Assembly: GCA_002162675.1 (NCBI GenBank)
Contig: MAAE01000037.1
Coordinates: forward strand, 62,001-126,000
Length of the DNA stretch: 64,000 bases
Source: Colwellia sp. 39_35_sub15_T18
GTDB taxonomy: Bacteria; Pseudomonadota; Gammaproteobacteria; Enterobacterales; Alteromonadaceae
Direction of reading: 5' to 3'
The first letter of the stretch is position 1, and each line of letters opens with the position of its first letter. Of the stretch, positions 1 through 64,000 are shown one piece after another. Made by a program: the position numbers and the translations under genes. The notes below the pieces were generated by a model, which ran no database searches, was not told the origin of the DNA, and worked only from the letters and a program-made list of their open reading frames with translations.

Positions 1-199
1 GCAGTGCTTCGTTCTCTTCTTTTGGCGAAATTTCTTTTATTTCTTCACGAATAATATCGTTACACAATTCAACACATTCATCGCAAACAAATACTGATGG
101 GCCAGCGATTAGTTTACGTACTTCGTGTTGGCTTTTGCCACAAAACGAACAGTAAAGTAACTTGCCGCTATCACCGTCACCACTTTTAATATCGGTCAT
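1..199 (-). CDS. clpX: ATP-dependent Clp protease ATPase subunit ClpX (N-terminal part, cut by window edge)
   Basis: Only the first 66 codons lie in the window; the gene continues beyond base 1. The reading frame begins [20 protein letters not shown] and carries the ClpX N-terminal C4 zinc finger: CSFC near residues 17-20 and CDEC near 41-44. In the family this domain dimerises and binds substrates and adaptors, while the missing AAA+ part unfolds substrates for ClpP. It lies downstream of clpP on the same strand, the usual gammaproteobacterial order tig-clpP-clpX, separated by 151 bp. Identification is secure; the rest of the protein cannot be judged. Confidence 0.95.
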
Positions 200-350
200 G
201 CCCTACCTCTAAATCTAATAAATCCATTAACTACTACTATTTCTAATTACACTATCACTGTAAATAAATTATAGCATAGTAGTCATTTAATCATTTTCTA
301 ACTGACATTAAACACATTAATGCCAGTTAACAGTTATTGTTAAAATGAAA

Positions 351-1022
351 CTAACTGTTTCTTTGTTCTAATATGGCGTCAACTAAGCCATATTCAACCG
401 CACTTTCTGCACTTAAGAAATTATCACGGTCAGTATCTTTAGAAACGGTTTCAAGTGGTTGCCCGGTATGCTCTGCCATTAAACGATTTAATTTATCTTT
501 AATGTATAAAATTTCTTTTGCATGAATCTCAAAATCAGAGGCTTGCCCTTGGAATCCGCCCAAAGGTTGATGGATCATCACTCGTGCATTCGGTAAACAA
601 TAACGCTTACCTTTTTCACCACCTGAGAGTAAAAATGCCCCCATACTTGCCGCTTGACCAATACAAACTGTGCTGATGTTAGGCTTGATAAACTTCATAG
701 TATCGTAAATTGCCATGCCCGCAGTTACAGAGCCACCTGGCGAATTTATATAGAGAAAAATATCTTTTTCTGGGCTTTCAGACTCTAAAAACAGTAACTG
801 AGCAATAATTAAATTAGCCATGTGATCTTCAACCTGACCACATAGAAAAATCACTCGCTCTTTAAGTAAGCGTGAATAAATATCATAAGAACGCTCACCT
901 TTAGCAGTTTGTTCAACTACCATAGGCACTAAAGCACTTTCAATTGCGCTAGCTGAGCCTGAGTTTGTTGCCGAAGAATGAGCTTGAGACATGTTTTGAG
1001 AGTTAAACTGAGAATTAAACAA
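351..1022 (-). CDS. clpP: ATP-dependent Clp protease proteolytic subunit ClpP
   Basis: Serine peptidase that forms the barrel chamber degrading proteins unfolded by ClpX or ClpA. The catalytic triad is visible: Ser126 in GQAASMGAF, His151 in MIHQPLGG and Asp200 in DRDNF. The frame starts at a TTG preceded by GGAAGG at suitable spacing; an ATG ten codons later (base 992) is the alternative. The first 30 residues are low-complexity (Ser/Asn/Gln/Ala) and are probably a cleaved propeptide, as ClpP is self-processed. It lies between tig and clpX, all on the minus strand. The family is certain; the start codon is less so. Confidence 0.96.
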
Positions 1023-1049
1023 ATGTATTCCTTCCCTTTATAAAAAGTA

Positions 1050-1081
1050 AAATGGCTTATATGTTTCCATATAAGCCATTT
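1050..1081 (-). terminator. Hairpin between tig and clpP
   Basis: A perfect 14-bp inverted repeat (1050-1063 with 1068-1081, loop TTTC) lies just after the tig stop. On the minus strand it is followed by a short T-rich stretch. It probably ends or attenuates tig transcription before clpP; a role as an mRNA 3'-end stabiliser is also possible. Confidence 0.7.
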
Positions 1082-1130
1082 AAGCGATTGCTTAGCTTAA
1101 TGTCAATCGAAAATAGAACAGATAGGTATA

Positions 1131-2438
1131 TTACTTACCTTCTGGGTTCATAATATCTTTAAAGCTAGCTTTTTTATCTTCTACTTTCGCTTTTTCAACT
1201 AAAAGCTCTACCGCTTGCTCTTCTAAAGCAACGTTCTGCATTTGCTGCATTAACTCTTTGTTGTTGGCGTAGTATTCAATAACTTCTTTTGGATCTTCAT
1301 AAGCAGATGCTGCAGTAGCGATTAACTCATCGACTTTAGCGCCATCAACTTTGATTTCATTAACCTTAATCACTTCACCTAAAAGTAAACCAATTTTAAC
1401 GCGACGTTCAGCTTGCTCGGTAAACATTTCGCTTGGCAATTCAGGTAAGTTATTAGGGTCCATTTGACCTTGGAAACGTTGCATTGCTTGTTGACGTAAT
1501 ACATCAACTTCTTGAGCAACTAAAGCCGCAGGAACACCCACTTCGTGGCTTGCTAATAAACCTTCAATCACTTGCTCTTTAACTTTAGCCTTTACAGCTT
1601 GAGTTAATTCACGCGCCATGTTTTTGCCAACTTCTTCGCGTAAGGCTTCAACACCACCTTCTTCGACACCGAAAAGTTTAGCGAATTCTTCATCTACTTT
1701 AGGTAATACAGCGCCTTCAGTTTTATGAACAACAATATCAAACTCTGCTTCTTTACCTTTTAGGTTTTCTGCATGGTAATCGTCAGGGAAAGTAACTGAA
1801 ATAGTTTTCTCTTCGCCCGCTTTCATACCGGTGATTTCTTTTTCAAAACCTGGGATCATGCGACCAGCGCCAAGCTCAAGTTCAAAACCTTCGGCTTTGC
1901 CACCTTCAAACTCTTCACCGTCAACACGACCATTAAAGTCAAGTGTTAACTTGTCGCCTTTTTTCGATTTACGTTTGTTTTCTTTCCATGTTTGATGTTG
2001 CTTTTGCAACGTTTCAAACATTTCATCTAAATCTTCATCTGTCACTTCAACAGCTGGACGTTCTACAGTAATTTCTTCTAAAGCTTTAAGTTCAACTTCA
2101 GGATAAACTTCAAACGTGGCTTCAAACTCTAACGCTTTACCATCTTCATTACTTTTAGCGGTAAAAGCTGGGCGACCTGCTGGATTAATTTTTTCAGCAA
2201 CGATTGCATCAACAAAGCTGCGCTGCATGATTTCACCAGCAACTTCTTGGCGAACAGAAGCACCGTAACGTTTTTGAATAACTGATGGTGGAACTTTACC
2301 TGGACGGAAACCATTGATACGCTGGGTTTTAGCAACTTGACGAAGACGGTTTTTAACTTCAACATCTACTGTTTCGGCAGGAACAGAAATAGTCAAACGA
2401 CGTTCCAAACCTTGTGTAGTCTCAACTGAAACTTGCAT
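1131..2438 (-). CDS. tig: Trigger factor, ribosome-associated chaperone and peptidyl-prolyl isomerase
   Basis: Binds ribosomal protein L23 at the exit tunnel and shields nascent chains. At 435 residues it has the usual length. The N-terminal ribosome-binding domain includes the signature GFRPGKVP near residues 43-50. The central FKBP-like domain lies at about 160-245 ([19 protein letters not shown]-like segment), followed by the helical C-terminal cradle. The start is an ATG behind a GAGG ribosome-binding site, and the N-terminus [15 protein letters not shown] matches the family. It is the first gene of the tig-clpP-clpX cluster, with the 250 bp upstream free for its promoter. Confidence 0.97.
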
Positions 2439-2627
2439 TTATATACCTCAAAACTTAGCGTGCTACGCTATTTAATATGCACCTTACTTTTTTAATTGAT
2501 TCACTTCTTTAAGTAAACACAAAAACAAAAGATGCTTTGCTCATACGAACGGTTAAAATTTGTGACGCAGAATTATAGCGAGGCTTCAAACAAGATACAA
2601 GAGCTAAGTTAAAGGGTATTAATTTTT

Positions 2628-2693
2628 GTAGAAACGGTTTTAGCCGAGAACTCTCTAAGTTAAAACATCGGGGATGATTCTCCTCCTACAAAA
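2628..2693. repeat. Degenerate REP-like inverted repeat element
   Basis: This stretch has the form TGTAG-AAACGG-TTTT-AGCCGAGA, a spacer, then CGGGGATGATTCTCCTCCTACA. It parallels the cleaner element at 50362-50427 (TGTAGGAGCGGCTTTAGCCGCGA ending in CCTCCCTACA). The outer TGTAG/CTACA ends are inverted and the inner arms are small palindromes, as in REP/BIME elements. It is degenerate here and lies between tig and the tRNA repeats. Confidence 0.5.
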
Positions 2694-2710
2694 AATCAAA
2701 AATAAGAGGT

Positions 2711-2840
2711 CGTGGTGAGGCAAGATTACTTCGTACATCCTGTACTTCGCCCTTCGGGCCGCACTGCGTGCGTTCAAAATCGTTCCCGACGATTTTGTCG
2801 AACTTGCGACTGAACTTGATGACACCCAAACCAATGATTG
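2711..2840 (-). pseudogene. tRNA-Pro remnant A with 70-nt insert in the T-loop
   Basis: Read on the minus strand, the 3' part matches tRNA-Pro (acceptor/T-stem bases at 2716-2727). A 70-nt insert at 2728-2797 follows, then the other half of the T-arm and a decayed anticodon region (TCGAACTTGCGAC at 2798-2810, CCCAAACCAA near 2825-2834). The insert holds several short hairpins: GTAC..GTAC, GCCC TTC GGGC, GCAC TGC GTGC and AATCGT TCCCG ACGATT. It cannot fold as a functional tRNA. The same insert recurs in copies B and C. Confidence 0.75.
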
Positions 2841-2868
2841 GTGCTTTAAAAGAATAAAAAAGAAAAAG

Positions 2869-2975
2869 TGGTCGGTGATGCAAGATTACTATGTACATCC
2901 TGTACTTCGCCCTTCGGGTCGCACTGCGTGCGTTCAAAATCGTTCCCGACGCTTTTGTCGAATTGCTTCGCAAGT
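2869..2975 (-). pseudogene. tRNA-Pro remnant B with the same 70-nt insert
   Basis: It begins with the tRNA-Pro 3' end (GGTCGGTGATGCAAGATT at 2870-2887 on the plus strand). The insert occupies 2888-2957 and differs from copy A by only a few bases. After the insert, TCGAATTGCTTCGCAAGTTC shows a rearranged T-arm and no anticodon arm remains. It is clearly homologous to copies A and C. Confidence 0.75.
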
Positions 2976-3031
2976 TCTCGTGCCCAATATAGTTTTGTTT
3001 TGTGCTGAGATTATTGAGAAAGTAAAGAAAG

Positions 3032-3145
3032 TAGTCGGTGATGCAAGATTACTATGTACATCCTGTACTTCGCCCTTCAGGTCGCACTGCGTACGTTCAA
3101 AATCGTTCCCGACGCTTTTGTCGAATTGCTTCGCAAGTTCTTGCG
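3032..3145 (-). pseudogene. tRNA-Pro remnant C with the same 70-nt insert
   Basis: Third copy: the tRNA-Pro 3' end (GTCGGTGATGCAAGATT) ends at 3050, the insert spans 3051-3120, and TCGAATTGCTTCGCAAGTTC follows as in copy B. The insert has one change in the GCCCTTCGGG hairpin (CTTCAGG) and one in the next (GTACG), so these hairpins are not being kept intact. It lies 48 bp downstream, in the direction of transcription, of the intact tRNA-Pro at 3194-3270. Confidence 0.75.
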
Positions 3146-3193
3146 GTCTATATATTTTTGAGTTTACTGACTTACTGGAGAGTTAACTAAAAG

Positions 3194-3270
3194 TGGTCGG
3201 TGATGCAAGATTCGAACTTGCGACCCCTTGGACCCAAACCAAGTGCGCTACCAAACTGCGCTAATCACCG
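3194..3270 (-). tRNA. tRNA-Pro (anticodon TGG), last intact gene of the tRNA operon
   Basis: Read on the minus strand it folds as a 77-nt cloverleaf with encoded CCA (3194-3196). The acceptor is CGGTGAT paired with ATCACCG, the anticodon stem CTTGG/CCAAG holds loop TTTGGGT giving anticodon TGG, and the T-arm is GCAAG TTCGAAT CTTGC. It is nearly identical to the Pro tRNA at 3838-3914, with a difference in the D-loop. In E. coli a Pro tRNA also closes the argX-hisR-leuT-proM operon. Confidence 0.95.
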
Positions 3271-3314
3271 ATTTCTTAGATACTTAAACGATGGGTATCG
3301 AAAAAACAAAAACA

Positions 3315-3409
3315 TGGGGTGGCTAAAGGGACTTGAACCCTCGCTTACCCTGAAATAACGGAATCACCTGTGATGGCTATCGTCTACACTAGATAACGTT
3401 AAACCTAAA
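3315..3409 (-). pseudogene. Chimeric tRNA-His remnant 1
   Basis: On the minus strand the 3' end (GAGGGTTCAAGTCCCTTTAGCCACCCCA) is identical to the intact tRNA-His at 3510-3586, and GTGATTCCG of its anticodon stem is kept. The D-arm and variable regions are replaced (GTAGACGATAGCCATCACAG; TTATTTCAGGGTAA), so no His cloverleaf forms. The replaced parts loosely recall a Leu tRNA with its long variable arm, and a Leu gene occupies this slot in E. coli. Non-functional, or at best an unusual RNA. Confidence 0.6.
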
Positions 3410-3509
3410 ACATTAGGTGGTTAAAGGACTGGAATCCTCGCTTACCCTGAAATAACGGAATCACCTGTGATGGCTATCGTCTACATTAAATATCGTTAAA
3501 TCTAAAATA
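3410..3509 (-). pseudogene. Chimeric tRNA-His remnant 2
   Basis: A second tandem copy of the same chimera, about 95 bp from the first. From CTCGCTTACCCTGAAATAAC through TGGCTATCGTCTAC the two copies are identical. The acceptor/T-arm side has decayed here (GGTGGTTAAAGGACTGGAATCC). The pattern indicates duplication of an already rearranged unit followed by drift. Confidence 0.6.
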
Positions 3510-3586
3510 TGGGGTGGCTAAAGGGACTTGAACCCTCGACAACCGGAATCACAATCCGGGGCTCTACCAACTGAGCTATAGCCACC
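3510..3586 (-). tRNA. tRNA-His (anticodon GTG)
   Basis: The minus-strand cloverleaf is complete: acceptor GTGGCTA with the His-specific extra G at position -1 (base 3586), D-arm AGCTCAGTTGGTAGAGC, anticodon stem CCGGA TTGTGAT TCCGG giving GTG, T-arm GAGGG TTCAAGT CCCTT and an encoded CCA at 3510-3512. The discriminator C opposite G-1 is visible. It lies between the Arg tRNA and the Pro tRNA, the Arg-His-(Leu)-Pro order seen in E. coli. Confidence 0.96.
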
Positions 3587-3617
3587 ATTATTCTTTTTCC
3601 ATACTCAATAAAAAGTA

Positions 3618-3694
<77 letters not shown>

Positions 3695-3748
3695 ACATTA
3701 ACCTACAAAAGCATTATCTTCATTCTTATAAAGAGAATAAAGAAAAAG

Positions 3749-3811
3749 TGGTCGGTGATGCAAGATTCAAACTTACGACTGAACTTGACGATACCCAAAC
3801 CAATACTTGCT
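3749..3811 (-). pseudogene. tRNA-Pro remnant D without insert
   Basis: The 3' half of tRNA-Pro follows the intact copy at 3838-3914 by 26 bp. The CCA/acceptor (GTGGTCGGTGATGCAAGATT) is exact, but the T-arm has mutated (CAAACTTACGAC) and the anticodon region is broken (GAACTTGACGATACCCAAACCAA). It has no D-arm or 5' acceptor strand. Its decayed anticodon part is closely similar to that of copy A, so A and D share a common decayed ancestor; only A carries the 70-nt insert. Confidence 0.7.
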
Positions 3812-3837
3812 CTTTCAAATGTACTAAAAAGAAAAAG

Positions 3838-3914
3838 TGGTCGGTGATGCAAGATTCGAACTTGCGACCCCTTGGACCCAAACCAAGTGCGCTACCAAGC
3901 TGCGCTAATCACCG
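3838..3914 (-). tRNA. tRNA-Pro (anticodon TGG), first gene of the tRNA operon
   Basis: Complete cloverleaf with encoded CCA (3838-3840). The anticodon stem CTTGG/CCAAG holds TTTGGGT, giving TGG. The D-loop reads AGCGCAGCTTGGTAGCGC, whereas the other Pro copy has CAGTTTGG. It is promoter-proximal, about 74 nt after the predicted start of transcription, and is followed by remnant D. Confidence 0.95.
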
Positions 3915-3994
3915 ACATTCGTTTAAACAACACTAAAACCAAATAAAATTAAAGATAAATTCATTAAAAATTTAGCTGCTTTCAACGGGTGCGG

Positions 3995-4023
3995 ATATTA
4001 CCGAGTTGTGCTATTCCAGTCAA
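3995..4023 (-). promoter_or_regulatory. Strong stringent-type promoter of the tRNA operon
   Basis: On the minus strand TTGACT (4018-4023) is separated by exactly 17 bp from TAATAT (3995-4000). It is followed by the GC-rich discriminator CCGCACCCG. This is the classic layout of rRNA/tRNA promoters under ppGpp control. No other good promoter was seen between it and the tRNAs. Confidence 0.75.
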
Positions 4024-4272
4024 ACCTTTTTTATAAAAAAAGACGTGTTCGTTCACTTTTAACCCAACTTGGGTGATTAGTGTCTACTCTAATCAAATTA
4101 ACAAGTAAAAGTATTCCGTTTGCTAATATCTCTGCAGAATACCGTTATTGAGTTTTTCATGTGAATTTAATCTAACTCTTAACTATAACTAGCTTAGAGA
4201 TTATGGCAAAATAGCGCGGATTTTCTTAGCCCATTTATCTCATTAATTTATTCAAGGTCACAGTTAAGTATT

Positions 4273-5127
4273 ATGACGGCATCATTGATTGACGGCAAAG
4301 CTATTGCCAAACAACTTAGAAACACCGTAAAGGAAAAAGTTAACTTACGTGTTAGCAATGGCCAAAGAGCGCCCGGGTTAGCCGTGATTTTAGTGGGTTG
4401 CGATGCTGCATCTCAGGTGTATGTAAGTAGCAAGCGTAAAGCTTGTGAAGAGGTTGGCTTTGTATCTCGCTCTTACGACTTAGCAGCGACTACTTCACAA
4501 GATGAGTTATATCAACTAATTGATGAGCTCAATAATGATGATGCTATTGATGGCATTCTAGTACAGCTGCCGTTACCACAAGGGCTAGATGCTAATTTAA
4601 TCATTGAACATATAAACCCAGAAAAAGATGTTGATGGTTTCCACCCTGCCAATATGGGCAAGCTTGCTTTACGTCAGCCGGGGTTACGACCTTGTACGCC
4701 AAAAGGCATTATGAAGCTAATAGAGTCAACAGGCGTGAAGCCTCACGGTTTAGAGGCTTTGGTTGTTGGCGCATCAAATATTGTTGGTCGCCCAATGACG
4801 TTAGAATTATTACTTGCCGGTTGCACAGTAACTACCACACATAGATTCACTAAAAATCTTGAAGAAAAAGTACGAAATGCTGAGTTAATTGTGGTTGCGG
4901 TTGGTAAGCCTGCTTTTATTCCTGGCGAATGGATAAAAGATGGTGCCATTGTAATTGATGTTGGCGTTAACCGCTTAGCATCAGGGAAACTGATTGGTGA
5001 TGTTGACTTTGATGTTGCTAAAGAAAAAGCGGCTTTTATTACTCCTGTTCCCGGTGGCGTTGGCCCTATGACAGTGGCCAATTTAATTGAAAACACCTTA
5101 ATTGCCTGTGAGCAATTTGGAAAGTAG
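4273..5127 (+). CDS. folD: Bifunctional methylenetetrahydrofolate dehydrogenase / cyclohydrolase FolD
   Basis: Interconverts 5,10-methylene-, methenyl- and 10-formyl-tetrahydrofolate with NADP, supplying one-carbon units for purine and fMet synthesis. The 284-residue length is normal. The active-site motif [13 protein letters not shown] lies near residues 50-62 and LVQLPLPQ near 99-106. The NADP-binding segment [11 protein letters not shown] lies near 166-176, and [10 protein letters not shown] near 262-271 is the family signature. It is monocistronic and convergent with cysS. The start ATG follows an AAGGTCA site at suitable distance. Confidence 0.97.
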
Positions 5128-5128
5128 T

Positions 5129-5194
5129 ATGTAGGCGGGAATTTATTCGCGCTTTTCTGTGCAAATAAACGCGCGGTTAAAACCCCGCCTACAT
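5129..5194. repeat. REP-like inverted repeat between folD and cysS
   Basis: Outer arms ATGTAGGCGGG (5129-5139) and CCCGCCTACAT (5184-5194) form an 11-bp inverted repeat. Inside are further partly paired arms (TTCGCGC / GCGCGG). It lies between two converging genes and may serve as a bidirectional terminator or mRNA 3'-end protector. It is related to the elements near 2628, 8071 and 50362. Confidence 0.65.
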
Positions 5195-5200
5195 ATTAAA

Positions 5201-6634
5201 TTACGCTTTACGCCAAGTGGTTTTACCGGCGCTGTCTTCTAGCACTATTTTCATCGCATTTAACTTATCTCTTGCTTCATCAGCAAGCGCCCAGTTTTTA
5301 TCGACCCGCGCTTGATTACGTTGCACAATAAGTGCTTCAATAACGGCTACTTCATCATCATCATTTTGCCCTTGCAAAAAGCTTTCTGGCTCAAGTTGCA
5401 GTAAGCCCATAACACCGCCTAACATTTTTAACGTTGCAGCAAGTCTTTCAACTTGTTCATTTACATGTGAATCGTGAGGTTGATCTTTTGCAACATTAAG
5501 CTCTTTCGCTATTTCAAATAAAACAGCAATCGCTTGTGGAGTATTAAAGTCATCATCCATCGCTTGGCAAAATTGCTGAACGTACGTTGATTCTTTATCT
5601 AAAGTAAAATCAGCACTTACCTTGACACCTCTTAGCGCGGTATAAATGCGCTCTAATGAGGCTCTTGCTTGTGTTAAATTATCTGTTGAGTAGTTTAACT
5701 GACTACGATAATGACCTGTCGTTAAGAAAAAACGTACCGTTTCAGCATCATATTGACTAAGTACGTCACGAATAGTGAAAAAGTTATCTAATGATTTAGA
5801 CATTTTTTCTTGATCGACCTGTACCATGCCGGTATGAATCCAATAATTCACATACGGGCTGTCAAGTGCACAGCAGCTTTGCGCCACTTCATTTTCATGA
5901 TGAGGAAATTGCAGATCTGAGCCACCACCATGAATATCAAAATGATGACCTAATACTTTGGCACTCATCGCTGAGCACTCAATATGCCAACCGGGACGAC
6001 CTTCCCCCCACGGCGACGACCAACTTGGCTCTCCGGGCTTGGCCGACTTCCATAACACGAAATCTAATGGATTATTTTTTGATTGATCAACATCAACTCT
6101 TGAACCCACTTGTAGTTGCTCTAAATTTTGACCACTTAATTTACCGTAATCAGCGTAGCTTGAAACATCAAACAACACATCGCCCTCATCTGAAGCATTG
6201 GTACTATTACTAGTATGATCGCCAGCAATATAAGCATGCTTTTTTGCTACTAAGGTTGCGATCATGGCAATAATTTCATCGATATGTGTAGTGACACGAG
6301 GCTCAAGATCAGGACGTGCCATATTCAACGCATCAAAGTCTTCATGCATGTCAGCAATAGTGCGTTCAGTTAGCTGCTCTGGCGTTTCGTTATTTTTCGC
6401 AGCACGATTGATAATTTTGTCCTCAACATCGGTGATGTTGCGCACGTAATTTACCTCAAAATCTGAAAACCTCATATAACGAGCAATATTATCAAAGCTG
6501 ATATAAGTACGCGCATGACCGATATGGCATAAATCGTAAACCGTGCAACCACAAACATACAATCCTACTTTACCAGGGTTAATCGGGGTAAAAACTTCCT
6601 TTTTACGGGTTAAAGTATTGTATATCTGTAACAT
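5201..6634 (-). CDS. cysS: Cysteinyl-tRNA synthetase
   Basis: Class I aminoacyl-tRNA synthetase charging tRNA-Cys. CHIGHARTY (HIGH motif) lies near residues 33-41 and EKMSKSLDN (KMSKS) in the middle. Zinc ligands are seen in [18 protein letters not shown] and [14 protein letters not shown] 6634 ([13 protein letters not shown]) fits the family N-terminus and has GGAG upstream; an in-frame TTG four codons earlier is less likely. About 477 residues, normal length. It carries a somewhat extended Asn/Ser/Asp-rich loop after residue 140 ([13 protein letters not shown]). It faces folD. Confidence 0.97.
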
Positions 6635-6798
6635 AAGGGTCAACAACTCCAGCTAATTAAAATGATTATTGTCTAAATTGACAGTGGATTGTACCCCAAG
6701 CGTACTTTTGAATCACCATAGCAGATGCACTTTATATCAACTTAGCGTACAATTTGGCTAAATTTTTTTCCGCTCTAACAAAAAGTAACGAGAACCCT

Positions 6799-7290
6799 AT
6801 GATTATTTTTAAAACTACCCTTGGCGATATTAAAATTGAATTAGATTTTGATAAAGCACCTGTTACTGCAAAAAACTTCCAACAATATGTTGAAGAAGGT
6901 CACTACAACGGCACTATTTTTCACCGTGTTATCAAAGGCTTTATGGCACAAGGTGGCGGTTTTGCTCCTGGCTTAGAAGAAAAAGAAACCCGTGCTAGCA
7001 TCCAAAATGAAGCCAGTAATGGCCTAGGAAATAAACGTGGTACATTAGCGATGGCGCGTACTCAAGAGCCACATTCAGCTTCAGCACAATTTTTCATCAA
7101 CTTATCTGACAATGACTTTTTAGATTTTAAAAATGAATCTGTACAAGGTTGGGGATATTGTGTTTTTGGTGAAGTTGTAGAAGGTATGGATGTTATTGAT
7201 AAAATGGCCTTAGTGGAAACCGGCAATATGCATGGTCACGGCGACGTGCCAAAAGACGATATTTTAATTGAATCTGCTATCGTTGAGTAA
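6799..7290 (+). CDS. ppiB: Cytoplasmic peptidyl-prolyl cis-trans isomerase B (cyclophilin type)
   Basis: Cyclophilin catalysing proline isomerisation. Visible family motifs are [31 protein letters not shown] and [16 protein letters not shown]. The start is taken at ATG 6799 ([10 protein letters not shown]), giving 163 residues like E. coli PpiB. An upstream in-frame extension of 15 codons lacks homology. There is no signal peptide, so it is cytoplasmic. Its 3' end overlaps the start of lpxH, as in E. coli where ppiB precedes lpxH. Confidence 0.96.
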
Positions 7291-8041
7291 TTTACCTTCA
7301 AGTAATCAGCAACAACAAGTCACGTACTTTATTGCTGATTTACATTTAGCGCAAAACAGGCCTGATATCACCGCCTGTTTTTTACGCTTTTTGAAAAATG
7401 AAGCCATAAAAGCACAAACACTTTATATTTTAGGTGATTTATTCGAAGCGTGGATTGGTGATGATGATGATAGTGACTTTGTCGCCACCATTGCCAACGC
7501 CCTTACTACCTTGAGTAATACTGGCGTAAAAATTTATTACATTCATGGTAATCGTGATTTTTTACTTGGCCAACGTTTCGCAAAAAAATCATCAATGGTG
7601 TTATTGCCTGAAGTAGACTTAATACAATTATACGGACAAACAGCGGTAGTGATGCATGGTGACACGCTTTGCACTAAAGATATTGCCTATCAAGAATTTC
7701 GTAAAAAGTCACGCTCATGGTGGTGGCAAGCAATGATCAAAAGCTTACCATTATTTGTTCGTAAGAAAATTGCCGCTAATTATCGTAAGAAAAGTGCCGC
7801 AGCAACATCAATGAAATCACAAGACATTATGGATGTTACTCCTAAGGAAGTGGTGAATTGCCTGGAAAGTTACCAAAGCCAACTATTGATCCATGGCCAT
7901 ACTCACAGACCCGCAGTACACGCTATTAGCGCCAATGGCGATAAAGCGCAACGCATCGTACTCGGAGATTGGTACGAGCAAGGTGCTTGGTTAAAAGTAA
8001 CGCCGACCAGTATGGAGCTAATGAACAAGCCTTTTAAATAA
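7283..8041 (+). CDS. lpxH: UDP-2,3-diacylglucosamine diphosphatase LpxH
   Basis: Metallophosphoesterase that hydrolyses UDP-2,3-diacylglucosamine to lipid X in lipid A synthesis, acting at the inner face of the cytoplasmic membrane. Metal-binding motifs are present: [32 protein letters not shown] and HGHTHRPA. No ATG exists near the conserved N-terminus; TTG 7283 gives MSNLPSSN before [10 protein letters not shown], and TTG 7268 is the alternative. Either start lies inside the last codons of ppiB, so translation is probably coupled. Confidence 0.93.
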
Positions 8042-8070
8042 GATGATAAGGTGTCGTTAAGTTACGGTAG

Positions 8071-8116
8071 CTTTAACGGGAATATTTTCTTTCAATAATA
8101 AGCCGCCTACAAAGTT
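8071..8116. repeat. Partial REP-like element between lpxH and miaE
   Basis: The segment GCTTTAACGGGAATATT, a short spacer and AATAAGCCGCCTACA resembles the inner and outer arms of the elements at 5129 and 50362. Only one outer arm (GCCGCCTACA) is well kept. It lies in the gap between two convergent genes, as does the copy at 5129. Confidence 0.4.
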
Positions 8117-8886
8117 ATTGGTACACCACTATGAAATTTAAAGTCTTCATCAGGTGTTGAAATCAGCTCTGCTTCAACGCGACCAAAATGGCGAACACGA
8201 TCACTAATATCTTTACCTGCAATTTGTTCGGCAAGCGCTAAATAATCTTGATAATGACGCGCTTCTGACCTTAATAATGAGATATAAAATTTATTCAAAT
8301 CATCATCTAAATGCGGAGCTAATTTAGCAAAACGTTCACATGATCGCGCCTCAATATAAGCACCGCAAATGAGTTTATCAATTAAGGTTTCAGGTTCATG
8401 TGTTGTAACATGCTTCATCATGCCCTTGGCATAACGTCCGGCAGTAATGCCATCGAAAGGAATATCACGGTTTACCATAATTTCTAACACTTGATAAAAA
8501 TGATGTAACTCTTCTTTTATCAGCAGCACCATTTTATCAATTAAATCTTGGCTATAAAGTGACTTGCCTTGAGTAGAACTGCTTTTCGGTAAGATAGCTT
8601 TGGTTAGGTTATTTTGATTAGCAAGTGATTGTAAATCACCTTTTTTACGATATAAAAAATCTTCATAAGGCTGGAACCATGCTAATAAAACCTGACTACT
8701 TTCTTTATCAACGGCATATTTGCGAATAAGGAACATCGCGGTCTGGGCGGCTTTTAACTCACATGCTAAGTGGTCCCGTAATATTATCGGTAAATTTTCA
8801 GGATTTTTAGCCTCAGTTATCCAAGCATCAGGAGTTGGACACTGTAAAAAAGATAGAATAGGGGTTAATAGTTTCGTCGTCGACAT
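8107..8886 (-). CDS. miaE: tRNA-(ms2io6A37) hydroxylase MiaE
   Basis: Non-haem diiron monooxygenase that hydroxylates the isopentenyl group of 2-methylthio-N6-isopentenyladenosine at tRNA position 37. The sequence closely follows the MiaE family: TPDAWITEAKNPENLP, HLACELKAAQTAM, KEELHHFYQVLEIM, CGAYIEARSCERFAKLA and LRSEARHYQDYL. These supply the Glu and ExxH iron ligands of a ferritin-like four-helix fold. At 259 residues the length is normal. It is monocistronic and convergent with lpxH. Confidence 0.94.
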   Translation of the reverse strand: MSTTKLLTPILSFLQCPTPDAWITEAKNPENLPIILRDHLACELKAAQTAMFLIRKYAVDKESSQVLLAWFQPYEDFLYRKKGDLQSLANQNNLTKAILPKSSSTQGKSLYSQDLIDKMVLLIKEELHHFYQVLEIMVNRDIPFDGITAGRYAKGMMKHVTTHEPETLIDKLICGAYIEARSCERFAKLAPHLDDDLNKFYISLLRSEARHYQDYLALAEQIAGKDISDRVRHFGRVEAELISTPDEDFKFHSGVPITL

Positions 8887-9075
8887 TACTTGAAATTCTT
8901 CATTATAAACAGGTGATAAGTTATTATTTTATCATAGTCATATTATCAAATACGAGGCTATTGACAGAGAAAATTAAATACTAACTAATAACTCAGCTAG
9001 GATACAAGCTTGTATCCTAGCTTGTTCTTGCGAAAAATTTATTAGCTGGTTTTGCAATATATCTGCACTTATCGC

Positions 9076-9723
9076 CTAACCCTCTGTAGCAATGTCCCTC
9101 ATCGCTTGCTCAAAAACGTCCGCTGGTTGGCCACCACTGATCAAGTGTTTATTGTTCACTATAACCGCTGGCACCGAGCTGATCCCCGCTGATTGATAGT
9201 GACTTTGTAATTCACGCACGTCTTGTTCGTATTCATTTGACTCTAATATTTGCTGCGCCCTCTCCTTATCTAAACCCACCTTTTGCGACACGGCGAGCAG
9301 CTGTTGATGATCACTGGGGTTGCCGCTTTCTTTAAAGTACAAGTCGAATAAGGCAAGTTTAAGCTCGGTCTGTTTATCATATTCTTTGGCCCAATGTAGT
9401 AACCTATGGGCATCAAAGGTATTATAAATTCGACCACCACCGCGGTTGCCAAATTCATAGCCAACATCCAATCCTCGTTGCTTGATCATCGCCCTATTCT
9501 GCTCACTTTGCTCAACACTAATAGCATATTTTTCAGTAATGTGTTCGGTGATATCCTGACCTTCTTTGGGCATCTGAGGGTTAAGCTCAAACGGCTGCCA
9601 AGTGATATCCACTGAAATATCAGGCGCCAGTTTAGTTAACGCCTGATGTAAAGACTGATAGCCAATAATGCACCAAGGACAGGAAATGTCGGAGACTATG
9701 TCTAACTTAAGGTGTTTACTCAT
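9076..9723 (-). CDS. DsbA-family oxidoreductase (FrnE-like)
   Basis: Thioredoxin-fold protein of the DsbA/FrnE group, which are cytoplasmic disulfide-active proteins. The N-terminal CPWC motif (DISCPWCIIGYQSL), the QPFELNPQMPKEG segment and the C-terminal cis-Pro loop GISSVPAVIVNN followed by SGGQPADVF are characteristic. There is no signal peptide. ATG 9723 (MSKHLKLDIVSD) is preferred because the family begins there; ATG 9756 would add 11 unrelated residues. The substrate is unknown. 2-Hydroxychromene-2-carboxylate isomerases share the fold but usually lack a CxxC. Confidence 0.88.
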   Translation of the reverse strand: MSKHLKLDIVSDISCPWCIIGYQSLHQALTKLAPDISVDITWQPFELNPQMPKEGQDITEHITEKYAISVEQSEQNRAMIKQRGLDVGYEFGNRGGGRIYNTFDAHRLLHWAKEYDKQTELKLALFDLYFKESGNPSDHQQLLAVSQKVGLDKERAQQILESNEYEQDVRELQSHYQSAGISSVPAVIVNNKHLISGGQPADVFEQAMRDIATEG

Positions 9724-10000
9724 ATTTTTATCACTAACTAGGTATTGGTGACACATCTTAAACTACTTATAGCGATAAAGCTAAACCCTGATATAACGCA
9801 GGATAAAAGGACAGTAGCAGCTACAAAGCTGAGCTAATCAGGCTTATTCACGCCATTAAAACAGATTGATTTTGTTAAAGTTTTAGTTTCTTTTAACTAC
9901 TTTTAATTACTGAGTTAGCAAGTGACATTTACTCTCAAAACCAGCAGTGTAACAACTAACAGGGCGTTGATTAACTTTATGGTGCTCTTAATTTCCACAC

Positions 10001-10600
10001 TTATTTATGATTAAAGTCGCACGGTGTTCCTGCTACTTGAATTACTGACAATTTAATTGCACTGGCAACGCCCTCAGAAGTTTCGGTAGTTTTCATTGCC
10101 CTCGAAAGGTTAATTCCGCCAATGAGTATACCGAGCATAGACCAAGCTTTAGAGGTAAGTTCTTCACTTGAACCTCCAGATAGTCCAATGACTATGAGTT
10201 CGACTATTTCTGTCATTTTATTTTCAAATATGGCATGAGTATCTTCTTTAAAGCGTACAACTTCAGGCGTTAATGAAGCCATTGCACAGCCCGTCTCTAT
10301 ATTTTGGCGATGAGCTTCACCTAAATAATATTCAGTGAAGGCGTCGATCCAATTAGATTGATATTTTTTTTGAAATTCAGGTATTGCCTTAATAACCTCG
10401 TCAAGACCTACCGTTAACGCTATATCAAAAGCCCCTGATTTTGAGCCAAAATGTGAATAGAAAGCACCTGAGGTTACGCCCGCCACTTTAACTAAACCTT
10501 CTATTCCTATTCCAGAAAACCCTGACTTGCGAAATCCACGTCCGACAGCGTCTATCATTCGCTGTTTTGTTTCTGCTTTATCAATACCTTTATGCCGCAT
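10001..10600 (-). CDS. TetR/AcrR-family transcriptional repressor
   Basis: 199 residues. The N-terminal helix-turn-helix at about residues 10-55 reads MIDAVGRGFRKSGFSGIGIEG, VAGVTSGAFYSHFGSK. The C-terminal ligand-binding domain is of the type seen in LmrA/YxaF-like regulators (GCAMASLTPEV). A strong AAAGGTGG ribosome-binding site precedes the ATG. It diverges from the exported protein at 10722, and the shared control region holds three GATC-centred palindromes, so it most likely represses both itself and that gene. The ligand is unknown. Confidence 0.9.
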   Translation of the reverse strand: MRHKGIDKAETKQRMIDAVGRGFRKSGFSGIGIEGLVKVAGVTSGAFYSHFGSKSGAFDIALTVGLDEVIKAIPEFQKKYQSNWIDAFTEYYLGEAHRQNIETGCAMASLTPEVVRFKEDTHAIFENKMTEIVELIVIGLSGGSSEELTSKAWSMLGILIGGINLSRAMKTTETSEGVASAIKLSVIQVAGTPCDFNHK

Positions 10601-10613
10601 AAAACCACCTTTA

Positions 10614-10683
10614 TATAACGATCACTATTTAAATATTGACAAATAGCGATCACTATTTAATAATTTATATAGTGATCATTATA
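10614..10683. promoter_or_regulatory. Triple GATC-centred operator between tetR-like gene and monooxygenase-like gene
   Basis: Three related palindromes are centred on GATC at 10620, 10648 and 10674. They read ATAACGATCACTAT, ATAGCGATCACTAT and ATAGTGATCATTAT. The middle one is an inverted repeat ATAG.GATC.CTAT. Spacing is 28 and 26 bp. They fill the divergent promoter region and are the obvious binding sites for the adjacent TetR-like protein. Each also contains a Dam-type GATC. Confidence 0.75.
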
Positions 10684-10721
10684 TGATGACTACTCTTACA
10701 ACTCAACAGGTGAAAATCATT

Positions 10722-11486
10722 ATGAAAAACAGATCTAAATTGTTAGCAATATCATCTAAATTAATTAAAAAATCTAGCTCAGCGTTATTATTTTTTGTGT
10801 CAGCAACAACATTGAGCCTTAATGTATCAGCCAATAATTCAACGGCAACGGTACATAAAGCTTATGTATACACAGAATTGCAAATATCAGTTCCTTTTGA
10901 AAAGGCACCGTGGCAAAGAATTAATAAAGTGATTAAAAATCAGCCCGGGTTTATTAATAAAACTTGGCTTTCAGGTCTGGGAAATCAATCTGCAGGAGGG
11001 TTCTATACTTTTGATTCAATTGAAAATGCTCAGAAATTCGTAACGAACTATTTTCCAAGCGAAGCAAAAGAACTTGGTGTAGCACTGACGACTCGTGTAT
11101 TTGATGCACTGGCAACAGAAGCGGCTAGTCGTGAAATGAATTCAATACATTATGGTGGGAAATTAGCAAAGGCCCCAGAAGCATTTGTTTATACAGAAGT
11201 ACAGGCGCATGCAATACCATTCAATGTGGTAGTACCTTGGATGAAACGAAATCCTGATCTTAAAAGTCAACCAGGATTTTTGGCCAAAACATGGTTGAGT
11301 GGAATACACACAGGGACTGTTGGAGGACTTTATGCGTTTGACACCATCGAAAATGCGAAAAAATTTACGCTAGAATACTTCCCTGCTATCGCAAAAAACA
11401 TGAATAAAGCATTTTACACTCGTATATTTGACGCAAGAAAAACTGAAGCGGCTAGTCGTGATATGTACTCACCGTTTTATAACTAA
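10722..11486 (+). CDS. Exported protein with two tandem YdhR/ABM-like domains
   Basis: ATG 10722 gives a signal peptide (MKNRSKLLAISSKLIKK, hydrophobic core, cleavage near VSANNS). The mature part consists of two homologous units of about 95 residues, each with QPGF-KTWLSG, GG-Y-FD-IENA-KF--EYFP and TEAASR-M. The compact alpha/beta pattern and the PGF-KTWL motif resemble YdhR-like putative monooxygenases of the dimeric ferredoxin-like (ABM) superfamily, normally cytoplasmic single-domain proteins. The function is not established. It is divergent from the TetR gene and probably under its control; a hairpin terminator follows. Confidence 0.7.
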   Translation: MKNRSKLLAISSKLIKKSSSALLFFVSATTLSLNVSANNSTATVHKAYVYTELQISVPFEKAPWQRINKVIKNQPGFINKTWLSGLGNQSAGGFYTFDSIENAQKFVTNYFPSEAKELGVALTTRVFDALATEAASREMNSIHYGGKLAKAPEAFVYTEVQAHAIPFNVVVPWMKRNPDLKSQPGFLAKTWLSGIHTGTVGGLYAFDTIENAKKFTLEYFPAIAKNMNKAFYTRIFDARKTEAASRDMYSPFYN

Positions 11487-11537
11487 ATGGCTGGGACAAT
11501 ATTGAGCTTAGGGTAAACCTGTAAACAACTCAAACGT

Positions 11538-11587
11538 AAAAATAACAGTTGGCCATCGTTTTGCGATTATAGCCAACTGTTATTTTT
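11538..11587 (+). terminator. Terminator of the YdhR-like gene
   Basis: A perfect 16-bp inverted repeat (11538-11553 with 11572-11587, AAAAATAACAGTTGGC and its complement) lies about 50 bp after the stop and ends in a T-run. It is a strong intrinsic terminator. Confidence 0.85.
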
Positions 11588-11810
11588 AGCTTAGCAAGCA
11601 AGCGCTATATACTTCTGAACCATTCCCCCAAATCGACAAGCTCCTGCCTAAAACTTTTCACGCTAACCTGATGAAAGATAAAGTATAATGCATATCTATA
11701 ATCAGTGAGGTCTTTTTTATAAACAGGAAATAAAAACATATTACTTTTACTTTTAGCAAGATTCGGGTCGAACGAATAAAGTCTGTTCCTTATAGTATTT
11801 ACATCACAAC

Positions 11811-11842
11811 ACATAAACACATAAACACATAAACACATAAAC
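11811..11842. repeat. Four tandem copies of an 8-bp repeat before the SDR gene
   Basis: ACATAAAC is repeated four times without interruption (11811-11818, 11819-11826, 11827-11834, 11835-11842), and the array ends 3 bp before the AGG of the ribosome-binding site. Such short tandem repeats are prone to slippage. Here they would alter the 5' leader or the promoter-to-start distance. The rest of the 11588-11810 stretch shows no convincing gene. Confidence 0.85.
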
Positions 11843-11851
11843 AAGGATTAA

Positions 11852-12616
11852 ATGATGCAAAGATTATTAAACAAAGTAGCCATTGTGACAGGCGCTAGCT
11901 CAGGAATTGGTCGTGCTACAGCAAAATTATTTGCTGTAGAAGGCGCAAAAGTAGTCGTTGCTGCACGGCGACAAGAGGAGTTAGACACGCTGGTAAAAGA
12001 AATCACCCAAGCTGGTGGAAGCGCCATTGCATTAGCTGGTAATGTTATAGATGAAGACTATGCTAAAGCATTGGTCGAGCTTGCACTACAAGAATACGGT
12101 AGCCTTGATATTGCCTTCAATAATGCCGGCACATTAGGTGCTTCTGGCTCAACGCCTGATATAACGCTTGAAGCGTGGAATGATACGATAAATACAAACT
12201 TGACTGGTGCTTTTTTAGGTGCCAAATATCAGATACCTGCCATGTTACAAACGGGTGGCTCTCTAATCTTCACCTCATCATTCGTGGGTTACACTATAGG
12301 AATGCCTGAAAAAGCAGCTTATTCAGCAAGTAAAGCCGGTGTTATTGGCCTTACTAAAGCTCTAGCCACTGAATTTGGATCCCGTTCGATTCGAGTGAAT
12401 GCTTTGGTACCAGGCGGCACTGATACGCCAATGGCGGAAAAGTTTGGCACGGCACCAGAGGTCATTGAATTCGTCAAACAGATACATGCTTTAAAACGTA
12501 CAGCTACACCTGAAGAAATAGCAAAGTCGGCGTTATATCTTGCATCAGATGACTCAAGTTTCACTACAGGCACCGCTATGTTGGTTGATGGCGGCGTATC
12601 TATTAATAAGACCTAA
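11852..12616 (+). CDS. Short-chain dehydrogenase/reductase (SDR) family oxidoreductase
   Basis: Classical NAD(P)-dependent SDR of 254 residues. Motifs are GASSGIGRAT near residues 15-24, NNAGTLG near 90, the catalytic Ser in FTSSFVG and YSASKAG with Tyr and Lys, then VPGGTDTPM and the C-terminal TGTAMLVDGG. The pattern AARRQEE after beta-2 suggests preference for NADP. The substrate is unknown. The first of two adjacent ATG codons at 11852 follows an AAGG site; ATG 11855 is equally possible. It heads a plus-strand run with the Ada-like gene (42 bp downstream). Confidence 0.92.
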   Translation: MMQRLLNKVAIVTGASSGIGRATAKLFAVEGAKVVVAARRQEELDTLVKEITQAGGSAIALAGNVIDEDYAKALVELALQEYGSLDIAFNNAGTLGASGSTPDITLEAWNDTINTNLTGAFLGAKYQIPAMLQTGGSLIFTSSFVGYTIGMPEKAAYSASKAGVIGLTKALATEFGSRSIRVNALVPGGTDTPMAEKFGTAPEVIEFVKQIHALKRTATPEEIAKSALYLASDDSSFTTGTAMLVDGGVSINKT

Positions 12617-12658
12617 ACGAATTTTTGGTTGGCACGATTAAGACAAAAGAGCTAAAAA

Positions 12659-13510
12659 ATGGTTAACAATGAACAGATAAACTATGGTCGTATTGCTGCG
12701 GCAATCGACTATATAAAACTAAACTTCAAAAACCAGCCATCCTTGGATGAAATTGCTGGCGTGGTTGAACTAAGTCCCTTTCATTTCCAGCGATTATTCA
12801 CACAATGGGCAGGCGTTAGCCCCAAAAAATTTATTCAATATTTAGGTATTGAGTATGCCAAGCAGCTTTTAAAAGAAAAGCAATCAACATTGCTTGATAC
12901 TGCGTATGAAACGGGGTTATCGGGAACGAGTCGATTACACGACTTATTTATTAATATTGAAGGAATGACCCCTGGGGAGTTTAAAAATGGCGGTAAGAAC
13001 CTTGTAATCAACTACTGTTTTGCGGAAAGTCCATTCGGAAAGCTGATGGTAGCATCTACAGCTAAGGGAATATGTAACATGTTTTTTGAAGAGGATGAAC
13101 TACAAGCACTGTTCAATCTAAAGTCGCGCTTTCCAAACGCTGAATATCATCAGGTTGTTGATACATTGCAACAAAATGCACTATTTATTTTTCAAAAAGA
13201 CTGGCAACAGCTAGAACAAATAAAGTTACATCTGCATGGCACAAACTTTCAACTAAAAGTATGGGAGACCTTACTAAAAATTCCGTTGGGGGCAATATCG
13301 ACTTATGGTGCGATGGCTAAAAGTATTGATAGACCCAAAGCAGCAAGAGCTGTGGGTACAGCAATAGGTCATAATCCTGTGGCATTTCTCATTCCGTGCC
13401 ACAGAGTCATTCAGGCGAGTGGGAATCTTGGTGGCTATATGTGGGGAGAGACACGCAAGTCGGCCATTATAGGTTGGGAAGCAGCAAAAATGAGTAGTGA
13501 AAATGAGTAG
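12659..13510 (+). CDS. AraC-type regulator fused to O6-methylguanine-DNA methyltransferase (Ada-like, without the N-terminal zinc domain)
   Basis: Residues about 10-110 form an AraC helix-turn-helix pair (IAGVVELSPFHFQRLFTQWAGVSPKKFIQYLG; AYETGLSGTSRLHDLFINIEGMTPGEFK). Residues about 120-275 are a methyltransferase with acceptor Cys247 in IPCHRVI, preceded by the recognition motif RPKAARAVGTAIGHNP. Full Ada has an additional N-terminal Cys4 domain that senses methylphosphotriesters; it is absent here. The protein may therefore both repair O6-alkylguanine and regulate the following oxygenase. Its stop is followed immediately by the next start. Confidence 0.93.
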   Translation: MVNNEQINYGRIAAAIDYIKLNFKNQPSLDEIAGVVELSPFHFQRLFTQWAGVSPKKFIQYLGIEYAKQLLKEKQSTLLDTAYETGLSGTSRLHDLFINIEGMTPGEFKNGGKNLVINYCFAESPFGKLMVASTAKGICNMFFEEDELQALFNLKSRFPNAEYHQVVDTLQQNALFIFQKDWQQLEQIKLHLHGTNFQLKVWETLLKIPLGAISTYGAMAKSIDRPKAARAVGTAIGHNPVAFLIPCHRVIQASGNLGGYMWGETRKSAIIGWEAAKMSSENE

Positions 13511-14229
13511 TGAAAATGAACAATATTATTAAAAAAATAAACGAAGTCGATTGGAGCGACATTGCGATTAAAATGCATAAAAATGGCTATGCCATTGTTC
13601 CTGATTTTTTATCCGATAAGTATTGTGAACATCTTATTGATATGTATGACAATGCTAAAGGCTATCGAAAAAAGGTGGTCATGGAGCGCTATCGTTTTGG
13701 TTTGGGTGAGTATAAATATTTTGATTATCCGCTACCCCATATTGTGCAAGCATTACGAGAAAACCTGTACCCGCCATTAGTTTCTATTGCTAATAGTTGG
13801 ATGCAGATGTTAAGAATTAACCACTTATTTCCTGAGTCCTTTGAAAAATTGCAAGCAGAGTGTCATTCTAATCAGCAATTAAAACCGACTCCATTATTGT
13901 TAAAGTATGGAATAGGTGGATTTAATACCTTACATCAAGATTTATATGGGGAAGTTTACTTTCCTCTGCAAGCAGTATTTATGCTCAATGAGCCAAATAT
14001 TAATTACACGGGTGGAGAATTAGTTCTGACACAACAAACACCACGAGCACAATCCAAAGCCATCGTACTTACTCCTCAAAAGGGCGATATGGTGATTATA
14101 ACTACGCACTTTAAACCTGCGCAAGGAGCAAGAGGCTACCATAGAGTCAATATAAAGCATGGTGTGAGTGAAGTGCATAGTGGTGAACGTCATACCTTGG
14201 GAGTCATTTTTCATGATGCCAAAAGCTAG
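13510..14229 (+). CDS. 2-oxoglutarate/Fe(II)-dependent oxygenase coupled to the Ada-like gene
   Basis: A 239-residue protein with the double-stranded beta-helix signature of 2OG-Fe(II) dioxygenases: HQDLYGE (His and Asp ligands) near residue 145, then GGELVL and GYHRVNIKHGVSEVHSGERHTLGVIFHD carrying the distal His and an Arg for 2-oxoglutarate. It is translationally coupled to the Ada/Ogt-like gene: GTG 13510 shares its first base with the preceding stop, and ATG 13516 is the alternative start. The pairing suggests oxidative dealkylation repair, parallel to AlkB, but this protein is not AlkB itself and its substrate is inferred. Confidence 0.82.
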   Translation: MKMNNIIKKINEVDWSDIAIKMHKNGYAIVPDFLSDKYCEHLIDMYDNAKGYRKKVVMERYRFGLGEYKYFDYPLPHIVQALRENLYPPLVSIANSWMQMLRINHLFPESFEKLQAECHSNQQLKPTPLLLKYGIGGFNTLHQDLYGEVYFPLQAVFMLNEPNINYTGGELVLTQQTPRAQSKAIVLTPQKGDMVIITTHFKPAQGARGYHRVNIKHGVSEVHSGERHTLGVIFHDAKS

Positions 14230-14264
14230 TCTTATATTATTATGTATCCTCCCTGCTCAGTATT

Positions 14265-14279
14265 TATCGATACTCGATA
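14265..14279. promoter_or_regulatory. Candidate upstream activator site for the porin promoter
   Basis: A perfect inverted repeat TATCGA-TAC-TCGATA lies about 155 bp before the -24 element of the sigma-54 promoter at 14436. That distance is typical for enhancer-binding proteins of the NtrC/DctD group. The assignment to the regulator at 21102 is inference. Confidence 0.45.
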
Positions 14280-14435
14280 GTTGATAATTTAAGTGAGTTT
14301 CTACGCACCTTCCCCTTCAAACACGTTTTAGCCTGCATTAACAAAACAAGTAAAAATATTCCCACCACTGTCACATTAAGAAAAAAATTACCTACTACCA
14401 AATAAAATAACAATAAAAATCAATCAGTTATTTTA

Positions 14436-14451
14436 GGTACGGATTATGCTA
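14436..14451 (+). promoter_or_regulatory. Sigma-54 (RpoN) promoter of the porin-TRAP locus
   Basis: AGGTACGGATTATGCT matches the -24/-12 consensus TGGCACGRNNNTTGCW at GG, AC, G, R, T, GC and W, with the obligatory 10 bp between GG (14437-14438) and GC (14449-14450). The start of transcription would be near 14462, about 95 bp before the porin ATG. The rest of the 327-bp gap 14230-14556 holds only AT-rich sequence and the inverted repeat at 14265. Confidence 0.75.
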
Positions 14452-14556
14452 AGTATACTGTGATAAGAAAGTAAAAAATAAGATGAAGATAAATAACACA
14501 TTGCTTTCAGTATTTATCACCCAATTAAAATAATTACACATAAACAGAGAAACAAG

Positions 14557-15564
14557 ATGAAAACAATAATAAAAGGTATGAGTACAGCATCTATGATGAC
14601 TGCCGCGCTGATAAGTACAGCACCGGTATTGGCAGACATTGTGGTCGAAGAAGAATGGGGAAAAGCGCAATTTTATGGGAGCTTAAGAGCATTAGTCACT
14701 AAAGAAAGTGGTAGAGAAAGTGATGTGGCTGATGGTATATCACGCATAGGCCTGAAAGGTCATGTTAACCTTTCAGATGACTGGCAAGGGACATACCGAC
14801 TTGAAGGGCGCGTAGTATTAGACGACGGTGAAATTTTTAGTGATGCTAACGACTTCCATAAGCGTATTACTTATATTGGCTTAAAAAACAAAGAAGTTGG
14901 TGAAATTAGATTAGGCAAACAATATTCACCCCATTATTTATGGACCATTTTGCCCATTGATATTACTTTTCATAATCCAAGGCACTATAACATTCGTTGG
15001 AATGCTAGCGAAAATTCATCCATTCGTGAAGCCAATTCAGTGGCTTACTTCTCACCATCGTATAACGGGTTAAGTTTTGGTGTATTGACTGAAATTGATG
15101 GCGGCGATAGCCAAAGCTCTGGCGTTGATAGCTATAATATTGCGGCTAAATATAAAATAGGCTCATGGCAAATTGGCGTGTCTTATTTTGATCGCAGTGA
15201 TGATACCCGTATTAACGATGCCATTAAGCCTGATGCCGATACTTTTGCAACAGCGATTCAATATAAAGCCAATAGCCACAAAGTGGTTTTCCGTTATCAA
15301 AATGAAGATATCTCTGATGACAGTGATTTTACCACCATTGGTGCTTATTACGCCTATACTTTTGAGTCAGGAATCACACCACAATTTAGAATTTATAACC
15401 TAGATAATGGTGTTATTGACGGTTTCCAAACAGCTATTGGCGTCACCAAAAAATTCAATAAGTATGGTGAAGTATTTATCGACTATACCAATTATGACGA
15501 CGATGCCGCGACGCTAAAAAAACGTGATGATGACGTTACTGTCGGTATAAAAATATCTTTCTAA
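14557..15564 (+). CDS. Outer-membrane porin (Gram-negative general porin family)
   Basis: 335 residues with an N-terminal signal peptide (MKTIIKGMSTASMM..., cleavage after VLA). Beta-barrel features follow: alternating aromatic/hydrophobic strands, YGSLRALVT, GRLG-type segments (EIRLGKQYSPHYL), IQYKANSHKVVFRYQNED, and the terminal aromatic DVTVGIKISF required for barrel assembly. The barrel would admit small solutes to the periplasm. Placed directly before a TAXI-TRAP transporter and behind a sigma-54 promoter, it is probably the outer-membrane entry for the same substrate. The substrate itself cannot be read from sequence. Confidence 0.9.
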   Translation: MKTIIKGMSTASMMTAALISTAPVLADIVVEEEWGKAQFYGSLRALVTKESGRESDVADGISRIGLKGHVNLSDDWQGTYRLEGRVVLDDGEIFSDANDFHKRITYIGLKNKEVGEIRLGKQYSPHYLWTILPIDITFHNPRHYNIRWNASENSSIREANSVAYFSPSYNGLSFGVLTEIDGGDSQSSGVDSYNIAAKYKIGSWQIGVSYFDRSDDTRINDAIKPDADTFATAIQYKANSHKVVFRYQNEDISDDSDFTTIGAYYAYTFESGITPQFRIYNLDNGVIDGFQTAIGVTKKFNKYGEVFIDYTNYDDDAATLKKRDDDVTVGIKISF

Positions 15565-15633
15565 GATATTAATAACTTATTTTAAGCAAATACATTATCT
15601 TTATATATAAAAATTAGTATTTTGGAGAATATC

Positions 15634-16647
15634 ATGAATAAATTTAAACTTGCGATCACTTGCGTCTCATTAATTATGTTGCCTTTATTAGGGCATGCTG
15701 CCGACAAAAAAGAAGCGAGATCTTATATTTTAGCTACGGCTTCAACAGGTGGTACTTATTATCCTGTCGGCGTAGCTGTTACTACGCTAGCAAAAATAAA
15801 ACTAGCCCCTAAAGAAAAACTATCGTTATCGGCTATAACCTCTGCTGGCTCAGGTGACAACTTAAACCTAATGCGTAAAAATGAAGCACAATTCGGTATT
15901 TTACAAGGCTTGTATGGTGCATGGGCATGGAACGGTACCGGGCCATTTAAAAAACAAGGCGCGAATAAAGAGTTTCGCTCTGTCACTATGTTATGGAAAA
16001 ATGTTGAGCATTTCACCGTAAAAAAATCGGCAGTAAAAGGCGACAATCTTAAAGATATTAATGCCCTTTACGGTAAAACATTCTCTATCGGAAAAAGAAA
16101 TTCAGGCACCGAAGGTTCAGGAAAACATATCTTGGGCTCTTTAGGTATTGATACGACTAAATTTAATAATGTTCACATGGGCTACGGTGCCAGCGCAGGC
16201 GCGATGCAAGATGGCCGTATTGTTGGAATGAATACCCCAGGTGGTATTCCCGTTAGTGCCATTACCCGCGCTTTATCTAGTGATGGTAAAAACTTAAAAG
16301 TATTGAATGTGTCAGACGCATCACTGGCAAAAATCAATGAAGACTTTCCGTTATGGGTTCGTCAAATCATTCCAGCCAATACTTACCCTAACCAAGAGTC
16401 CGCTATTAAAACTATTGCCCAACCTAACTTTTTAGCGGTAAAAGCTGATTTACCCGAGCGCGATGTTTACTTAGTTACCAAAGCTATTTATGAGAATTTA
16501 CCTTTTTTGCGTAGTATTCATTCAGCAACCAAAGTAATGAGCATTGAAAATGCTATTAGCGGTTTAACGGTACCACTTCATCCGGGTGCTGCTCGTTACT
16601 ACCGCGAAGTAGGCGTTAAAATTCCAGCACATTTAATCAGTAAATAA
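15634..16647 (+). CDS. TAXI-family TRAP transporter solute-binding protein
   Basis: Periplasmic receptor of a TRAP-TAXI transporter. ATG 15634 follows TTTGGAGA and gives a signal peptide (MNKFKLAITCVSLIM, cleavage after GHA). The mature protein has the family signatures LATASTGGTYYPVGVAVTTLAK, NLNLMRKNEAQFGILQG and FSIGKRNSGTEGSG, and ends HPGAARYYREVGVKIP. About 337 residues, normal. It lies 69 bp after the porin and 216 bp before the permease. A strong hairpin in that gap may keep receptor mRNA more abundant than permease mRNA. Confidence 0.94.
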   Translation: MNKFKLAITCVSLIMLPLLGHAADKKEARSYILATASTGGTYYPVGVAVTTLAKIKLAPKEKLSLSAITSAGSGDNLNLMRKNEAQFGILQGLYGAWAWNGTGPFKKQGANKEFRSVTMLWKNVEHFTVKKSAVKGDNLKDINALYGKTFSIGKRNSGTEGSGKHILGSLGIDTTKFNNVHMGYGASAGAMQDGRIVGMNTPGGIPVSAITRALSSDGKNLKVLNVSDASLAKINEDFPLWVRQIIPANTYPNQESAIKTIAQPNFLAVKADLPERDVYLVTKAIYENLPFLRSIHSATKVMSIENAISGLTVPLHPGAARYYREVGVKIPAHLISK

Positions 16648-16658
16648 TATAGCAAGCT

Positions 16659-16703
16659 ATCGCCACTCTACTGCAAGATTCAGCGTTATTGTAGGGTGGC
16701 GAT
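16659..16703 (+). terminator. Intra-operon hairpin after the TAXI receptor gene
   Basis: A 13-bp stem with one G-U pair joins 16659-16671 (ATCGCCACTCTAC) to 16691-16703 (GTAGGGTGGCGAT). There is no strong T-run, so partial termination or mRNA stabilisation is more likely than a full stop. Such hairpins are common after genes for abundant binding proteins. Confidence 0.6.
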
Positions 16704-16863
16704 AAAACACCGTCATTAAATACAGATCAAAACCAGTAAATAACAGTTATCTCAAGCTTAATTATTATAAAAAATGAACAATACCAACGGGGCTCAATAA
16801 TAGCTCGGCTTAAAACAACCCTAGCGAACTTCCCTTTTTGGTATAACAATAGTTGGATAAATT

Positions 16864-18912
16864 ATGAATAACGAAAACATCACCCCTCCTGTCGTATATT
16901 GGCTCGCGGTTTTCACCAGCCTTGTACATATAGCGTTGAATTATTTTGCTATTATTCCTGAAAATTGGGCAGCAGCTACCCATTTCGCACTTTTTGGCAG
17001 TCTTGGCGCACTGTTATACTTTAAAGAATTATGGCTAAAAATAAGTGTTTCAGTAGGTATTATTGCTAGTGCTGTTTACCTTATTTTTGCCGAAGATGCA
17101 CTCTATGAAAGAGGGCAAGCTTTTATCACTACCGATTGGCTTTTCAGTGCCGTAGCGATTACCTTGGCACTAACCCTCATGTTTAAAACCATAGGTTGGT
17201 TTATTCCAACCTTGATTGTTGTCTTTCTCACTTATATTACGGTTTGGGGTGAGTATGTCACGGGCGTATTTAACTTTCCCGGCCTATCTTGGGAAACTAT
17301 GCTCTTTCGCAGCTACTTTAGCACTGACGGCATGTTCGGTACTATTGCCCAACTTTCTTGGACCTTTGTTTTTATGTTTGTTTTGTTTGGCGCTTTTCTA
17401 CAAGTGTCAGGCGCGGGCGATTATTTATTAAAAGTGGCCGCTAAACTTGCTTCACGCTTAAGAGGTGGCTCAGGTTTAGTGTCGGTTTTAGCCTCGGGCT
17501 TAATGGGCTCGGTGTCTGGCTCTGCCATTGCCAACACCGCAGCCACCGGCGTTATTACCATTCCATCCATGAAAAAAGCGGGCTATTCTCCTGAGTTTGC
17601 TGGTGGTGTTGAAGCTGCAGCATCAACGGGAGGGCAACTTATGCCACCCGTGATGGGAGCTGGTGCCTTTATCATGGCTTCTTATACGCAATTACCCTAT
17701 TTAACAATTGTGACTGCCGCCTTACTACCCGCCTTACTTTATTATTTAACGGTTGGTTTCTTTGTGCGTGCTTATGCAATCAAACGTAACATTGATATTC
17801 CTAATAAATTAGAGACTAACAAGGTCGATACAGCCGCTCCTGAAAACGAGCATAAAGTCAAAAATGGCTGGCGTCATCTAGTCTCTATTGGCATATTGGT
17901 CGCCTGTTTAATTGCTGGTTTCACACCACTTTATGCGGTTGGTATGGCGATAGTCTCCATTATTGTATTATCTTGGATATCAGAGCAGCCCATGAAGCTA
18001 AAAGAAATTGGTAATGCACTCGCTGAAGGCTCAAAAGGCATGGTGGTTACCGCGATATTATTAATTACTATCGGCTTAATGGTCAATGCCATCACTACTA
18101 CAGGCTTAGGCAGTACGTTTTCATTAATGGCAATAGAATGGGCAAATGGCAGTTTATTAATACTTATTGCCTTAATTGCCGTTGCCTCATTAATTTTAGG
18201 GGCAGGCTTACCTGTTACTGCGTCTTATATCATCGTAGCGACACTACTAGCGCCAGTACTCAGTGATCTTATTTCTTTACAAGTAACCGCAGAAATTATT
18301 AATAGCGGTGCTATGTCGGTTTCTAAAGACTTTATTCAAACACTATTACCAGCCTTTGCTGATGGCACCATGCCCTTATCAGACGCTATATTAGCCGCAC
18401 CAAGTGAAATTAGAACTATGCTATATGACATGGTTTTATCACCAGAAATATTAGCCAGCTCATTATTAGCCGCTCATTTAGTCATTTTTTGGTTATCGCA
18501 AGATAGTAATGTAACACCACCAGTATGCTTGGTTGCTTATACCGCGGCAGGTATTGCCAAGGGCGATCACACTAAAACGGCTTTTTGCGCCTGGAAACTT
18601 GCTAAAGGCTTGTATATTGTGCCCTTATTAATGGCATATACCGGGCTAGTGATGGGCGATACTGAAGCACGAATGCTGACCTTTGTTTTTTCTGTTATCG
18701 GGCTGTTTTGCATTATTGCGGCGTGGGAAGGTGTGGTAATGACAGTGATTAACCGCATTCATAGAGTCATTCTTGGTATCATAGGTAGTGTTTTGTTGTG
18801 GCCATTTGATATCCTGGAAATAAAAATAGTTTTAGCACTACTTTTCTCAATTTATTTGCTATCTTCCACCATTCAATTTAATAAGCAATCAGCGTCTAGT
18901 GAACTTGTTTAA
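16864..18912 (+). CDS. TRAP transporter permease with fused small (DctQ-like) and large (DctM-like) membrane subunits
   Basis: A 682-residue integral membrane protein. The first roughly 150 residues hold about four membrane segments (DctQ part). The remainder is the DctM part with motifs GSAIANTAATGVITIPSMKKAGYSPEFAGGVEAAASTGGQLMPPVMGAGAF and, in the second half, ASLILGAGLPVTASYIIVA and SQDSNVTPPVCLVAYTAAGIA. It works with the TAXI receptor, using a sodium or proton gradient to import an organic acid or similar solute. Its last codons overlap the sensor kinase start by 14 bp. Confidence 0.94.
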   Translation: MNNENITPPVVYWLAVFTSLVHIALNYFAIIPENWAAATHFALFGSLGALLYFKELWLKISVSVGIIASAVYLIFAEDALYERGQAFITTDWLFSAVAITLALTLMFKTIGWFIPTLIVVFLTYITVWGEYVTGVFNFPGLSWETMLFRSYFSTDGMFGTIAQLSWTFVFMFVLFGAFLQVSGAGDYLLKVAAKLASRLRGGSGLVSVLASGLMGSVSGSAIANTAATGVITIPSMKKAGYSPEFAGGVEAAASTGGQLMPPVMGAGAFIMASYTQLPYLTIVTAALLPALLYYLTVGFFVRAYAIKRNIDIPNKLETNKVDTAAPENEHKVKNGWRHLVSIGILVACLIAGFTPLYAVGMAIVSIIVLSWISEQPMKLKEIGNALAEGSKGMVVTAILLITIGLMVNAITTTGLGSTFSLMAIEWANGSLLILIALIAVASLILGAGLPVTASYIIVATLLAPVLSDLISLQVTAEIINSGAMSVSKDFIQTLLPAFADGTMPLSDAILAAPSEIRTMLYDMVLSPEILASSLLAAHLVIFWLSQDSNVTPPVCLVAYTAAGIAKGDHTKTAFCAWKLAKGLYIVPLLMAYTGLVMGDTEARMLTFVFSVIGLFCIIAAWEGVVMTVINRIHRVILGIIGSVLLWPFDILEIKIVLALLFSIYLLSSTIQFNKQSASSELV

Positions 18913-20989
18913 ACAAAAAAACATACCATTATTATTTTGCCTAATTTTTGTTAGCCTAGTAATAGTGGTGCATTTTATTTGGATTAAAGATGCCCAACGC
19001 ACTTCTTTGCTACGGCTGTCATTAATTGAAAACACACTAAATAGTACTTTTCAAAAATACCAGTACCTGCCTGAACTTTTATCCCACCATCCCCATCTAA
19101 AACTAGCCGTTGAAGATAATGATTATGGCATGCAAATCAATAAATTATTAAAGTCTATGCAGGTTTCTGCTGGTGTTGACGTACTTTATTTAATGAACAA
19201 CAAAGGTGTTGTCATCGCAACCAGCAACCATGACAAAGCCAGTAGTTTCATGAATAACAACTATGATTTCAGACCTTACTTTGAAAAAAGTATCCGTGAA
19301 GGTAGCGGGCTATATTATGGTGTTGGCATTACCACCAAAGTCCCTGGTTATTTTATTTCTTCACGTGTTGAAGGCTTTAATTCAGGCTTTGGGGTGATAG
19401 TTGCTAAAATCGAGTCTAAAAATATCGAGCACTCTTGGCAACAATTTGCTGGCGATGTATTGGTTGCTGATGACAATGGTGTAGTGATTATGTCAGCCAA
19501 AAAATCATGGAAATATAACAGTCTTAGCGCCCTTACCTCTGAGCAATTACAAAGCATTGCCAAGCAACGTCAATTTGCTGGTCAAACCCCTAAATTAATC
19601 GTCAACGACACTTTTACCCTTAATTTAGCGGCCGTATCCCTTTGGAACATTGAGAGCCAACACTTTCTAATGGAGTCTACTCAGCTTGATAATAAAGAAA
19701 ATGTTTCATTAAAAAATTGGCGACTCTATTACGCACTACCTTTTAACACTATTGTCGAAAAAACCATTTACAGTAGTTTGATTATAGCGCTCTTATTATA
19801 CGGACTTTATATACTTATAAAGCACCGCCAATTTATAGAATATACTCGAAAGACGAATGCAGAGACCAACCAAAAGCATCGTGCCGAAATGCAGTTAATC
19901 ATAGATCAAACTAAAGTGGGTATATTAACGCTTGATCAACAAGGCAATATTCTCAGCAATAATGCTACTTTTCAAGAGATGTGCAATCATGACAACAACT
20001 CAGCAATCAAGGGAAAAAATATTAGTGAGTTTGTTGCCCTACCGAAAAAATTTGCAGAAGCCATCAATATTACTGAAACATTTACCGACACCTCTTTAAA
20101 AGAAAAAAATAGCACTCATTCATTACCCATAATGTACATTATTAGCCCTATCAATATAAACGATAGCCTCTATTTGATGACCATAGTCAATATCACTAAA
20201 CGAAAAAAAGTGGAAGAAGCCTTAAGTTTTGCTAACGCTCACCTCGAAAACCTCGTTGAAGAAAGAACTTTAGCACTAGATTTAGCCCAAAAAGAACTCA
20301 TTCGCCAAGAAAAAATGGTTGTGCTAGGCAGAATGGCGGCGGCAATAGTACATGAATTAAGTCAGCCTTTAGTTGCTTTTAAAAGCGCATTAGCAAGTAT
20401 TGCCATTAAACAGCAAAGAAATGATTGGCAAGGAGTAAACACCTCGCTAAATAACCTGTTACCCCTTTGCCGTAATATGCAGGACATACTTATTCAGCTG
20501 AAATCATTTGCTTATCAAGGTGGTGGGCAAGCGCAAAGCATTGAGCTTAATGATTTAATTACTCGTTTACTCAGCACCTACCGGGAAGATAACAGTACGA
20601 CCATTGATATTAGCTTGGATAAACAGCAACCATTAGTTAATGTTAATTCAACTAAATTAGAAATGGCCGTTGGCAACTTAGTAAGAAATGCTTTAGACGC
20701 CGTTGAAAAGGCTGAATTCCCAACAGTGTTGATATCAACTAAGATCGTTGCTCAGTGTGCCTTAGTGGTTGTTGAAGATAATGGTGGCTCCATGAGTGAA
20801 AGTGTTGCTGAACACATTTTTGAACCCTTTTTTACCACCAAATCTATTGGTAAAGGGCTTGGTTTAGGTTTAGCGATTACCCATAATATTATAAAGGAAT
20901 ATGAGGGTAATATTGAGGTCAAGTGTTTGGATAATTCAACCCGCTTTACCATTTCATTGCCCTTGTCACCGCATGATAAAACGCTTTAA
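18899..20989 (+). CDS. DctB-like membrane sensor histidine kinase
   Basis: A GTG start (18899) inside the end of the permease gene gives MNLFKQKNIPLLFCLIF, a first membrane segment. Residues about 35-285 form a periplasmic dCACHE-type sensor domain. A second membrane segment (SLIIALLLYGLYIL) lies near 295 and a PAS domain near 325-440. A coiled linker leads to HisKA with phospho-acceptor His485 (AAAIVHELSQPL), then the ATPase with N-box NLVRNALDAVEKA and GKGLGLGLAITHNII. It probably senses the TRAP substrate and phosphorylates the regulator at 21102. The receiver-coupled layout matches DctB. Confidence 0.92.
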   Translation: MNLFKQKNIPLLFCLIFVSLVIVVHFIWIKDAQRTSLLRLSLIENTLNSTFQKYQYLPELLSHHPHLKLAVEDNDYGMQINKLLKSMQVSAGVDVLYLMNNKGVVIATSNHDKASSFMNNNYDFRPYFEKSIREGSGLYYGVGITTKVPGYFISSRVEGFNSGFGVIVAKIESKNIEHSWQQFAGDVLVADDNGVVIMSAKKSWKYNSLSALTSEQLQSIAKQRQFAGQTPKLIVNDTFTLNLAAVSLWNIESQHFLMESTQLDNKENVSLKNWRLYYALPFNTIVEKTIYSSLIIALLLYGLYILIKHRQFIEYTRKTNAETNQKHRAEMQLIIDQTKVGILTLDQQGNILSNNATFQEMCNHDNNSAIKGKNISEFVALPKKFAEAINITETFTDTSLKEKNSTHSLPIMYIISPININDSLYLMTIVNITKRKKVEEALSFANAHLENLVEERTLALDLAQKELIRQEKMVVLGRMAAAIVHELSQPLVAFKSALASIAIKQQRNDWQGVNTSLNNLLPLCRNMQDILIQLKSFAYQGGGQAQSIELNDLITRLLSTYREDNSTTIDISLDKQQPLVNVNSTKLEMAVGNLVRNALDAVEKAEFPTVLISTKIVAQCALVVVEDNGGSMSESVAEHIFEPFFTTKSIGKGLGLGLAITHNIIKEYEGNIEVKCLDNSTRFTISLPLSPHDKTL

Positions 20990-21101
20990 ATACAAGTAAT
21001 AGCTATTTTATTAAGCGTAAAATACAAATATGAATAAGGCGTGTTTCTATACTCACAATTAGAGTGTATTAATAATTACTGACGCCGTACTGAAGGAAAA
21101 T

Positions 21102-22508
21102 ATGACTAATATAGATGATTTAAATGCTGACAATTGCGAAATAGTCATTATTGATGATAACAGAGACTTACTGACTAATGTTTCTGATTATTTATCACTG
21201 CATTTTAAAAAAGTACACGCCTTTCTAGACCCTGCCAAAGCCATTAAATTTGTTTATCAGGGCTTTCCTGGCATAGTTGTTAGTGATATAAAAATGCCAG
21301 ACATTACTGGGGTTGAGCTGCTTAACCAAGTGCTTAGTTGCGATAATACGATTCCCGTTATATTAATGACAGCACACGGCGATATATCACAAGCAGTTCA
21401 AGCCGTACAAGAAGGCTGCTATGATTTTATTGAAAAACCTTTTGAGCCTGAGCGGCTCTTAGAAAGCATTAATAGAGCCGTTGAAAAACGTGTATTAACG
21501 TTTAACCAAACCCGGCTTCGCGATGCGCTAAAAAATAAAGATGCAATAGAAACACGTTTAATGGGCGTTTCTCCTAAAATGACCAAATTGCGACGAGATA
21601 TTTTATCTGTGGCTAATTTAGACGTGCCTGTACTTATTCATGGTGAAACAGGTGCAGGAAAAGAAGTTGTTGCCCATTGCCTACACGACTTTAGTCACCG
21701 AAAAAAAGCACAATTTGTGCCCTTAAATTGTGCCGCAATCCCAAAAGATTTGTTTGAATCAGAGTTATTTGGCCACGTAAAAGGCGCATTTAGTGGCGCT
21801 GATGCCACGCGCATAGGTAAATTCGAATTTGCCAATAAAGGTACGGTATTTTTTGATGAAGTAGAATCTATCCCCTTAAGTGCGCAAATAAAGATATTAC
21901 GCTCATTATCAGAAAACAAAGTGGAAGCACTTGGCTCAAATATGGCCAAAGACATTGATATTCGTATTATATCCGCCACCAAAGAAGAACTAAAAGACAA
22001 CCCTAATTTTAGACAAGATTTATATTTTCGACTGCAAGTTGCCGAGTTATATATCCCACCATTACGAGAACGAAAAGAAGATATTTTATTATTGTTTGAG
22101 CACTTTGCTAGTCATTTTATGACTCAAAATAACATTGAATGGACTGGTGCCGGTATTCATCTGCAACGGCAGTTATTAGAGTATAACTGGCCGGGTAATG
22201 TTCGTGAACTTATCAATGTGGCCACTCGCTGTGTCATCAAAAACTGCCATGACTTGAATGAATTATTAAATCCACACGAGCCAGAAAAACAATACCAAGC
22301 AGTGCAATCCTCTTTAAAAGATCTCGTCAATGATTTTGAAGCGAATATGCTAATCAACTCCTTACAACGACATAAAGGCAGTGTTCAAGCCGTACTTGAA
22401 GAGCTAGACATGGAAAGGCGCACCTTTAATCTTAAGCTCAATAAATATAATATTGATAGTCGTTTTTATAAAAATAATGATGTAGACAGTAAAAAAGACA
22501 CTAGCTAA
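21102..22508 (+). CDS. DctD-like sigma-54-dependent response regulator
   Basis: 468 residues. The receiver domain (about 10-125) has the acceptor Asp62 in VSDIKMPD. The AAA+ domain has Walker A GETGAGKE, GTVFFDEVESIP and LYFRLQVAELYIPPLRER, plus the sigma-54 contact loop, here GAFSGA instead of the usual GAFTGA (Ser231). A Fis-type DNA-binding domain ends the protein (QRHKGSVQAVLEELDMERRTFNLKLNKYNI). An AAGGA site precedes the ATG. As the partner of the kinase just upstream, it is the likely activator of the sigma-54 promoter at 14436. Confidence 0.93.
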   Translation: MTNIDDLNADNCEIVIIDDNRDLLTNVSDYLSLHFKKVHAFLDPAKAIKFVYQGFPGIVVSDIKMPDITGVELLNQVLSCDNTIPVILMTAHGDISQAVQAVQEGCYDFIEKPFEPERLLESINRAVEKRVLTFNQTRLRDALKNKDAIETRLMGVSPKMTKLRRDILSVANLDVPVLIHGETGAGKEVVAHCLHDFSHRKKAQFVPLNCAAIPKDLFESELFGHVKGAFSGADATRIGKFEFANKGTVFFDEVESIPLSAQIKILRSLSENKVEALGSNMAKDIDIRIISATKEELKDNPNFRQDLYFRLQVAELYIPPLRERKEDILLLFEHFASHFMTQNNIEWTGAGIHLQRQLLEYNWPGNVRELINVATRCVIKNCHDLNELLNPHEPEKQYQAVQSSLKDLVNDFEANMLINSLQRHKGSVQAVLEELDMERRTFNLKLNKYNIDSRFYKNNDVDSKKDTS

Positions 22509-22631
22509 CTCAAGGCTCTTTGCATCATGATTTTGGCTTGCCGATTGATATTAATCGCTCATTGCGCTATGTTAAAATTCTATCTCTTGAGACACTAGTA
22601 AAAAATCACTTTCACTGACGTTGATAAAATC

Positions 22632-22922
22632 ATGACAAACACCGCTAAAAAGTCCCCTGCTAAACAATTAACCGAACGCCATGAAAAACTGACTCATACT
22701 GAAAATATCAAAGTCATCTCTCATGTACAAAGAGAGTTTGAAGAGTGGATTATCAATACCTTAATGTTAGAAAATATTGATGTGCCTTTTAAATATAAAC
22801 GTAAAAAACTTTATAAAAACCTACAAGGCCAGCACGTCAATATTACTTATTATCCAGAAAATGAAAAAGTGGCTGGTTTTGACATTGAAATCATGAAAAT
22901 TGTCCGTATTAAAGTCGCTTAA
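22632..22922 (+). CDS. Small conserved-looking protein of unknown function
   Basis: 96 residues, rich in Lys and Glu, with no signal peptide or membrane segment. The N-terminal half is charged and likely helical (KQLTERHEKLTHTENIKVISHVQREFEEWI). The C-terminal half looks like beta strands (HVNITYYPENEKVAGFDIEIMKIVRIKV). I do not recognise the family. It stands alone, 123 bp after the response regulator and 282 bp before the next gene. Normal-looking codon use and a compact mixed fold argue for a real protein. Confidence 0.65.
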   Translation: MTNTAKKSPAKQLTERHEKLTHTENIKVISHVQREFEEWIINTLMLENIDVPFKYKRKKLYKNLQGQHVNITYYPENEKVAGFDIEIMKIVRIKVA

Positions 22923-23204
22923 CTTTTGAAGATATTTTAAAAACATCTAAAAAAACACATCTTTCTTTTATAGCAATTAACGATAAACAACATTCCCTTT
23001 ATTTATTTTCAATATAAAAACAACTTATTTAACCTTTATTTCGCTTGAATAACAATCAACTCTTGACGAATGCCTAGCCATATTCCATAAATAAGATATC
23101 GACGATAAAAGCTATCACTGTCGAACGTTTATTTAGTATAAAAATAACAATCAAATTTCAAAAATTGCTAAATAATTTATTAGGGACTGCAAGAGGAATT
23201 TATT

Positions 23205-23804
23205 ATGATATTAAATCATATATGGGGATTATACGCTCATCCAAAAGATGAGTGGCAAACGATTGAGAAGCGCCATGAAAGCTTAATGTATAGCTTGGTG
23301 CATATTTTAGTTGTCGCGCTTATACCCGCTATTTGTGGCTATTATGCTGCGGCACATATTGGTTGGACTATAGGAGTAGGTGATCCTATAAAAATCAGTC
23401 AAGGTAGTGCACAAGTAATGGCTATTGCCATGTATTTTGCCCTTATTACGGGTGTTTTTGCACTTGCTTATTTAATTCAGTGGATGGCGAAAACTTTTGA
23501 CTCTAAACCTAGTTTCATCCAATCACTTGAGTTAGCTGCTTACACAGCAACACCTATGTTGATGGTAGGTATAACCGCATTATATCCTGTACTTTGGTTT
23601 GTTGCGTTAGCAGGCATGGTCGCAGTTTGCTATTCTGTTTACTTATTATATTCTGGCGTGCCGATTATGATGAATATTCCTGAAGAAAAGGGCTTTATTT
23701 ATTCAAGCTCGGTAGTCACTTGTGGCTTAGTGCTACTGGTAACCATTATGGCACTTAGTGCCATAATGTGGACCACGGGGTTTGGTCCTGAATATGTATC
23801 TTAA
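23205..23804 (+). CDS. Yip1-family inner-membrane protein
   Basis: 199 residues with about five hydrophobic segments. The N-terminal motif NHIWGLYAHPKDEWQTIEK is typical of bacterial Yip1-domain proteins (related to E. coli YohC), followed by LIQWMAKTFDSKPSFIQSLELAAYTATPM. The ATG follows a GAGGAA ribosome-binding site. The cellular role of these bacterial proteins is poorly known. It is monocistronic and ends before a bidirectional hairpin shared with purF. Confidence 0.85.
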   Translation: MILNHIWGLYAHPKDEWQTIEKRHESLMYSLVHILVVALIPAICGYYAAAHIGWTIGVGDPIKISQGSAQVMAIAMYFALITGVFALAYLIQWMAKTFDSKPSFIQSLELAAYTATPMLMVGITALYPVLWFVALAGMVAVCYSVYLLYSGVPIMMNIPEEKGFIYSSSVVTCGLVLLVTIMALSAIMWTTGFGPEYVS

Positions 23805-23844
23805 CTGATAGCAGCTGACTAATAGCTACTGACAAGTACCATTA

Positions 23845-23879
23845 AAAAATAGCGAGTTACGAAATAGCTCGCTATTTTT
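23845..23879. terminator. Bidirectional terminator between the Yip1 gene and purF
   Basis: A 12-bp inverted repeat AAAAATAGCGAG / CTCGCTATTTTT (23845-23856 with 23868-23879) lies between two converging genes. It has T-runs on both strands, so it can end transcription from either side. Confidence 0.85.
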
Positions 23880-23936
23880 ATGCTTCGAAGGCACAAATTT
23901 ACTTATTCGTGACTCGTGACTAATATATATTCAGCG

Positions 23937-25454
23937 CTATTCAGCGCCTTCATTATGCATATCAATAATAGAGTCCGCATTTTTATCTGAATTTTCTTTA
24001 GTGCTATTGTTACGCATAGCATCAAGTTTTTCTAAATAGTCATTATTAATGTCGTTAGTCACATAGTTACCATCAAATACTGACGTATCAAAAGTATGAA
24101 TTTCAGGATTATGGGTTCGAACTGCCGATACTAAATCTTCAATGGTTTGGAAAATGAGTTTATCCGCTCCGATTAAATCACAAATATCATCAACATCACG
24201 GCCATAGGCAATCAGCTCATTAGCACTTGGCATATCAATGCCGTAAACATTAGGAAAGCGTACTTCCGGCGCTGCAGAGGCAAAATAAACTTTTTTAGCG
24301 CCAGCGGCACGAGCCATGTCAATAATTTGTTCTGAGGTGGTACCACGTACAACAGAATCATCAACAAGTAGCACATTTTTACCTTTAAACTCAGTGCCTA
24401 TAGCATTAAGCTTTTGGCGTACTGACTTTTTACGTTGCTCTTGACCTGGCATGATAAAAGTACGACCAATATAACGATTTTTGACAAAACCTTGTCGATA
24501 AGGCAAATCTAATTGATTGGCTATTTGCAGGGCAATATCACATGATGTTTCAGGAATAGGAATAACCACATCAATATCGACATCTTCCCAATCTTTCGCT
24601 ATTTTTTCACCCAGTTTTGTGCCCATTTCAACCCGAGAAGCGTAAACAGACATCTTATCGATAGTTGAATCCGGACGAGCGAAATAAACAAACTCAAAAA
24701 TACAGGGGTTGTAGGTTGGGTTTTCTGCACATTGTTGACTGTGTATTTGACCGTCTTGAGAAAAGAAGATAGCTTCTCCTGGGGCAATATCACGAACAAA
24801 CTTAAATGAACAAGCATCAAGCGCTACCGACTCAGAAGCAACCATATATTCGACGCCACTCTCGGTTTCACGCTTACCAAAAACGATAGGACGAATACCA
24901 TTGGGGTCACGAAAAGCCACCATGCCATAACCAACAATCAACGCGACTGTTGCATAAGCACCGCGCACACGTTTATGAACATTGGATATGGCAGTAAAAA
25001 CATCATCAGGCGTTAAGGCTACATTGGCGCTTTGTTGTAATTCATGCCCTAGAATATTTAATAATAATTCAGAATCTGACGTTGTATTTACATGGCGACG
25101 AGCTTCGGTGTTCAACCAAACTTTCAATTCTTCGGCATTGGTTAAGTTACCATTATGCGCTAAAGAGATACCGTAAGGTGAGTTAGCATAAAAAGGTTGT
25201 GCTTCAGACGAACTAGAAGTACCTGCCGTAGGATAACGTACATGACCAATACCAATATTGCCCTGTAAACGCATCATGTGGCGAGTATGAAAAACATCTT
25301 TCACTAAACCGTTGCCTTTTCTTAGGCGAAACGTATTGTCATGAATAGTAACAATACCGGCTGCATCTTGTCCTCGATGCTGTAACACAGTTAATCCGTC
25401 ATACAAATATTGATTAACCGGAGTTTGACCGACAATACCAACAATACCACACAT
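23937..25454 (-). CDS. purF: Amidophosphoribosyltransferase PurF
   Basis: First committed step of purine synthesis: PRPP plus glutamine gives 5-phosphoribosylamine. Cys2 right after the start (MCGIVGIVG) is the N-terminal nucleophile of the class II glutaminase. The PRPP-binding motif [13 protein letters not shown] lies in the C-terminal half. At 505 residues it is normal in length. It is the last gene of the folC-dedD-cvpA-purF group and is 47 bp from cvpA. PurR control is expected from E. coli, but no convincing PurR site was identified here. Confidence 0.97.
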
Positions 25455-25501
25455 GAATTTTTCTCCGTTTGAAACCTAATGAATAACCTTAATGGTTAAC
25501 A

Positions 25502-25984
25502 CTAAGTTAGAAAACTTGATGATTGTTTAAGATACTCAAAAAACCATTCAACAACTAACCTAAACTCAGGTATAAGTTGTGAACTTTTCCACCAATCACT
25601 TGTTGCAGCACTCGTAAAAGCATCCATAAAGAATAGCACAGCACTGATAATTAACACGCCTCGCAGCGCGCCAAAGACTAAGCCTAAAACACGATCTGTA
25701 CCCGATAAACCAGTTTTACTCACTAGCTGACCAATAAGGTAGTTAACAAGTGCGCCTAGTATTAAAGTGGCTATAAATAAAATCGTGGTTGCGGCAGCAT
25801 TTCGCAAAAACTGATCGGAAATATTGGTAAGAAGATTGGCTAGATTTGCATAAAAAGTACTGGCAATAAAAAAGGCACTGATCCAAATAATTAATGATAC
25901 CGCTTCTTTAACAAAGCCTCGCACTAAACTAATTAGTGTTGATACACCTACAACTGCCAAGATGGCATAATCTATCCAAACCAT
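25502..25984 (-). CDS. cvpA: Colicin V production family membrane protein CvpA
   Basis: 160 residues with four hydrophobic segments and the family opening [35 protein letters not shown]. In E. coli it is needed for plasmid colicin V production and affects stress tolerance; its molecular action is unclear. It sits directly before purF, the conserved cvpA-purF arrangement of gammaproteobacteria. Confidence 0.94.
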
Positions 25985-26064
25985 AATTTGAGTTTCTCAT
26001 TGATTAGAGGCGCGCATTCTACCAGAATAGAATGAAAAATACCTATACATTTTAGTTAAAAACT

Positions 26065-26736
26065 TTATTTGGTCGGATAAAAGCGAGCAAGCTTTCCTTG
26101 CACATTAGTGAGTTTTTTTAATGCCGGGATTTGCTTTGCTAAAGAGGATTTAATTAGCTGTGGTCCCACAAAAACCTTCGTTAAACTACCTTGTTTGGTT
26201 TTAATAGGTTTAGTGAAAGCGGTATAACCATTTTTTTTGAGTTTAGCTAATAATTCTGCAACATTTTTTTTGTGCTTAAAGCTACCTAATTGAATAACCC
26301 ACGCTTCTTTGTTGACCGCTTTAGCCGGTTGAGCGCCTAGTATCGGCTTATTTATAGCTGATGTGCTTGCTGTCGATTTTTTTACTGTGTTACTTTCTAC
26401 AATAACTTTTGGCTTAGCCGCAGGTGTTACTTTGCTCTGTTGCCGTTTTTCTACATTAGTGTAGTTATTGCCATTGCTTGTTTTAGCTAAAGACTCATCG
26501 AGAGCTTGCTCATCAACAAGCTCAACCTGCTCTTTGAGCACTAATTTATCTTCAGGAAATGTCTTTTTGGTCATTTTACCGGTAAAAGCAGGGGCTGTTG
26601 GAATAGCTTCAAAGTCTGTTTGATTCGATTTTTTCTTGCCATCGAGTAAATCTGGCAAAAAGATAATAACAGCTGCGGCAATAATAATAGTACCTACAAG
26701 GCGGTTTTGAAACGGTGTAGACAAGTGAAACTCCAT
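26065..26736 (-). CDS. dedD: DedD-like SPOR-domain cell division protein
   Basis: 223 residues: a short cytoplasmic N-terminus, one membrane segment (LVGTIIIAAAVIIFLPDLLDGKK), a long Lys/Ser/Thr-rich periplasmic linker, then a C-terminal SPOR domain (AWVIQLGSFKHKKNVAELLAKLKKNGYTAF...KVFVGPQ). SPOR domains bind denuded septal glycan and bring the protein to the division site. Position between folC and cvpA matches E. coli dedD. Confidence 0.92.
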   Translation of the reverse strand: MEFHLSTPFQNRLVGTIIIAAAVIIFLPDLLDGKKKSNQTDFEAIPTAPAFTGKMTKKTFPEDKLVLKEQVELVDEQALDESLAKTSNGNNYTNVEKRQQSKVTPAAKPKVIVESNTVKKSTASTSAINKPILGAQPAKAVNKEAWVIQLGSFKHKKNVAELLAKLKKNGYTAFTKPIKTKQGSLTKVFVGPQLIKSSLAKQIPALKKLTNVQGKLARFYPTK

Positions 26737-26766
26737 ACTTTGGTCAAATAAACTAATATTTCCCGT

Positions 26767-28164
26767 CTAAATCAGCTGTTTTCTAATCTCAGCAACGGTA
26801 TAAAATGAGCCAAATACAAGTATTAAATCGGTCAATTTGGCTTCTTGATTAGCTATTTTAAATGCCTGAGTGACATTGTCAAAACAATTGATTGAATTAG
26901 TAACATGGCTAAGCGCTACTTTCATTGATTCAGCAGTTGCCGCTCTTGGTACATTCAGTGGTGCAATATACCAATCATCTATTTGTTCACTAAGGGATAG
27001 CAAAGTATTGGTAATGTCTTTGTCTGCTAGCATGGCGGTAACAGCAATAACTTTGGTATAGCCTTTTTGCTTTTTGAGTAGCTTGAGTTGTTTAGCTAAA
27101 TATTTGCCCGCATGGGGATTATGACCCACATCAAGCATAATATCGCAACGGTGCTTAAACATTTCTGTTCTACCGGCAACCTTAGTGTGCTCAATAAGTT
27201 TATTCACTTTATCAGTCGTTAACTTAATATTAAGCTGTTTTAATGCCATTAATGCTGTGGCAACATTATCACGTGGAATATGAGTAGCTTGAAGATTATT
27301 TAGGCAAAAAACGCTCTCTAGCGTGTTATTTTTATCACTACATTGCCATTGCCACAACACTTGTTTATTCGACGCCATAGTTTGCTCAGTAATAACTCGC
27401 TCAACCACAGTAAAGTCTTGCTCTCTAACTTTGATTTTAGCTAAGGCTCGCGGCTTATCCGCTTGAGATAGTGTTTGATTAACATCTTGGGCATGGTTTA
27501 CTACCGAGTGTGGCGGATTAATATCACCAATAATGATATTTTGATTAGCACGCATAATGCCCGCTTTTTCAAAGCCGATACTTTCACGGTTATTGCCTAG
27601 AAAAACTTGGTGATCAAGATCAATAGTGGTGATCACGGCAAGATCGGCGTCAATAATGTTGGTCGCATCTAAACGGCCACCTAAGCCAACTTCTAGAATA
27701 ATCACATTAGGCTTTAGCGCCATTAGCACCAAAAAAGCGGCTAAAGTAGTGAACTCGTAGTAGCTTAATGAAATTTCAGCCCTTGCTTGTTCTATTTTTT
27801 CGAAAGCATCAATAAATGCCTGATCATCAACATCCGTTCTATTTACCCGTAATCGCTCATTAAAACGGTCAATGTGAGGCGATGAATAAACGGCAACAGC
27901 TAGTCCGGTATTAGATACTTGCCCGTGACACTCAATTTCATTGAGTAAAGCATTTTCTAAAAAAGCACAAGTAGTGCCCTTGCCATTAGTACCAGCAACC
28001 GTAATCACAGTGGCAAAATTAAAGTCAATGGCTAAGCGTTCGGCAACCTGACCAACACGAGATAAGCCAAGTTCAATTTCAGTATTATGAATGGTTTCTA
28101 AATAACAAAGCCACTCGCTAAGGTTTTTACAACCTTTTGAGTGGCTTTTAAAATGTGGTGACAT
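26767..28164 (-). CDS. folC: Bifunctional dihydrofolate synthase / folylpolyglutamate synthase FolC
   Basis: Mur-ligase-like ATP-dependent enzyme that adds glutamate to dihydropteroate and extends folate glutamate tails. Motifs are VAGTNGKGTTCAFLE (P-loop), YSSPHIDRFNERLRVN, ILEVGLGGRLDATNII and DVGHNPHAGKYL. At 465 residues it is slightly longer than E. coli FolC, with an insert around residues 215-260. It lies 28 bp after accD and 30 bp before dedD, so the group is probably co-transcribed. Confidence 0.96.
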   Translation of the reverse strand: MSPHFKSHSKGCKNLSEWLCYLETIHNTEIELGLSRVGQVAERLAIDFNFATVITVAGTNGKGTTCAFLENALLNEIECHGQVSNTGLAVAVYSSPHIDRFNERLRVNRTDVDDQAFIDAFEKIEQARAEISLSYYEFTTLAAFLVLMALKPNVIILEVGLGGRLDATNIIDADLAVITTIDLDHQVFLGNNRESIGFEKAGIMRANQNIIIGDINPPHSVVNHAQDVNQTLSQADKPRALAKIKVREQDFTVVERVITEQTMASNKQVLWQWQCSDKNNTLESVFCLNNLQATHIPRDNVATALMALKQLNIKLTTDKVNKLIEHTKVAGRTEMFKHRCDIMLDVGHNPHAGKYLAKQLKLLKKQKGYTKVIAVTAMLADKDITNTLLSLSEQIDDWYIAPLNVPRAATAESMKVALSHVTNSINCFDNVTQAFKIANQEAKLTDLILVFGSFYTVAEIRKQLI

Positions 28165-28192
28165 TGAGTGCTCTAATTTATAATGACGATAT

Positions 28193-29059
28193 TCAATCAG
28201 CTTGAGAAAAAGGACTAACTTGTCCCATAAACTTAGCTAACATACGTGCTAAAGTTTCACGCATATTACGGCGGTCTACTATCATGTCAATAGCGCCTTT
28301 TTCCAGTAAAAATTCACTGCGCTGAAAACCTTCCGGTAGTTTTTCACGTACGGTTTGCTCGATGACCCTTGGGCCAGCAAAACCAATTAATGCTTTCGGC
28401 TCGGCAACATTAATATCACCTAGCATTGCTAGGCTGGCAGATACACCACCCATCGTTGGATCGGTTAACACTGACACATAAGGCAAGCCTTTTTCACTCA
28501 TTTTAGCTAACGCGGCACTGGTTTTTGCCATTTGCATTAGTGAAAACAAGGCCTCTTGCATACGAGCGCCACCGCTGGCAGAAAAACAGACAAAAGGTAA
28601 GTTGTGTTCAAGGCAATATTCAACACCGGCAACAAAACGAGCACCAACTACCGATGCCATTGAGCCACCTAAGAAAGCAAACTCAAATGCGGCAACAACA
28701 ACTGGCATGCCATGTAATTCACCCTTCATTACGACTAAGGCATCTTTTTCACCGGTATTTTTTTGCGCGGCACTTAATCTGTCTTTATAACGTTTTGAGT
28801 CTTTAAATTTTAATATATCTTGGGCTTCAAACTCTTCACCAAGTTCTACACGGTTATCTTGATCAAGAAAGCTATCAATTCTCTTACGTGCACTAATGCG
28901 CATGTGGTGATCACATTTTGGACAGACAGAAATTTGTCTGTCTAACTCAACTTTGTAGAGTACCGCATTACATGAAGAACATTTACTCCAAACACCTTCG
29001 GGAATATTGCGTTTTTGGGTAGATTTTGCTTTCGGGAGAATTTTTTCAATCCAGCTCAT
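28193..29059 (-). CDS. accD: Acetyl-CoA carboxylase carboxyltransferase subunit beta
   Basis: Beta half of the carboxyltransferase that makes malonyl-CoA for fatty acid synthesis. An N-terminal zinc ribbon is visible (CSSC near residue 27-30 and CPKC near 46-49). The crotonase-like core has [41 protein letters not shown] and [11 protein letters not shown]. At 288 residues it is normal in length. It lies between truA and folC, as in E. coli apart from the missing dedA. Confidence 0.97.
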
Positions 29060-29232
29060 AATTTTATTTTTGCCTATTGCAACGAATATAAATCAACTTT
29101 TTGCTGAAAAAGGCTAGCAAAAGGTCAAATAGAATGTGATAACAAATATAACCGTGAATTAGAACACACTTTAGCCTATGTTTTATATAAAAAACTGGTC
29201 TGTTTTGTTACTATTCATGACCTGTTATGCAA

Positions 29233-30015
29233 CTAATTCAAAAAAAGTGGCCCAAAAGGTCTTTTAGGTAAGGCAAAGTGTTCAGGATAATCAACCTCAA
29301 CAAAGTACAAACCTTCTGGTGGCGCTGTAACACCCGCTAAACAACGGTTTTTCAATTCAAGTACTTCTTTCATCCAATCAATACTTTCTTGCGACTGACC
29401 AACGCGCATTAAGCTGCCCACCACATTACGCACCATGTGATGTAAAAAAGCATTAGCTTTAATATCAACAATAATATATTCACCTTGACGACTAACATGA
29501 CAATGTTTAATAGTTCGAGTAGGTGAATGCGATTGACAATGTACCGTACGAAACGAGGTGAAGTCATGTTGGCCAACAAGATGCTGAGCCCCTTGATGCA
29601 TTAGCTTTTCATCCAGTGGATAATGAAAATGACTAATACCATAACTTAAAATAGCTGAGCGCAACCTGTTATTGTAAATAATATAACGGTAGCGTCTAGC
29701 CGTTGCGCTAAAACGAGCATGAAACTCTTCACTTACTGCCTTAACCCAAGTAACCGCTATATCACTAGGTAAGTGAGTATTTACACCTAATGTCCAAGCA
29801 ACGTCTTTTCGTATGCTATTGGTGTCGAAATGCACCACTTGGTTAGTTGCATTGACTCCAGTATCGGTACGACCGGCACAGATGACTTCAATCGGCTCAT
29901 TAGCAATTTTTGACAAAGCACGCTCTAATGATTGTTGAACACTAACCACGCTTTTTTGTCGCTGCCAACCACAGTAATTTTTGCCATCGTATTCGATGCC
30001 TAAAGCATAACGCAT
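29233..30015 (-). CDS. truA: tRNA pseudouridine(38-40) synthase TruA
   Basis: Modifies uridines 38, 39 and 40 of the anticodon stem-loop of many tRNAs. The catalytic Asp is in [19 protein letters not shown] near residue 52. Other family segments are [20 protein letters not shown] at the start and [15 protein letters not shown] near 200. At 260 residues it is normal. It lies between fimV and accD. Confidence 0.97.
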
Positions 30016-30115
30016 GCAAACCTCTTAATATGCTACTTTGTTATACCAATTAGCATAAACATTTAAAGTGGCGCATTATCTATTATTTTACTTTGCTATG
30101 CCAACAAAATGGCTA

Positions 30116-33100
30116 TTACAAATTATCTAATAAGTCCTGAGCTTCGAGTTGTTGTTGGTTATTACCCTGTTTGATAATTTCTTGCAAAATAACCTGTGCG
30201 TTATCTTGATCGCCAATTTCTACATAGACTTTAGCCAAATCAAGCTTAGCAGCCATACCGTTTTCATCATCATCAACATCAATGGGGTTCACATCATCAG
30301 TAAACTCTGGATACTCATTTAAACCAACATCAATATTAGCTTCATTGTAGGGTTCATCTAAGGTTTTTTCGTCTAAACTTGCTGACAATAAAGAGTCGAC
30401 AGAAACAAAGTCTTGTTCCTTATCATCACTATCTTCAGCATCAACAGCGCCTAAACCGCTATTAGGATCATCAAAATCATCTAATGAAATCGGGGAGTCA
30501 AAGTCATCACTTTGATTAAAGTCAGCGGGTTGATTAGTGACACTTGATTCTTCTTCAATGTTAGCTAATAACTCATCAAATTCTAAGTTGTCTAACTCTT
30601 GAATATCATTTATTTCTGTCGCTTCTGAAATAGTATGGTCATTACTTTCATCACTATCGTTCAGTAAATCAGCCAAGACATTTTGATCAGAAAAATCAGG
30701 GGTTAGCTCAATAGTTTGCTCAGCAGCTTTATCATTTAATAATTCAGCAAGCGTCTCTTCATCAAATGCACCCGATTGCTCATCGGCTAAATCATCACCA
30801 ATATCAAGTGGCTCTTCTTGAGCTGATTGTGATAATTTTTCTTTTGCACTTTCATTTTCAACATCAGCAATAAGTGCGTCAATATCAAACTCTTCCTCTG
30901 CAGTTTCCTCACTAGCTATATCATCCTCTTCAGCAATAACAGCATTGTTATCTGCAGCGTCATTGATAATATCACTAAAGTCCACGGCTAAAAGTGGCGC
31001 AACATACTCTTCCGTCAAGTTTTCTATTTTTGCTTTATTTACGTTTTCTTCATCGGTAGCAATATTATCTGCTGCTTGCTCAGTTTCTGCAACAGCCATT
31101 GAGTCAGGTATGTCATCCGTTGCTGCTGAATCGATACTTTCGTTGGTTGTAGATTCACCTGTGCCCATTGATTCAAGTAAAGCATCAATGTCATCGGGAT
31201 CGGTGATTTCGGCTTGTCCATTTTCGCTGTCAGCGTCTGGTTCTTTTTCTGCCGAAGGTTTTTCATCCGCTGATGGCTCTTCAATAGCCATTGCATCAAG
31301 TAAAGCATCGATATCATCGGGATCGGTGATTTCTGCTTGTCCATCGTCGCTTTCAGCGTCTGGTTCTTTCTCTGCTGAAGGCTCTTCAATATCTAAGGAA
31401 TCAAGTAAGGCGTCAATATCATCGGGATCGGTGATTTCTGCTTGTCCATCGTCGCTTTCAGCGTCTGGCTCTTTCTGTGCTGAGGGCTCTTCAATATCTA
31501 AGGAATCAAGTAAGGCGTCAATATCATCGGGATCGGTGATTTCTGCTTGCCCGTCGTCGCTTTCAGCGTCTGGTTTTTCATCCGCCGAAGGCTCGTCAAC
31601 AGCCATTGAATCAAGTAAGGCGTCAATGTCATCGGGATCGGTAATTTCGGCTTGCGCTTCTTCGCTTTCAGCGTCTGGTTCTTTCTCTGCCGAAGGCTTT
31701 TCATCTGCCGAAGGCTCGTCAACAGCCATTGAATCAAGTAAGGCGTCAATGTCATCGGGATCGGTGATTTCGGCTTGTCCATCGTCGCTTTCAGCGTCTG
31801 GTTTTTCATCCGCCGAAGGCTCTTTCTCTGCCGAAGGCTCTTCAATATCCATTGAGTCAAGTAAGGCGTCAATATCATCGGGATCGGTGATTTCGGCTTG
31901 TCCATCGTCGCTTTCAGCGTCTGGTTTTTCATCCGCCGATGGCTCTTTCTCTGCCGAAGGCTCTTCAATATCCATTGAGTCAAGTAAGGCGTCAATATCA
32001 TCGGGATCGGTGATTTCGGCTTGTCCATCGTCGCTTTCAGTATCGGTCTCAGTTGATAATTCTTCTTCAATAATTTCTGCAGGTTCACCATCAACATCAG
32101 CTAAAACATCATCAATATTAATTTCTTCTTCTGCTGAAGGCTCTGTTTCTGCTGAAGGCTCTGTTTCTGCTGAAGGCTCTTCAACAGAAAGCTCTTCATC
32201 AAGGCTTCCTAATAAATCATCAAGATCATTTTGATCAAGCTGATTATCTTCAAGCGCTTCTTCTTCTGCCTCTTTTTCTTCTGAAAGAGCTTCATCTTCA
32301 ACTTCAGGCTTGTCTAATAAAGAATCTAAATCACTTTGATCTAACTCATCATTAGCTTTTTCTTCAAGATCACTGTCATCATCGAGTAAGATATCCTCCA
32401 AATCATCAAGATCGTCTAACTCATCATTGTCGTCATCATCTAAATGGATAGCATCATCTTCAGCAGCACTGTCGTCTGTTTCCAGTAATTCAACCGATAA
32501 GTCATCATCAAGTGAGAGTTCATCGTCTAACGACAACTCGTCATCAAGCGATAAGTCATCGGCGATATCTGTTTCTTCAAGCTCATTTTCTGTTATTTTT
32601 TCAGGCTCTTTTTTAGATTTTTTTGCTGGTTTTTCTTTTGTTGACGCTGGTTCAGCTTTTCGGCGTTTAAAAATCAGCGCCACAACAATAAGAATGAGAA
32701 TAGCAGGCAATGTCGCCATCAAAACAATAAACCATAAGCTTGAAAAAATATTACCCTTTTCTAGTTCCGCTTGCTGCTTCTCTAATAATAACTCTTGCTC
32801 TCGTGCCTGTGCTTTGGCCAGTAACGCTTGCTGCAAGGTGATCATATCGTTCATTTGCAGTTTAATTTCTTTGCTTTTTGCCACCTCTTTTTGCATGGTG
32901 TTGAGTTGATTATTAAATGTCGATAAACGTTGGCGTAGCGCTTCATTTTCTTTCAATATCGCTTGTAAACCATCAATAGAGTCTAAAACATCATTTTGTA
33001 TACTTTCTAATCGCTGCTGTTGCTCTGTGTCTATTTTTTGTAGTTGATTGTTAATTTCAACTTTAACCGTGTCTAAGTCTTTTTTATTAGCAACAGGCTC

Positions 33101-33559
33101 TTCGGGCTTACTAACCACTTTTTTAGCCGCTACGGGTTGCTTCTTTTGCCAGGTTTTGTCATCTCGACCTGATTTTTGCTGTGCCACGGCAGAGTTAACC
33201 GCCATCATTTGGTTAAATGACGGAATTTTTAAATATTGACCTTCAACTAAATGGTTAAAGTTGCTGCCCGCAAATGCTTGAGGATTGGCTTGATATAATG
33301 CCTGCATCACTTGGTACACAGTTAAGCGGTTATCAGGCCTGACTGTGAGCGCTATTTTCCATAGCGTATCTCTTTTAGTAATAGGGCCGTATCTATCATA
33401 AGGAAAAACATCACTGCTTTTAGGGCCGCGCATCCGAATACCGCGCTCTTCTTCTGCTCCTATTCCCTGTGAAAAAACAGGTAAACTAACAGAAAGAGTA
33501 CTCACGGTGAGTATGCTAAGAACAACCTGCCATAGGCACAGGCGTAATAATTTTTGCAT
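30116..33559 (-). CDS. fimV: FimV-like pilus/polarity hub protein with a tandem-repeat acidic region
   Basis: ATG 33559 (MQKLLRLCLWQVV, a signal peptide) is preferred because AGGAAAG lies before it; ATG 33589 adds ten residues. A periplasmic LysM domain lies near residues 65-115 (DTLWKIALTVRPDNR...YLKIPS), then a coiled coil near 180-270 and one membrane segment (SLWFIVLMATLPAILILIVV). A very acidic cytoplasmic region includes eight near-identical copies of ITDPDDIDALL in 32-43-residue units. The C-terminus has the FimV TPR-like end (MAAKLDLAKVYVEIGDQDNAQVILQEIIKQG). In Pseudomonas FimV supports type IV pilus function and cAMP signalling; in Vibrio and Shewanella the homologue marks the cell pole. 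Confidence 0.93.
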   Translation of the reverse strand: MQKLLRLCLWQVVLSILTVSTLSVSLPVFSQGIGAEEERGIRMRGPKSSDVFPYDRYGPITKRDTLWKIALTVRPDNRLTVYQVMQALYQANPQAFAGSNFNHLVEGQYLKIPSFNQMMAVNSAVAQQKSGRDDKTWQKKQPVAAKKVVSKPEEPVANKKDLDTVKVEINNQLQKIDTEQQQRLESIQNDVLDSIDGLQAILKENEALRQRLSTFNNQLNTMQKEVAKSKEIKLQMNDMITLQQALLAKAQAREQELLLEKQQAELEKGNIFSSLWFIVLMATLPAILILIVVALIFKRRKAEPASTKEKPAKKSKKEPEKITENELEETDIADDLSLDDELSLDDELSLDDDLSVELLETDDSAAEDDAIHLDDDDNDELDDLDDLEDILLDDDSDLEEKANDELDQSDLDSLLDKPEVEDEALSEEKEAEEEALEDNQLDQNDLDDLLGSLDEELSVEEPSAETEPSAETEPSAEEEINIDDVLADVDGEPAEIIEEELSTETDTESDDGQAEITDPDDIDALLDSMDIEEPSAEKEPSADEKPDAESDDGQAEITDPDDIDALLDSMDIEEPSAEKEPSADEKPDAESDDGQAEITDPDDIDALLDSMAVDEPSADEKPSAEKEPDAESEEAQAEITDPDDIDALLDSMAVDEPSADEKPDAESDDGQAEITDPDDIDALLDSLDIEEPSAQKEPDAESDDGQAEITDPDDIDALLDSLDIEEPSAEKEPDAESDDGQAEITDPDDIDALLDAMAIEEPSADEKPSAEKEPDADSENGQAEITDPDDIDALLESMGTGESTTNESIDSAATDDIPDSMAVAETEQAADNIATDEENVNKAKIENLTEEYVAPLLAVDFSDIINDAADNNAVIAEEDDIASEETAEEEFDIDALIADVENESAKEKLSQSAQEEPLDIGDDLADEQSGAFDEETLAELLNDKAAEQTIELTPDFSDQNVLADLLNDSDESNDHTISEATEINDIQELDNLEFDELLANIEEESSVTNQPADFNQSDDFDSPISLDDFDDPNSGLGAVDAEDSDDKEQDFVSVDSLLSASLDEKTLDEPYNEANIDVGLNEYPEFTDDVNPIDVDDDENGMAAKLDLAKVYVEIGDQDNAQVILQEIIKQGNNQQQLEAQDLLDNL
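31130..32060. repeat. Tandem coding repeats inside fimV
   Basis: Eight copies of a unit encoding the core AEITDPDDIDALL are arranged in tandem. Copies vary in length by insertion of PSAEK/PSADEK blocks, so DNA units are roughly 100-130 bp. Long stretches are identical between neighbours, for example the ATCATCGGGATCGGTGATTT core. This is the signature of recent unequal recombination, and copy number is likely to differ among strains. The same repeats keep unrelated frames open on both strands, but those frames are artefacts. Confidence 0.9.
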
Positions 33560-33812
33560 CGAGACTTTCCTAGTTATTATTTTTTTCAAAAATGAGTTAT
33601 TACCAATCTCACCAATGAGGTGATCATTTCTACGGGTTAGAATAGATCAGCTAATTAATGAAACGGGCATAATGTCAACACATTGACATTATCAGACACA
33701 AAAAAAACAAAGCAAAATTCATTCCATCAATAATAGATGCAATAACTGTATCTCATTAGATAATATCAAATTCAGTCATAAATACTTAATGTTTTTTGAT
33801 CAATAAAACAAA

Positions 33813-33856
33813 AAAGCTCGCCGTTAACATTATCTATAATGTTAACGGCGAGCTTT
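33813..33856 (-). terminator. Terminator after asd
   Basis: A perfect 20-bp inverted repeat (33813-33832 with 33837-33856, loop TCTA) lies 37 bp after the asd stop. On the minus strand the stem ends in GAGCTTTTTTG, a clear intrinsic terminator. The rest of the 33590-33893 gap is AT-rich leader of fimV in which no further feature was recognised. Confidence 0.92.
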
Positions 33857-33893
33857 AAATATTCTTTAACTTTTATAAAGTTAGACTAATTAC

Positions 33894-34913
33894 TTAGCTT
33901 AAGTGATCTTTTACTAATAACTCAGCTATTTGAACACTATTCGTTGCAGCACCTTTGCGAACATTATCAGCAACAATCCACATATTAATACCACAGTTAT
34001 GGCTAATATCTTCACGGATACGGCCAACATAGGTGTCGTCTTTGCCGCTAGCATCACTAATTTGTGTCGGAAAGTCTTCATCATTATGACAAACAACTAA
34101 ACCCGGTGCCTTTGCTAACAATTCTTTAACTTCTTCTGCTGAAATAGGTGAGCTGGTTTCAATATGCAGTGCTTCACCATGACCAAAAAATACCGGCACA
34201 CGAACCGCAGTAGGGTTAACGAGTACGTTATCATCAGCTAAAATTTTCTTAGTTTCCCACACCATTTTCATTTCTTCTTTGGTGTAACCATTGTCAAGAA
34301 AGACATCAATTTGTGGAATAACATTAAAAGCGATTTGACGAGAGAAGTTTTTTGTTTCTACAGGCTTACCACTTAATAAGTCAGCCGTTTGCTTTGCTAA
34401 CTCATCCATAGCAGCTTTGCCGCCACCAGAAACCGATTGGTAAGTACTAACGTTAACACGACTAATACCAACGGCATCATAAATTGGTTTTAATGCCACC
34501 ATCATTTGAATGGTTGAGCAATTTGGGTTAGCGATAATATTGCGATTACGATATTCAGCTAATGCTTCTGGGTTTACTTCAGGCACGACTAATGGAATAT
34601 CATCGTCGTAACGAAATTCAGAGGTATTATCAATAACAATACAACCCGCATCACCAGCAAGAGGTGCATATTTAGCTGATGTTGCGCCACCTGCTGAAAA
34701 GAAGCCAATTTGCGCTTGGCTCCAATCAAAATGATCCGCATCAAGCACTTCAATGCTTTCGCCATTAAATTCAATAAATTCACCAGCTGAGCGAGCACTT
34801 GCTAGCGGGTAAAGTTTATTGATAGGGAAATCTCTTTGTTCTAAAATTTCCATGATGGTTTTGCCAACCAAACCTGTTGCGCCAAGTACGCATACATCAA
34901 ATTTCTGTGCCAT
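33894..34913 (-). CDS. asd: Aspartate-semialdehyde dehydrogenase (Usg-like subgroup)
   Basis: Reduces aspartyl phosphate to the semialdehyde on the way to lysine, threonine, methionine and diaminopimelate. Nucleotide-binding motif VLGATGLVGKTIMEIL lies at the N-terminus. The catalytic Cys is in IIANPNCSTIQMMVAL, with YQSVSGGGKAAMDEL and VPVFFGHGEALHIE following. At 339 residues it belongs to the short Asd2 type found in Vibrio and Pseudomonas. E. coli Usg in the same place (after pdxB) lacks the catalytic Cys, but here the Cys is present, so an active enzyme is expected. Confidence 0.93.
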   Translation of the reverse strand: MAQKFDVCVLGATGLVGKTIMEILEQRDFPINKLYPLASARSAGEFIEFNGESIEVLDADHFDWSQAQIGFFSAGGATSAKYAPLAGDAGCIVIDNTSEFRYDDDIPLVVPEVNPEALAEYRNRNIIANPNCSTIQMMVALKPIYDAVGISRVNVSTYQSVSGGGKAAMDELAKQTADLLSGKPVETKNFSRQIAFNVIPQIDVFLDNGYTKEEMKMVWETKKILADDNVLVNPTAVRVPVFFGHGEALHIETSSPISAEEVKELLAKAPGLVVCHNDEDFPTQISDASGKDDTYVGRIREDISHNCGINMWIVADNVRKGAATNSVQIAELLVKDHLS

Positions 34914-34944
34914 GATCCTCTCTCTATTAGTTGGGCTTATGCTC

Positions 34945-36078
34945 TCATTGAGCTGTTTTAAAACCTAAACGATGTGGCACATCGCTATAGGCATTGGATG
35001 ATAAGGTAACAGTAACGGACGAAAACTCTCGACGAACTGGATAGTTCTTTCTTAAGGAGTCAAACCCTTCACTGACTAATTGCTGTCTGAAAATTCCATC
35101 ATCACGTCTAACATCATAAACTATTTTCACCAGTTTATTGACTAGGCTTAGATCTATTTTTTCATTAATGGTTATCGCAGAAATACTCGCTTTAGGCAGC
35201 AAGTGCGTTAATTGCAATGAAGGCAGTTTACCTAATTCTTGACATAGTGCCTGATAAAGCATTTCTGTACCACGAGCTTTTCCTTCTAAGCTATAACCAG
35301 CAATATGTGCGGTCGCTATGTCGGTATAGTCAATTAAAGGCGTTAAGACCTCGGGTTCGCCTTCCCAAACATCAAGCACAACCTTTAAACCATGACCTTG
35401 TTGTTTTAATGCTAACAAGGCTTTGTTATCAATAACTTCACCACGACAGGCACTGATGAGTATTTGTTTATCACTTAATTGACTTAATCGCTCAGCATTG
35501 AGTAAGTGATATGTGGCATGTTTACCTGTGGTCGTTTTAGGTACATGCAGTGAAATCACATCACATTTAAGCACTTCATCTAAAGAAACAAACGCTCTGT
35601 GATCATGATCACTTTGCTCAAGCAGCGGATCACAAATTTTATGAGTAATGCCTAACGCCATTAACTTTTCACTTAAACGTGTACCCGTATTACCCCCGCC
35701 AACAATGCCAACGCTAAGTTTAGGTAAATCAAGCAGATAGCGCTCAGCTAAAACCACCATGCTACTTAACACATATTCAGCGACCGAAATAGCATTACAA
35801 CCAGAGGCAGAATGAAAAGCAACATTACGCTTAGCAAGATAGTGTTGATCAATATGATCCATGCCAATGGTTGCCGTGCCAACAAAACAAAGCTTGTTGT
35901 TTTTTGCTAATAAAGCTTCATTCACCTGAGTAATTGACCGTACTAACAGCACGTCAGCATCACTAACTTGCAGGGCCGTTAAATCACGCCCTGAAAAAGG
36001 TATAAGCGCATCTGCCGTACAAAACTCACTAAAAAACTCTTTAGCGTAGGGCATATTTTCATCAAAAAGTATTTTCAT
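34945..36078 (-). CDS. pdxB: Erythronate-4-phosphate dehydrogenase PdxB
   Basis: NAD-dependent 2-hydroxyacid dehydrogenase of the DXP-dependent vitamin B6 pathway. Motifs are VRSITQVNEALL, VGTATIGMDHID, the Rossmann GIVGGGNTGTRLSEKL, SACRGEVIDNKALL and HIAGYSLEGKARGTEM. At 377 residues it includes the PdxB-specific C-terminal dimerisation domain. It is 31 bp before asd and 210 bp after fabB; the latter gap contains the fabB terminator. Confidence 0.95.
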   Translation of the reverse strand: MKILFDENMPYAKEFFSEFCTADALIPFSGRDLTALQVSDADVLLVRSITQVNEALLAKNNKLCFVGTATIGMDHIDQHYLAKRNVAFHSASGCNAISVAEYVLSSMVVLAERYLLDLPKLSVGIVGGGNTGTRLSEKLMALGITHKICDPLLEQSDHDHRAFVSLDEVLKCDVISLHVPKTTTGKHATYHLLNAERLSQLSDKQILISACRGEVIDNKALLALKQQGHGLKVVLDVWEGEPEVLTPLIDYTDIATAHIAGYSLEGKARGTEMLYQALCQELGKLPSLQLTHLLPKASISAITINEKIDLSLVNKLVKIVYDVRRDDGIFRQQLVSEGFDSLRKNYPVRREFSSVTVTLSSNAYSDVPHRLGFKTAQ

Positions 36079-36203
36079 TTAAGTGAGGAATAACTCTAAA
36101 ATTTAATAGCGTGATTATAGAATAATTTATACCTGAACCGCTAGAAAAAAGTCATTCTTTGACATCCTGTCACCATGACATACCGTATTTCCTATATATA
36201 CAT

Positions 36204-36240
36204 AAAAGCCACAGCAAGTAAAATACTTACTGTGGCTTTT
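36204..36240 (-). terminator. Terminator after fabB
   Basis: A 17-bp inverted repeat with one mismatch (AAAAGCCACAG... with ...CTGTGGCTTTT; 36204-36220 with 36224-36240) lies 49 bp beyond the fabB stop, before pdxB. A REP-like remnant (CGGGGATAAACTCCCTTCTACA) lies between it and the gene at about 36266-36287. Confidence 0.85.
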
Positions 36241-36288
36241 GAGCTTATTTAAATATAGAAAAACCGGGGATAAACTCCCTTCTACAAC

Positions 36289-37503
36289 TTAGCTTTTATA
36301 TTTCTGCATAACTAACGTTGCGTTAGTGCCACCAAAACCAAAACTGTTTGACATCACTAAATTAAGCTCTACATCACGTTTTTCAGTAACAATATCTAAA
36401 CCTTGTGCTTTTTCATCAAGGTTATCAACATTGATTGATGGCGCAACAAAGTTGTTTTCCATCATTAAAATAGAATAAATAGCTTCATGCACTCCGGCAG
36501 CGCCTAATGCATGACCTGTCATGGCTTTTGTGGCGCTAATAGCCGGTGAATTTTCACCAAACAATTCTTGAATAGCGCCCAATTCTTTAACGTCGCCTAC
36601 CGGCGTCGATGTACCATGAGTGTTTAAATAATCAACGGTTCCTTCAACACCTTCCATAGCTTGTTGCATACAACGTACTGCACCTTCGCCACTTGGCGCT
36701 ACCATGTCATAACCGTCAGAAGTTGCGCCATAGCCGACAATTTCAGCATAAATGTGTGCGCCACGAGCAAGGGCATGCTCTAGTTCTTCAACCACAACCA
36801 TACCTCCGCCGCCAGAAATAACAAAACCATCACGGTCAGCATCATACGTACGTGAAGCTTGCTCTGGCGTATCATTACGGCCTGCAGATAATGCTCCCAT
36901 GCCGTCAAACATCATCGCCAGTGACCAATCAACTTCTTCACCGCCACCCGCAAAAACAATATCTTGTTTACCAAGTTGAATTAACTCCATCGCATTACCA
37001 ATACAGTGAGCACTGGTTGCACAGGCAGAACTAATAGAATAGTTAACACCTTTAACTTTAAATGGTGTCGCTAAACAGGCAGACACTGTACTAGACATAG
37101 TTTTTGGAACTGCATAAGGGCCAACACGACGAATACCACGGTTACGCAAAGTATCCGTTGAGGCAACAATATTGGCCGATGATGCACCACCAGATCCTGC
37201 CACAATGCCGGTTCTAAAATTGGAGACTTGCTCGTCAGTTAATTTAGCATCGTTAATGGCTTGTTCCATAGCAATGTAGGAATAGCCTGCTGCATCTCCC
37301 ATAAAACGTATTGCTTTACGATCAATATGTTCTTTAGTATCAATATTAGGTTTTCCCCAAACTTGACTACGTAAACCTTGCTCAGCAAAACTTTCAGAGC
37401 GAGTAATACCTGACTTACCTGACTTTAATGAAGCTAAAACTTCAGTTGCATTGTTACCAATGCTTGAGACTATACCGATACCGGTGATCACTACACGTTT
37501 CAT
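36289..37503 (-). CDS. fabB: 3-oxoacyl-ACP synthase I FabB
   Basis: Condensing enzyme that elongates fatty acids and, in the anaerobic pathway, is needed for unsaturated chains. The catalytic Cys is in [15 protein letters not shown], with two His residues in [11 protein letters not shown] and [12 protein letters not shown]. The C-terminus [13 protein letters not shown] is the family signature. Start ATG 37503 ([10 protein letters not shown]) matches E. coli FabB; an ATG four codons upstream is possible. Preserved FadR- and FabR-like sites lie upstream. In a cold-adapted organism control of unsaturation through this gene would matter. Confidence 0.96.
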
Positions 37504-37573
37504 TTGAATAACCATTACTTTGTTAAGAATTAAATTTATTAAAAATTAAATACATAATTTTGAAAATCGGGGC

Positions 37574-37613
37574 ATTATACAAGCATTACCACCACTAACT
37601 GGTATTACTAGTT
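37574..37613 (-). promoter_or_regulatory. fabB promoter with overlapping FadR-like operator
   Basis: On the minus strand TATAAT (37574-37579) is a perfect -10 box. Immediately upstream, overlapping the -35 position, is the palindrome AACTGGTATTACTAGTT (37597-37613, one mismatch between arms). It resembles the E. coli FadR consensus AACTGGTCNGACCNGTT. E. coli FadR activates fabB from a site near -40, so position and sequence agree. Confidence 0.65.
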
Positions 37614-37682
37614 TGCCGCTAATATTATTTAGCGATAAACTTGGCCTTAAACCAGCTGGTCAGTAACCTATCGCCAAACTTC

Positions 37683-37700
37683 AGCGTACACCTGTACACT
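37683..37700. promoter_or_regulatory. FabR-like operator upstream of fabB
   Basis: AGCGTACACCTGTACACT is a near-perfect palindrome (AG.GTACA / TGTAC.CT). It matches the FabR site found at E. coli fabA and fabB (AGCGTACACGTGTTAGCT) in its first nine bases and most of the rest. It lies about 105 bp upstream of the -10 box given for fabB, so a second promoter may exist. No fabR gene is in the window. Confidence 0.55.
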
Positions 37701-37823
37701 ATACTATGTTATTAAGTCTAAAACTTCTATGCTCTTTTATCAACATTAAAGAAATTACCCTGATCTAAAACAAAAAATAACGTAAAATAACTGCTCTTAA
37801 CGTCTGTTATACAAAAAGTAGCC

Positions 37824-39917
37824 TTGCTCTTGACTAAACACTCCAGCACCATAGCTAAATTAAGCTTTCAACAAGATGGTTCCCCCTATCCAGAGCAATT
37901 TAATGATATTTATTTTGCTAGTGAATTTGGCTATCAGCAAAGTAAAGAAATCTTTGTTAACGGTAACGATATTCCGGCAAGATTAATGGCTGCAAAAGAG
38001 ACTTTCACTATTGCTGAAACAAGTTTTGGTACCGGCTTAAATTTGTTATTGACCTTACAGGCGTACCAAAAAATACAGCAGGGTTATGATGACTACAACG
38101 AGCTTGCTGCCAAGCAAGGTTTAGCACAGAAAAAATTAGCTAAACTCAATTTTATTAGTGTGGAAAAATCCCCTTTATCAAAAGCACAGTTAGTTAAATC
38201 GCTGCATGCTCTGCCACAGTTAAATACCTTTGCTGAGCTGCTGCTCGCACAATACCCAAATATTAATAATATCGCAGAATTTCAGGCTAGCTTTTTTAAT
38301 GGTCAGGTCAACTTAACGGTTATTTTTGGCGATGCCGCCGAGAGTTTTTCAACATTAAAAGCTGGTCATTCAGGCTTAGTCAATGCTTGGTATTTGGATG
38401 GTTTTTCACCGATTAAAAACCCTGATATGTGGAATGAACGGCTATTTACTCAAATTGGCCGATTAAGTAAGCCTCAGGCGAGCATAACGACATTTACCGT
38501 GGCAGGTTTTGTCAAAAGACATTTGCAACAGATAGGATTTCGCGTAGAGAAAAAACCAAACTTAGGCAATAAAAAACAAATGTTATCTGGGTTTTTTCAG
38601 CAGAATCCAAATTTAAACGTAAACTCAACCTCAACCAAAGGTTATCAACTTCGCCCAATAATAACCAAGCCTCAGCATGTCAGTATTATTGGCGGCGGCA
38701 TAGCTTCTGCTTGTGCTGCTTTAGCATTAACCAAGCAAGGCATAAAAGTAACACTGTATTGTAAAGATAATTCCTTAGCTCAAGGCGGGTCAAGTAATGC
38801 CATTGCCGCTTTATATCCTTTGCTACACCAACAAGCAGATGACATTAGTTTATTTTATCAACAAGCCTTTTGGCGAGCTAAAGCTGTTTATAACAACGTT
38901 ATTGAGCAAGGTTATTCATTTCCCCACCAATGGTGTGGTTTGTTAGAGCTTGCCTATAAGAAATCACTTGTGAAGCGACAGCAAAAATTTAACGAACTGT
39001 CCACTTGGCCAAAAGACTTAATTCATGCCGTTGATGCCAGTAAAGCGAGTGAATTAGCTAATATTCATTTAACTTATGGCGGCTTGTTTATGCCAAATGC
39101 TGGTTGGTTATCACCACAAGATGCTGTTAAGCAAATCATTAATGCCGCTAAAGCAACAGGGCTACTTCGAGTTGAAAACAATACTTTAGTGGCCGAAATC
39201 AAACAAAAGCAAACGAGCGATGCTAATGATAGTCATCAAAAAAATTGGCAGTTAATCACTAATAAAGGTGCGTTTGATGCGAGCGTTGTTGTTTTTTGTG
39301 GTGGCGCAGAAGCGATAAATTTAGACTGGATAAATCAATTGCCCTTTACTTCGGTGCAAGGACAAGTAACGAGTATGAAAACCAATGAAAACATCAGTAA
39401 GCTTGCCACAGTTATTTGCCATAAAGGTTATTTAACCCCAAGCCATAAACAAGTACATTGTATCGGCGCTACCTTTAATAAAAATAGTACTCGTACCACG
39501 GCAAAGCCTGAAGAAGATCAATTTAACATCAATATGTTAGCCACTTGTTTGCCTGAGCTAACTGCCAATATTGATTGGACAACAGAAGACATCAGCATGA
39601 GTAAGTCCAGATTACGCTGCATGACACCGGATCATTTGCCTATGGTTGGCGCCATGCCTGATCTTCAAAAGCATATTGAAACTTACCCACATTTAGCCAA
39701 AGACAAAAATTGGCAATATAGCCAAACGGCTCCTGTTGTTGATAATTTATATGTCATGATGGGATTTGGCGCCCGCGGTTTTTGCTCTGCACCTCTCGCA
39801 GCGGACATTCTTGCTGCCGATTTGTGTGGTACGCCCTATCCTGTTGATAACGAAATGCTGTTTAACTTAAGTCCGAATCGTTTTGTTATTCGAGATATTG
39901 TTAGACGGAAAATATAA
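37824..39917 (+). CDS. mnmC: Bifunctional tRNA (mnm5s2U34) methyltransferase / FAD-dependent oxidoreductase MnmC
   Basis: Completes the 5-methylaminomethyl-2-thiouridine modification at the wobble position. The N-terminal part (about 1-260) is the methyltransferase, with [14 protein letters not shown] and the acidic [16 protein letters not shown]. The C-terminal part is the FAD oxidoreductase, beginning with [21 protein letters not shown] and ending in [20 protein letters not shown]. At 697 residues it is normal. No ATG lies near the conserved start, so TTG 37824 or TTG 37830 is used. It is divergent from fabB, as in E. coli. Confidence 0.95.
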
Positions 39918-39986
39918 CCTTTCCCGTTATAACCTTGTGAGTTAAGCAAGTTGGTACGTTAATCAAATTTAGAAGAACAACGGATA

Positions 39987-40271
39987 TTAGACCAATTTTT
40001 GTAAAGCTAACCAAAAGTTCTGCACTATCACGTTATCTTGTGGGCTAAGTTCAGCTTTAGCCTGACTTAACTGCTCGCTTATTGCTACCAACAATGCTGG
40101 ACAAATAGCTTGCTGTTCATCACCAAACTCGGTGGCAGACAGGGAGATAAAACCGCGTAAGTAACCACTAGCAAACAAAGTATTACTATCAACATCTTGA
40201 TCAAATAAGTTATCTAAATACTGATAAAGTTCAGCCACGGTCTTTATAAATGGCACTACGAGGTTAGACAT
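39987..40271 (-). CDS. yfcL: YfcL-family protein
   Basis: 94-residue acidic soluble protein. The sequence (SATEFGDEQQAICPALLVAISEQLSQAKAELSPQD) and its place next to mnmC and epmC match the gammaproteobacterial YfcL family, whose function is unknown. It is convergent with mnmC and 50 bp downstream of the NAD-kinase-like gene, so it is probably the last gene of the epmC operon. Confidence 0.85.
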   Translation of the reverse strand: MSNLVVPFIKTVAELYQYLDNLFDQDVDSNTLFASGYLRGFISLSATEFGDEQQAICPALLVAISEQLSQAKAELSPQDNVIVQNFWLALQKLV

Positions 40272-40321
40272 TTATTCTATTACTCCATGCTAGAAGCTCC
40301 TTACTAGAGACTACTAACTTT

Positions 40322-41497
40322 TTATTGAGGGCTGGAAACAGGGTATAATACCTGATCTTTATAGCCTGTCACTACCGCCATAAATCCAGACAAGACTTGA
40401 TCTAATTGACTATCTCCTGTATCGCTAATCAATGGTCTATTTTCTAGTGCGGTTAACTTGGCTTTAGTGGCAATAATGCTGATATTTTCTTTACCGCCCC
40501 GTTGAGCAATAATATAACGAAGTACCCGCGGGCTTAATTGCTGATTACCACGACCAAAAATATGCCCTTGTCCGCCAATTAACGTTATCACTAACCGCAC
40601 AGTTTGCTCGATTTGCTTAGCTTGCAGCAATTGCTGCCATACTTGTGACTCGCTAACATCATTAGCGACTAGCGCTTCATCTTGCACTAAATCGACACCA
40701 AGCAAGGTGTTTTTTACGCTTAATTCAGCCATTAAAAAGGCAGTGGTTGACCCCGAGCCAATAATAAATAAGTCATCATGATGTTCACGCATTTTATCAA
40801 TAATATCTTCGGCGATATCTTGCAACACTAATTCATCCGACTCTTTACCACCCGATTTAACCGCTTGCACATAACGTAATTCACTAGGGATTTGCATTTC
40901 ACCAAAACGTTTGGCTTTCACAATACCTTGGCGAAATAAAGACTCGTCAATGTCCATGACATCCCCCTCGGTTAAAGTAACCAGCTGCTTGGTCACCATC
41001 ATTTCAACGATGCGACCCGCCGCAATTGGCGTAATGGCATAAACGCCCGAGTGAATTTTACACCCTGCTGGAATACCTAAAACCGGCAGCTGTTGACTAG
41101 CATTTTTTAACGCGAAGCGTTCAACGGCTTTAGCAATATTACGTGCTGTACCATCACCACCAGCAAATAAAATAATATCGACTTGCTGTGTTAACAAAGC
41201 CGCTACTGCTTGTTCGGTATCATTGGCTTGAGTTTGCTCATTTTGCGTTTGATAACTAAGCGCTACCTCAAAGCCTAATGCTAATGCGCTTTGCTCGCCC
41301 ATTTGACCATTTACGGTATAAATAGTGATGTTTTCTTTATAAGCGAGTAAAACCTTTAAAGCTGTTTGTGCACGAATATTCGCTTTGGGCTCAGCGCCTA
41401 AAGCCAGTGCATGCAATGTCATATCATCGCTACCTTTTAAGGCAACACTGCCGCCAAGACCTGCAACAGGGTTAATAATCAGACCTAGTTTAAACAT
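40322..41497 (-). CDS. ATP-NAD kinase-like family protein (distinct from NadK)
   Basis: 391 residues. The N-terminal opening LGLIINPVAGLGGSVALKGSD and the motif DIILFAGGDGTARNIAKAV, followed by LPVLGIPAGCKIHSGVYAITP, place it in the ATP-NAD kinase-like group annotated from COG3199. The Gly-Gly-Asp loop suggests a phosphoryl-transfer role. The true NAD kinase is encoded at 53543, so this paralogue probably has another substrate. Its start overlaps the epmC stop by 13 bp, implying coupled translation. Confidence 0.83.
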   Translation of the reverse strand: MFKLGLIINPVAGLGGSVALKGSDDMTLHALALGAEPKANIRAQTALKVLLAYKENITIYTVNGQMGEQSALALGFEVALSYQTQNEQTQANDTEQAVAALLTQQVDIILFAGGDGTARNIAKAVERFALKNASQQLPVLGIPAGCKIHSGVYAITPIAAGRIVEMMVTKQLVTLTEGDVMDIDESLFRQGIVKAKRFGEMQIPSELRYVQAVKSGGKESDELVLQDIAEDIIDKMREHHDDLFIIGSGSTTAFLMAELSVKNTLLGVDLVQDEALVANDVSESQVWQQLLQAKQIEQTVRLVITLIGGQGHIFGRGNQQLSPRVLRYIIAQRGGKENISIIATKAKLTALENRPLISDTGDSQLDQVLSGFMAVVTGYKDQVLYPVSSPQ

Positions 41498-42036
41498 GCA
41501 GGTTCTTCTGTGTTAGTAAAGTGTTCAAGCGTTAACGGCAATGGCGTATGGTAAAATTGAGCCAAGGCTTCAATAAACTGATGTGCTCTACTGGGAAAAC
41601 CTTGCTGAATGAATATTTGCACTTGCTCAAAAACTTTCTTTTTAAAACCATCAGTATCCGCTTGAAAACCATTTAGGTTATCTGAGGAGACATGAAATTT
41701 CTTTTGCGCTGCTATATTGAATGCCCACTCTATCGCTTGTGGAATAATTTCAGCCAGCTCAAATGTGTGTTGCTGTTGCTCGTTTCTACCATCAGGCATA
41801 TACCAATAGCCAAAATCTTCCAACAAACGCCTTGCTTCACCTGCTTGACACCAGTGAGCAACTTCATGAAAGGCACTGGCATAGTAACCGCGAGCAAAAA
41901 TAATTTGATGGTAAGAACAATCTTCATTGGCAGGCAAGTATAAGGGTTCATCGCCTCCTTTTATTAAGCGGGTATTATAGTGCTTAAAAAAAGTATCACT
42001 GAACAGTTGTATAAGATCTTGGTAATTGTGCTGCAT
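41485..42036 (-). CDS. epmC: Elongation factor P hydroxylase EpmC
   Basis: Hydroxylates the beta-lysylated lysine of elongation factor P. The 183-residue protein has the conserved metal-binding core FHEVAHWCQAGEARR (HExxH near residue 57) and DFGYWYMPDGR, with FELAEIIPQAIEWAF supplying a further acidic ligand. Position in a mnmC-yfcL-epmC neighbourhood agrees with E. coli (yfcM). EpmA, EpmB and EF-P are not in the window. Confidence 0.93.
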   Translation of the reverse strand: MQHNYQDLIQLFSDTFFKHYNTRLIKGGDEPLYLPANEDCSYHQIIFARGYYASAFHEVAHWCQAGEARRLLEDFGYWYMPDGRNEQQQHTFELAEIIPQAIEWAFNIAAQKKFHVSSDNLNGFQADTDGFKKKVFEQVQIFIQQGFPSRAHQFIEALAQFYHTPLPLTLEHFTNTEEPACLN

Positions 42037-42080
42037 ATAAAAATATACGAAGAATAAAAATTTTCGCTATTGTAACGAAA

Positions 42081-42125
42081 AATGACCGCTATTTCACCTA
42101 ACTAATAGGCAAAACAGCGGTCATT
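42081..42125 (-). terminator. Terminator after nhaA
   Basis: The 10-bp inverted repeat AATGACCGCT / AGCGGTCATT (42081-42090 with 42116-42125) is followed on the minus strand by TTTTTCG. It lies between nhaA and epmC and would end nhaA transcripts. Confidence 0.75.
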
Positions 42126-42170
42126 ACTTTTATTGGCATGTGGCCATAAATTATTGTTATAAGTCGTGCT

Positions 42171-43358
42171 TTAAGGCGATTTTTTCAAAGCACCTTTAAT
42201 CACTAAATAACCCAATATACCTGAGATTAATGAACCAACGACAATACCAAGTCTATCTTGGTAAATTGGGCTATTAGCACTTTGTTCAAACGCTAGTGAA
42301 CCAATGAATAAACTCATGGTAAAACCGACACCACATAGCAAGGCGACACCATAGAGTAAGGTCCAATTAACATTTTCTGGTAATTTGGCAAAACCTAATT
42401 TAATGGCAATAAAGCAAAAGCCAAACACGCCGAGTTGTTTACCCAAAAACAAACCTAAAATAATACCTAGTGGTACGGGCGACATAACTTGCTCAATACC
42501 AACGTCAACAAAACTGATACCAGCATTAGCAAAAGCAAAAATAGGCAGTACGATAAAGGCGACCGTTTCGTGCAAGTTATGCTCTAATGACTTTAGCGGT
42601 GATGGTTCATCTTCCTTACCTTGCTCTTTTTTGCCATACATAGGAATGAAAAAAGCTAAAATAACTCCCGCTAGCGTGGCATGTACGCCTGATTTTAATA
42701 CTGCCACCCACAACACTAAACCAATAAAGATATAAGGAGAAGTACTGGTGACATTTTTTCTATTAAGGACAAATAAGATTGACAACATACTTGCCGCAAC
42801 CACAAGCGATAGCATAGATAACTGTTCTGTATAAAATAGCGCAATGATAATAATTGCCCCTAAATCATCAAAGATAGCTAAAGAGGTTAAAAACACCTTT
42901 AACTGTAGCGGCACTTTTGAGCCAATAATGGCTAAAATACCTAAAGCAAAAGCAATATCTGTTGCTGTTGGGATCGCCCAGCCATTTATTTCATTGGGGT
43001 TATTATAATTGAACGCGACATAAATAGCGGCGGGTATCAGCATACCACCAACAGCACCAATAGCTGGTAGAGTGACTTGCCCTGGCTTTGATAAATCACC
43101 TTCTATAAACTCTCGCTTTAACTCCAGACCCACTAAAAAGAAAAACAGCGCCATCAAGCCGTCATTGATCCATAATAACAATGGCTTTGCTATTTCAAAA
43201 CTTCCTACTGCGACCACAACAGGCACATCAAGTAATAAGTTATACCAACTCACCCAAGGGGAGTTAGCAAATATCATCGCCAACACAGCAGCAAACATTA
43301 ATATGATGCCGCTAGCTGATTCCTTCTTTAAAAACGCCTCTATGGTTGCAATAGCCAT
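42171..43358 (-). CDS. nhaA: Na+/H+ antiporter NhaA
   Basis: Inner-membrane exchanger that exports Na+ for H+, suited to a marine cell. The 395-residue protein has about 12 membrane segments. Key motifs are VGLELKREFIEGDLS, PTATDIAFALGIL and SLAIFDDLGAIIIIALFYT with the paired Asp residues of the ion site. The long beta-hairpin/loop and C-terminal FTMSLFIGSLAF are also typical. Monocistronic, divergent from the Lrp-like regulator across a 254-bp AT-rich gap. No NhaR homologue is next to it. Confidence 0.96.
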   Translation of the reverse strand: MAIATIEAFLKKESASGIILMFAAVLAMIFANSPWVSWYNLLLDVPVVVAVGSFEIAKPLLLWINDGLMALFFFLVGLELKREFIEGDLSKPGQVTLPAIGAVGGMLIPAAIYVAFNYNNPNEINGWAIPTATDIAFALGILAIIGSKVPLQLKVFLTSLAIFDDLGAIIIIALFYTEQLSMLSLVVAASMLSILFVLNRKNVTSTSPYIFIGLVLWVAVLKSGVHATLAGVILAFFIPMYGKKEQGKEDEPSPLKSLEHNLHETVAFIVLPIFAFANAGISFVDVGIEQVMSPVPLGIILGLFLGKQLGVFGFCFIAIKLGFAKLPENVNWTLLYGVALLCGVGFTMSLFIGSLAFEQSANSPIYQDRLGIVVGSLISGILGYLVIKGALKKSP

Positions 43359-43612
43359 TTTTTTCCTTTTTTATTCGAATAAATCAAAACTAGAGACATA
43401 ATATGTCAATGATAATAATCAAGGCAACTAGTTTATTGCAATTGAATGTAACCCAACAATTTTACATTTTCAAAACTCGCTAAAAATTCGGATATAGTTA
43501 ATATTATCGAAATAAATACAAATATTATCGATACGGGCTAGCCTAAACAGACGAATAAAGTGTAATATCGCTGAAAGGAATTTGACATTAAAAATAATTT
43601 TATAGGTAAACA

Positions 43613-44083
43613 ATGAAAAAGCTCGATAATATAGATCTTCGTATTTTAACGCTTTTATACAATGATGCGGATATTACCAATAAAGAATTGGCCGCTAAAA
43701 TAGGTATTGCGCCTTCCACCTGTTTAGAGCGAGTAAAACGTTTAAAGCAGAGCGGTGTTATCAAAGGCGCTCATATTGATGTCAATTTAAATACTATCGG
43801 CGGTAATATTGAAGCCATAGCCGCTATTCGTTTACAGCCTTATTCTGAACAAATTGTTAATCAATTTCGTGACGACTTATTACAATACCCTGAAATATTA
43901 AACCTTTATCACATGGGCGGTAGTTATGATTACTACATACACATGTCGGTACAAGACAGTGAGCACTTACGTCAATTTGTTTTTAAAAATATCACCTCCC
44001 GTGATGAAGTAACCACAGTTGAAACCTCGCTGGTATTTGAACACAGCCGTAGCGGTGTGCTTCCTAACTTTCAAGAAGAATAA
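43613..44083 (+). CDS. Lrp/AsnC-family transcriptional regulator
   Basis: 156 residues. The N-terminal helix-turn-helix (DLRILTLLYNDADITNKELAAKIGIAPSTCLERVKRLKQSGVIKG) is followed by the RAM ligand/oligomerisation domain (HMGGSYDYYIHMSVQDSEHLRQFVFKNITS). These proteins respond to amino acids. The target is unknown. Divergent from nhaA and convergent with the DUF3300 gene, with only 14 bp between stops. No amino-acid gene is adjacent. Confidence 0.9.
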   Translation: MKKLDNIDLRILTLLYNDADITNKELAAKIGIAPSTCLERVKRLKQSGVIKGAHIDVNLNTIGGNIEAIAAIRLQPYSEQIVNQFRDDLLQYPEILNLYHMGGSYDYYIHMSVQDSEHLRQFVFKNITSRDEVTTVETSLVFEHSRSGVLPNFQEE

Positions 44084-44097
44084 TTAGCACTGTTTAA

Positions 44098-45417
44098 TTA
44101 CTTATAGCGAACCTTGCTCGCTTTTGAGCGATGACTTTTTGCTAACATCTTCTGGTGATTTTGTTTTCGGCTTGTGTTGTGCCGCTGCTTTTTCACCGGT
44201 GTATTGCCGCGTTTAGCATTATGTTTATTCACACTTTTTTTATACGTTTTCGCTCTCATTTGCTGCGAACTTGCCTTTGCCATGTTTGCCTTTTGCACGT
44301 TAACATTCTTTTTCACATTAACATTAGTGCGATACTGCTTTTTAGGGCTAAGCTCTTTAGTTCGATACGTTTTACCTCTAAGTTCTTTAGCTCTATGCTC
44401 TTTAGGCCTAACATTGGCTGAATACCGTTTAATAGCGGGCTTAGTATGCATTTTACTTTGCTTACCAAAGTGCAGCGACTTATTGCTGTTATGAGCTTTT
44501 ACTCTATTGCTATGGTATTTTTTACTGGTATGCTTGCTTCGATAAGCAACGCCTTTTCTATGCGCTGGCTGGTGCGCCCAACGCTTAGCATAACCACCGT
44601 GGGCGATTAAATGACGCGGACGTTGATGATAATAACGGTGATGAGCACGGTACGGATTAACCACAACAACATGGCGATTATGCCAATGAAAAGCACTGAA
44701 AAAATAGTTGAACGAAATGTGAATACCCGAATGCCAATAAAAAGGGTTGTGGTGGCTCACATAAACGCTGCGATAAGGTCGCCAATACACAGGCGGATAT
44801 GACGACCAATGCCAAGCACCATATATCATGCGTGTATCATAATAAGGTACATAAACTATTTCTTTTTCACGTGCTTCAATAATGATATTGCTGCCTTCAT
44901 AGCTGACAGCCATGTTGCCCATTTTATCAAGATTACCGGCAAGCTTGGCTTGCTCTCTAAGCGTTTGAATACTCTCTAACAGCCTTGCTTCATCTTGTAA
45001 AAAAGCATCGCCAAGTTGCTGTGTCCAACTTAAATCTTCACTTAGCCGGCTCAGAATCCGCTCAAACGGAATTAATGCTTTAACGCTAGCGTCCCAGTCA
45101 AAGTTTTTTACCGACTGAGCTGCTTGCTCAGAATTAAGTTTTTCATGCTTTTTAAGCCAACGATGAGCTTCTACAATTTCAATAGGGTAAGTTGCCGCAA
45201 TTAATATATGCGTTAATAAGCTATCGGGGTATAAAGCAATAGGGGCTAGCATTTGTGCTAGTTCAGCTTCGCTAAACAACTGTTTTTCTACCGACACTTG
45301 TTGCTGAGATTGTCGTTGAGGGGTTTGATCTTGTTGTGTAAACGCTTGTACTGAAACGACAGTAAAACTCATTAATGTCGTTACTACTAAGCTGAATAAA
45401 AAAATAAAGTTTTTCAT
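44098..45417 (-). CDS. DUF3300-family exported protein with a very basic His/Lys/Arg-rich tail
   Basis: ATG 45417 behind AAGGAT gives a signal peptide (MKNFIFLFSLVVTTLM, cleavage near VQA). Residues about 40-200 form the DUF3300 core (AELAQMLAPIALYPDSLLTHILIAATYP, EAHRWLKKH, VYVPYYDTRMIYGAW). After residue 200 comes an aromatic/His-rich stretch (WRPYRSVYVSHHNPFYWHSG) and a 180-residue tail almost wholly of Lys, Arg, His, Asn and Ser. The cellular role is not established. The promoter region holds seven tandem 11-bp PhoP-box-like half-sites, so it is probably controlled by the two-component system directly upstream. Confidence 0.85.
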   Translation of the reverse strand: MKNFIFLFSLVVTTLMSFTVVSVQAFTQQDQTPQRQSQQQVSVEKQLFSEAELAQMLAPIALYPDSLLTHILIAATYPIEIVEAHRWLKKHEKLNSEQAAQSVKNFDWDASVKALIPFERILSRLSEDLSWTQQLGDAFLQDEARLLESIQTLREQAKLAGNLDKMGNMAVSYEGSNIIIEAREKEIVYVPYYDTRMIYGAWHWSSYPPVYWRPYRSVYVSHHNPFYWHSGIHISFNYFFSAFHWHNRHVVVVNPYRAHHRYYHQRPRHLIAHGGYAKRWAHQPAHRKGVAYRSKHTSKKYHSNRVKAHNSNKSLHFGKQSKMHTKPAIKRYSANVRPKEHRAKELRGKTYRTKELSPKKQYRTNVNVKKNVNVQKANMAKASSQQMRAKTYKKSVNKHNAKRGNTPVKKQRHNTSRKQNHQKMLAKSHRSKASKVRYK

Positions 45418-45450
45418 CGTTATAATCCTTATCACCAATGCTAGGTAATA

Positions 45451-45539
45451 AGAATAACAACACTAAACTGAACATAGCCTGAACATGACCTAAACATAGA
45501 CTGAACGTGCCCTAAACATAGCCGAACATGCCCTAAAAA
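45451..45539 (-). promoter_or_regulatory. Array of seven 11-bp-spaced PhoP-box-like half-sites before the DUF3300 gene
   Basis: Plus-strand half-sites CTGAACA or variants begin at 45468, 45479, 45490, 45501, 45512, 45522 and 45533, i.e. TGTTCAG/TGTTTAG on the minus strand. Spacing is 11 bp, with one step of 10. The classical PhoP box is two TGTTTA half-sites with 11-bp period, ending about 12 bp before the -10. Here the last half-site ends 11 bp before a TATTCT (45451-45456). The array occupies most of the gap to the kinase gene. Confidence 0.75.
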
Positions 45540-45615
45540 TAGACTACATAGGTTATTGGCTTTACTATTAACTCGACTATTAATTCGATTCTTATTTAGG
45601 CTATTATCTAGACGC

Positions 45616-46968
45616 TTAGCTAGAAAAGTCAAAAACGATGGTAAAACAAGCCCCCGGCAGTGTTGCTGACTTATCAATAGCTGGTTTATCAACGAATAGC
45701 TGCCCTTGGTAACTAGCGACCAAATCACTGACAATGGCTAAACCAATACCATGGCCTGCTTGGTAAGTATCAGCTCGACCTCCCCGAGAAAGAATAATAG
45801 CTTGTTGTGACTCATCTAACCCTGCACCATCATCAGTAATTTCAATGGTTAGTTTTTTAGCTGTGCTAGCAACATTGACCGCAACTTTGTGTTTAGCGGC
45901 TTTACAGGCGTTGTCTAAAACATTGCCTAAAATCTCCATTAAATCAGTTTCATCACCTTTAAAAATAGCATTTGAGTCAACATCAATAATGAAAGCCAAA
46001 TCCTTATCTTGGTAGATTTTAGCTAAAGTGATAAGTAATTTATCAATAACTTGTTGTACCTGAACACCTAAATGCCATGGTGACTGCCCGGCACTTTGCG
46101 CTCTTTTTAGCTGATGCTCAATGATCTGATTTATTAACTGTAACTGCTCACTCGCGCTAACCGAAATATCTGTCTGACTTTGAATAACTGCCAAAGGATT
46201 TTTCAGACTGTGAGCGAGATCAGATAAAGCATTACGATAACGTGTACGCTGATTTTCTTCTGTCATCAATAATATATTTAATTGCTGAGTTACCTGTTGT
46301 AATTCAAGCGGATATTTAGCAGTTAATGCTTTCTTTTGACCTTTCTCTATATTCTCAAGCTCGTCAGTTAATACGGTTAACGGCTTTAATGTCCATAATA
46401 ACCAGATAATTTGCACAAAAATAAACACCGCCATCAATGCCAATAACCATGTCCAAAGCTGCTGTCTAAAATCACTGAGCGCACTTAAGAGTTGTTGCTG
46501 ATCTTTAATAAGATGAAGGGTGATAGGAAAAGCTTGGCCATTATCAGAAAAACTAGCACTAAAGCTATAAAGTAAATGACGACTACCAGCGAGATTGATT
46601 TTTGAAAATTGAGTTTGCCCAACATCAGGCGATGGTAACAAGGCCGGTAAGGCTAAAGTGAGTAAAGATGGTGATTGCCACAGTGGTATATTTTTTTGTG
46701 GCGCTTGAGACAAAGATGTAATAACTGCATATAAACCTGACTTACTGACATTAAACTGATTTTCTAATAAAAAATTCGGCATTAATAACTGTTTATTCTC
46801 AACTTCGGCAACGGTAAAAATTGAATAGCTATAAGCTTTCAACTCATTTTTTACCGCTTGGCTTAATTGCCGCTCAAAGGCATTACTTAAGGTTAAACCT
46901 ATGATAGGCAACATCACTACTGTCATAATAAATGTACTTAATAATAACCTTACTTTTAAGGAATTCAT
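45616..46968 (-). CDS. PhoQ-like sensor histidine kinase
   Basis: 450 residues. First membrane segment near 8-28 (LLLSTFIMTVVMLPIIGLTL), a periplasmic domain of about 135 residues, second membrane segment near 165-190 (WLLALMAVFIFVQIIWLLW), HAMP-like linker, HisKA with the phospho-acceptor in ALSDLAHSLKNPLAVIQSQ, then the ATPase with GNVLDNACKAAKH, ITDDGAGLD and AGHGIGLAIVSDL. The DLAHSLKNPLA box is that of PhoQ-type kinases. Its start overlaps the regulator stop by 4 bp (ATGA), so the two are made together. Confidence 0.92.
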   Translation of the reverse strand: MNSLKVRLLLSTFIMTVVMLPIIGLTLSNAFERQLSQAVKNELKAYSYSIFTVAEVENKQLLMPNFLLENQFNVSKSGLYAVITSLSQAPQKNIPLWQSPSLLTLALPALLPSPDVGQTQFSKINLAGSRHLLYSFSASFSDNGQAFPITLHLIKDQQQLLSALSDFRQQLWTWLLALMAVFIFVQIIWLLWTLKPLTVLTDELENIEKGQKKALTAKYPLELQQVTQQLNILLMTEENQRTRYRNALSDLAHSLKNPLAVIQSQTDISVSASEQLQLINQIIEHQLKRAQSAGQSPWHLGVQVQQVIDKLLITLAKIYQDKDLAFIIDVDSNAIFKGDETDLMEILGNVLDNACKAAKHKVAVNVASTAKKLTIEITDDGAGLDESQQAIILSRGGRADTYQAGHGIGLAIVSDLVASYQGQLFVDKPAIDKSATLPGACFTIVFDFSS

Positions 46969-47645
46969 CCGCTATTCAGTCGCTTTAATTTATAACCATG
47001 ACCACGCAATGTTTCAATAAAATCGTATTCATTATTGGGGTCTAGTTTTTTTCTTAAACGCCGAATAAAAACTTCAATAACATTCGAGTCAAGATCAAAG
47101 TCTTGATCATAAATATGCTCAGTTAACGTCGCTTTTGAGGTAACTTCGTCAAGATGATGCATCATGTACTCAAGTAACTTATATTCAGAGCTGCTAAGTT
47201 TTATTGTTTGATTATTTACCTCAACTTGTAGGCTTTTGGTATTAAGCGTTAACAAGCCATTCTTTATTAGTGGACTTGCTTGCCCTGCCGAACGCCTAAT
47301 GAGTGCATTTAAGCGAGCCAGTAATTCTTCGGCTTGAAAAGGTTTAGTTAAATAATCATCAGCGCCTGCATCTAAACCAGCAACCTTATCCTGCCAGCTA
47401 TTTCTTGCTGTTAACACTAGAATAGGAAAGTCGATATTTTTCTCACGTAACAACCTAATAACACTGATACCGTCAATAATAGGTAAACCGACATCAATAA
47501 TAGCCGCATCATACGGGTATTCTTGTCCTTGAAATAAACCTGTTTCACCGTCACTGGCTAAGTCCACTAAATAATTAGCCCCGAGTAAGTGCTTGTGTAA
47601 GTTTTGCTGTAAAGCGAGATCATCCTCAATGAGTAACAAGCGCAT
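46965..47645 (-). CDS. PhoP-like OmpR-family response regulator
   Basis: 226 residues. The receiver domain has acidic pocket LIEDD, acceptor Asp in AAIIDVGLPIIDG near residue 51 and Lys in DDYLTKPFQAEELLARL. The C-terminal winged helix (SSEYKLLEYMMHHLDEVTSKATLTEHIYDQDFDLDSNVIEVFIRRLRKKL, GHGYKL) is of PhoP type. It is 2 bp downstream of the PepSY gene. TGTTCAG-like direct repeats before its operon and before two neighbouring genes are the presumed binding sites. Confidence 0.94.
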   Translation of the reverse strand: MRLLLIEDDLALQQNLHKHLLGANYLVDLASDGETGLFQGQEYPYDAAIIDVGLPIIDGISVIRLLREKNIDFPILVLTARNSWQDKVAGLDAGADDYLTKPFQAEELLARLNALIRRSAGQASPLIKNGLLTLNTKSLQVEVNNQTIKLSSSEYKLLEYMMHHLDEVTSKATLTEHIYDQDFDLDSNVIEVFIRRLRKKLDPNNEYDFIETLRGHGYKLKRLNSG

Positions 47646-47647
47646 AA

Positions 47648-47959
47648 TTATTGACCTCCACTAATTCGGCCTGTTTTAGCATCAACATAAACCGACACTA
47701 TATGACCATCGGTTTTAATGAGCTTAACCCGATAACCTGATTTTTTCTTTTGCACTTTAAGCACTTTGCCGCCATAACGACCTTTAGCCATTTGAGCGGC
47801 TTGTTTACCGCTTCTAACACTCAGTTGTGGTTTAGCATTCTGCTTAGCTTGTTGATTACTTTTAATGGTATTGCTGGCAGAGAAAAAGCTTCCTTGAGCA
47901 ATAGTACTCATAGAAACCGTGATGGCAAAAATAAAAATCAAAGATAAAGCAAGTTTCAT
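47648..47959 (-). CDS. Small periplasmic PepSY-domain protein
   Basis: 103 residues with a signal peptide (MKLALSLIFIFAITVSMSTIAQG). The mature part has a single PepSY-like domain: SGKQAAQMAKGRYGGKVLKVQKKKSGYRVKLIKTDGHIVSVYVDAKTGRISGGQ. PepSY domains are often found at sensor-kinase loci and are thought to inhibit or sense proteolysis in the periplasm. As first gene of the PepSY-regulator-kinase operon it may tune the kinase. No enzyme activity is expected. Confidence 0.88.
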   Translation of the reverse strand: MKLALSLIFIFAITVSMSTIAQGSFFSASNTIKSNQQAKQNAKPQLSVRSGKQAAQMAKGRYGGKVLKVQKKKSGYRVKLIKTDGHIVSVYVDAKTGRISGGQ

Positions 47960-48012
47960 TGTTATTCCAAGTACTCGCGCGTTAGAGGTATTAGTCGCTA
48001 TAGCTTATTTAA

Positions 48013-48058
48013 AATCATAGCCCTTCGCAACTGAATATAAGCTGAACATGGTTGAATA
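48013..48058 (-). promoter_or_regulatory. Autoregulatory PhoP-box-like site of the PepSY-regulator-kinase operon
   Basis: Plus-strand CTGAATA (48031), CTGAACA (48042) and TTGAATA (48052) form three half-sites with steps of 11 and 10 bp, pointing towards the operon on the minus strand. A -10 box TATGAT (minus strand, 48014-48019) follows after 11 bp, the same geometry as at 45451-45539. Confidence 0.65.
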
Positions 48059-48075
48059 TAGTGAGTGCATAAAAA

Positions 48076-48111
48076 TGTTCAGCTTGCATTCATCTTGACT
48101 GCGCTTTAATA
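48076..48111 (+). promoter_or_regulatory. PhoP-box-like site before the anchored surface-type protein gene
   Basis: TGTTCAG (48076) is followed 11 bp later by CATTCAT (48087), then after 12 bp by a possible -10 TTAATA (48106-48111). The orientation is towards the plus-strand gene at 48144. The second half-site is degenerate, so this is the weakest of the three sites. Confidence 0.5.
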
Positions 48112-48143
48112 GCAACATTAAACAAAGCGAGTAAGGAAATACT

Positions 48144-49052
48144 ATGTTCAAAACCAATAACAATGCCAGCACAACCAACCTAAGCTCACTGAAAAAACTA
48201 TTGCTAGTATGCACTGTGTGTTTACTTGCCTTTACTGATCTTATTACCAACGAACTTGCTGCTAACGAGCTTACTGCCAACGAAATTGCTGCCAGTAAAT
48301 TAACAAGCAAGCAATATTCAGTTTCACAAGGCATGACTAAAAAAGATTTAAACGAACAACAACGCCAGATAATTATCGAGGCAAATAAACAGACCGAAGT
48401 ACCCGATCAACTTAACGGTAAAGCAACAACAAAAACAAGAGTGGTAATGTTAGCGAGTCAAAATAAAATAATCAAAAGCGCAAAGAATGCCTCAGCTGTT
48501 CAACGTGACAGTCAGTTAAGTTTGAGGCAATTAACTTTAAACCGAGATTATTATGCTGATTTTACTATTTATAATGCCGCAAGTTTTTTACTAAACGATT
48601 ATGACGGTGATGGTTTTTACCAAACCTTTAGTGTTACTTTTGATGCTGATATTTATAGTGATAATCAATTCGGTGAAGTGTATGCCCTATTGTATATCAG
48701 CAAAAATGGCGGGCCTTGGAGTCACTACTTTACCACCGATAGTTTTATTATTGAGGGTGATACGGATTTAGATGAATATGAAGTGATTACGACTTTTTTA
48801 TCTGGCTATGCCAGTGATCATTACGATGTATTAATAGACTTATATCAAGTGGGCTATAGCGATGTTGTCGCAACTTACAGCTCAGATGATAGTAATGCCT
48901 TATACGCCCTTCCCTTAGAAAGCGCAGACTACGATGAGCCTTATGTTGAAGTGGTTACGGTTAGCGAAGGCGGTAGCATGTCGATGCTAATACTGTTTTT
49001 ACTAGGCACTTTACTTATCCGCTTTAAAAGCAGAATGCTTCAAGCTCAATAA
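48144..49052 (+). CDS. Exported protein with a GlyGly-CTERM-like C-terminal anchor (choice-of-anchor type)
   Basis: 302 residues. A signal peptide (LKKLLLVCTVCLLAF) is followed by a short degenerate repeat (NELAANELTANEIAA). The central part resembles choice-of-anchor H proteins: YYADFTIYNAASFLLNDYDGDGFYQTFSVTFDADIY, Asp-rich and likely beta-sheet. The C-terminus has a Gly-Gly-Ser motif (EGGSMS), a hydrophobic helix (MLILFLLGTLLI) and a basic end (RFKSRM). That is the layout cleaved by rhombosortase-type proteases; none is in the window. Divergent from the PepSY operon and possibly part of its regulon. Confidence 0.78.
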   Translation: MFKTNNNASTTNLSSLKKLLLVCTVCLLAFTDLITNELAANELTANEIAASKLTSKQYSVSQGMTKKDLNEQQRQIIIEANKQTEVPDQLNGKATTKTRVVMLASQNKIIKSAKNASAVQRDSQLSLRQLTLNRDYYADFTIYNAASFLLNDYDGDGFYQTFSVTFDADIYSDNQFGEVYALLYISKNGGPWSHYFTTDSFIIEGDTDLDEYEVITTFLSGYASDHYDVLIDLYQVGYSDVVATYSSDDSNALYALPLESADYDEPYVEVVTVSEGGSMSMLILFLLGTLLIRFKSRMLQAQ

Positions 49053-49055
49053 AAC

Positions 49056-49093
49056 AAAAAACCACAAAAAGAATGACCTTTTTGTGGTTTTTT
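49056..49093. terminator. Bidirectional terminator between the anchored protein gene and dnaJ
   Basis: A perfect 16-bp inverted repeat AAAAAACCACAAAAAG / CTTTTTGTGGTTTTTT (49056-49071 with 49078-49093) lies between converging genes. T-runs are present on both strands. Confidence 0.9.
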
Positions 49094-49134
49094 ACTCGGC
49101 GTTGACTAAGAGAAATACCTAGCTAAACATAATT

Positions 49135-50268
49135 TTAGCTTTTTAAGTCATCAAAGAAGTTTTTCACACCCTCAAAAAAACCTGTTTCTTTCGGGCTATG
49201 CTTTTTACTGCTCTTACCCATTTTTTCTTCTAATTGGCGTAATAAGTCTGCTTGATCGCCCGACAAGTTAATAGGGGTTTCAAGTACCACTTTACACATT
49301 AAATCACCGGTAGAAGAACTACGAACTGACTTAACGCCTTTACCACGTAAGCGGAACATTTTCCCCGTTTGCGTTTCTTTTGGTACTTTAAGTTTAACTT
49401 TACCACCTAAGGTTGGTACTTCAATCTCACCACCTAAGGCTGCAGTAACAAAGCTAATTGGCACTTCACAATATAAGTGATTTTCATCACGAACAAAAAT
49501 TTCATGATCTCGCACATTCACTTGCACGTATAAATCACCCGCTGGTGCGCCATACTCACCTGCTTCTCCTTCGCCAGATAAGCGAATTCTGTCACCGGTA
49601 TCAACACCTGGTGGAATTTTAACAGATAGGGTTTTCGTTTTCTCAACGCGCCCTTGACCACGACATGAAGTACAGGGATCAGAAATAACTTTACCTTTAC
49701 CACTACAAGTAGGACAGGTTTGTTGTACTGCGAATAAACCTTGACGCATTTGTACTTGACCATGACCATGACAAGTTGCACAAGTTTTAGCCGAAGTGCC
49801 TTTTTTAGCGCCCGAGCCATTACATGGATCACAGCTAACAAAGGTCGGTACTTTAATTTCTAAGCTTTTACCTTTAACCGCATCTTCAAGGTTTAATTCT
49901 ACATTGTAGCGTAAATCAGAACCTCGTTGTGCGCGTGATTGACGACCACCGCGACCACGACCGCCACCAAAAATATCACCAAAAATATCACCAAAAGCAT
50001 CGCCAAAGTCACCATGACCTCCGCCACCACCATGACCTCCTTGTTCAAAGGCAGCATGACCATATTGATCATAAGCAGCACGTTTCTGATCGTCTTTTAA
50101 GATTTCATACGCTTCTTTGATTTCTTTAAACGTTTCTTCTTTTACTTTATCACCCTGAGTTCGGTCAGGATGATACTTCATCGCTAACTTTTTATAGGAT
50201 TTTTTGATTTCTCTCTCTTCAGCGCTTTTTGAAACACCAAGCACTTCATAATAATCGCGTTTTGACAT
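49135..50268 (-). CDS. dnaJ: Chaperone DnaJ
   Basis: Hsp40 co-chaperone that delivers clients to DnaK and triggers its ATPase. The J-domain has HPD at residues 33-35 ([11 protein letters not shown]). A Gly-rich region ([28 protein letters not shown]) and four zinc motifs follow: [24 protein letters not shown] and CTSCRGQG. Length 377, normal. It lies 176 bp downstream of dnaK on the same strand, with a REP-like element in the gap. No separate promoter was recognised, so read-through from dnaK is probable. Confidence 0.97.
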
Positions 50269-50361
50269 AGATGACTTCTTTTATTTGACCACTTCACTTC
50301 ACGAAAGCTATAACGTAAGAAGCGCCGATAATAATCGACGCTTTATTTATGAATGACAGTG

Positions 50362-50452
50362 TAGGAGCGGCTTTAGCCGCGAGCATCCTAGGGTAAGGAG
50401 CTTAGGAATAAATTCCTCCCTACAAAGCGCGATTAAAATCCCGCCTACTTGT
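50362..50452. repeat. REP-like element between dnaK and dnaJ
   Basis: This is the clearest copy in the window. TGTAGGAGCGGCTTTAGCCG (with internal palindrome GCGGCTTTAGCCGC) is followed after about 25 bp by AGGAATAAATTCCTCCCTACA (internal palindrome GGAATAAATTCC), then by GCGCGATTAAAATCCCGCCTAC. The outer ends TGTAGG/CCTACA are inverted. Such elements often protect upstream mRNA 3' ends, here of dnaK. Confidence 0.7.
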
Positions 50453-52364
50453 CGTCCTTAACCTCTTCAAACTCAGCATCAACTACGTCATCTGCTGGTG
50501 CAGCGCCGTCTTCTTGAGCCGCGCCTTCTGGTGCGCCTTGAGCTTGTTGCTTAGCTTGAGCAATTTCCATTAATTTAGCTGATGCTTCCATTAACGCTTG
50601 AGTTTTTGCATCAATCGCTTCTTTGTCATCGCCTTTAATCGCTTCTTCAAGTTCAACAATGGCCGCTTCAATTTTTTCTTTATCTTCCGCTGGTAACTCT
50701 TCGCCCGCTTCTTCAACTTGCTTACGAGTAGAGTGAACCATGCCATCAGCTTGGTTACGAGCAGTCACTAATTCTTCAAATTTAGCATCGGCATCAGCGT
50801 TAGCTTCAGCGTCACGTACCATTTGCTCTACTTCTTCATCAGATAATCCTGAAGAGGCTTTAATGGTAATTTTTTGCTCTTTACCCGTGTTTTTATCTTT
50901 AGCCGTTACGTGCAAGATACCATCAGCATCAATATCAAACGTTACTTCAATTTGTGGCTGTCCACGTGGCGCAGCTGGAATACCTTCAAGGTTGAATTGA
51001 CCTAAAGATTTGTTAGCGCTAGCTTGCTTACGCTCACCTTGAACAACATGCACGGTAACAGCCGACTGATTATCATCAGCCGTTGAGAAAGTTTGTGATT
51101 GCTTCGTTGGAATAGTGGTATTTTTCTCAATAACAGCAGTCATCACACCGCCCATGGTTTCAATACCTAATGACAATGGCGTAACATCAAGAAGAAGTAC
51201 GTCAGTTACATCACCAGAAAGAACACCCGCTTGAATTGCTGCACCAGAAGCTACTGCTTCATCAGGATTAACATCTTTACGTGGCTCTTTACCGAAGAAA
51301 TCAGTAACCGCTTTTTGTACCAGCGGCATACGTGATTGACCACCAACTAAAATAACGTCATCAACGTCACTTACTGATAAGTCAGCATCTTTAAGAGCTG
51401 TTTTTAATGGCTCTAAAGTCGCTTTAACCATGTCTTCAACTAAAGATTCTAATTTGGCACGTGTCACTTTAATGTTCATGTGCTTAGGACCGCTGCCATC
51501 TGCTGTGATGTAAGGTAAGTTAACATCAGTTTGTTGTGCAGAAGAAAGCTCACATTTGGCTTTTTCAGCGGCTTCTTTCAAACGTTGCATGGCAAGCGGA
51601 TCAGAGGTTAAATCCATGCCTTGGTCTTTTTTGAATTCTGCTACAAGATAGTTGATTAAACGGTTATCAAAATCTTCACCGCCTAAGTGAGTGTCACCGT
51701 TAGTCGCTAATACTTCAAAAGTGTGCTCGCCTTCAACTTCATCAATTTCAATAATTGAAATATCGAAAGTACCGCCACCTAAATCGTATACCGCAACAAC
51801 TTTATCACCCTCTTGCTTGTCCATGCCGTAAGCAAGGGCAGCAGCCGTTGGTTCGTTGATAATACGTTTAACATCAAGACCTGCAATACGGCCAGCATCT
51901 TTAGTTGCTTGGCGTTGTGAATCGTTGAAATAAGCAGGAACAGTAATTACAGCCTCAGAAACTGTTTCACCCAAGTAGTCTTCAGCTGTTTTTTTCATTT
52001 TAGCTAAAACTTCAGCTGATACTTGTGGTGGTGCAACGTTTTTATCACGAGCAGTAACCCAAGCATCACCATTGTCAGCTTTAACAATGCCAAATGGCAT
52101 AATGCCAATATCGCGTTGAACTTCTTTATCTTCAAAACGACGACCAATTAAACGCTTAATAGCATATAAAGTGTTGGTTGGGTTAGTTACTGATTGGCGT
52201 TTAGCAGGTTGACCTACTAACGTTTCGCCTTCTTCAGTGTAAGCAATGATTGAAGGAGTAGTACGATCGCCTTCTGCATTTTCAATTACACGTACACTGT
52301 CGCCGTCTAGAACAGCTACACATGAGTTAGTTGTTCCTAGGTCAATACCGATTATTTTGCCCAT
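50445..52364 (-). CDS. dnaK: Chaperone DnaK (Hsp70)
   Basis: ATP-driven folding chaperone. Motifs are [18 protein letters not shown] at the start, [40 protein letters not shown] and [16 protein letters not shown]. The substrate-binding beta domain starts near residue 390 ([17 protein letters not shown]), and the acidic C-terminal EEVKDDK matches EEVKDKK of E. coli. At 639 residues it is normal. A sigma-32 promoter lies about 90 bp upstream and grpE is the next gene upstream, separated by its own terminator. Confidence 0.98.
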
Positions 52365-52449
52365 GATGGGAGCTCCTATTCATTATTATTACTGTGCCAT
52401 TAATAGTTAGCGTCAGTAAAAAATTTAATCTAATTTGATGTTGAAATAG

Positions 52450-52477
52450 TAAGTGGGGTCAGCAAATGACTTTTCAA
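52450..52477 (-). promoter_or_regulatory. Sigma-32 heat-shock promoter of dnaK
   Basis: Minus strand: TTGAAA (52472-52477), 13-bp spacer, CCCCACTTA (52450-52458). The consensus is CTTGAAA-N11-16-CCCCATNTA. One change in the -10 element (C for T). Position about 85 bp before the dnaK ATG fits. Confidence 0.8.
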
Positions 52478-52550
52478 CTATTTACACTAAAAAAAGGTAA
52501 GAAAAGGTAAAAAAAGGTGTTTATATTGATAAAAGCCTATTTAAAAACTA

Positions 52551-52582
52551 AAAAATCCGTTAATTGTCATTAACGGATTTTT
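52551..52582 (-). terminator. Terminator after grpE
   Basis: A perfect 14-bp inverted repeat AAAAATCCGTTAAT / ATTAACGGATTTTT with loop TGTC lies downstream of grpE and upstream of the dnaK promoter. It ends in a T-run on the minus strand, so grpE and dnaK are mostly separate transcripts. Confidence 0.88.
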
Positions 52583-52689
52583 ATTTTAAAGCTCAAACTT
52601 TATTAAATAATACCAGTGCAATTACTTTATCTCAAAATAAGCCGCCGACATTATTTACTCGTAAACGAAATTTTAATCACTTACCAATA

Positions 52690-53340
52690 TTAAGCTTGAG
52701 TATCTACTACAGGTGCAGCAGGTGCAGCTTTAGATACCATCACCATGGCTGGACGAATCAAGCGACTGTTTAGCTCATAACCTTTTTGCATTACCGCAAT
52801 AACCGTATTTGGCGCAACATCAGGTACTTCTTGCATTGACATAGCTTGATGTAATTCAGGGTTAAACGCTTGATCTTGTGGGTCAACTGCTTTTACGCCA
52901 AATTTTTCAAGGCCAGACAATAAACCTTGCAGCGTTAAATTAACGCCTTCAAATATTGATTTTTGCTCTTCTGCTTCAGCATCAATCGTTGCTAAACCGC
53001 GTTCTAAATTATCAACGACGGTTATCATTTCGCCTGCAAATTTTTCTAAAGCAAATTTACGCGCTTTTTCCACATCTTGTGCGGCGCGGCGGCGAATATT
53101 ATCTACTTCAGCCTTAGCACGAATAACTGAATCTTTTTGATCACTAACCGTTGATTGGGCTGTCGCTAATGCTAATTCTAATTCATTAATACGCTCTTGC
53201 TCTGCGCTAATCACTTCATGAGCATGTTCATGCTGCTCTTCTACTTGCTCTTCAGCTTCTTTAACAATGTCATCCGCTAACTGCTCTGGCGTTAACTCTG
53301 CATTGGGTGAATTTTGATCTGTGGTTGACTCTGTAGTCAT
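52690..53340 (-). CDS. grpE: Nucleotide exchange factor GrpE
   Basis: Releases ADP from DnaK. ATG 53340 ([12 protein letters not shown]) lies 6 nt after GGAG; a TTG four codons earlier is less likely. A long N-terminal acidic coiled coil (about 25-95) leads to the conserved core: [42 protein letters not shown], then the beta-wing [45 protein letters not shown]. About 216 residues. It has its own sigma-32 promoter. Confidence 0.96.
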
Positions 53341-53406
53341 GAAAAACTCCAATTAAATCTTAATAATTTTACAATAATAAAACGCAATATAAACGCAATG
53401 CTGCTA

Positions 53407-53435
53407 TTTATGGGGTCAAGCTTGTGCTATTCAAG
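53407..53435 (-). promoter_or_regulatory. Sigma-32 heat-shock promoter of grpE
   Basis: Minus strand: CTTGAA (53430-53435) and CCCCATAAA (53407-53415), 14 bp apart. This is an almost perfect match to the heat-shock consensus, lying about 67 bp before the grpE ATG. Confidence 0.85.
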
Positions 53436-53542
53436 CCCTGCTACCAATAAAATAAAAAACATTTTATCAAAAGTGAACTTTACAAGCCATGCAAATAGGG
53501 GGAAACTTCCATCAAAGAGATTAAAATCACGAAATAATTGTT

Positions 53543-54436
53543 ATGGCTCAACACTATAAAACCATCGGACTTATCGGAAAACCTAATCATCAAGGGGCAA
53601 GTGCAACAATATCAGCCTTGCACAACTACTTGCTAGAACATAAATATACCGTATTAATAGAAAATTCAGTCGCTAGTTCAACCGCTAATCTAGTAATAGC
53701 TGACGATGTCAGTATTTGTTCGCTGACCGAAATTGGCGAGCAAGCAGACCTTGCCATTGTGGTCGGTGGTGATGGCTATATGTTAGGAGCGGCAAGGGTT
53801 TTAGCCTGTTTTGATATAGGTGTTATTGGTGTAAATCGTGGTAATTTAGGTTTTTTAACCGACCTATCACCCGATGAAATAATTGAACCTTTAGCAAAAA
53901 TTTTAGCGGGAGAGTCTCGCTCAGAGCAGCGCTTCATTATTGAAGCAGAAGTGTATCGTCATGGTAAATTAAAAAGCTCTAATAGTGCCGTTAACGAAGC
54001 TGTGCTTCATGCGGGTAAAGTAGCCAGCATGATAGAGTTTGAAGTTTACATAGATGGCAGCTTTATGTTTAGCCAACGCTCTGACGGCTTGATTATTTCT
54101 ACGCCAACAGGCTCTACAGCGTATTCAATGTCAGCGGGCGGCCCCATATTAACACCAAACTTAAATGCCTTGTCCTTAGTGCCAATGTTTCCACACACAC
54201 TAACTAGCCGTCCTATTGTGGTTGATGGCGACAGTGAAATTAAACTTGTACTAGCCAATGAAAACCAAGAAAGTTTACAGGTCAGTTGCGACGGCCATGT
54301 TATTTTAGCCGTTATGCCTGGCGATGAAGTAATTATCAAAAAGAGCGACTACACAATACGTTTGGTACACCCCTTAGATCATGACTACTTTAATGTTTTA
54401 CGAAGTAAGCTCAGCTGGGGTAATAAGCTTTATTAA
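53543..54436 (+). CDS. nadK: NAD kinase NadK
   Basis: Phosphorylates NAD to NADP with ATP. Motifs are [15 protein letters not shown] near residue 74 (GGDG), [52 protein letters not shown] and [20 protein letters not shown]. Length 297, like E. coli NadK. It stands between grpE (divergent) and recN, the conserved grpE/nadK-recN order. Confidence 0.97.
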
Positions 54437-54521
54437 TAGCTAACTAACGACGAGCGACCAGTGGTAATTTCGAGTGGCGAGTAATAAATCAACAATTACT
54501 TGATATATTACTTGCAAAAAA

Positions 54522-54562
54522 ACAGTTTACTGTATAAATTTACACCTAAGTATTTATACAGT
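54522..54562 (+). promoter_or_regulatory. LexA-like double operator over the recN promoter
   Basis: A perfect 11-bp inverted repeat ACTGTATAAAT (54529-54539) / ATTTATACAGT (54552-54562) carries two SOS-box-like sequences: CTGT-N8-ACAC beginning at 54530, and a half-kept site ending in ATACAG. They overlap the likely -10 box TATAAA (54533-54538) 20-50 bp before recN. E. coli recN is also controlled by more than one LexA box. Confidence 0.6.
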
Positions 54563-54581
54563 AGATTGAGCGTTCGACATT

Positions 54582-56294
54582 ATGCTTTTACAACTAAACA
54601 TTCAAAATTTTGCCATTGTTAAATCCCTCGACATAGATTGGCAAGCAGGCATGACGACCATCACCGGTGAAACGGGTGCAGGAAAATCAATAGCAATAGA
54701 TGCCTTAGGCTTGTGTTTAGGCGATCGAGCCACCACCAATGTCGTTAGACCCAACTGCAAAAAAGCCGAACTTGCTGCTATTTTTGAAACAAAAAATAAC
54801 CTTAGCGCGCAACAATGGTTAACACAGCACGATTTAATTTTAGAGTCTGAAAGCGAATGTATCTTACGTAGAGTTATTTCAAGTGAAGGTCGTTCTAAAG
54901 CTTATATTAATGGCAGCCAAGTTCCCCTGGCGCAGCTAAAAGAAATAGGCCAATTACTGATTAATATTCACGGTCAGCATGACCACCAACTTATTGTAAA
55001 ATCAAGCCAGCAATGTAAATTACTAGACGAATATGCAGATCACCCTACTCTACTCGACGCGGTAAAACATTATGCAAAGCAGTGGCACAAACTCAACAAA
55101 GAACTCACACAACTACAAGAAAACAAAATACAACGTGAAGCACAGCAACAGTTAATTCAATATCAAGTCAATGAACTTGATGAATTTTCACCACAGCAAG
55201 GTGAATTTGAAACCTTAGAAAGTGACTATAAGCGCCACGCTAACGCACAAGATTTACTCGATACTACCTTACAATCCTTACAAACACTTGTTGAGAATGA
55301 AAACTTCAATGTCATCGACTCTTTAAGACAATGCAGTGAAAATATTGCTTCACTGGCCGCTATAGATAACACGCTTAACAATGTCGCCGAAATACTGAGC
55401 AGCAGTGTAATTCAGCTTGAAGATGCTGGCGAGGATCTGAAACACTATTACCAACAACTTGAGCTTGACCCACAAGCTTACGCCATGATTGAAGAACGCT
55501 ATTCCACCACGGTACAACTAGCAAAAAAGCATAATTTAGCCCCCGAGGATTTAGCTAAATTTCACCAAACCCTCAAACAAGAATTAGCTGAAATATGCCA
55601 TGACGGCTCCAGAATAGATATTGTCATAGAAGAGTTACATAAAACTGAACAGTATTATCAAGAAGCAGCTTTGGCATTATCAACCTCTAGGAATCAAGCC
55701 GCTGAAACGCTCAGTGCTTTAATTACTAAAAGCATGCGTGAGCTGAATATGCCCGATGGTCAATTTTTTATTGCCATTGAACAGCTAATAGTTGCTGAAA
55801 AAAGTGGCCATAACCATAACCATAACCATAAGAGCGCTACCCTAGCGATTAATGGCTTAGACAAAATTGACTTTCAAGTCAGTATAAATCCCGGACAAGC
55901 ATTAGAAGCAATGAACAAAGTCGCTTCAGGTGGCGAGCTTTCAAGAATAAGTTTAGCTATGCAAGTTATTTTAGCTGACAAAGTTATCACCCCCACCCTG
56001 ATATTTGACGAAGTTGATGTGGGTATTAGTGGCCCTACTGCCGCAATGGTTGGCACTAAACTGCAACAACTTGCAAAAAACACGCAAGTGATTTGTGTTA
56101 CCCATTTACCACAAGTCGCTTGTAAAGGGCACCAGCAACTATTTGTTAGCAAACTAACCGATGGAGAGCATACAGAAACAAAAGTAACGGAACTTAGTGA
56201 ACAAAGTCGCGTCCAAGAGATAGCGCGTTTACTCGCAGGTGATAAAATATCAGAGCACAGCTTAGCTAATGCACAAGAATTATTAACGAGCTAA
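54582..56294 (+). CDS. recN: DNA repair protein RecN
   Basis: SMC-like ATPase that helps double-strand break repair. Walker A is in ITGETGAGKSIAID near residue 30. Two central coiled-coil segments cover about 150-380 (HKLNKELTQLQENKIQREAQQQL and others). The ABC signature VASGGELSRISLAMQVIL and Walker B TLIFDEVDVGISGPTAAMVG lie in the C-terminal third. A short His-Asn run (HNHNHNHK, near residue 410) is a local peculiarity in a variable loop. Length 570. Confidence 0.97.
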   Translation: MLLQLNIQNFAIVKSLDIDWQAGMTTITGETGAGKSIAIDALGLCLGDRATTNVVRPNCKKAELAAIFETKNNLSAQQWLTQHDLILESESECILRRVISSEGRSKAYINGSQVPLAQLKEIGQLLINIHGQHDHQLIVKSSQQCKLLDEYADHPTLLDAVKHYAKQWHKLNKELTQLQENKIQREAQQQLIQYQVNELDEFSPQQGEFETLESDYKRHANAQDLLDTTLQSLQTLVENENFNVIDSLRQCSENIASLAAIDNTLNNVAEILSSSVIQLEDAGEDLKHYYQQLELDPQAYAMIEERYSTTVQLAKKHNLAPEDLAKFHQTLKQELAEICHDGSRIDIVIEELHKTEQYYQEAALALSTSRNQAAETLSALITKSMRELNMPDGQFFIAIEQLIVAEKSGHNHNHNHKSATLAINGLDKIDFQVSINPGQALEAMNKVASGGELSRISLAMQVILADKVITPTLIFDEVDVGISGPTAAMVGTKLQQLAKNTQVICVTHLPQVACKGHQQLFVSKLTDGEHTETKVTELSEQSRVQEIARLLAGDKISEHSLANAQELLTS

Positions 56295-56423
56295 TCTGAT
56301 CGTAAGAGAAAATTTATGAAAAATAGCTTTGTATCTAAAGCCTTGCTTAGTTATCATCCTTGCTCGCACTTTAAGCGTTAATTTCTAATTGTATTAATTT
56401 ATATTTAAGGTAAGTAAAATTTC

Positions 56424-56834
56424 ATGTTGCTTCGTGTTTCTATAATAACTATTGCACTATCACTTTCTGCTTGTTCAAGTTGGGTTTATCGTATTGACAT
56501 TCCTCAAGGAAATTATTTAGAGCAAAAAAATATCGATAAAATTCAAGTGGGTATGACCAAAGAGCAAGTAAAATTTGTTCTAGGTAGCCCAGTGCTAATT
56601 GACTCTTTTGATAACGACACATGGAACTATGTCTACCGATTTAAATCAGGTCGCAGTAAAGATTTAGATCTGCAGAAAGCTTTTATGGTGAAGTTTGAGG
56701 ATGACAAATTAATTTCTGCCGAAGGTGATTTTGAATTATCAGAAAACTTCAATGTGCCATTTAACGCTCCTGTTGAAAAAACAGAGGCTAAAGATGATGC
56801 AAATCAAAAGTTTCAAAAACAAGAAAGTAAATAA
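56424..56834 (+). CDS. bamE: Outer membrane assembly lipoprotein BamE
   Basis: Lipoprotein of the BAM complex that inserts beta-barrel proteins. A lipobox LSAC puts the lipidated Cys at residue 17. The SmpA/OmlA fold is seen in YLEQKNIDKIQVGMTKEQVKFVLGSPVLIDSFDNDTWNYVYRF. 136 residues, with a charged C-terminal tail (EKTEAKDDANQKFQKQ) longer than in E. coli. It follows recN, as in most gammaproteobacteria, and ends at a hairpin terminator. Confidence 0.95.
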   Translation: MLLRVSIITIALSLSACSSWVYRIDIPQGNYLEQKNIDKIQVGMTKEQVKFVLGSPVLIDSFDNDTWNYVYRFKSGRSKDLDLQKAFMVKFEDDKLISAEGDFELSENFNVPFNAPVEKTEAKDDANQKFQKQESK

Positions 56835-56857
56835 CTCAACCGCATTTAGTTTCTTAT

Positions 56858-56881
56858 AAAACGGCTTTTTGGCCGTTTTTT
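56858..56881 (+). terminator. Terminator after bamE
   Basis: AAAACGGC / GCCGTTTT (56858-56865 with 56872-56879) form an 8-bp stem followed by a T-run, 24 bp after the bamE stop. Confidence 0.85.
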
Positions 56882-56975
56882 GTTGTGTAGTGTTGTCTTG
56901 TTTTATCTTGTATTGCGTTGTTTAAATACTGATATTCATAAAAAGGCAGCTTCATCTTTTATATTTTAATCTTTT

Positions 56976-57362
56976 TTAATCTTTTTTAGACAAGGGATTA
57001 ACCCGTCCGCCTGTTGTTTTATCTGCCCGCCCTTCTAACTTAGCTTTTTCAGCTCGGCGCTTTCTCACTTCTTTAGGATCTGCAATCAACGGACGATAAA
57101 CTTCAATTCTGTCTAAGTCTTCGACTATTTGGCTTAGCTTAACTGCTTTATTCCAAATACCTACTTTATTAACGGCTAAATCAATTTCAGGAAATAAGTT
57201 GATAATGCCTGACTCAATAATAGCCTGCTCAACAGTAATACCTTTACATACAGGTATAGACAATAGCTTTTGTTTATGGGCTAATCCGTAAACCACTTCT
57301 ATTTGAATATTATCTTGCGTTAGGCTTGTCGTGCTAGATTGAGAAATTGACTCTGATTCCAT
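56976..57362 (-). CDS. rnfH: RnfH/UPF0125-family ubiquitin-like protein
   Basis: 128 residues. The beta-grasp segment IQIEVVYGLAHKQKLLSIPVCKGITVEQAIIESGI and the terminal LDRIEVYRPLIADPKEVRKRRAEKAK match the RnfH family (called PasI in some toxin-antitoxin reports). It starts 1 bp after the ratA stop, so the two are co-translated. The biochemical role is unsettled. The N-terminus is extended by a Ser/Thr-rich stretch of about 15 residues. Confidence 0.92.
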   Translation of the reverse strand: MESESISQSSTTSLTQDNIQIEVVYGLAHKQKLLSIPVCKGITVEQAIIESGIINLFPEIDLAVNKVGIWNKAVKLSQIVEDLDRIEVYRPLIADPKEVRKRRAEKAKLEGRADKTTGGRVNPLSKKD

Positions 57363-57363
57363 A

Positions 57364-57804
57364 TTAGCTATTCACTCCATATACTTCTTTAGCTCTTTGA
57401 GTAAAGGCTTGCACCATATTATTAGTTAAGTGATTGAATACACGGCCAAACGCGAGATCAAACATCTTATTAGCAAACTCATACTCAAGCGCTAAACTCA
57501 CTTTACAAGCCTCTTCTGACAGGGGTAGTAACGTCCAACTGCCCTCTAACTTTTTAAAAGGGCCATCAATAAGGGTTAATTGCACTTCTTCATTTGAAAC
57601 TAAAGTATTTTTAGTAGTGAACCATTTTTTCAAACCACCTTTAGACACCAATAAAGCGGCAGTTACTGAGTTTTCAGTTTGGCTGATAATCTTACTATCA
57701 CTACAATCAGGTAAAAAACTTGGGTAAGCTAATACATCATTAATTAATTGATACATTTGTTCGGCACTGTACATAACAAGTGCGCTACGATTTATCGCTG
57801 GCAT
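57364..57804 (-). CDS. ratA: RatA/Coq10-family START-domain protein
   Basis: 146 residues: SALVMYSAEQMYQLINDVLAYPSFLPDCSDSKII followed by the START/Coq10 core and KMFDLAFGRVFNHLTNNMVQAFTQRAKEVYG. Coq10 relatives bind ubiquinone. The E. coli protein RatA (PasT) has been described as inhibiting 70S ribosome assembly at high level; the normal role may be respiratory. Divergent from smpB, a highly conserved arrangement. Confidence 0.93.
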   Translation of the reverse strand: MPAINRSALVMYSAEQMYQLINDVLAYPSFLPDCSDSKIISQTENSVTAALLVSKGGLKKWFTTKNTLVSNEEVQLTLIDGPFKKLEGSWTLLPLSEEACKVSLALEYEFANKMFDLAFGRVFNHLTNNMVQAFTQRAKEVYGVNS

Positions 57805-57947
57805 TTTTAGTTTTTTACCTCTAATTATTTTACCGCGCCATCATAACAAACCCTAATAAAAAGCGCATTATCCAAGAAAAGATAAATTTCTCATTTAAAA
57901 GCATAATTTTACCCGTATAATAGCCGCGAGCAATAATGGAAAAGATA

Positions 57948-58439
57948 ATGTCAAAGAAAAAATCAAAGAGCAAATCTAACAGCAATACTATCGCTTTAAA
58001 TAAAAAAGCGAGGCACAACTATAGCTTAACCGACAAGTTTGAAGGCGGAATGAGCTTACAAGGTTGGGAAATTAAAAGCATTAGAAGTGGTAAAGTAAAT
58101 ATTTCTGACTGTTATGTACATATTAAAGACCAAGAAGCCTATTTATTAGGCGCTGAAATAACGCCGCTTAATGCCGCTTCTAGTCATGTTGTCTGTGATC
58201 CAAATCGTGATAGAAAATTATTACTTAACCGTAGAGAGCTAGAAAAAATCATTGCCGCCGTTGAACGTGACGGTTACTCTTTGATTGCAACTGCTATGTA
58301 CTGGAAAGCCTGTTGGGTAAAACTCGAATTTTATCTGGGTAAAGGTAAAAAAGATCATGACAAACGTTCTGACATAAAAGACAGAGAATGGGCTGTTGAT
58401 AAAGGGCGTTTAATGAAAAATAAAAATTTGGATCGTTAA
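57948..58439 (+). CDS. smpB: SsrA-binding protein SmpB
   Basis: Carries tmRNA to stalled ribosomes for trans-translation. ATG 57948 ([13 protein letters not shown]) has GGAAAAG in front; ATG 57936 would add four residues. The OB-fold core [37 protein letters not shown] and the C-terminal [24 protein letters not shown] are typical. 163 residues. It lies 136 bp before ssrA, its functional partner. Confidence 0.97.
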
Positions 58440-58470
58440 TCGGTTAGATAAGTGGTTAAAAATTACCACG

Positions 58471-58499
58471 TTGTCTATTCAAGTTAAGCGTTGTATAAT
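58471..58499 (+). promoter_or_regulatory. Promoter of ssrA
   Basis: TTGTCT (58471-58476), exactly 17 bp, TATAAT (58494-58499). The transcript would begin near 58506, giving a 70-nt 5' leader to be removed during tmRNA maturation. Confidence 0.75.
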
Positions 58500-58575
58500 T
58501 CGAAGCATAGGCGTTTTTAGCCTATAATTGAAATGTAAAGAGTAGAAAAGTAAACAGTAAAAAAAGTAAAACTTT

Positions 58576-58926
58576 GGGGCGGATCTAGGATTCGACAAGA
58601 TTCATGAAACCCAAGGTGCATGCCCAGGGGCGGTTTGCCTGGTAAAAAGCCGTAAAACTATAATTGCTAACGACGATACGTTCGCACTAGCCGCTTAAGG
58701 CTAGCCATCACCTCATAAATTGTCCTGTTGTTTCGAGGATTGATGGTCACCCCAAATAGGATAGCGAGGGAAGCACGCTTAAGGCTGAACCGCGAAATAG
58801 TATTAAGCTCACCATGACGAAGCCTGTCGCTTGGCGTCTAATTGGTTAAATAAATAAGCGACTAAGCATGTAGTACCGAGGATGTAGGCTTTTTGGACGG
58901 GGGTTCGATTCCCCCCCGCTCCACCA
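58576..58926 (+). ncRNA. ssrA: Transfer-messenger RNA (tmRNA, SsrA)
   Basis: 351 nt. The tRNA-like ends pair as GGGGCGG (58576-58582) with CCGCTCC plus ACCA (58917-58926), with a T-arm GGGGG TTCGATT CCCCC. The tag reading frame starts at GCT 58666 and stops at TAA 58696-58698; it reads ANDDTFALAA, the degradation tag ending in ALAA. Pseudoknot-forming GC-rich segments surround it. It rescues ribosomes with SmpB. One-piece type, not permuted. Confidence 0.97.
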
Positions 58927-58938
58927 ATAACAAAGATT

Positions 58939-58965
58939 AAGACGCGTCCTAGCGTCTTTTTTTTT
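58939..58965 (+). terminator. Terminator after ssrA
   Basis: AAGACGC / GCGTCTT (58939-58945 with 58952-58958) followed by a run of T, 13 bp after the tmRNA CCA. Confidence 0.88.
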
Positions 58966-59562
58966 ATCTAAAATTCAATAAATAGAGGGTTGTGCACTAA
59001 CCCGTTAACAAACCTGTAAATTCTTTGATATAAGTTCTGTATTACCGTTTAGTTGTCATGCTCACTTAGATTAGCTAGGACATTACCCTTATAAGATTGC
59101 CTTGTACCATTAAACTAGCTCACTATTCATTTAGCGTAAGCACCAAAAAAGTAGCTCTTTAATATCTGCGTTTTACTAAAAAAAGCAGCTATAAGGCACT
59201 GTCAATTTAACAACCGCTGCTAGCTATATATCCACATGTCCTCAAGGTACGAGTTTCAGGATATCTGAGCGATTCTTACTCAAACCACATCTCTTATTAA
59301 AGGTTGCTTCCTTAAAAATAGGTACAACAAAGAGCGTGATTTACTGAGTGGGCTAAAGTTAGCAATCTGCCGAATATTCAAAAAAAGTTTCGTGTTTTTT
59401 ATCAATAAAAGTCAACACATTGATAGCGCTATAAGAGATAGGAGCTGATATTTTACTTACTTTACAATTCTTTACGTATCTTGACATTCGTTTGCCTGTT
59501 TATTGCATTATTTATTAACTTACTTATCTTGAACATTAATGTCTCAACATCAGGATCATAAA
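58966..59562. other. Long intergenic region after ssrA with no recognised gene
   Basis: About 600 bp of AT-rich sequence without a convincing reading frame, RNA fold or repeat of the tmRNA 3' end. Many gammaproteobacteria carry integrated elements at this site, but no integrase, transposase or att duplication was seen. A possible -35 TTGACA at 59481 and CATTAT at 59506 (19-bp spacer) could drive the following gene. Confidence 0.6.
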
Positions 59563-60072
59563 ATGAATATCAATACAACAAATAGCCAACATACTAATCA
59601 AATACAAAGTTTACTAGCCGTAGAGTCAGAGCAAAACATACATAAAAACGGAGCATTAGAAAAAGGAGTTAAGACTAATGGAGGCGAAATAAATATTAGC
59701 CGAGCGGGACAAGTTGGCTCCTATATTGCCAGCTTACCTGAAGCAGAGCAGCAAGAAATAAAAGAATATATGCAGTCCGTCCGTGAAGAAAAAGCCAATG
59801 GAAACTTTGATATAGCGACAAGTATTAGCAATGCTCCCGAAGCTTTCAATAACTTAGCGAGTCAACTTAATCTTGCCAGCGCAGATGCACTGGACATAAT
59901 GTCTGCAAAGCCAATAAAAAATACCACCAGCTCGCCCACTGAACAGGTAAAACCACCAAGTATTTCAGCATACGCTGACGTTGCGGCACAAGCGACAACA
60001 AACACGGGTAGCAACAGTGTTTTTGAAATGTTTAGCTCGCTATTTTCCAGTGACTCTAAATCGTTAGGATAA
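59563..60072 (+). CDS. Protein of unknown function, low-complexity ends
   Basis: ATG 59563 (MNINTTNSQHTNQI) lies behind CAGGATC and is preferred over ATG 59539. About 169 residues, with no signal peptide or membrane segment. Residues about 50-115 form a helical, charged core (AGQVGSYIASLPEAEQQEIKEYMQSV, REEKANGNFDIATSISNAPEAFNNLASQLN). The flanks are rich in Ser, Thr, Asn and Gln, which suggests disorder. I do not recognise a named family. It is followed after 151 bp by an orphan response regulator. Confidence 0.7.
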   Translation: MNINTTNSQHTNQIQSLLAVESEQNIHKNGALEKGVKTNGGEINISRAGQVGSYIASLPEAEQQEIKEYMQSVREEKANGNFDIATSISNAPEAFNNLASQLNLASADALDIMSAKPIKNTTSSPTEQVKPPSISAYADVAAQATTNTGSNSVFEMFSSLFSSDSKSLG

Positions 60073-60223
60073 TATACAAGTTGATGATCTGATAGTGAAA
60101 AGAAAAAGTAGTTCCGCAGGCGGCAATAAATTGCCAGCTACTGAGGCAGATGATTACCACGATGCATGAAAAATGAATCCCCAGTTTCATAAGTCAAATA
60201 ACAAAAACTAAGAAACAACTTTA

Positions 60224-60985
60224 ATGAATAGTTTAACTCCTTATATATCTGATAAACAATCAACATATACAGCTTTTAAATTTAACTCACTGAGCAATAA
60301 AAAAATATTGCTTGTTGATAGCGATAGAGAATTTATTCAACCTATCGAAGCCTTGCTAACAAACGAGGGATTTGAAGTCACCATTTGCAGTGACGGTGTA
60401 AGAGCTTTGCAAGAGGTGAATAGAATAGAGTATCAATTGATATTACTCGATATAGTTATACCTAATTTAAATGGCTTTGAACTACTGAAAAATTTGCGTG
60501 CCAATAATAAAACACCAGCGATGATATTGTCATCCCGTGATGACATTTTCGATAAAGTTTATGCTTTAGAAATAGGGGCTGATGATTATTTAACTAAGCC
60601 GGTTAACAATAGAGAATTATTGGCTAGAATAAACGCTATCACCCGTCGAACACAGGCGGCAGATCGCTTGCAAGTCAATAAAGTTTTTAATATTAATGAT
60701 ATTTCTTTGTGCTTGTCGACCAGAGAAGTTCATTGTCAGGATAAGCTATTAAAATTAACTGGCTATGAATTTGGAGTACTACACTTTTTAATTTTAAATG
60801 CAGGTAAAGTAGTCAGCAAAGACAGCATAGGAGAATATGTTCATGGAAGAGCCGTACCTTACAATGATCGCAGTATTGATATGCATATCAGCAATATAAG
60901 GAAAAAAATATCTATGTTTGTTGATGGCCAGAAAATTAAAACAGTTCGCGGAGCTGGCTATATCTTATTAGCTGAGGCCATTTAA
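60224..60985 (+). CDS. Orphan OmpR/CpxR-like response regulator
   Basis: 253 residues. A 25-residue N-terminal extension precedes the receiver domain (KILLVDSDREF), with acceptor Asp76 in LILLDIVIPNLNG and Lys in ADDYLTKPVNNRELLARI. The winged-helix domain (TGYEFGVLHFLILNAGKVVSKDSIGEYVHGRAVPYNDRSIDMHISNIRKKI, VRGAGYIL) is closest to CpxR-type regulators. No histidine kinase gene is adjacent. The ribosome-binding site is weak. The input kinase and targets cannot be named. Confidence 0.9.
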   Translation: MNSLTPYISDKQSTYTAFKFNSLSNKKILLVDSDREFIQPIEALLTNEGFEVTICSDGVRALQEVNRIEYQLILLDIVIPNLNGFELLKNLRANNKTPAMILSSRDDIFDKVYALEIGADDYLTKPVNNRELLARINAITRRTQAADRLQVNKVFNINDISLCLSTREVHCQDKLLKLTGYEFGVLHFLILNAGKVVSKDSIGEYVHGRAVPYNDRSIDMHISNIRKKISMFVDGQKIKTVRGAGYILLAEAI

Positions 60986-61064
60986 CATTAAGTGATACCT
61001 TAAAACAGCAATTCAGACGCCCCCCGCACAATAAACTAAGTAATTAAACAACGTACGGCAATCA

Positions 61065-61206
61065 ATGGGTTATGTCGTACCATTCATCGCTCAATGGTCG
61101 GTACTACGTAATATTAGAACCTACCAAGAAAATTTATTAGAAGCTAATGGACCATTTTTTCAAAAATCATGTCCCAAAGGTTATAACCTAAAAATCATGT
61201 CCTAAA
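61065..61206 (+). other. Intergenic remnant with a short direct repeat
   Basis: AAAAATCATGTCC.AAAG occurs twice (about 61159 and 61188), 29 bp apart. A 46-codon open frame (MGYVVPFIAQWSVLRNIRTY...) runs across the region without a ribosome-binding site. It may be debris of an insertion element, but no known terminal repeat or transposase motif was recognised. Confidence 0.3.
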
Positions 61207-61209
61207 GCC

Positions 61210-62103
61210 CTACTCACTCACATGCATCAGCTCTAAATTCTGCCAAAGCCTAGTGGCTACAGGGCCTAATAATCGTGACTTTAGTTTTATCGCTTGATAA
61301 TTCAAGGCTATTTCTGTGTCAAAGTCATCTATGACCAAAGCGAGTAATGTATTTTGCTCTAATTCATTTTTAATCATGTAATCGGGTAAACGCCCCCAAC
61401 CAATACCACTCATGATCAAGGTTTTTTTGGTATTAAAATCATTCGCATACCAACATCGTTGCCCTGTTTGCACGCTATAATTTATGCCTTGGCTGCTTTG
61501 TCCTGAGTCTTGCACTACTATTTGGTATTCATCTTTTAATTCAGCTACTGACTGTAGCTTAGGATGACGCTCAACAAAGCGTGGCGCAGCAACGTTACAC
61601 AAATAGCCTTGGTACAGCTTATTGGCTTCAAATTTCCCTGATTCCAACGCCGAGTTGTCAATAGCGGTTAGCGCAAGATCAGCCTGCTCTGACATCACCG
61701 CTTCTAATGCGCCATTAATGTATTCCTGTTTTAAAATGATTTGCGTGTGCGGAAATTCATTCTGCGTCATTTCCAACACCGGCAATATTTTTTTTAAGTC
61801 ATACGAAGCTTCAATGGCTAAGGTAATACTGGCTTCATTACCTGCGGTTAAAAAGGTTGCTAGCTGTTTCAACTGTTCGGCTTCGTTGAGCAAGCGTAAG
61901 GCATGTTGATAAATTTGTTGGCCATTGCTGGTCAGTGACAAGCGGTAACCTTGTCGATTAAAGAGCTGCAAATTTAACTGAGCTTCTAGCTGTTTTATGC
62001 CCTGACTAATCGCGGGTTGGGTTTTAAAAAGTACTTCGCTAGCACTTTTAAGGCTGCCTAATTCAGCAACTTGTTGCAGCATTTTAAGTTGTTCAAGCGT
62101 CAT
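61210..62103 (-). CDS. LysR-family transcriptional regulator
   Basis: ATG 62103 (MTLEQLKMLQQVAELGSLKSASEVLFKTQPAISQGIKQLEAQL) gives the typical LysR helix-turn-helix; AAGGG lies 8 nt upstream. The C-terminal substrate-binding domain follows (EASYDLKKILPVLEMTQNEFPHTQIILKQEY, ADLALTAID). 298 residues. It diverges from the cytochrome b561-yceI genes, with 178 bp between, and is a candidate regulator of them. The ligand is unknown. Confidence 0.92.
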   Translation of the reverse strand: MTLEQLKMLQQVAELGSLKSASEVLFKTQPAISQGIKQLEAQLNLQLFNRQGYRLSLTSNGQQIYQHALRLLNEAEQLKQLATFLTAGNEASITLAIEASYDLKKILPVLEMTQNEFPHTQIILKQEYINGALEAVMSEQADLALTAIDNSALESGKFEANKLYQGYLCNVAAPRFVERHPKLQSVAELKDEYQIVVQDSGQSSQGINYSVQTGQRCWYANDFNTKKTLIMSGIGWGRLPDYMIKNELEQNTLLALVIDDFDTEIALNYQAIKLKSRLLGPVATRLWQNLELMHVSE

Positions 62104-62281
62104 CAACATAACCCTTATTTATTGATAGTGATATTGAGGCTGATAGGAGTCTCACCACATGTTAAGTAAAACTTAACAACTTCTAAACAAAGCTTCAATA
62201 TTTATTTAAATACTATCCGTCATACTAGCCCTCATCGATTACAAATAACATTGAATGAACACGTTTTTATGAGGCAAGGTA

Positions 62282-62845
62282 ATGAATAATACTCAAACAA
62301 ATTACGGCTATATCAGTATATTTTTTCACTGGCTAGCTGCACTGAGCATTTTTGCTTTGTTTGCTTTGGGCTATTACATGGTCGATTTAACCTACTACCA
62401 TACTTGGTATAAAACAGCACCTGAACTGCACAAAAGTGTTGGTATCGTGCTTTTTGCTTTAATGCTCATTAGGCTTATTTGGCGTTATAAACAAGTAACA
62501 CCAGAGCATTTAGCCAGCCATAGCACACTTGAACGTAAGGCCGGAAAATTAATTCACACTGTACTCTACGCAATGATATTCATCATTATGAGCGCCGGTT
62601 ACTTAATTTCAACCGCTGATGGTCGAGGAATTGAGGTATTCGAATTATTTGTGATACCCGGCTTTGGCGCTTTTATTGAAAACCAAGAAGACTTAGCTGG
62701 CCTTATTCATAAATGGTTGGCTTATGTGTTAGTCGCTTTAGCCTTGTTACATGCCCTAGCAGCACTTAAGCATCACTTTATTGATAAAGATAACACCTTA
62801 AACAGAATGATTGGCAAACGCCAAAACACTAACAATATTAGATAA
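62282..62845 (+). CDS. Cytochrome b561-family membrane protein
   Basis: 187 residues with four membrane segments and His ligands for two b haems: IFFHWLAALSIFALF, ELHKSVGIVLFALMLIRLIWR, LIHTVLYAMIFIIMSAGYLIST and LIHKWLAYVLVALALLHALAALKHHFI. It is the YceJ type and stands 16 bp before yceI, as in E. coli. It probably passes electrons from the quinone pool to a periplasmic acceptor. Confidence 0.93.
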   Translation: MNNTQTNYGYISIFFHWLAALSIFALFALGYYMVDLTYYHTWYKTAPELHKSVGIVLFALMLIRLIWRYKQVTPEHLASHSTLERKAGKLIHTVLYAMIFIIMSAGYLISTADGRGIEVFELFVIPGFGAFIENQEDLAGLIHKWLAYVLVALALLHALAALKHHFIDKDNTLNRMIGKRQNTNNIR

Positions 62846-62861
62846 TAACGGAGCAAGAACA

Positions 62862-63446
62862 ATGAAAAAACATATCGCTAAACTAGCCATAGCATCAGCA
62901 TTTGCCACGACTTTACTTATGCCGGTAGCAAATGCTGCCGACTATGTTATTGATGACAAAGGCGCACACGCCTCAATCAATTTTAAAATTAAGCATTTAG
63001 GTTATAGCTGGTTAACGGGTCGTTTTGACACATTTGGTGGCAAATTTAATTACGATCCTGCCAATGTATCTGCGTCAAAAATTGAAGTAAACATTGATAC
63101 CAGCAGCATAAACTCAAACCATGCTGAGCGTGATAAACATTTAAAAGGTAATGATTTTCTTGACGTTAGCGCTTTTGCTAATGCTAAATTCGTCAGTACT
63201 TCGGTGACTGAAAAAGCAGGCGGAAAATTAGCCGTTGCCGGGGTATTAACTCTGCACGGTGTTAGCAAAGATATCATCATCGATGCCCAAGCCGTTGGTG
63301 AAGGAAAAGACCCTTGGGGCGGTTACCGTGCCGGTTTTAGTGGCACAACGACTATTGCGCTAACTGATTTTGCCATCAAAATGAATTTAGGACCTGCCTC
63401 TACTCATGTGCAATTAGACTTACATATTGAAGGCATAAAGCAGTAA
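62862..63446 (+). CDS. YceI-family periplasmic lipocalin-like protein
   Basis: ATG 62862 (MKKHIAKLAIASAFATTLL) starts a signal peptide cleaved after ANA; GGAGCAAG precedes it. The mature part has family motifs YVIDDKGAHASINFKIKHLGYSWLTGRFDTFGG, IDTSSINSNHAERDKHLKGNDFLDV and FSGTTTIALTDFAIKMNLGPAS. YceI proteins form a barrel that binds polyisoprenoid lipids such as a ubiquinone precursor. Probably co-transcribed with the cytochrome b561 gene and the pirin gene 27 bp downstream. Confidence 0.94.
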   Translation: MKKHIAKLAIASAFATTLLMPVANAADYVIDDKGAHASINFKIKHLGYSWLTGRFDTFGGKFNYDPANVSASKIEVNIDTSSINSNHAERDKHLKGNDFLDVSAFANAKFVSTSVTEKAGGKLAVAGVLTLHGVSKDIIIDAQAVGEGKDPWGGYRAGFSGTTTIALTDFAIKMNLGPASTHVQLDLHIEGIKQ

Positions 63447-63473
63447 TATTTTTACTGACAAAAGGGTTGGTAT

Positions 63474-64000
63474 ATGACGAACAGCGCACCGCAAGCCAAT
63501 AACTATAGAAAACTGGCCTTAGTTACATCAGGTCAGCTTAGCTCTGACGGCGCAGGCGTTAAACTCACCCGCTTGATAGGCAACAGTGAGTTATCTATGT
63601 TGGATCCTTTTTTGCTGCTTGATGTTTTTCAATCGGATAAACCACAAGATTATAGCGGTGGTTTTCCGAGTCATCCACATCGAGGCTTTGAAACGGTCAC
63701 TTATATGCTCGCCGGTCGTATGCGTCATAAAGACAATGCCGGTAATGAAGGAGTAATATCAGCCAATGGTGTGCAATGGATGACCGCTGGGCGCGGTATA
63801 ATTCATTCTGAAATGCCAGAGCAAGAGTCAGGCTTATTAAAGGGCTTTCAACTTTGGGTCAACTTGCCTAAAAAACATAAAATGACCACACCTCATTATC
63901 AAGAATTTGCAGCAGATAAAATTACTGTTGAAAAACGCAGCGATGGTGGTGAAATCAGGGTGATATCTGGTAGTACCAACAACAATGCCACAGGGGCTGT
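63474..64000 (+). CDS. Pirin-family protein (3' end cut by window edge)
   Basis: The frame begins MTNSAPQANNYRKLALVTSG and contains the pirin cupin metal motifs HPHRGFETVTYMLAG and GAGR-type GVQWMTAGRGIIHSEMP, then GFQLWVNLPKKHKMTTPHYQEF. About 175 codons are seen; roughly the C-terminal 100 residues lie beyond the window. Bacterial pirins are iron-binding cupins, some with quercetinase activity. It follows yceI by 27 bp and is likely in the same operon. Confidence 0.92.
   Translation, partial: MTNSAPQANNYRKLALVTSGQLSSDGAGVKLTRLIGNSELSMLDPFLLLDVFQSDKPQDYSGGFPSHPHRGFETVTYMLAGRMRHKDNAGNEGVISANGVQWMTAGRGIIHSEMPEQESGLLKGFQLWVNLPKKHKMTTPHYQEFAADKITVEKRSDGGEIRVISGSTNNNATGA

Follow-up and report, generated by a model that had tools for sequence, protein, structure and literature searches.

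A multi-repeat array of PhoP-box-like half-sites at the DUF3300 promoter of a Colwellia genome, a candidate operator of the adjacent PepSY-linked two-component system

The window analyzed here is a whole stretch of 64,000 nucleotides from the genome of Colwellia sp. 39_35_sub15_T18. On its minus strand, the genes of a small PepSY-domain protein, a response regulator (RR) and a histidine kinase (HK) are followed by an array of short direct repeats and then by a DUF3300 gene. The features of the locus, in window coordinates, are the following.

44098-45417, minus strand: DUF3300 gene, start codon ATG at 45417 (PF11737, E = 1.8e-86)
45451-45456, minus strand: -10 hexamer TATTCT, 11 bp from the proximal half-site
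45468-45485, minus strand: proximal half-site pair TGTTCAG-GCTA-TGTTCAG, predicted conserved core operator
45490-45518, minus strand: three further in-phase half-sites, TGTTTAG (45490-45496), CGTTCAG (45501-45507) and TGTTTAG (45512-45518)
45522-45539, minus strand: two distal degenerate half-sites beyond a 10-bp step, TGTTCGG (45522-45528) and TTTTTAG (45533-45539)
45616-46968, minus strand: PhoQ-related sensor HK (family and model matches)
46965-47645, minus strand: RR of the OmpR/PhoB family, the proposed binder (PF00072, PF00486; tree)
47648-47959, minus strand: small PepSY-domain protein, first gene of the operon (PF03413)
48014-48048, minus strand: box at the PepSY-RR-HK operon promoter, TGTTCAG (48042-48048) and TATTCAG (48031-48037), then 11 bp and TATGAT (48014-48019)
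48076-48110, plus strand: similar box at the divergent promoter, TGTTCAG (48076-48082) and CATTCAT (48087-48093), then 11 bp and TTTAAT (48105-48110)
48144-49052, plus strand: gene of a choice-of-anchor H family protein, divergent from the PepSY gene (NF038116, 139 bits, cut-off 53)

The RR, made up of a receiver and a winged-helix DNA-binding domain, exceeds the cut-offs of both PF00072 and PF00486 and thus belongs to the OmpR/PhoB family. It is 41% identical to Escherichia coli PhoP and scores 192 bits against the NCBIfam PhoP equivalog, below the cut-off of 336. PhoQ is the best model match of the HK, far under the cut-off of the NCBIfam equivalog (204 versus 497 bits); the alignment covers residues 169-446, leaving out the sensor part, and no Pfam sensor-domain family was found in the HK at E up to 0.01. 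In the RR tree, the regulators of Colwelliaceae and Shewanellaceae group beside the PhoP clade and not inside it; their placement as a sister lineage of PhoP is only a lead, because the program flags long branches. The first-pass annotation had described a PhoP/PhoQ-like pair next to the array. The likeness and the neighborhood hold, whereas the RR does not fall within PhoP itself.

A small PepSY gene beside RR and HK genes is also the layout of the Vibrio cholerae DbfQRS system, an operon of PepSY protein, RR and HK with a kinase often annotated as phoQ and signs of positive autoregulation (PMC12714742, PMC7768729). DbfQRS is activated by outer-membrane perturbation (PMC12714742). The term "binding site" is absent from the main text of that paper, so there is no DbfQRS box to compare. 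In the tree, which includes no V. cholerae sequence and in which long branches meet, the window RR is nearer to PhoP and apart from the DbfR-like loci L245 and L247. The former (genome G422, of a distant family) has the order PepSY-like gene, RR, HK beside a separate PhoPQ-like pair (L246), and is preceded by ATTCAC-N4-TGTTCAT, 11 bp and TATACT (10 of 14 letters), a possible DbfR-type box. The function of DUF3300 is given by Pfam as not known. In E. coli, yacH, which encodes a DUF3300 protein, is reported to be under the control of CpxR and linked to the protamine response (PMC9600279); taken with the outer-membrane response of DbfQRS, this makes an envelope-stress role here only a guess.

Direct reading of the minus strand confirmed the seven half-sites that had been claimed at the DUF3300 promoter, starting at 45468, 45479, 45490, 45501, 45512, 45522 and 45533, as well as the single exception to the 11-bp step (steps of 11, 11, 11, 11, 10 and 11 bp) and the TATTCT 11 bp past the last half-site (45456-45451). 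From proximal to distal they read TGTTCAG, TGTTCAG, TGTTTAG, CGTTCAG, TGTTTAG, TGTTCGG and TTTTTAG; the proposed form TGTTCAG/TGTTTAG is therefore exact (TGTTYAG) in four of the seven, and the other three deviate from it. Scored in the same order with a matrix of 132 half-sites from relatives, they reach 13.1, 13.1, 4.3, 11.4, 4.3, 5.8 and not above 2 bits. Three of the half-sites are thus strong, three weak and one doubtful; five lie in strict 11-bp phase. Two of these five have T at position 5, where 99% of the matrix sites have C, a figure biased toward C by the selection of the sites for likeness to TGTTCAG.

Tandem Repeats Finder (TRF) detected the array with periods of 11 and 22, and its self-identity is 0.66 at a lag of 22 bp and 0.58 at 11 bp. 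By hand count, the copies differ at 4 of 49 core versus 3 of 28 spacer positions, so that in these few copies no difference in selection on core and spacer letters is visible. The array is not due to chance. Under a rule allowing at most one mismatch per heptamer and one 10-bp step, the longest chain of half-sites comprises seven units, against a maximum of three in 20,000 dinucleotide shuffles of the 197-bp intergenic region (two shuffles reach three) and two in the rest of the window. A motif search of the whole genome found three exact TGTTYA at 11-bp steps at one place, the array. Elsewhere in the window lie long tandem repeats with periods of 105 and 123 bp (31257-32040) and a repeat of 163 bp in 2.7 copies (2714-3141).

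Three boxes of this kind are thus present in the window, at 45468-45485 and 48031-48048 on the minus strand and at 48076-48093 on the plus strand. The DUF3300 promoter has the arrangement of a PhoP-type activator site, a direct-repeat pair at a fixed distance before the -10 hexamer; the spacing and the position just before the -10 noted in the first-pass annotation are both supported. The strict PhoP box, (T/G)GTTTA-N5-(T/G)GTTTA, is matched in spacing and not in letters, the proximal pair being TGTTCA-N5-TGTTCA. TATTCT belongs to no -35/-10 match; one other such match was obtained. At two mismatches the box lacks specificity genome-wide (35 matches versus 18 in the backward control). At one mismatch, a further match lies at G000:C67:13595. 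A candidate fourth target, CGTTCAGTTAATGTTCAG at G000:C22:151999, was rejected, since both it and its counterpart in G030 lie inside coding sequence.

The box was followed through 39 genomes of the genus, the window genome included. At thresholds of E = 1e-10 for DUF3300 and 1e-60 for the RR, each is present in 37 of them; G009 and G034 lack both, and neither of these two has a dimer box at one mismatch. Such a box is also absent from G014 and G021, which possess the RR. Summed over the 39 genomes, one-mismatch matches number 99, versus 35 in the backward control. In one further locus (L091, G007:C4:208600-212300) the RR and DUF3300 genes are both degraded, with internal stops, as if lost together.

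The DNA preceding the DUF3300 gene and that preceding the RR operon were examined in each of the 37 genomes that have them. A TGTTCAG-N4-TGTTCAG pair with at least 12 of 14 letters precedes 36 of the DUF3300 genes (11 letters in G007) and 33 of the operons (10-11 letters in G003, G014, G030 and G033). Among the promoters scored, TANNNT stands exactly 11 bp past the pair in 36 of 36 at DUF3300 and 31 of 33 at the operon, counts that omit the one DUF3300 and four operon promoters scoring below 12; the pairs were picked by likeness to TGTTCAG, with no part played by the spacing to the -10. Opposite the operon box, on the other strand, 32 of 37 genomes have a best pair with 11 or more matching letters, and TTTAAT stands 11 bp past it in 27 of them. 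Conservation of the box, its spacing and its co-occurrence with the system are, like the array itself, established by the sequences. The 11-bp phase, whose loss in relatives would have spoken against the first reading, is accordingly conserved for the proximal pair. The half-site is PhoP-box-like in spacing, while its common form in the genus is TGTTCAG and not TGTTTAG. Both the proposed target and the proposed regulator gain support, the latter from the box at its own promoter and from the joint absence of RR, DUF3300 and box in G009 and G034.

We also compared the best 80 of at least 80 named DUF3300 loci, a set that partly overlaps with the genus genomes. An upstream box matching 11 or more of 14 letters is present in 24 of 26 loci linked to the RR or HK versus 13 of 54 unlinked ones; at 12 or more letters the counts are 14 of 26 versus 6 of 54, and promoters with a shuffle P no higher than 0.05 number 24 of 26 versus 17 of 54. 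Linked here means the RR or HK inside the fetched stretch, and the 54 unlinked loci include L158, with its RR just outside, and L166, at a contig end. Among the 18 of these 80 loci that were inspected more closely, the half-sites of Shewanella and Thalassotalea are somewhat different (TTTCAG, ATTCAG and TGTTCAT forms); 2 of 10 DUF3300 and 6 of 10 operon promoters of Shewanella match no better than shuffles do (P above 0.05). The DNA-binding-domain stretch EHIYDQDFDLDSNVIEVF(I/V)RRLRKK is identical in all 23 of the 25 RRs in which it was compared. A PepSY-containing two-component system that is a candidate sister of PhoP is found in Colwelliaceae and Shewanellaceae.

The number of half-sites is a different matter from the box. 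Counted outward from the pair, DUF3300 promoters carry two half-sites in 33 of 37 genomes and three in another three (G011, G017 and G019); a long array at DUF3300 occurs only in the window genome, where this loose rule gives eight. The sevenfold number is thus not conserved, and none of the 36 other DUF3300 promoters of the genus has as many extra in-phase half-sites as the three found here. Operon promoters carry two half-sites in 36 of 37 genomes and five in G024 (L078/L083, G024:C3:118994-119044). A third half-site above 3 bits lies 11 bp upstream of the pair in 2 of 34 DUF3300 and 1 of 31 operon promoters (0-1 at each of the other offsets); under a looser rule, an extension past the pair is seen in 4 of 37 and 1 of 37, respectively, and at 243 of 14,800 random positions. 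These counts vary with the rule, since still looser scoring adds a few promoters with a weak third half-site, and the genus promoters give little sign that relatives use a third half-site generally.

The G024 array matches itself best at a lag of 22 bp (0.76), as does that of the window genome, 22 bp being the length of one dimer site. This periodicity suggests that the arrays arose by tandem duplication of the dimer site, and the extra copies in the window genome look like a recent local duplication. In an even draw of 395 family genomes from a larger group, eight contain a run of four such half-sites with no more than two mismatches (11 matches versus 1 in the backward control). Only the window genome and G024 have them at the PepSY-RR-HK/DUF3300 system; the arrays of the other six genomes were rejected as parts of the system, their 3-kb stretches containing no tblastn match to RR, HK, PepSY or DUF3300. 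These 11-bp tandem repeats of TGTTTAG or TGTTCAG type outside the system are loci L237-L240, L074 and L075. At another locus, L079 (around G026:C12:4859), about nine copies of the 11-bp unit TTTTGTTTACC lie a short way upstream of a gene whose translation alone suggests a CadC/ToxR-type winged-helix regulator; here too an 11-bp array neighbors a gene for this kind of DNA-binding domain.

Operators with many repeats are a known kind among OmpR-family regulators. The annotation knew of no described PhoP site with so many half-sites; arrays of three to six such repeats have, however, been published for ArcA (sites of two to five repeats) and for Streptomyces PhoP (six units). The Salmonella PhoP box is a hexanucleotide direct repeat, (T/G)GTTTA-N5-(T/G)GTTTA; some promoters have a second box, and an added upstream box enhanced a Salmonella promoter (PMC3335776). 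The system described here resembles that of Salmonella in the direct repeat of hexanucleotides with five nucleotides between, in the related RR and HK and in the proposed head-to-tail dimer; it differs in the mostly TGTTCA half-site, the PepSY gene in the operon and the contiguous array of as many as seven half-sites. In E. coli, ArcA sites comprise two to five direct repeats, mostly 11 bp from center to center, several of them bound cooperatively and some outer repeats only at higher concentration (PMC3798270). The array, in which at least three direct repeats follow one another at 11-bp steps and extend beyond the dimer site, is of this ArcA-like type; ArcA is a different regulator, with two to five repeats and acting mainly in repression (74 operons repressed and 11 activated; PMC3798270). 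An ArcA repeat at a 12-bp step was not protected (PMC3798270), and therefore the 10-bp step here may end the array. Streptomyces coelicolor PhoP binds four core and two weaker 11-nt units at pitH2, with a 64-nt footprint (PMC7866108). It is, unlike the window RR, a phosphate-starvation regulator of actinobacteria, and the likeness lies in the 11-nt direct repeats. Seven half-sites, five of them in strict phase, are at or just above the published range that we found. The literature searched, with most subscription journals outside its scope, showed no description of this regulon or its box, and none of the papers listed for tandem arrays of response-regulator sites was, by its listing, on the subject.

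We consider it fairly probable that the array serves the neighboring PepSY-RR-HK system as an operator for the activation of DUF3300, the loading of extra half-sites included. An activator operator of the neighboring RR is the most likely assignment because the pair and its spacing are conserved, the operon promoter is alike and a box faces it on the divergent side. The rigid distance from the pair to the -10, the lack of a -35 match for TATTCT and the box at the system's own promoter fit activation with autoregulation. The phosphorylated RR would bind the two proximal TGTTCAG half-sites as a head-to-tail dimer, in the place of a -35, and recruit RNA polymerase to the -10 hexamer eleven bp downstream. 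This would presumably be class II activation. A like box would drive the PepSY-RR-HK operon, giving autoregulation, and probably also the divergent choice-of-anchor H gene. Duplication of the dimer site in 22-bp steps would have produced the five in-phase and two degenerate half-sites. Loading of extra RR dimers on the array is plausible; the regulator filament suggested in the first-pass annotation is a conjecture. The extra dimers would bind cooperatively next to the core dimer, at lower affinity, so that DUF3300 would be expressed at a weaker signal or to a higher level. By analogy with the other systems, two or more dimers could fit on the five in-phase units and sharpen or raise this expression. 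We infer RR binding, activation and the effect of the extra half-sites from the sequence comparisons given above.

The main and serious rival to a functional array is neutral repeat growth, in which only the proximal pair works and the upstream copies are a slippage expansion with no effect on expression. We regard this as a real possibility, if clearly the less probable one. It agrees with the occurrence of a long array in one of 37 DUF3300 promoters of the genus, with the 22-bp periodicity, with the weak scores of most extra copies and with the presence of similar 11-bp repeats elsewhere than at this system in 6 of the 395 family genomes. It does not lead one to expect a separate five-unit array within the same regulon, at the operon promoter of G024, or an extra unit scoring 11.4 bits; moreover, additional repeats are reported to be bound in other systems (PMC3798270, PMC7866108). 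It is improbable that another regulator, of the OmpR family or not, binds the array, or that it is a repressor site or a titrating decoy. Further OmpR-type regulators do use 11-bp direct repeats (PMC3798270, PMC7866108), and CpxR is the reported regulator of yacH (PMC9600279). Against this, the box recurs, equally far from the -10, at the operon promoter of the system itself and is absent where the RR is absent, and its position is activator-like. Chance or low-complexity sequence, for which the AT-rich intergenic region might speak, is negligible in view of the shuffles, none of which exceeds three half-sites, and of the single genomic occurrence of three exact repeats.

Under the preferred reading, a two-repeat site that relatives have as well, and that is probably bound by a PhoP-like regulator, has grown to about five to seven repeats at one gene. 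A more speculative and rather doubtful extension is that such operators are tunable, dimer sites of 22 bp having been added upstream of a fixed core separately at DUF3300 in this genome and at the operon in G024. If true, lineages could shift the gain or threshold of a response through repeat number. The locus provides a testable local regulon, in which the DUF3300 and operon promoters share one box, set at a fixed distance from the -10, and the divergent promoter has a box like it; it also links the DUF3300 family of unknown function to a two-component system. Promoters with two, three, five and seven half-sites form a natural series in which operator length can be compared with the response of an OmpR-family regulator.
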